The position numbers were made by a program, and so were the translations under genes. A stretch of DNA of 20,406 nt from the IMG/VR virus record IMGVR_UViG_3300049846_001041, positions 1 to 20,406 of that record. One strand, given 5' to 3'. Each line of letters opens with the position of its first letter. Position 1 is the first letter of the stretch. The notes under the pieces are model-generated. The model was not told the origin of the DNA. It did no database searches and saw only the letters and a program-made list of their open reading frames with translations. Below are positions 1 to 20,406 of this stretch, one piece after another. Origin of the DNA: a virus.

Positions 1-559
1 TATCAAATGAAGCTTCTTGTTCAACTTTAGAACTCGCGGCTGCAATTGAATCTACAACGATAGTAACTAATTTATTTTTATTCTTTTCTCGAACTTTTAA
101 AACGATATCTTCAATAGCTGCGAATATGTCTTCTACGGTATCTAAATTAACATATAACATTTTAGAAGTATCAACCCCTAAAGTAGTTAGAAACTCTTTA
201 AATAAGGATGTTTCGTTTTCTATATAAATAGCCAATCCGCCTTTCTTTTGTGTTGAAGCAATTATATGTCCGGCAATTAAACTCTTTCCGGAACTTTCCA
301 ATCCCGTAATTTCAGTCAATCTACCAACTGCAACCCCGCCATGTGGTTTATTCGATATATACAAATCTAATACCGAATTTCCTGTCGATACCCAATCTAT
401 TATATTAGATGGATTTTCAGTATCATTTAATGTATATACTACTTGCCCCTGGTCTTTAAATTTTTTATTTAGTGAATCCGATAAAACACCGGCTAATTCA
501 TCAGCTGCCGCATCTAAATTAACTGTATTAGGTACCGAATTTTTACTTGATTTTGCCAT
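1..559 (-). CDS. uvsX: UvsX/RecA-like recombinase, N-terminal part (runs off the window)
   Basis: This is a strand-exchange ATPase that coats ssDNA and drives phage recombination and recombination-dependent replication. Only the first 186 codons are present. A Walker A loop, GLESSGKS, sits at residues 86-93, followed by a RecA-type IENETSL segment whose E116 aligns with the catalytic Glu96 of E. coli RecA. The hydrophobic Walker B strand VTIVVD ends at D170. The P-loop is closer to RecA (GPESSGKT) than to T4 UvsX. The start ATG (559-557) is preceded by an AAAGGA Shine-Dalgarno-like sequence with an 8-base spacer, unusual for this window. The gp32-like gene lies just upstream on the same strand, as expected for a recombination/replication pair. 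The family call is firm; the UvsX rather than RecA label rests on phage context. Confidence 0.9.
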   Translation of the reverse strand, partial: MAKSSKNSVPNTVNLDAAADELAGVLSDSLNKKFKDQGQVVYTLNDTENPSNIIDWVSTGNSVLDLYISNKPHGGVAVGRLTEITGLESSGKSLIAGHIIASTQKKGGLAIYIENETSLFKEFLTTLGVDTSKMLYVNLDTVEDIFAAIEDIVLKVREKNKNKLVTIVVDSIAAASSKVEQEASFD

Positions 560-567
560 ATTAATTT

Positions 568-573
568 CCTTTC
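568..573 (-). promoter_or_regulatory. Shine-Dalgarno-like site of the uvsX-type gene
   Basis: AAAGGA lies 8 bases before the ATG at 559. It stands out because most other starts here have only A/T-rich leaders. It partly conflicts with the candidate promoter at 573-603, whose transcript would start inside or just before this site. Confidence 0.45.
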
Positions 574-603
574 AAAAATATAGGTGAATGCGATCAATGC
601 CAA
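573..603 (-). promoter_or_regulatory. Candidate Bacteroidota-type promoter before the uvsX-type gene
   Basis: On the minus strand a TTG (603-601) is followed after 20 bases by TATTTTTG (580-573). This fits the Bacteroidota/Flavobacterium pattern TTG-N17-23-TAnnTTTG. The implied start is about 5 bases downstream, giving a very short leader. It overlaps the hairpin at 582-615. In AT-rich DNA such a match can occur by chance. Confidence 0.35.
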
Positions 604-615
604 CCACATTCACCT
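574..615 (-). terminator. Hairpin between the ssDNA-binding protein gene and uvsX
   Basis: A perfect 9-bp stem (AGGTGAATG at 582-590 with CATTCACCT at 607-615) has a 16-base loop and is followed on the minus strand by ATATTTTT. It could be a weak intrinsic terminator or attenuator after the gp32-like gene. Confidence 0.5.
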
Positions 616-631
616 AATTTATGTTTTAAGT

Positions 632-1399
632 TTATTTGTTAAATAATTCATCAAAAGACGATGCTACATCTTTGGAATTTGCAGCCGGTTTCTTTGTTGC
701 CGGTTTATCTTCCGATTTTGCATTTGCTTTAGGTTCTTCAACCGTAGAATCTGGGTCTAAAAACTTTTCTAATGCTTCCTTCAAAGTATCATATGAAGGT
801 TCCGGGAAAATTTCCTTTAAATCCTTTTGACCATTTACAATTTTCTCGGCTACTTCTTTACTGTCAGTAGCAGGAGTTGCATTTGGCTTAACTCGGATAG
901 TAATTTTACCGAATGTATTACCGGCATCTTCTGGCTTAATGAATTCTACAACCACATCACGACCATTTTTTACGTCAGTGATATCTCCATAATCTTCATC
1001 AGCAATGAATCCCAATAATTCCTGGTATACTTGCTTACCGAAGCCCCAATATTTAACACCTTCATTTTCTTTACCTCTAACGATGATAGGTACATATGTA
1101 CGCATCTTAGGCTCTAATTTACGGCCCATTTTCCAATCATTTGAGTCGCCTGTCTTTTTTAATTTTTCAGCGAATTCAACTACCGGGTCTGCATTACCAT
1201 ACGTAATTGGCGATAAATAATTTGATTTCTTCCCTAAATCATAATGAAAGTACATTTCCGTAAACGGATTGTCTTTATTAAATTGATAGGGCACGATTCG
1301 AATCGTGTTTTTGCCTGGTTCAGGCTTCCATAACCTGTCTTGTTTTTGAGTTGAAGACTGCAACTGTGTCAATTTGCTTCTCAGCGCATTTAAGTCCAT
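632..1399 (-). CDS. gp32-like single-stranded DNA-binding protein
   Basis: This 255-aa protein matches the layout of T4 gp32-type proteins: a short basic/polar N-terminus for cooperativity, an OB-fold core, and a low-complexity linker leading to an acidic tail. The N-terminal part has the typical WKPEPGKNTIRIVPY block (about residues 24-38) with the following FHYDLGKK stretch, and the tail ends in SSFDELFNK, the kind of acidic tail that contacts replication partners. The protein has no cysteine at all, so the zinc-binding site of T4 gp32 is absent. It lies directly upstream of the UvsX-type gene. A promoter-like element lies 85 bases upstream of the ATG, giving an A/T-rich leader with a 12-base direct repeat that could serve as a self-regulatory operator. 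The functional call is confident from overall pattern rather than from a single catalytic motif. Confidence 0.82.
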   Translation of the reverse strand: MDLNALRSKLTQLQSSTQKQDRLWKPEPGKNTIRIVPYQFNKDNPFTEMYFHYDLGKKSNYLSPITYGNADPVVEFAEKLKKTGDSNDWKMGRKLEPKMRTYVPIIVRGKENEGVKYWGFGKQVYQELLGFIADEDYGDITDVKNGRDVVVEFIKPEDAGNTFGKITIRVKPNATPATDSKEVAEKIVNGQKDLKEIFPEPSYDTLKEALEKFLDPDSTVEEPKANAKSEDKPATKKPAANSKDVASSFDELFNK

Positions 1400-1410
1400 A
1401 ATAATAATTT

Positions 1411-1451
1411 TTAATTGTTAATAAATAAATGTTCATTCGTTAATTGTTAAT
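1411..1451 (-). repeat. 12-base direct repeat in the leader of the ssDNA-binding protein gene
   Basis: TTAATTGTTAAT occurs at 1411-1422 and 1440-1451 (plus-strand reading), 29 bases apart, inside the untranslated leader. T4 gp32 represses its own translation by binding an unstructured A/U-rich leader, so this is a candidate operator. The function is inferred. Confidence 0.4.
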
Positions 1452-1484
1452 TAAGGGCATTCTGTAACTAAACAATAACCTATC

Positions 1485-1496
1485 TAATATAAATAT
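1485..1496 (-). promoter_or_regulatory. Phage promoter-like element for the ssDNA-binding protein gene
   Basis: The minus strand reads ATATTTATATTA, a copy of the element shared by eight gene starts here. It lies 85 bases before the ATG, the longest leader of the set. Confidence 0.55.
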
Positions 1497-1533
1497 ATAA
1501 AAAGTAAAAACCAAATAAAAAAAGATAAATTTT

Positions 1534-1923
1534 TTAATTCACTCTCACGACTTCATCCAACACCAATGGTATTCTATTTACATCGGAATTTCTAGTCAAT
1601 AATAAAACGTTTTCATATATCGTCCAATCTATTTTGTATGACTTATCCAAAATGTTATTATTTAAATTCCGTATAATAATATTTAACGCATTAACCGAAT
1701 ACAAAGTATTGGTTTCTTTCTTTCTGTGTATAGCAATATAGTTTTCATATATTGAATTTTTAGCCGTATCAATATTGAAAGTTATATAGAAATCGTTTTC
1801 GCGATCTCGGTTCATAAAAATGAATAATCTATCCACATCATTGAATGTGTCTAATATATCATCTATTCTATTTTCAATATCTCGTTTGTTAACAAAAGTG
1901 CAAAGTAGTTTGGTGTTTATCAT
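1534..1923 (-). CDS. Hypothetical protein in the replication cluster
   Basis: I do not recognise this 129-aa protein. It is soluble-looking, rich in Asn, Asp and Ile, and has no signal peptide or membrane segment. The most motif-like part is the middle, HRKKETNTLYSVNALN (about residues 66-81), followed by a LDKSYKIDWTIYENVLLLTR stretch. That region looks like a small alpha/beta domain and may be the conserved core. The gene sits between the DNA polymerase and the gp32-like gene, so a role in replication or recombination is plausible but is inferred from position only. A promoter-like element lies 14 bases before the ATG, and there is no Shine-Dalgarno sequence. Its own promoter separates it from the upstream polymerase. 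Confidence 0.75.
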   Translation of the reverse strand: MINTKLLCTFVNKRDIENRIDDILDTFNDVDRLFIFMNRDRENDFYITFNIDTAKNSIYENYIAIHRKKETNTLYSVNALNIIIRNLNNNILDKSYKIDWTIYENVLLLTRNSDVNRIPLVLDEVVRVN

Positions 1924-1937
1924 AAAAGCAGTCCATA

Positions 1938-1949
1938 TATAATAAATAT
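1938..1949 (-). promoter_or_regulatory. Phage promoter-like element before the 129-aa gene
   Basis: The minus strand reads ATATTTATTATA, 14 bases upstream of the ATG at 1923. A 17-base imperfect palindrome (1949-1965, arms TTTGT/ACAAA) abuts its upstream edge and could be an operator. Confidence 0.6.
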
Positions 1950-1965
1950 TTGTTACTAGTACAAA

Positions 1966-3324
1966 CTACTTATTTATTATTTCGAGACTACCATAATCCG
2001 GGCCCGCTTTTGCTTTAGTAACGAACCCGCCCCCTTCTAATATTTCTCGTATTCCTGAGAAACACTTTTTAGAATCATTAAAACTGAAATCAAATAAAAC
2101 AGAATCGTATGTATATAAAATCATTTTAGTTTCATACTGCTTTAAAAAATCGTTTATTAAACATATTTTTTTCAAATTAATTTCGGTTTCTAAACATTGT
2201 ATGAAATAGTTTAATAATTTCTGTGCTGATAACCTAGGGAAATTCTTTTTATATAATCGTCTACCGGATATTGGTGAAACAATATAACCATTCCTATTCC
2301 AAATATCCCATAATTCAACAGCATAATCATTAACTCGCTTTAAAAATTCTATATGTACATATTCAGGTTGGATACCACCATATAATTGTCTAAAACTTAT
2401 TTGTTTTGATTCATCATATTCAGATTCAGTTAGTATATCTTTATTAAAGTATTTTCTACCCAAATATTCATGCACAGCTATTTTGTCCGGAAATTTATAA
2501 TTAACCAAGAATCCCAATATACGTAAATGATAAGATTCGAAATCAAACTCTAACATTGCTCCTTTTTCAAACCTACTTTTAAATATATTACGTACACCAG
2601 AATCTTTACTTAGAGCTGCAAAATTAATTGTATTAAATCTATTAGAAGGTCGCCCGGTTGTCGTAAATATATTATACTGCGAATATATTAGTTCAGAATC
2701 TAAATCTACATTAATAGACGTATCTATACTTTTCATTAGACGCTCTGTCTTTACACACAACCCATTCTTTTCTATTTCGGATAACCCATATAATATAATA
2801 TTACTGTAGTAGTCACAAGCTCGATCTTCTTTTGAAACCATAAATATCAAATTCAATAATATCGGCTTTATAATATCAAAATATTCAATCCATTTAACTA
2901 GGGGTATTAGATTATTAATACGTTTGTATTTCGGGTATAAATCTTTAAAAACGCCAAACAATTTGTTTTCTGGCAGTAGTAGTTTAGTACCTGAATCCAA
3001 ATACTGTATTACTTCCAAATCAATTGCATTCGTAATATTAAATCTATTATTTATATCTTTATAATTAAAAATATATTTTCTTTTCTTATTATTATAGCTT
3101 ATATCTTTAATTATAAAGCTACTACTATCAAAAATTAATTCCGAATGATCGAAGGTTAGGATGTAATCTTCCTTTAAGTCTATTATATGCACCCAAAGCA
3201 AACTAATTGATTTTAGTGCCGGGTGCATAAATTCATTAATAAAAATCGGAAATATGAGTAACTCCGAACTAACTAGTTTTTGTCGGATATTATCATAATC
3301 TGATTGCGAATCCACAATCACCAT
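1966..3324 (-). CDS. Family A DNA polymerase, short form without a recognisable exonuclease
   Basis: This 452-aa protein carries the Pol I palm/fingers motifs in order: TTTGRPSN (221-228), matching TATGRLSS of Pol I; motif A EFDFESYHLRIL with the metal-binding D261; motif B KQISFRQLYGG (307-317) with the conserved Lys, Phe, Tyr and Gly; and motif C YTYDSV with D407. Two positions are odd. The residue aligned with the steric gate Glu710 of Pol I is H266, and the usual His-Asp of motif C is Tyr-Asp. The first 200 residues show no clear DEDD exonuclease motifs; at most they are a degenerate exonuclease remnant. T4 uses a family B enzyme, so this is a different replicase type. It follows the tail genes with only a 39-base gap and no shared promoter element, so it may be co-transcribed with them. 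Template-directed synthesis is well supported; fidelity and role are inferred. Confidence 0.85.
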   Translation of the reverse strand: MVIVDSQSDYDNIRQKLVSSELLIFPIFINEFMHPALKSISLLWVHIIDLKEDYILTFDHSELIFDSSSFIIKDISYNNKKRKYIFNYKDINNRFNITNAIDLEVIQYLDSGTKLLLPENKLFGVFKDLYPKYKRINNLIPLVKWIEYFDIIKPILLNLIFMVSKEDRACDYYSNIILYGLSEIEKNGLCVKTERLMKSIDTSINVDLDSELIYSQYNIFTTTGRPSNRFNTINFAALSKDSGVRNIFKSRFEKGAMLEFDFESYHLRILGFLVNYKFPDKIAVHEYLGRKYFNKDILTESEYDESKQISFRQLYGGIQPEYVHIEFLKRVNDYAVELWDIWNRNGYIVSPISGRRLYKKNFPRLSAQKLLNYFIQCLETEINLKKICLINDFLKQYETKMILYTYDSVLFDFSFNDSKKCFSGIREILEGGGFVTKAKAGPDYGSLEIINK

Positions 3325-3368
3325 AAAACCTTAATTTTACTTAATATTAAAAATTAATTATCAATTAA

Positions 3369-3929
3369 TCAAATAATTATTTCGGAATATTCATAATAAC
3401 TAGTTATAAATGAATTTAATCCAGGCATATCCTTATTGGCTTGTATTAAAGTTTTTTTGTTCGCAAATATAACTTCTTCAAGTTTATCTTCATTTTTTGT
3501 TATTGCCCAATTAATATTTAGCATTTGATTTTTAATATGATCAATGCCGTGCGCAGTACCAAACTTTTTTGCTTCATCTGAATTTATTTCATAAATAACC
3601 GGATCGCGGTAATCCTTACTTTTTATAAAGTACCTAACAAATACTCCATTTTGGTACTGTGCTGCAGTTGGATATATAGCATCATTGTCCGGATTTCGTA
3701 ATTTATCAACTTTAATTTCCCTAGGTTTAACTCTATTATATAATAGAACAGACTTATCCGGATTATATTTAGTTAATTGTTTGGATTCAATAGTGCCATA
3801 TGGTCCTGTAAACGCTATACCACCTATAATATGGTATTCACCAACATATTCATCAAGGTCTAATATAAATTCTTTTCCCTTAGTATACAAATACGTGTTA
3901 CGTTCAGCTGAAAATAAATTTGGATCCAT
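3369..3929 (-). CDS. Probable tail/baseplate structural protein, small
   Basis: This 186-aa protein follows the hub-like protein with a 2-base gap, which places it at the end of the tail operon. Its N-terminal third has the pattern YLYTKGKEFILD...YVGEYHIIGG..FTGPYG (about residues 13-46). This resembles short beta-rich segments seen repeatedly in myovirus virion proteins, where a tag-like 'Y-x-G-x-(Y/F)H' strand forms part of small structural proteins. There is no signal peptide, membrane segment or catalytic motif. The rest is mixed alpha/beta with many Lys and Asn. The structural call relies on position and on this pattern, so the exact component (wedge, fibre connector or other) is unknown. 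Confidence 0.6.
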   Translation of the reverse strand: MDPNLFSAERNTYLYTKGKEFILDLDEYVGEYHIIGGIAFTGPYGTIESKQLTKYNPDKSVLLYNRVKPREIKVDKLRNPDNDAIYPTAAQYQNGVFVRYFIKSKDYRDPVIYEINSDEAKKFGTAHGIDHIKNQMLNINWAITKNEDKLEEVIFANKKTLIQANKDMPGLNSFITSYYEYSEIII

Positions 3930-3931
3930 TA

Positions 3932-6223
3932 TTATTTTGTTTTCATTTTCATTACCGTTTCCAAAGTAGTAGTCCAGGATTCTGCAGAAATAGTATGATC
4001 TACTTTAATTATCTGCAAATTTATTTTGTCTTTATATTTACTAGGTAAATAATCAAACATGATAGCATTACCCCATCTAAATCCACTAATACCATCCATG
4101 GTTAATGAAAAATTAATAGGTAACAATATGTTATTATTCCTAGGTAAATCAACCTTTTTTTCTGGTATTGTGGTTATTTCAGAAATATAATTAGACAAAG
4201 AATTTTTTGCAGAATCGGTTGATTCAGAATCCACTGAATCGCATAAAAGATAATATGCCTTTTGTAATGACTCTTCCGACGTTTCTTTATATTGTATAGG
4301 CACTAAATCATCCCCGGGAGTTTTTAATTCCGTCATTGGTTTATATTCAGTATTTTTTTTAATTCTAACTCTATCTTCAACGGTATCGGTATATACTTTT
4401 ATTCCTACATTTGTATTACTAGTATTTCCAATCGGTGAAGCATTCTCATGTCCATATAGCATCATAGTTTTATATCCTTCAACCAATTTAGATTCTATAT
4501 TAATATTTCTAGCTATATTGTCGGCCAAATCAATTTTTGCTGGTTCAACTTTTATGCTTTCATTTACATATGATGCATCATATATATGAACTCTATTACC
4601 TTCAATAAACGTAACCAAATCCCATATATTACCGGTAGCTATTAATATATCCGATAATACCTTATCTAAAAAATCTTTGGTAGTTATAAATTCACCGGCA
4701 GCTATACAATCACGCAAATATCCTGCGTTAATATAAATGTTATTTAAAAACCCTGTGTTTTCTGAATATTGTCTTTTATCAAAATCCTTAGATGCTTCTC
4801 TGTCAATATCATCTCCTAAATATTCAATTTGTTCCAATGTAGATACTATTGAAGTCATATCAACTACAGGATCGGAAAAAGTTCCTTTAGTAAACATTGC
4901 ATCTTCATACACAGTATCTGTTGCTTCTTGTATATCTATAATGTGTTCTTGAACAACTTGCTTTGCAGTTTCATACATGAATTTTAACTTATCTAAATTC
5001 GATTCTGGATTTAATCCTTTCACCGAATTTAAATTTTCCGTATACATCTTTTTACGTTTAGTATTATAATAAGTTTGTTTAGCGGAATCAAACTCAATAC
5101 CACGAAGCTTAAATGTACAAATTCTAGGATCAGCCGACATAAATAATGGTGGTACTGAAACTGGAATAACATCCATTGCTAATCTAGGAAATGAATTATC
5201 CGAATCAGTCCGTTTGCCGTCTACATAGATATTGATATAATTGTTAACCGTTCTAATAAATTCACCCCATGAAATGTATATTTCATCCCTAGCATAATTA
5301 GGGGCAGTACCTAAAAGAGTTCTACTACCTTCAACTACTGAATCCCATGTGTCCATTCGTTTTTTATCGTATTCCCTAGTTTCGGTTTCCCACTTTTGAG
5401 CATTGACTGCCGGCATTAAAAGTTTTGTCTTATCATTAAATGTTTTTCGAACTACTGGGTCTTTACAGTTAGTATAAAAATAATCAAAAGCATATTGTAA
5501 ATTAGATAATTTTTTAACTGCATCATTTGTATCAGTTTGCGCGTTCGTAGACGATAATGAAGCATTTTGTTCAAACCATAATTCGCCTTCAGTTATTAAT
5601 TCTACTTCACAATCATAAGCCGTCTGTTCATTTAATCTCCAATTAAAATTAGACACTATACCTACGAATCCATCATAATTGCCATTAGCATCCTTACGTT
5701 TTGCGTGTATTTTATTTTGAATATCAGTTAATCCCTGACTCTTTAATTGTAAATCACGGTCTATATTTAATGGTACTATTATTGAACCATCCGATGTTAC
5801 TGACCATCCCCATTCTACCACAATGGATATACCGGGTGTCATATATAATTTTTCTAATATTTCTAATTCCGACTTAGTCCAGCATTGAAATTTAATTAAC
5901 GCTGACATGGTACTACCCATAGTACCTTTAAATTTTATATCAACGGAATTTATACCTGGTATCGGCCTAAATTTATCTACTGAAGACCCATTATAAACAT
6001 CACTAAATGTATCCTTAGAAGATCCCCCTTTTAAAATATTAGTTATCCGAGATGTCGAATCTTCTTCACCGTTTTTTATTATTACGGCATTACTAACCAT
6101 ACGAATCCATGGATTTCTAGACGCAGCCCATGTATTATTCGGATCACGAATTCTTTCTGATCTTTTATGTAGTTCCGCAGTTACCCATGATTCCGGTGTT
6201 GATAAAACAAAATCTATTTTCAT
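3932..6223 (-). CDS. Baseplate hub-like tail protein
   Basis: This large 763-aa virion protein probably forms part of the central baseplate hub. The N-terminal region has FRPIPGI (85-91), a glycine-rich GTMGS (100-104), and LYMTPG...EWGW (126-140). I associate this signature with myoviral hub/baseplate proteins. The final 70 or so residues contain LPINFSLTMDGISGF and a closing strand set ending in a W-T-T-T-L-E segment, typical of hub proteins that close on a beta-barrel. The order LysM protein then hub matches the XkdP-XkdQ order of other contractile tails. The ATG overlaps the stop of the LysM gene by one base (TAATG), implying translational coupling. No lysozyme or peptidase domain is visible, unlike T4 gp5. 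The family assignment is moderate; a structural tail role is much firmer. Confidence 0.65.
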   Translation of the reverse strand: MKIDFVLSTPESWVTAELHKRSERIRDPNNTWAASRNPWIRMVSNAVIIKNGEEDSTSRITNILKGGSSKDTFSDVYNGSSVDKFRPIPGINSVDIKFKGTMGSTMSALIKFQCWTKSELEILEKLYMTPGISIVVEWGWSVTSDGSIIVPLNIDRDLQLKSQGLTDIQNKIHAKRKDANGNYDGFVGIVSNFNWRLNEQTAYDCEVELITEGELWFEQNASLSSTNAQTDTNDAVKKLSNLQYAFDYFYTNCKDPVVRKTFNDKTKLLMPAVNAQKWETETREYDKKRMDTWDSVVEGSRTLLGTAPNYARDEIYISWGEFIRTVNNYINIYVDGKRTDSDNSFPRLAMDVIPVSVPPLFMSADPRICTFKLRGIEFDSAKQTYYNTKRKKMYTENLNSVKGLNPESNLDKLKFMYETAKQVVQEHIIDIQEATDTVYEDAMFTKGTFSDPVVDMTSIVSTLEQIEYLGDDIDREASKDFDKRQYSENTGFLNNIYINAGYLRDCIAAGEFITTKDFLDKVLSDILIATGNIWDLVTFIEGNRVHIYDASYVNESIKVEPAKIDLADNIARNINIESKLVEGYKTMMLYGHENASPIGNTSNTNVGIKVYTDTVEDRVRIKKNTEYKPMTELKTPGDDLVPIQYKETSEESLQKAYYLLCDSVDSESTDSAKNSLSNYISEITTIPEKKVDLPRNNNILLPINFSLTMDGISGFRWGNAIMFDYLPSKYKDKINLQIIKVDHTISAESWTTTLETVMKMKTK

Positions 6224-6534
6224 TATCGATTTGCATTAATAAAATTAAAATCGTCTAATATAGTAGATAAATTTTTCGGTATTCGTAATCTAGAACCACC
6301 AGGTATTCGTAAACTTCCTTTACCTAAATTATTAGCCTGTGCTAATATCCACCAATACCTAACATCACCATAATATTTATGAGCTAATAAATCCAATCTA
6401 TCTTCATTATTAACTAAAATATAAATATCGGATATAGAATTTTCTATTTTTGGATATAGAATAGTTTTATAAACTCGTTTTTTATTCGAGTTAATAATTA
6501 CATCGTTGTCTTTATATCTATTCAATAAATCCAT
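6223..6534 (-). CDS. LysM-like baseplate wedge/tail protein (gp53/XkdP type)
   Basis: This 103-aa protein has a single LysM-like fold at residues 37-87. It has the typical DRLDLLAHKYYGD segment, an aromatic W-W-I-L helix (YWWILAQANN), and the closing G-SRLRIP strand. In T4 gp53 and in PBSX-type XkdP, LysM-like domains are used for baseplate assembly rather than for chitin or peptidoglycan binding. The gene sits between the repeat-containing baseplate protein (1-base gap) and the hub gene (1-base overlap), which supports a tightly coupled assembly module. No secretion signal is present, as expected for a virion protein made in the cytoplasm. The domain call is firm; equivalence to gp53 specifically is an inference from size and context. 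Confidence 0.78.
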   Translation of the reverse strand: MDLLNRYKDNDVIINSNKKRVYKTILYPKIENSISDIYILVNNEDRLDLLAHKYYGDVRYWWILAQANNLGKGSLRIPGGSRLRIPKNLSTILDDFNFINANR

Positions 6535-6535
6535 A

Positions 6536-9500
6536 TTAACAATAATTAAATTTATTTACACAATTAAACGCATCATAATTCTTATAATTTATTTGCTGTT
6601 CTCCTACGATAAATATATTCATACTAACTTTAATGATTTGCGGTACTTCAGCCACACAATCGTCATTTTCAATATTAATTTCCCATGGATATTCAGTATC
6701 AATATCAAATGTCAATGATGTAATATGACCTACATCTTTTATATAATCACCAAGCTGGAATCGAATAAATGGAGAAATCATTAAACCATTACCTGAAATA
6801 TCAGGTATTGTCATTTTAGATAACGCATTTAATTTTTTATACATACCCGGTAATTCACCCCTACTCAATGCAGGGACTATAAAATCTAATGATATATCTC
6901 TAGTAACATTGTTAAATGTTTTTAGAGGGCTCGGCCTTCCTATATAATTTATATCAGTATAATTAGGAGACCAACGGTCTGAGAAGCTAGAAATGTAAGA
7001 TCTAAATTGGTATGTTTGGTTTTCACGTAAATCGGTAAAAATCAATTTAACGAAATCCTTACCTAATGCCGATTCGGATTCCATTAATGGATCAACTACA
7101 TCTTTAGATTTATATGGATCGGCATTCGAATTTCTAACCCAATTAAATTCATCCAACACCTTTTTAGAATCATTATCGTTATCAGATGCCTTTACGTGTG
7201 TTCTACCATTTATGCGGGTAGATTTTGACCCGGACTCACGTAAATTGGCATACATTAAATTACTACCAGGTATAATATTATTTTCTCCATGATTCGGTAA
7301 TATTCCTCCCTTAGGTAATAATTCTTGATCAGTATCGTACGGTGTAATTATTTTGTTAGTTTCTTCAGAACTAATCTTGAATAAATTATTATCTGATAGA
7401 TATTTCTCACCGTCTTTATTGGTATATTTGTGTAGAGTTACAGCTGTGTTATTTTCCGTATCCCCAGGTGTCCCTATTTCTGAATGTCCATTAAATGGAG
7501 CTATCTTCAAATACTTAGATGAATTGGGAGTAATAGTCGGTATTCCAGGTATTCCTACTTTATCAATAAAGATTTTCGTGTCCTTTTTCCAAATATCTTT
7601 TTGTAATATGTATTGATTTTGATCATACGTAGTTGAGCCTACCGTGTCGCCATGATTCTTTCTAACATTACTTAAACCATGTTTAGTCAACGAATTAATA
7701 CTTATACTACCTTTATCCAATATAGCATCGGCTCTAGTCATAAAATGACTAAAAGCTAAATTAGCTAATTGATTTCCTATTAAAAGTTTACCGTATGATG
7801 AATTATATAAACTTAACGGAAAACTAGTTAAATAAGTTGCGGCGCTTAATGCTTGCGCAGCTTCGGGAGATAATTGATTAACTATTCCAGTAGCTAATGC
7901 GCCTATTGATGGTCCTCCTAAAATAGGTATAGATGTACTAGTAACATCAATAACATTTGAATATTGAGGCGGTGGTATAAATTTAGCACCTACATTAACA
8001 CTACCTAATATAGGATTAGTATCGGCATATGTAGGTGTAGTCGACCCTTGATTAATATTTGGATTAGGTTGAACTACATTAATGCTACCTTGATTAATAT
8101 TTGGATTCGGTACTGTTACATTAATACTACCTTGGTTAATGTTAGGATTTGGTACTATAACATTCGCGCTACCTTGATTAATATTTGGATTCGGTATATT
8201 GATAGTACTAGATCCTTGATTGATATTCGGATTCGGAACATTAACGGTACTAGATCCTTGGTTAATATTAGGATTAGGGACTATTATATTACTTGACCCT
8301 TGATCAATATTCGGGTTCGGTATTGTTATATTACTTCTACCTTGATCTATTATCGGATCCGGCAACGTAATATTAGCTTGGCCCTGTTCTATTGTAGGAT
8401 TTGGCTCTACAATATTAACGCTACCTTGATTAATTTTAGGATTGGGTATTGATATATTACTACTTCCTTGATTAATGTCAGGGTCAGGATTTACAATTTC
8501 ACTACTTCCTTGATTTATAACCGGATTAGGGATCGTAATATTAACATTGCCTTGTTCTATTTTAGGATTCGGAATATCAATATCAGTGCTTCCTTGTATA
8601 ATATCCGGATTGGATTCTTTTATTATACTTGACCCTTGGTTAATTTTAGGATTAGGAACTATAATTTCAGTACCACCTTGGTTAATATCAGGATCAGGTT
8701 CTTTTATATTAGATTCACCTTGTTTAATAATCGGATTCGGAATGTTTATTTTAGTAGATCCTTGTACAATATCTGGATCCGGTTTTTGTATTTGACTTTC
8801 GCCTTGATTAATTTCCGGATTCGGAATGTTTATTTTAGATGTGCCTTGTTCTATATCAGGATTTGATATTGATATCTCAACACTACCTTGATTAATGTTA
8901 GGATTCGAAATGCTTATATCAACACTACCTTGATTAATAGTAGGTTCAATGTAAGTAATATTTGATTCCCCTTGTTTAATTTTGGGGTCTGGGATATTAA
9001 TGTCGACACTACCTTGATTAATAATAGGTTCAGGTTTAACAATCTCAGCTTCACCTTGTTTAATAATCGGATTCGGTATTTCAATCTTAGCTCTTCCCTG
9101 TTCTATATTAGGATTGGACTTCTTTATATCAGCAGTACCTTGATCAATTATAGGATTAGGTATAATAGGATCTGTTTCTCCTTGTTTTATATCAACATCC
9201 GGTGGTATAATATCAATATAACCATGATTAATTTTAGGATTTGGTTTAACAATATCAGACTGCCCTTGTTTAATTTTAGGGTCTGGTATTTCAATCTCAC
9301 TACTTCCTTGTTCAATCGTAGGATCCGATAAAATTATTTTTATATCGCCTTGTTTTGGTTTAAATTTCCAATCAATTAATTTAGTACCGCCCTGTTCAAT
9401 ATCTATATTAGGCTTTATAATATTAGAAGACCCATGATCAGGTGAATACTTATATGGCTTTAATGTAGTACTTCCTTGTTTCAAACTAGAAACGGGTAAA

Positions 9501-9661
9501 ACGGTTGATATTATAGATGAAACGGACGACCCCTCATAAATTGCATTCCCGTCTTCATTTCCATGTATACCTTGTTTAGGAATAAATTTATTGTTGATAT
9601 CAATATTGGGAGATTGCTTATCCCAACTAACTCTTAAATTACTATTTAATGTTACGGCCAT
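6536..9661 (-). CDS. Baseplate protein with a long 14-residue repeat array
   Basis: This 1041-aa protein has three parts. Residues 1-60 form a variable lead-in. Residues 61-550 are 35 consecutive 14-residue units without a single insertion or deletion, consensus NQGSxxIxIPNPxI, with Gly at position 3 almost invariant and an Asn/Asp-Pro near the end. Residues 551-1041 are non-repetitive. The last 176 residues have the feel of a conserved myoviral baseplate/tube-cap domain (FRSYISSFSDRW, IGRPSPLKTF, RDISLDF, FQLGDYI, TEYPWEI). Such a short, Gly-anchored period suggests a beta-solenoid or extended fibre. The gene overlaps the tape measure stop by one base and is followed at once by the LysM gene, so it is probably a baseplate or tube-initiator part. 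The function of the repeats is unknown. Position and C-terminal domain support the structural call; the repeats themselves are certain. Confidence 0.72.
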   Translation of the reverse strand: MAVTLNSNLRVSWDKQSPNIDINNKFIPKQGIHGNEDGNAIYEGSSVSSIISTVLPVSSLKQGSTTLKPYKYSPDHGSSNIIKPNIDIEQGGTKLIDWKFKPKQGDIKIILSDPTIEQGSSEIEIPDPKIKQGQSDIVKPNPKINHGYIDIIPPDVDIKQGETDPIIPNPIIDQGTADIKKSNPNIEQGRAKIEIPNPIIKQGEAEIVKPEPIINQGSVDINIPDPKIKQGESNITYIEPTINQGSVDISISNPNINQGSVEISISNPDIEQGTSKINIPNPEINQGESQIQKPDPDIVQGSTKINIPNPIIKQGESNIKEPDPDINQGGTEIIVPNPKINQGSSIIKESNPDIIQGSTDIDIPNPKIEQGNVNITIPNPVINQGSSEIVNPDPDINQGSSNISIPNPKINQGSVNIVEPNPTIEQGQANITLPDPIIDQGRSNITIPNPNIDQGSSNIIVPNPNINQGSSTVNVPNPNINQGSSTINIPNPNINQGSANVIVPNPNINQGSINVTVPNPNINQGSINVVQPNPNINQGSTTPTYADTNPILGSVNVGAKFIPPPQYSNVIDVTSTSIPILGGPSIGALATGIVNQLSPEAAQALSAATYLTSFPLSLYNSSYGKLLIGNQLANLAFSHFMTRADAILDKGSISINSLTKHGLSNVRKNHGDTVGSTTYDQNQYILQKDIWKKDTKIFIDKVGIPGIPTITPNSSKYLKIAPFNGHSEIGTPGDTENNTAVTLHKYTNKDGEKYLSDNNLFKISSEETNKIITPYDTDQELLPKGGILPNHGENNIIPGSNLMYANLRESGSKSTRINGRTHVKASDNDNDSKKVLDEFNWVRNSNADPYKSKDVVDPLMESESALGKDFVKLIFTDLRENQTYQFRSYISSFSDRWSPNYTDINYIGRPSPLKTFNNVTRDISLDFIVPALSRGELPGMYKKLNALSKMTIPDISGNGLMISPFIRFQLGDYIKDVGHITSLTFDIDTEYPWEINIENDDCVAEVPQIIKVSMNIFIVGEQQINYKNYDAFNCVNKFNYC
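8012..9481 (-). repeat. 35 x 42-bp in-frame coding repeats
   Basis: The units encode the 14-residue repeat of the baseplate protein. Copies near the protein N-terminus (higher coordinates) are diverged, while seven copies at 8054-8347 are nearly uniform (PNPNI-NQGS type). This suggests recent expansion or homogenisation at that end. Synonymous differences remain even between identical peptide units. Confidence 0.93.
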
Positions 9662-12600
9662 TATCGATTTCCTAATTTATAATTTCTAACAGTATTTATA
9701 GCCAACGTTTCACCTACTAATTTAGAATCTAATCTTATTTCACCTGATTTAGTTACGGCCTTTATTAATTCATCCAATTTATCGGTTATCATTTTTACAG
9801 ATTCTTCTGAATATGCTGAATTCGAATTTTGTTCTTTTGTATTAGTTACCGTTTCATTTGTGACTTTAGAAGTTATCGGTTCATTAGGTGATATACCTAA
9901 TGCCTTTAATGCTAATAATGCTGGTAAAGCAGTTATACTAGCTATCGATATAGCACCCAAAGATGCGGCTATACTATATAGCCCGGCGGACATTTCAAAT
10001 AATTTACTTGTTTCAACATCTGATAACGTACTTACTAATTCACCTAATGAGCCGACTAGTAACGACATACCGGCCGCAGCTACTCCTATACCAGCACCGA
10101 CCATTAGTACAGACGCGCCTAAGGCCAATAATCCTGGTGCAGCTAATGTAGATACAGACCCCAATGTGGCTATACCTACGCCCATTCCTATTAATATACT
10201 AACGAGAAGACCCATTTCAGCCGGATCCATACCTTTTATTGATTCAGCTAATTTAGCAATACCCGAAGCGGCCATTCCTATACCAGCACCAACCATTAAT
10301 ATTGCACCACCAAATGCTAATGTACTTACTACTGCTTTACCTAAAGTAGTAGATAAGAATGATGTAGATTTAGATACGGTAGTTTGTGATGCTGATAATG
10401 TATTATTAGTAGCTATTTCAGTTTTCTTAACACTATTTAGTGATTCAGTTACTGATTTAGATTGAACCTTTTTAACAGTATTACTAGATTCAGCAATAGT
10501 ATTTTTAACTGTAGAAGCAGTTTGTTGTTCTGTTAAAATAATATCTTTCTTTTTAGTTATACCTAATATATTTTTTACTCTATCTAATATAGATACTTTT
10601 TTGGTTTTATCTGTTATTGAAACATCATTAACCTTATCAGTTTTATTTATTATAGTTTCTTTGATTTCAGAAACCTTATTTTGTTTAAATCTCAAATCAG
10701 GCGTTCCATCCTTTTTAAGTTGTTGCTTTATAGATGGTTGTATTTCAGGAGTAGGTACTTCATCCACTTTCGGTGTCGTAGGTTTACCAAATAAAAATTC
10801 CTTCACCGTCATTTTCTTGGCCATAGTAGTTCCTTCAACGACCATATCTTTAGTAGCTTTATTTCCTTTAATTAATGATGAAACCCAAGAACCAGTCATT
10901 TCTTTTAATTTAGAAAAAGGCTGAAGTAAACTACCAATTAATCCTTTCGTTTCAAATAAATGGGTTTTCATTAATTTAGTCTTAATAACCCACGTTGTCA
11001 ACATACCGGTAATCACGATACCAATTCCGGGTATATGTGATAACATCTTAGCTATACTAGTAATAGGAGTTAATATTGTACCTACTACAGATAATATACT
11101 AGAAAATACATCAAATATAGGTTCCAATACTGGTAATATAACGTTTGCCAATACATCTGATATTTTAGACATAGCGGCCGTTAATTTTTGTTGCGTCAAT
11201 AAATTTTCTTTTTCCTGTAAAATTTTTTCTGCCGTTAAATCGCTACCTATATTCAATTGTCGATTTATATCTTCATATGCTGCTTTTTGGTTACTATCCA
11301 TTCCTGCGATTAATTCGCGTTGCTTTAATGATTTTTGTAACTCAGCTGTAGTCATACCGGCAGCTTTGGCGGCCGCTTCACGTTGAACTACATTTAAGTT
11401 ATTAAATTCAGCTAATGATCCGAATTGATTTAATATTTCTTCGGTAGCTTCCAAGGCCTTACCGTCTAACGCTAATGATCGAGCTTTATCAAAATTAATT
11501 TCTCGTCCTAATAAAACAGACGCGGTCATTTGGGAATCTAACGATGATTCAAAGTCTAATAATGATTTAGATATATTAGCTACTTTATCTAAAGTTAATC
11601 CTAAACGTCTCGCCTCTATTGCAGATCTAAGAATTTCTTGTGGTACTCCCTTAAAGCTCGAAGCAATTGCTTCAGAGGAATTTGCTATATCTTGCATAAT
11701 GACATCAGGAGCTACACCTCCTACTTCAGCTAGTTTTGCACCAATTGCAGTTATATTAGCCGCCGTGTCTGCGGTTATACCGGACATATTTTGTAACGCC
11801 TTTATAGTACCTGCTGAATTTTCAGTAGCTATTCCAAATGATTTATGTAACAATGCAGTCTTTTCAACTAATTGATCACTCACTAAATTCATTGAACCAT
11901 ATTGCGCAACTAAGGCTGTATGCGCACTTAATACGGTTGCCATTTCCAAACCTTGATCTCTCATAGCAATTGCCGTATCATGAGCAAAATGTCGAATATG
12001 ATCGGTTTGATCTGCTGTTAATTTAGATGTTTCCAAATATGCTTTGGATATTTCACCTAATTTTACAAATTCTTCTAAAGCATTACCTATCAACAATCCG
12101 ACTATTGCTAACGGACTAATTAATGCTCCTTGTATTGCTTTACCTAATTTTCCTACTTCATCTGCTTGATCACCGAATGTCTTAGTTATACCCTCATTAA
12201 CTAACTCGATTGATTCGTGAATTACATTTTCCTTCTGCGCAGCTGCGATTCGATCGCGCTGTCGTTTTTCTATTATAGTTTGTTTAGATATTAACTCATT
12301 TATTATATTTAAATTTCTATTAGTCTCAGTTATAATTTCCTGATTTATTTTAGATGTAGCGTCTAATGTACTTTTAGTTTTTTCTAATTGCGACTGCCTG
12401 AACTTTAATGCGATTATATCCTTGGATGTATTCTTACTTATATTCTGGCTAATCATCCATTCTTCTATCGCATTTTGTGTCCTATCTTCTGCAAATTTAT
12501 TTAATATATCGGCATTTAATATTTGTACTTGTTGTGCTGTATTGACAGCTTGTTCTCTAGCTATTTTATTCTTTTCCGCAGTTAATGTTTTAGAGAGATA

Positions 12601-13071
12601 TTTATCCAGTACTGCAGTATTTTTATCTAGAAATTCTCCTAGCTCAGCATTTAATTTAGCCTGTTCACGTAATTCATTTGAAATATTGATATGAATTTGT
12701 TTTTCATCCTGTAAAGTTTGGTCGCGTCGTAATTCCTTAGCAGTAATATCGGTTATCGTGTTTCCAATCTCTTTACTAACATCTTGTAGATCAATATGTT
12801 TTTTTAGAGAAGAAGTAATTCCTTTTACTTGTTCATCATGTATTTTTTTAATTCGAGTTTGTAAATCATATATACCCAAAGAAGTTTCTTCAATATCATT
12901 ATAATCTTGTATGATATTGGCAGCACTTTTTGCTACGTCTAAATTACCGCGATTCAATACGCTGATAGATTTATTCATTTGGTGTATAGTAGACACCAAT
13001 TGGCTCATTGAAGATGCCAATGATTTTATGTCTTGATCTTTGAATGGATCTTTTACTTTACCCTTTGCCAT
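9661..13071 (-). CDS. Tail tape measure protein
   Basis: This 1136-aa protein sets tail length and is expelled through the tube into the host envelope. Residues 1-300 are a long, Gln/Lys/Asn/Ile-rich helical region of coiled-coil type. Hydrophobic stretches follow at about 315-336, 645-697, 905-940, 953-1010 and 1027-1060. The two C-terminal ones repeat an LMVGAGIGxAAxGM block (925-938 and 989-1002), consistent with membrane insertion on ejection. The middle (about 350-600) is helical with Ala-rich segments. At about 1.5 angstrom per residue, the usual rule for tape measures, the tail would be roughly 170 nm long. It is the longest gene in the window and sits between the small tail-assembly genes and the baseplate genes, the standard position. 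No lysozyme or peptidase motif is apparent. The start ATG lies 4 bases after the preceding stop codon. Confidence 0.92.
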   Translation of the reverse strand: MAKGKVKDPFKDQDIKSLASSMSQLVSTIHQMNKSISVLNRGNLDVAKSAANIIQDYNDIEETSLGIYDLQTRIKKIHDEQVKGITSSLKKHIDLQDVSKEIGNTITDITAKELRRDQTLQDEKQIHINISNELREQAKLNAELGEFLDKNTAVLDKYLSKTLTAEKNKIAREQAVNTAQQVQILNADILNKFAEDRTQNAIEEWMISQNISKNTSKDIIALKFRQSQLEKTKSTLDATSKINQEIITETNRNLNIINELISKQTIIEKRQRDRIAAAQKENVIHESIELVNEGITKTFGDQADEVGKLGKAIQGALISPLAIVGLLIGNALEEFVKLGEISKAYLETSKLTADQTDHIRHFAHDTAIAMRDQGLEMATVLSAHTALVAQYGSMNLVSDQLVEKTALLHKSFGIATENSAGTIKALQNMSGITADTAANITAIGAKLAEVGGVAPDVIMQDIANSSEAIASSFKGVPQEILRSAIEARRLGLTLDKVANISKSLLDFESSLDSQMTASVLLGREINFDKARSLALDGKALEATEEILNQFGSLAEFNNLNVVQREAAAKAAGMTTAELQKSLKQRELIAGMDSNQKAAYEDINRQLNIGSDLTAEKILQEKENLLTQQKLTAAMSKISDVLANVILPVLEPIFDVFSSILSVVGTILTPITSIAKMLSHIPGIGIVITGMLTTWVIKTKLMKTHLFETKGLIGSLLQPFSKLKEMTGSWVSSLIKGNKATKDMVVEGTTMAKKMTVKEFLFGKPTTPKVDEVPTPEIQPSIKQQLKKDGTPDLRFKQNKVSEIKETIINKTDKVNDVSITDKTKKVSILDRVKNILGITKKKDIILTEQQTASTVKNTIAESSNTVKKVQSKSVTESLNSVKKTEIATNNTLSASQTTVSKSTSFLSTTLGKAVVSTLAFGGAILMVGAGIGMAASGIAKLAESIKGMDPAEMGLLVSILIGMGVGIATLGSVSTLAAPGLLALGASVLMVGAGIGVAAAGMSLLVGSLGELVSTLSDVETSKLFEMSAGLYSIAASLGAISIASITALPALLALKALGISPNEPITSKVTNETVTNTKEQNSNSAYSEESVKMITDKLDELIKAVTKSGEIRLDSKLVGETLAINTVRNYKLGNR

Positions 13072-13075
13072 ATAC

Positions 13076-13345
13076 TTATGGTGATACTATCTTACCGGAT
13101 GCGATATCATCAACTAATTTTTTGAATTTAGGATCAGAATTATATTTCTTATCTAATTTAGCTTTCAAATCTTTTTCCAATTCAGCTGCTGATTTTCCCG
13201 CTATTGATTTTGGTTTCTTTTTAAGTAAAAAATCTACTAGCGCGCCTACTAAGTATCCAATTATACCACCGGCCATACCTTCTTTTATTGACAATTCAGC
13301 TGATAGTTCTTCCTTAATAATTTTACGTAGTTCTGATTTTTTCAT
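13076..13345 (-). CDS. Small protein with tag-like N-terminus and a glycine-rich hydrophobic segment
   Basis: This 89-aa protein starts MKKSELRKIIKEEL, which matches the first 14 residues of the 267-aa protein at 18912-19715 (M-K-K-x-(D/E)-L-R-K-(L/I)-I-K-E-E). The rest of the two proteins is unrelated. (I/L)xE sites end at E12 and E22; T4 prohead protease gp21 cuts after such sites. After the second site comes a glycine-rich hydrophobic stretch (about 23-41), then a basic, helical C-terminus with many Lys. It lies immediately before the tape measure gene, and its ATG overlaps the preceding gene's stop (ATGA). It could be an internal virion protein, a tail component or a membrane-active peptide. 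I do not assign a function. Confidence 0.65.
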   Translation of the reverse strand: MKKSELRKIIKEELSAELSIKEGMAGGIIGYLVGALVDFLLKKKPKSIAGKSAAELEKDLKAKLDKKYNSDPKFKKLVDDIASGKIVSP

Positions 13346-13608
13346 TTTAGAATTGCATTTAATTTAGGCTTCAATGCCATAAATTCACTTATCGATTTTA
13401 AATTTATATATCCTATATCCTTTGAATTTAAATTGGAATTATATCCAACTAATCGAATACCGGCAGCTTTAAATTTGGATTGTATATCCCTAACAATACC
13501 AATATCAACTGCCTTCTTACTAGAAACATATATAGTAATCAAACTACCATTTTCAAAAATTTTACCTTCCCAAAACAAAGGTATATTTAATGTCTTATTT
13601 ACTTTCAT
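13342..13608 (-). CDS. Hypothetical small tail-cluster protein
   Basis: I do not recognise this 88-aa protein. It starts with a beta-rich segment (IPLFWEGKIFENGSLITIYVSS) and continues as a compact alpha/beta chain (VDIGIVRDIQSKFKAAGIRL). There is no signal peptide, membrane helix or metal site. The ATG lies one base after the stop of the 187-aa gene, and the stop overlaps the start of the next gene by 4 bases (ATGA), so it is translationally coupled to both neighbours. Position in front of the tape measure gene suggests a small tail structural or assembly protein, but nothing in the sequence shows which. Confidence 0.7.
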   Translation of the reverse strand: MKVNKTLNIPLFWEGKIFENGSLITIYVSSKKAVDIGIVRDIQSKFKAAGIRLVGYNSNLNSKDIGYINLKSISEFMALKPKLNAILK

Positions 13609-13609
13609 A

Positions 13610-14173
13610 TTATTTTTTAGTTGTCATAGTTAAATAAGAAACCATAGCATTTAATAGCTTTGATTTATGTTTATCGGATAGCTTATTTTCATTAATAAAC
13701 TTTGCTATAACACCGTCTATCTTTCCTTTATTGAGCTTATAATTAACTAATGACCTTAGAGTAATATTATTACTTTTAAGCTCTTTAATGAAGCCTAAAT
13801 AAATAGAATCATCGTTATTCTTGACTTCGCTTATTGATATTTTAGGTTTATTAGATTTTGAATCAGATTGAGATATAACTTCAACTACTGCTTTTTTATT
13901 TGTTTCTATAATAAAGTCCGAAGTCCATGGTTGAAAATACACATCATCAGCTATTACTTCTAGTTTTAATTTACCTGTGGTATTCTCATTAAATAATTTT
14001 AGTTTCTTAATCGGAATATTGCATTTACCATCAGAATTAATAGTACCCGGAAATACCAAATTCCAGTCTGTTGATTCTAGAATCAATCTAGCGCTAGAAT
14101 CATTTAATGAAACCCCTTGTAAGTTTATCTTACATTCAAAATTTTCGTTCTTGTCAGTATATAGTTTATACAT
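13610..14173 (-). CDS. Hypothetical tail-cluster protein with a probable beta-sandwich domain
   Basis: This 187-aa protein has two parts. Residues 1-95 are strand-rich, with the pattern ARLILESTDWNLVFPGTINSD, then KCNIPIKKLKL and KLKLEVIADDVYFQPW. This looks like an immunoglobulin-like or similar beta-sandwich. Residues 115-187 are helical and Lys/Asn-rich. There is no signal peptide or catalytic motif. The gene overlaps the preceding 101-aa gene by 8 bases and is followed after one base by the 88-aa gene. Its location upstream of the tape measure gene suggests a virion or assembly role. The domain call is a reading of strand pattern only. Confidence 0.7.
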   Translation of the reverse strand: MYKLYTDKNENFECKINLQGVSLNDSSARLILESTDWNLVFPGTINSDGKCNIPIKKLKLFNENTTGKLKLEVIADDVYFQPWTSDFIIETNKKAVVEVISQSDSKSNKPKISISEVKNNDDSIYLGFIKELKSNNITLRSLVNYKLNKGKIDGVIAKFINENKLSDKHKSKLLNAMVSYLTMTTKK

Positions 14174-14471
14174 GGACTTCTAAATTTATATGTTTATTTA
14201 CCTTTTCAACTATCATTTCAATATCATGAATTGTTATATTAGAATCCAACACTTGAAATTTCTCTTCTTTATATTCAACACCATTAATATCACAAATTAA
14301 TTTAATTACTTTTCTTCTTTTCTTTTTACTTAATTTTTGATATTTACCGATTGTAGGACCGGCAGTACCACCATCTGTTAATTCAATTAAAATATCTGAC
14401 CAAATATACGGATTTAAATTCCAAATAGCAGAATTATTATCCCATATTACTCGATTATTATAATCTATCAT
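14166..14471 (-). CDS. Hypothetical protein, first gene of the main tail operon
   Basis: This 101-aa protein begins with an aromatic/Asn-rich segment (VIWDNNSAIWNLNPYIWSD). It continues with a basic helix (KLSKKKRRKVIKLICDING) and a short mixed C-terminus. I do not recognise the family. It opens the long tail transcript: a terminator (14500-14527) and then a promoter-like element (14483-14494) stand immediately upstream, and its end overlaps the next gene by 8 bases. Small proteins in this position in other contractile tails are often tail-assembly or tube-completion factors, but no sequence motif confirms it here. Confidence 0.7.
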   Translation of the reverse strand: MIDYNNRVIWDNNSAIWNLNPYIWSDILIELTDGGTAGPTIGKYQKLSKKKRRKVIKLICDINGVEYKEEKFQVLDSNITIHDIEMIVEKVNKHINLEVHV

Positions 14472-14482
14472 CAGACGTGGTT

Positions 14483-14494
14483 TAATATAAATAT
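14483..14494 (-). promoter_or_regulatory. Phage promoter-like element for the main tail operon
   Basis: The minus strand reads ATATTTATATTA, 11 bases before the ATG at 14471 and just downstream of a strong hairpin terminator. This layout makes a promoter role the simplest explanation. Confidence 0.65.
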
Positions 14495-14499
14495 TTCAT

Positions 14500-14527
14500 A
14501 AAAGAAAAATGGCCCAAATAGGGCCAT
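14500..14527 (-). terminator. Intrinsic terminator after the 65-aa gene
   Basis: A 7-bp GC-rich stem (ATGGCCC 14509-14515 with GGGCCAT 14521-14527) has a 5-base loop and is followed on the minus strand by TTTTCTTTT. This is a textbook rho-independent terminator. Confidence 0.85.
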
Positions 14528-14548
14528 ATCAATATTAATATACAAAAA

Positions 14549-14746
14549 TTATTTCTTTTTCCTAGGAATATCCGGTCTGTGAATCTTATTTTTTACAGTA
14601 TCCGGTATGTTTTGTTGCTTCGGGTTATTTGCTTCAGCTTCTTTATTCTTTACATCCGCCATCTTTCTAAAATAGAAATTCCTCAAATAAACCGGCATTT
14701 CATATAAATCAGAAAACGTAAATCCACCGTGTCCATAATATATCAT
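14549..14746 (-). CDS. Small basic protein, possible tail/baseplate assembly partner
   Basis: This 65-aa protein is helical and contains GGFTFSDLYEMPVYLRNFYFRKM (about 7-29), followed by a disordered-looking Asn/Pro/Lys-rich tail ending in RKKK. Short proteins of this look, a 'F-x-x-(L/I)Y-x-(L/M)P-x-x-LR' helix after a gp26-type gene, occur as tail or hub assembly factors; T4 has the small hub assembly protein gp51. The link is a guess based on position. The gene is boxed in: a hairpin lies upstream at 14771-14788, TATATTTG (14749-14756) sits just before the ATG, and a strong terminator follows. It may therefore form its own short transcript. Confidence 0.6.
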   Translation of the reverse strand: MIYYGHGGFTFSDLYEMPVYLRNFYFRKMADVKNKEAEANNPKQQNIPDTVKNKIHRPDIPRKKK

Positions 14747-14748
14747 AT

Positions 14749-14756
14749 CAAATATA
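14749..14756 (-). promoter_or_regulatory. Weak promoter-like box before the 65-aa gene
   Basis: TATATTTG fits the TAnnTTTG box and resembles the phage element ATATTTAT with one change. It ends only 2 bases before the ATG, so transcription would be leaderless. The evidence is weak. Confidence 0.3.
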
Positions 14757-14770
14757 TTATCGTTCCGGTT

Positions 14771-14788
14771 GGGCCTATAATTAGGCCC
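14771..14788 (-). terminator. Hairpin at the end of the gp26-type gene
   Basis: A 7-bp GC-rich stem (GGGCCTA 14771-14777 with TAGGCCC 14782-14788) has a 4-base loop. The stop codon of the gp26-type gene lies in the loop/stem. No U-run follows on the minus strand, so it may be a pause, RNA-processing or stability element rather than an intrinsic terminator. Confidence 0.45.
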
Positions 14789-15659
14789 TAGGCCAAAAAA
14801 AGGAAACCGTCATTGGCATTCCCATATGATCGTCTTCATGACCACAACTAGAACATTCAAATGGAAATTCCATTTTCACGTCTGGTACTACTTCTTGAAT
14901 ATATTTACGTAAAGCAAGTGAGTCTCTAGAAAGCATAGTATCTACAAATTTACGTATAGTTGATATATCACTACTGCCATCTACTGAGGTTATAATATAT
15001 TTTAATCTAGTTGTCATTTCAGGATCTATCCCTGAAACTTTATTTAATTTACGAAGTCCTTTTAATTCATTTTCAATAGCTTTTTCATCAGCTGATGTCA
15101 AACATTTAAACGTTACATTGGTACCATTGGATGGTAATGTAAATGTAAATTCATTAATACCTTCATTATATTTTCCTTCAGCTACGTGCTTTTCAGGAAA
15201 TGCCGTTAAATCAATAATATTATTAGATTTAGCACCGCATGCCGGGCAAGTAATTTCCACTTCATAATCTTTACCATAAGCTAAAATTCTACTTGCTATT
15301 AGTACCGCATTCTTGTCCCCCACCAATAAATCATCATAATTTATATTACTAACAATTAGTGATTGCAATAATTTATCAATTACTACTCCGGACTTAATTA
15401 AATTAGCTGATGTTAAAATATCTTCTTCCTTAGCGGTCATATATTTTATATCCAATTTACCGGTACTTAACGGACTATTAACATCATACAATACTCCTTT
15501 GGATGGTAGACTAACTACCTCAGTATGGAATTTGTATGGTGTAGAAGCCGTTTCCCCTAGATGCGGGTCTGGCAACATTTCTTTTTTTACTCCGGAATAT
15601 TTAGCTGCTATTGCTTGTTTTAATTCGTCGTCTGATAAAACTTGGTTCTTTTCTGTCAT
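14781..15659 (-). CDS. T4 gp26-like baseplate hub / tail assembly protein
   Basis: This 292-aa protein resembles the T4 baseplate protein family that includes gp26. The N-terminus has YKFHTEVVSLPSKGVLY (about 42-58), then the block KLDIKYMTAKEEDILTSANLIKSG (68-91). Two Cys pairs, CPAC (138-141) and CSSC (269-272), form a likely zinc ribbon split across the chain. The central part (190-255) is helical. In T4, gp26 is needed for hub assembly but is not an obvious part of the mature baseplate, so an assembly-factor role is likely. The gene has its own promoter-like element 14 bases upstream and no Shine-Dalgarno sequence. A hairpin overlaps its stop codon. The family call is confident at the level of pattern; the precise role is inferred. 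Confidence 0.75.
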   Translation of the reverse strand: MTEKNQVLSDDELKQAIAAKYSGVKKEMLPDPHLGETASTPYKFHTEVVSLPSKGVLYDVNSPLSTGKLDIKYMTAKEEDILTSANLIKSGVVIDKLLQSLIVSNINYDDLLVGDKNAVLIASRILAYGKDYEVEITCPACGAKSNNIIDLTAFPEKHVAEGKYNEGINEFTFTLPSNGTNVTFKCLTSADEKAIENELKGLRKLNKVSGIDPEMTTRLKYIITSVDGSSDISTIRKFVDTMLSRDSLALRKYIQEVVPDVKMEFPFECSSCGHEDDHMGMPMTVSFFWPRA

Positions 15660-15673
15660 AACTATATTTTTAT

Positions 15674-15685
15674 ATTAATAAATAT
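15674..15685 (-). promoter_or_regulatory. Phage promoter-like element before the gp26-type gene
   Basis: The minus strand reads ATATTTATTAAT, 14 bases before the ATG at 15659. It keeps the invariant ATATTTAT core. Confidence 0.6.
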
Positions 15686-15700
15686 TAAAGACTCAAAAAA

Positions 15701-16441
15701 TTATAATGCTTTTTTAATCGTTTTTTCATAATCTTTACTGCTCGTGCCCGATGTCTTGTCTTTCAAGTCTATATAATCAATTTCAGGAATAGCTAAAATC
15801 ACATTCAAATTTTTACCTTTATGAACAGTTTCATATTCATGATCATACCCGACTAAATGCAGTTCCGGATTAAAATAAAAATCACGGTTGTTTGTCTTAG
15901 CCGCCAATACATAATTAGCAAATTCTTTTGCTATATTAGATTTAACGGTCCATGATTGTAATAATTTATGTGGCTTATATTGAAATTTCTTTTTTGTGTA
16001 TACATAGAACGGGTCACCACCTATATACTTTAATTGCCAATCCTCAGACGAAGTCTTCTTAAAAAAAATCTTTAATTTTGCCATACTTACGTCAGTACCC
16101 CTATATGCAACCGGATGCTTTTTAGTATTAATTGAAAATCTAGGGTCTCGTTTTTTCAGATAATCCAATATTGGCATAACTTCTTGTATGCTTTTTACAT
16201 CACTAGTATCTGAGGATGTTGTCCAACTTCCCAATACTCGATCTATAATATATTTTAAAAACGCCTTAGATGTCGCTATTGGGTATTTTTTAAAAAAACT
16301 TGATAATGGTTTATCGCCCATTTTATTATATGTTTCGAATGCACTCCAAGACAAGTGATCGAATATGGTTTCACGTTCCCATAGTCTCTGTGCAGCCTTA
16401 AGGCCTAATAATTTAACGGGGTCAAATTCTGAGTATTTCAT
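15701..16441 (-). CDS. Probable ADP-ribosyltransferase
   Basis: This 246-aa protein shows what look like the three landmarks of arginine-type (R-S-E) ADP-ribosyltransferases: YRGT with R114; SWTVKSNIAKEFA with S163-W-T165 followed by the usual helix; and a downstream acidic pair. For the last, EYE (202-204) and DYE (237-239) are both candidates. The second fits the spacing better but has Asp in place of the first Glu. These enzymes transfer ADP-ribose from NAD to host proteins; T4 Alt, ModA and ModB act on host RNA polymerase and translation proteins. The N-terminal 100 residues are helical and unassigned. The gene has its own promoter-like element only one base before the ATG and follows a terminator. 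Because the third motif is ambiguous, this could be an inactive or diverged member. No signal peptide is present. Confidence 0.5.
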   Translation of the reverse strand: MKYSEFDPVKLLGLKAAQRLWERETIFDHLSWSAFETYNKMGDKPLSSFFKKYPIATSKAFLKYIIDRVLGSWTTSSDTSDVKSIQEVMPILDYLKKRDPRFSINTKKHPVAYRGTDVSMAKLKIFFKKTSSEDWQLKYIGGDPFYVYTKKKFQYKPHKLLQSWTVKSNIAKEFANYVLAAKTNNRDFYFNPELHLVGYDHEYETVHKGKNLNVILAIPEIDYIDLKDKTSGTSSKDYEKTIKKAL

Positions 16442-16442
16442 C

Positions 16443-16454
16443 TATAATAAATAT
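16443..16454 (-). promoter_or_regulatory. Phage promoter-like element abutting the ADP-ribosyltransferase start
   Basis: The minus strand reads ATATTTATTATA, ending one base before the ATG at 16441. If this is a -10 box, the transcript is leaderless or the true start codon lies further in. Confidence 0.6.
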
Positions 16455-16470
16455 TAAGAATTTTAGATTG

Positions 16471-16500
16471 TAAGAATAGCGACCAAATGAATGATCGCTA
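16471..16500 (-). terminator. Hairpin terminator after the accessory unit
   Basis: An 8-bp stem (16477-16484 with 16493-16500, one G-U pair) has an 8-base loop and is followed by TTCTTA. The U-run is short, so termination may be incomplete. It closes the lysyl-oxidase/224-aa transcript. Confidence 0.6.
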
Positions 16501-16519
16501 TAATTTTAATTAATACTTA

Positions 16520-17194
16520 TTATTTACCGCGGCCTTTTTTAGCTGTGGTCGTAGAGGTAATACCCGGTACCGGATCAGTTGTAGTAGTTGCGCTAGTACA
16601 ATTATACCGTGTCCATGGTGCTGATGGAATCTGAACGCTTTTTGCGACTGCAACAGGTTTGCCATTTGCATCCCAACAGTTATTAAATACTGCGCTAAGT
16701 TGATGCACAGCTCCATCAGTAAGAATACCAGCACCAAATCCATAATCAGAAGGATATGCTGAATTATTTGCATCAATGTAGTTAAACTGATATTTATTAT
16801 ACGGAATAAAGTATTCTACTCCAGTACGTGCATTATAAAATGTCATAACGCCACCGGCAAATGTTCTGTATCTTTTTACATATCCATTTTCATATACCGG
16901 ATTTCCAATTGCGTCTACTTCATATCCTGTTCCCGAACTATAGAATCCTTGGCAATTGCCATTCGAATCCATTCCATAGAAATTCCAAGTAGGATGAGCA
17001 TCTAGGATCGTTCCAATACTTTCTTGTCCTTCCCATCCTTGGCCTTCTACCCAAAGGTTAGGAACTTTACCGAAGTATTGATAAATACCTAGAATAAAAT
17101 ATGGTACTGTTGTTGGAGCTTTCAAGATTTTTACCTTAAGTCTCGAAGCTTCTGGTGTGATTTCTACATCGAAATCTGTTGAATTGTAAGTCAT
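16520..17194 (-). CDS. Aromatic-rich protein of unknown function, paired with the lysyl-oxidase-like gene
   Basis: I do not recognise this 224-aa protein. It is rich in Tyr, Phe, Trp, Gly and Asn (for example FNYIDANNSAYPSDYGFG at about 136-153), which suggests a compact beta-rich fold such as a fibre tip, decoration or adhesin. The last 30 residues switch to a Thr-rich linker and a basic tail, AKKGRGK. There is no signal peptide, although its upstream neighbour is secreted. It starts 11 bases after the stop of the lysyl-oxidase-like gene and ends before a terminator, so the two are almost certainly one transcript. Three Cys are present. Position between tail tube and assembly genes suggests a virion protein. 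Confidence 0.65.
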   Translation of the reverse strand: MTYNSTDFDVEITPEASRLKVKILKAPTTVPYFILGIYQYFGKVPNLWVEGQGWEGQESIGTILDAHPTWNFYGMDSNGNCQGFYSSGTGYEVDAIGNPVYENGYVKRYRTFAGGVMTFYNARTGVEYFIPYNKYQFNYIDANNSAYPSDYGFGAGILTDGAVHQLSAVFNNCWDANGKPVAVAKSVQIPSAPWTRYNCTSATTTTDPVPGITSTTTAKKGRGK

Positions 17195-17205
17195 GTTGTT
17201 TTTAT

Positions 17206-18189
17206 TTATTTTACTTGTGATTTTTTTGTGGTAAATGTAGGGCTACCTTCTCCCGCTTCATTAATTGGTGTTATATACCAACGATAGAATTTATTTTTAA
17301 CTGCCCACGTGTCGACGAAAATAGGTTCTTCAACAATTTGTGGTGAATAAGGAGTATCAAATTCCGCAGTTCCTTGAACTAATTTAGCTTGAACTTTATA
17401 TCTACATGCCGTAGGTGATGGATTCCAAGTTATTGTTCTATTATTTACTTGTATATTGGTGACAGCTTGAGGCGGATATATTGTAGGCGCACTTCCTAAA
17501 TTAGGACCTATATATACTGTATATCCTTGAATATATAACGGACACCATATTTCATCAGGATAATTATTTAATCCTTGATCCACCCAACTAGGAATATTAA
17601 CTTTTAAGTGCAATGTATAATATCCATTAGGTAAACTATCAATAATTATATGGTTTCCTTCTGTGTCTGAATTATATGGATCACAGAACCCCGGTGTCAA
17701 TCTTGCTTTTCCTTCAAGTCCTAATGTTGGGGTGGTATTATACATCCATTGTGGATATCCACCATATGGTGCCATACCTGTTAATTGACAATCATTTGGA
17801 TAAAATTTACTATTATCAGATAAGGCGTATCCTATTTTTCTACCCGAAGCTATTACATTACTCTTACAATCTATTAGAGTAGCTACAATAAAGTCTTTTA
17901 TATGCCAATGACCATGGTTAATATCATAATAATAACCAGAGTCTGGGTTTGGTTCGCCGAAATTAGCAACCGTAGTTCCCATGTTTGCTATTAAAGTGCC
18001 GAAAGCAAGGACTTTATGTTCACCTAAGGGTTGATCATTTTCATCCCAAATCCATCGATCTTCAATATAAGTTGATGATGCGTTAGTTCCATTTTCAGTG
18101 AAACATTTATCTATATAAAGATCAGGTTGCGCATTAATTTTATTTAAAGAAAAAACTAATAAAAACGCTATTAATAATACTTTTTTCAT
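17206..18189 (-). CDS. Secreted lysyl-oxidase-like copper amine oxidase with C-terminal Fn3-like domain
   Basis: Residues 1-20 are a signal peptide (MKK, hydrophobic core, cleavage likely after INA before Gln). Residues 22-225 align by eye with the lysyl oxidase catalytic domain. NHGHWH supplies three His (92, 94, 96) at the copper site, matching CHQHYH of human LOX. SGRKIGYALSD places K118 on LOX Lys320, and GFCDPYNSD places Y172 on Tyr355, the two residues that form the lysyl tyrosylquinone cofactor. LPNGYYTLHLKVN matches the closing strand region. The K-Y spacing is 54 residues against 35 in LOX, so there is an insertion. Residues 238-325 look like a fibronectin type III domain. The family oxidises amine groups of lysines, making reactive aldehydes and hydrogen peroxide. 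The signal peptide implies export, unusual in a tail cluster; the 'NAQ' cleavage style suggests a Bacteroidota source. The substrate is unknown. Confidence 0.8.
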   Translation of the reverse strand: MKKVLLIAFLLVFSLNKINAQPDLYIDKCFTENGTNASSTYIEDRWIWDENDQPLGEHKVLAFGTLIANMGTTVANFGEPNPDSGYYYDINHGHWHIKDFIVATLIDCKSNVIASGRKIGYALSDNSKFYPNDCQLTGMAPYGGYPQWMYNTTPTLGLEGKARLTPGFCDPYNSDTEGNHIIIDSLPNGYYTLHLKVNIPSWVDQGLNNYPDEIWCPLYIQGYTVYIGPNLGSAPTIYPPQAVTNIQVNNRTITWNPSPTACRYKVQAKLVQGTAEFDTPYSPQIVEEPIFVDTWAVKNKFYRWYITPINEAGEGSPTFTTKKSQVK

Positions 18190-18207
18190 TCCAAATATAA
18201 CATACTT

Positions 18208-18219
18208 TATTATAAATAT
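18208..18219 (-). promoter_or_regulatory. Phage promoter-like element before the lysyl-oxidase-like gene
   Basis: The minus strand reads ATATTTATAATA, 18 bases before the ATG at 18189 and downstream of the tail tube terminator. Confidence 0.65.
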
Positions 18220-18275
18220 ATTATACCTTTGGAATCATACGTTAAAAACTATGTGGTTTGACTCTAGCTCTTTAT

Positions 18276-18311
18276 TGAAAAGAAAAAGCCCGAGAAAAAA
18301 AATTCCCGGGC
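18276..18311 (-). terminator. Intrinsic terminator after the tail tube gene
   Basis: An 8-bp stem (18288-18295 with 18304-18311, one G-U pair) has a U-rich 8-base loop and is followed on the minus strand by TTTTTCTTTTC. This is a strong rho-independent terminator, fitting a gene made in large amounts. Confidence 0.85.
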
Positions 18312-18337
18312 CTATAATATAAAAAATCAATATAAAA

Positions 18338-18826
18338 TTAGAAGTTCAATAAGCAATAGTCAACTTTAATTGTTAAATTTATTTCTACTTGAGTATCTAC
18401 TGCCCAATCCATTTCTCCGAATTGTGCAGACTTAATAAATGCACCCTTTAATACCCATTCTTCAACTATATCACCTACTGGGCCTAATACTTCGAATTGC
18501 AAATCTTTCTTATAGAAATCTGCATATCCGTCACGTCCCGTTGCCGATTCATGAGAAGTTCTAATCCACTCCATAACTGCCTGAGCACCTGATGGCACAA
18601 TTGGATCATATAGAGTCATATTAAAATCACCCCATCTTCCCTTGCCTTTCAAGGTACGGACGATATTAATATGATCTAATGGAACTTCCCCGAATTCAAT
18701 TTGAGGACGATTTATTTTTTTGATTATGTATGACGGAACGCCATCCATATACATAATGAATCTATTCTGTACTTTAGGCTCGAACTTAGTGAAAAATATA
18801 TCACTATCTGGAATTAATGTTGCCAT
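18338..18826 (-). CDS. Tail tube protein, T4 gp19 family
   Basis: This 162-aa protein, the size of T4 gp19 (163 aa), polymerises into the inner tail tube. It begins with a short N-terminal arm (FFTKFEPKVQNRFIMYMDGVPSYIIKKINRP), continues through a RTLKGKGRWGDFNMTLYDP block, and ends with a strand-rich segment AQFGEMDWAVDTQVEINLTIKVDYCLL. These are the hallmarks of the gp19/phage tail tube family. The conserved VPSY.IK and the 'W-x-D-x-x-x-x-L-Y-D-P' region are especially recognisable. Its transcript has a 37-base A-rich leader without a Shine-Dalgarno sequence, a promoter-like element upstream and a strong terminator downstream, consistent with a separately controlled, abundant structural protein. 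No tail sheath gene is visible; it would lie outside the window. Confidence 0.92.
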   Translation of the reverse strand: MATLIPDSDIFFTKFEPKVQNRFIMYMDGVPSYIIKKINRPQIEFGEVPLDHINIVRTLKGKGRWGDFNMTLYDPIVPSGAQAVMEWIRTSHESATGRDGYADFYKKDLQFEVLGPVGDIVEEWVLKGAFIKSAQFGEMDWAVDTQVEINLTIKVDYCLLNF

Positions 18827-18863
18827 AATGTTTTTATTTTAATTTGTTTTTGGTTTCTTACTT

Positions 18864-18875
18864 TATTATAAATAT
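18864..18875 (-). promoter_or_regulatory. Phage promoter-like element for the tail tube gene
   Basis: The minus strand reads ATATTTATAATA, 37 bases before the ATG at 18826, leaving an A-rich leader (AAACCAAAAACAAATTAAAA) typical of Bacteroidota-style initiation without Shine-Dalgarno. Confidence 0.65.
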
Positions 18876-18911
18876 ATGGAATTATAGAATTATTATTTAT
18901 TTTAGATAATA

Positions 18912-19715
18912 TTAGGCCTGAAAAGTATTTTCATTACCATTATCATACTCTACAAATTCATAATCCGAACCAGCTGGCTCACTACCATATTTTTTCTTAA
19001 AATATCTAGTGATTGCATCTGTTCTATTATGTACATTTTTATTATCATATGCAAGAACCACGATATTATTATATGATCCTTTTGTTAGGAGAGTACAATT
19101 ATCAGCAATAGATTTATTTTTCAATAACTGAGATATTTTTTTCTTATTATCTTCTATTTTTACATTAGATGTATTTTCTTTTAATTTATTTCCCTCCTTT
19201 AAATCAATCATATTAGCTATGTCGGTAGGTATTTTAGTCCAATCTGCTTGATCCATATACTTATCCGCATACTCAGGACCTTTATCATCATCCACTGCTA
19301 ATAATAATAGTTCACGTTGATCCGGTGTTAATTTCTTCCATTTATTAACTGTATCAGTATTTTCTTTTAACCCATTACCCTTCATAAAAGTAAGAGCAAC
19401 TTTAAGTGCGCTCTTAATATCAGGTAATCTATCCTTAGTTAATTGTTTCGCTTTACTAGATAAAATCCAATTGGGGCCTTTGTCATCACCATAATATAAA
19501 AATGTTACTGGTGGTTTCGTTCTATCTCCTGACTTATATAATGAAGGTATTTTAACTCCACTACCATACATGGAATCCATTGCCCATTCATATCCCGGAA
19601 TCTTAGTATTTAATAGTTGTTTGGTAAATTTAGCTTCATCTTCTTGGAAGGTAGTTTCCTCGAATATCTTAATTATTTCTTCTTTTATTAATTTTCGTAG
19701 ATCTATTTTCTTCAT
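18912..19715 (-). CDS. Unknown protein with tag-like N-terminus and (I/L)xE sites
   Basis: I do not recognise the body of this 267-aa protein. Its N-terminus, MKKIDLRKLIKEE, matches that of the 89-aa protein at 13076-13345. Potential prohead-protease sites of the (I/L)xE type end at E12, E118, E174 and E180. A short motif GNxLKENT occurs twice (113-120 and 175-182), framing a middle helical segment (TPDQRELLLLAVDDDKGPEYADKY). The C-terminal 70 residues (198-267) form an alpha/beta unit (CTLLTKGSYNNIVVLAYDN). There is no signal peptide or membrane helix. It stands just upstream of the tail tube gene and has its own promoter-like element 9 bases before the ATG. The layout could mean a packaged, proteolytically matured internal protein; this is inference. 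Confidence 0.65.
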   Translation of the reverse strand: MKKIDLRKLIKEEIIKIFEETTFQEDEAKFTKQLLNTKIPGYEWAMDSMYGSGVKIPSLYKSGDRTKPPVTFLYYGDDKGPNWILSSKAKQLTKDRLPDIKSALKVALTFMKGNGLKENTDTVNKWKKLTPDQRELLLLAVDDDKGPEYADKYMDQADWTKIPTDIANMIDLKEGNKLKENTSNVKIEDNKKKISQLLKNKSIADNCTLLTKGSYNNIVVLAYDNKNVHNRTDAITRYFKKKYGSEPAGSDYEFVEYDNGNENTFQA

Positions 19716-19724
19716 ATAATAATT

Positions 19725-19736
19725 TATTATAAATAT
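19725..19736 (-). promoter_or_regulatory. Phage promoter-like element before the 267-aa gene
   Basis: The minus strand reads ATATTTATAATA, 9 bases before the ATG at 19715. It overlaps the last base of the endonuclease stop codon, so the endonuclease gene is cleanly outside this transcription unit. Confidence 0.6.
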
Positions 19737-20392
19737 TAGGTAATTGTTATTTCTTTCTTATTTATATCGAACTCCCATATAACTTCTGTACTATAACCTG
19801 CTGATTCTATCAATTGTATTCGTTTTAAGTCTATATCCCATTTTTGTTTAGCTGTTAAATGAAGTTGAGTATGATAGTCCGATTCTTCAAACAAATTAGG
19901 ATGGCAATGCCAATAATCACCATAAACTTCTATTACTTTTTTTATAGATGGTATATAAATATCAACTGATAATTGTACATCAAGCAAATAATGTTCTAAT
20001 ATAGCGTCCGGATATGTTTTCTTTATTATTTCATAATATCTACGTTGTAATTTAGACACGCCTATTCCATTACTACTAGCTAAATTCACACCATACCTAA
20101 CACCGTGTCTAGATAGCATAGTTTCCATGTTCTTTTCGGGATTATTATATGTGGCATCTCCGTATCTTTCCAATTTAGTTTCTTTTATCTTAAGAATCTT
20201 TTTAGGATCTGACATAGGATTATTTCTCAACATTTGATTTCTAGTCATGTCGCGTTTAAAATCTGATGTCACCATACATTTATTAGAACAAAATCTGCGT
20301 CCTTTACTAGCATTTTTCCTCACTGAGAAATCTTTATTACAATTTTCACATTTTAGATATACTAAATTTGATAGTTTCCTATTTTCATACAT
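19736..20392 (-). CDS. Free-standing homing-type endonuclease, Vsr/EDxHD-like, with zinc finger
   Basis: This 218-aa protein starts with a zinc finger, CENC...CSNKC (C15, C18, C35, C39). Next is a basic DNA-binding linker with NUMOD-like repeats (KIKETKLERYGD and METMLSRHGVRYG, about 68-101). The C-terminal nuclease (about 113-208) has SVDIYIPSIKKVIEVYGDYWH, with candidate catalytic D144, E155, D159 and H162/H164, and the closing W..D..R...I...GY....IWE signature of the Vsr-like superfamily. Such genes are selfish elements that cut a related phage's DNA so that repair copies them in. It has no intron around it here and sits at the edge of the tail cluster, a common insertion setting. The class is well supported; assignment to EDxHD specifically is by eye. 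The start leaves only 14 bases to the window edge, so its promoter is not visible. Confidence 0.82.
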   Translation of the reverse strand: MYENRKLSNLVYLKCENCNKDFSVRKNASKGRRFCSNKCMVTSDFKRDMTRNQMLRNNPMSDPKKILKIKETKLERYGDATYNNPEKNMETMLSRHGVRYGVNLASSNGIGVSKLQRRYYEIIKKTYPDAILEHYLLDVQLSVDIYIPSIKKVIEVYGDYWHCHPNLFEESDYHTQLHLTAKQKWDIDLKRIQLIESAGYSTEVIWEFDINKKEITIT

Positions 20393-20406
20393 ACAATGCC
20401 TAGAAC

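Follow-up and report, generated by a model that had tools for sequence, protein, structure and literature searches.

Organization of the locus

The window, meaning the whole stretch of DNA that was analysed, is a 20.4-kb virus record (20,406 nucleotides), and the gene considered here is known from this one metagenomic contig. It encodes a member of the lysyl oxidase family, copper enzymes that cross-link collagen in animals. The neighbouring genes are those of a T4-like myovirus and specify a gp19 tail tube, a PF12322 T4 baseplate protein, a gp53-like wedge, a gp32 SSB and a family A polymerase-like protein. Three genes, of which the lysyl oxidase gene is one, occupy the slot between the tail tube and baseplate hub genes:

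18338..18826, minus strand: gp19-like tail tube gene, bordering the slot on the left; phrog_4542; 61% identity to the Mel-JY01 tube
17206..18189, minus strand: lysyl-oxidase-family gene, 327 aa, ATG start; matched by PF01186 and by a bacterial-only profile
16520..17194, minus strand: orphan gene, 224 aa, Lys-rich C-terminus; starts 11 nt past the lysyl oxidase stop
15701..16441, minus strand: third cargo gene (246 aa), flanked by the orphan and hub genes; no assigned function, no relatives found
14781..15659, minus strand: baseplate hub gene, bordering the slot on the right; PF12322 T4_baseplate, E 5e-17; phrog_150

No relatives of the orphan were found in searches that included Pfam and PHROG. 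Its product ends in TTTAKKGRGK, and the gene has both the highest GC in the window (0.388) and the most deviant codon use. The product of 15701-16441 resembles ADP-ribosyltransferases by eye (YRG, SWT, VHKGKNL), a likeness without database support.

Domain architecture and family membership

The protein can be divided into a predicted signal peptide, a catalytic domain that carries the cofactor residues, and a C-terminal domain:

18130..18189, minus strand: signal peptide, residues 1-20, predicted A-Q cleavage; hydrophobic core, site placed by eye
17581..18117, minus strand: lysyl oxidase catalytic domain, residues 25-203; from Pfam and a profile alignment to LOXL2 5ZE3
17902..17916, minus strand: HGHWH copper-binding motif, H92, H94 and H96; invariant, equivalent to LOXL2 His626/628/630
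17836..17838, minus strand: K118, equivalent of the LTQ-forming lysine; invariant, equivalent to LOXL2 Lys653
17674..17676, minus strand: Y172, equivalent of the LTQ-forming tyrosine, in a G-x-x-D-x-Y motif; invariant, equivalent to LOXL2 Tyr689
17209..17481, minus strand: C-terminal domain, Fn3/Ig-like by eye; no significant family, no T9SS sorting tail

The Pfam profile PF01186 (Lysyl_oxidase) matches residues 25-203 with 32 bits (E 1.3e-7), above its curated cut-off of 20.4 bits. This is the sole Pfam family in the protein, and a six-frame search of the whole record with PF01186 returned a single match, the ORF at 17206-18189. The original prediction had assigned the product to this family and proposed the PF01186 search as a check, and the search upholds the assignment. 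Against a profile of 12 bacterial lysyl oxidase domains, from which the phage protein was left out, the phage protein scores 47.5 bits and the best of 5,000 shuffles 7.6, so the match is not due to chance. The only solved structure matched is human LOXL2 in its precursor state (5ZE3; E 3e-28 and 5e-27, collinear over the domain), through profiles that had the phage protein among their sequences. With bacterial homologues in the profile, the catalytic domain aligns to residues 232-412 of the 5ZE3 chain sequence. Membership of the phage protein in the lysyl oxidase family is well supported by these comparisons.

The N-terminus reads MKKVLLIAFLLVFSLNKINA followed by QPDLYID, with a mean Kyte-Doolittle value of 3.2 in the hydrophobic core and an A-Q cleavage site judged by eye. 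These features agree with the signal peptide claimed earlier, and the segment is predicted to be a Sec-type, Bacteroidota-style signal peptide ending at A-Q. The Fn3-like C-terminal domain of the original prediction holds as a resemblance by eye; it is not backed by database matches, since Pfam gives none for this domain and a collagen XX chain is reached only at E 0.67.

Cofactor residues and structure models

The cofactor residues are intact. H92, H94 and H96 are read in the context NHGHWHI, K118 in GRKIG and Y172 in CDPYNSD, so that all five residues named beforehand are present in the ORF. In an alignment of the phage protein with seven bacterial enzymes they fall on invariant columns, which include the three His, the Lys of GxKxG, C134, G167, D170 and Y172. 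The proposed equivalence of the Lys/Tyr pair to that of a human enzyme is also supported, K118 and Y172 aligning with LOXL2 Lys653 and Tyr689. In the alignment with the bacterial enzymes, neither the conserved Cys of GFCL nor the QW motif is present in the phage protein. It has an Arg where LOXL2 has His652, a position at which bacterial members also differ. In LOXL2, the three copper His are essential for LTQ and His623 and His652 have a partial effect, mutation of His652 lowering LTQ by more than half (PMC9694262). Overall, the phage protein has in common with human LOXL2 and LOX the three copper His and the Lys/Tyr pair of LTQ, arranged in identical order within one collinear domain, but has no SRCR domains, propeptide or equivalents of His623/His652, and lacks most of the disulphides.

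AlphaFold models of the phage protein were built on thin alignments and are of low confidence (pLDDT 48.1 and 44.7). A Foldseek search with the first model (pLDDT 48.1) found nothing. With the second (pLDDT 44.7), LOXL2 came out on top of the 999 chains in the VIA-align list (Z 7.6 across 150 residues, a value within the range of common arrangements), ahead of the next chain at Z 6.2; this ranking, based on a model, is supportive of the lysyl oxidase fold. It had been suggested that a model with the His, Lys and Tyr far apart would speak against the assignment. However, the Lys and Tyr are 16.6 Å apart in the solved LOXL2 precursor 5ZE3 (PMC9694262), and such a distance is therefore not a valid test.

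A lysyl oxidase fold may also be kept as a structural or binding protein that is homologous to the amine oxidases but not itself catalytic. The missing Cys and QW motifs, the fused Fn3-like domain, the low confidence of the models and the long branch of the phage protein (3.6) would all fit such a protein. We nevertheless regard this explanation as unlikely, because the three His, the Lys, the Tyr and the G-x-x-D-x-Y motif have been retained at about 25-30% identity, and residues free of selection would have drifted.

A variable slot in the tail cluster

The phage tail tube is 61% identical to that of Microcystis phage Mel-JY01, 55% to that of Flavobacterium phage immuto and 39% to that of Rhodothermus phage RM378. 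The tail modules of immuto and Mel-JY01 have the same tail sheath, tube and downstream order, but neither genome has a lysyl oxidase. For a broader comparison, 80 related viral tail loci were collected, 66 of which have tube and hub on one piece. The tube-hub gap in these 66 contigs is mostly 0-125 bp, and the two closest relatives, whose tail tubes are 81% identical, have 342 bp; in the phage with the lysyl oxidase it measures 2,678 bp and consists of the three-gene block of lysyl oxidase, orphan and third gene. A lysyl oxidase is present in none of the 80 loci and in none of the 45 whole records behind them, many of which are fragments.

Five relatives have gaps of 709-825 bp, filled by a GH108 endolysin, a Peptidase M15 or a GDSL hydrolase (one member per pair was scanned, and the partner was judged from close similarity). 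The tube-hub slot in related phages is a cargo hotspot, often for envelope-active enzymes, and the lysyl oxidase gene is cargo, given that the slot is elsewhere filled with other, often envelope-active, enzyme genes. Across the set of loci L085, L076, L102, L133, L132, L095, L096, L099 and L100, the slot holds a GH108 lysin, M15 peptidase or GDSL hydrolase, or else an HNH nuclease or a very large protein (about 2,900 aa).

A standard phage tail gene was considered and rejected, as the lysyl oxidase has no PHROG and is missing from the related tail clusters; the original prediction had likewise not regarded it as one. Its placement in a phage tail gene cluster stands as far as position between tail genes is concerned, but the gene is variable-slot cargo and not a component of the tail module. 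Codon use and GC3 of the lysyl oxidase gene match those of the phage.

Upstream motif and expression

The lysyl oxidase gene is preceded by a 14-mer that recurs in the window, and a hairpin lies farther upstream:

18206..18219, minus strand: ATATTTATAATAAA, promoter-like motif and shared 14-mer, 17 nt before the lysyl oxidase ATG
18862-18875, minus strand: ATATTTATAATAAA upstream of the tail tube gene
19723-19736, minus strand: ATATTTATAATAAA upstream of the 18912 gene
14481-14494, minus strand: ATATTTATAATAAA with 1 mismatch, upstream of the 14166 gene
18286..18313, minus strand: terminator-like hairpin between the tail tube gene and the cargo block, 11-bp stem and T tail

Allowing at most one mismatch, ATATTTATAATAAA has 4 sites in the window where 0.57 are expected, and none of 100 shuffles reaches 4. 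All four lie on the minus strand and precede genes by 8-36 nt. In Flavobacterium phage immuto, the same motif stands before the tail sheath, the tail tube and two other genes. We read ATATTTATAATAAA as a promoter-like element of the structural genes of this phage lineage, one that is not private to the cargo, since it precedes structural genes as well as the lysyl oxidase. Expression of the lysyl oxidase late in infection is probable, because its gene and the tail tube gene have this promoter-like motif in common. A sigma-70 promoter scan of the region stayed at chance level, and the number of terminator-like sites in the region is not above that of shuffles.

The shared motif, the location in a tail cluster and the adjacent orphan, which begins 11 nt downstream and ends in TTTAKKGRGK, could together suggest a virion component that cross-links or stabilizes tail proteins, perhaps acting on the Lys-rich product of 16520-17194. 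It is conceivable that the orphan product is a partner or substrate of the lysyl oxidase. However, the predicted Sec-type signal peptide would lead the enzyme away from cytoplasmic virion assembly, lysyl oxidase is missing from all related tail clusters, and the slot is otherwise occupied by lysins and other cargo. Stabilization of the virion, one of the roles put forward in the original prediction, is less likely for a protein with an export signal, and we consider a virion component improbable.

Distribution in viruses and cells

No other viral copy of the gene was found. A tblastn search of 50,697 phage records, with the phage protein and two bacterial lysyl oxidases as queries, returned none; nor did a scan of viral contigs by protein, alignment and HxHxH codon pattern, or a search of plasmids. 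The whole genomes of immuto, Mel-JY01 and RM378 are without a lysyl oxidase, and searches of PHROGs and of the literature found no phage lysyl oxidase. The collections are finite and codon-pattern scans miss divergent copies, so these results mean that none was found, not that none exists. Within that reach, the earlier statement that no such enzyme is known as a standard phage tail-cluster gene agrees with the phage records, PHROGs and the searched literature, which yielded no precedent. A family survey published in 2015 deals with animal, other eukaryotic, bacterial and archaeal members and says nothing of viruses or phages (PMC4448552).

The roles of lysyl oxidases in prokaryotes have been described as unclear (PMC4448552, PMC6452851). 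A scan of genome contigs with the single phage protein gave no match, and the bacterial entry points came from an HGHWHF codon pattern. PF01186 occurs in 4 of the 395 genomes sampled around a Bacteroidetes MAG within one phylum, in 33 of 296 sampled around an Actinomycetota MAG and, for two families belonging to the former phylum, in 8 of 197 and 100 of 114 genomes. The Bacteroidota family of genome G056 has lysyl oxidase in 100 of 114 genomes, in up to three copies, versus about 1% of the phylum sample, and the enzyme is apparently a near-core secreted one in that family.

Secreted Bacteroidota lysyl oxidases (for example at loci L009, L014, L022 and L026) share with the phage protein PF01186, HGHWH, G-x-K, D-x-Y and a predicted Sec signal ending at A-Q, together with an N-terminal DLxVD motif and a short spacing before the copper site. 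They differ in length, at about 800-1,100 aa compared with 327 aa and an Fn3-like C-terminus in the phage protein, and identity is about 26-31%. The two homologues tested carry a type A T9SS sorting domain (TIGR04183) at the C-terminus, which the phage protein lacks. In the tree, the phage protein sits on a long branch (3.6) without firm placement.

A single metagenomic contig with no second phage carrier might reflect an assembly chimera or a host gene wrongly joined to phage sequence. Phage genes flank the lysyl oxidase on both sides, though, with a phage promoter-like motif directly upstream and phage-like codon use, and most bacterial homologues, at only about 25-30% identity, are larger and have several domains, in some cases with a T9SS tail. 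An artefact of this kind is very improbable.

Proposed role

The reading that we favour, with moderate confidence, is that a T4-like phage, which probably infects Bacteroidota, has taken up as cargo a late-expressed, exported lysyl oxidase that oxidizes amines of the host envelope. The virus would probably use it as a secreted accessory enzyme on the host cell surface. A Bacteroidota host is probable from the tail tube relatives, which include Flavobacterium and Rhodothermus phages, but is not certain, because the closest tail tube match comes from a phage recorded on Microcystis.

The gene would have been acquired as accessory cargo in the variable tube-hub slot and be expressed, probably late, from the promoter-like motif that it has in common with the tail tube gene. 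The signal peptide would export the product; with a Sec signal alone and no T9SS tail, the enzyme is expected in the periplasm and, once the cell lyses, outside it. In either place H92, H94 and H96 would bind copper, and Cu(II) and O2 would convert K118 and Y172 into LTQ. The LTQ could then oxidize primary amines in the host envelope, on lysine side chains or elsewhere, yielding aldehydes, hydrogen peroxide and ammonia. Lysine oxidation, crosslinking and peroxide production by the phage enzyme would follow from the chemistry of the family.

Host-envelope amines as substrate, and the benefit to the phage, are our guesses. The aldehydes might form cross-links between envelope proteins or modify a receptor, with exclusion of rival phages or changed lysis as examples of the outcome. 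The specific proposal that quinone-cofactor chemistry serves the phage as a weapon or shield, the late-exported enzyme covalently cross-linking lysines of host surface proteins and so locking receptors against rival phages or altering lysis, is doubtful as it stands.

The prokaryotic lysyl oxidase of Haloterrigena turkmenica is an active amine oxidase with a signal peptide and a relaxed specificity that extends to aminoglycosides and polymyxin (PMC6452851). It is encoded by a cellular archaeal gene, not a phage-borne one, and is compared here by description (PMC6452851). Such specificity would be consistent with a secreted amine oxidase that benefits the infected host by nitrogen scavenging or detoxification of amine antibiotics and does not modify the envelope. 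Late-type expression, however, leaves little time for a benefit to the host, and no transport or metabolic genes adjoin the lysyl oxidase; we give this alternative very little weight.

A phage lysyl oxidase with intact cofactor residues would, within the reach of the searches, be the first viral one. If cross-linking of host surface proteins is indeed its role, this would be the first LTQ enzyme encoded by a virus and would add the cross-linking of proteins through amine oxidation to the strategies of phages. A phage-borne copy also suggests a route for transfer of lysyl oxidase genes between lineages, which bears on the debated origin of the animal enzyme. In addition, the enzyme is small and compact, in a setting where its benefit (host-surface modification during infection) is directly testable.

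Other features of the window

Between the tape measure and wedge genes, positions 6536-9661 (minus strand) encode a 1041-aa protein made up mostly of repeats of about 14 residues of the NPNINQGSSxI type. Two proteins, at 13076-13345 and 18912-19715 (minus strand), start with MKKxxLRKxIKEE, which we take to resemble the capsid-targeting N-termini of T4-like internal proteins. A 452-aa DNA polymerase A-like protein (1966-3324, minus strand), below the Pfam cut-off, is possibly one part of a split polymerase; a small DNA polymerase is likewise annotated in the relative RM378.
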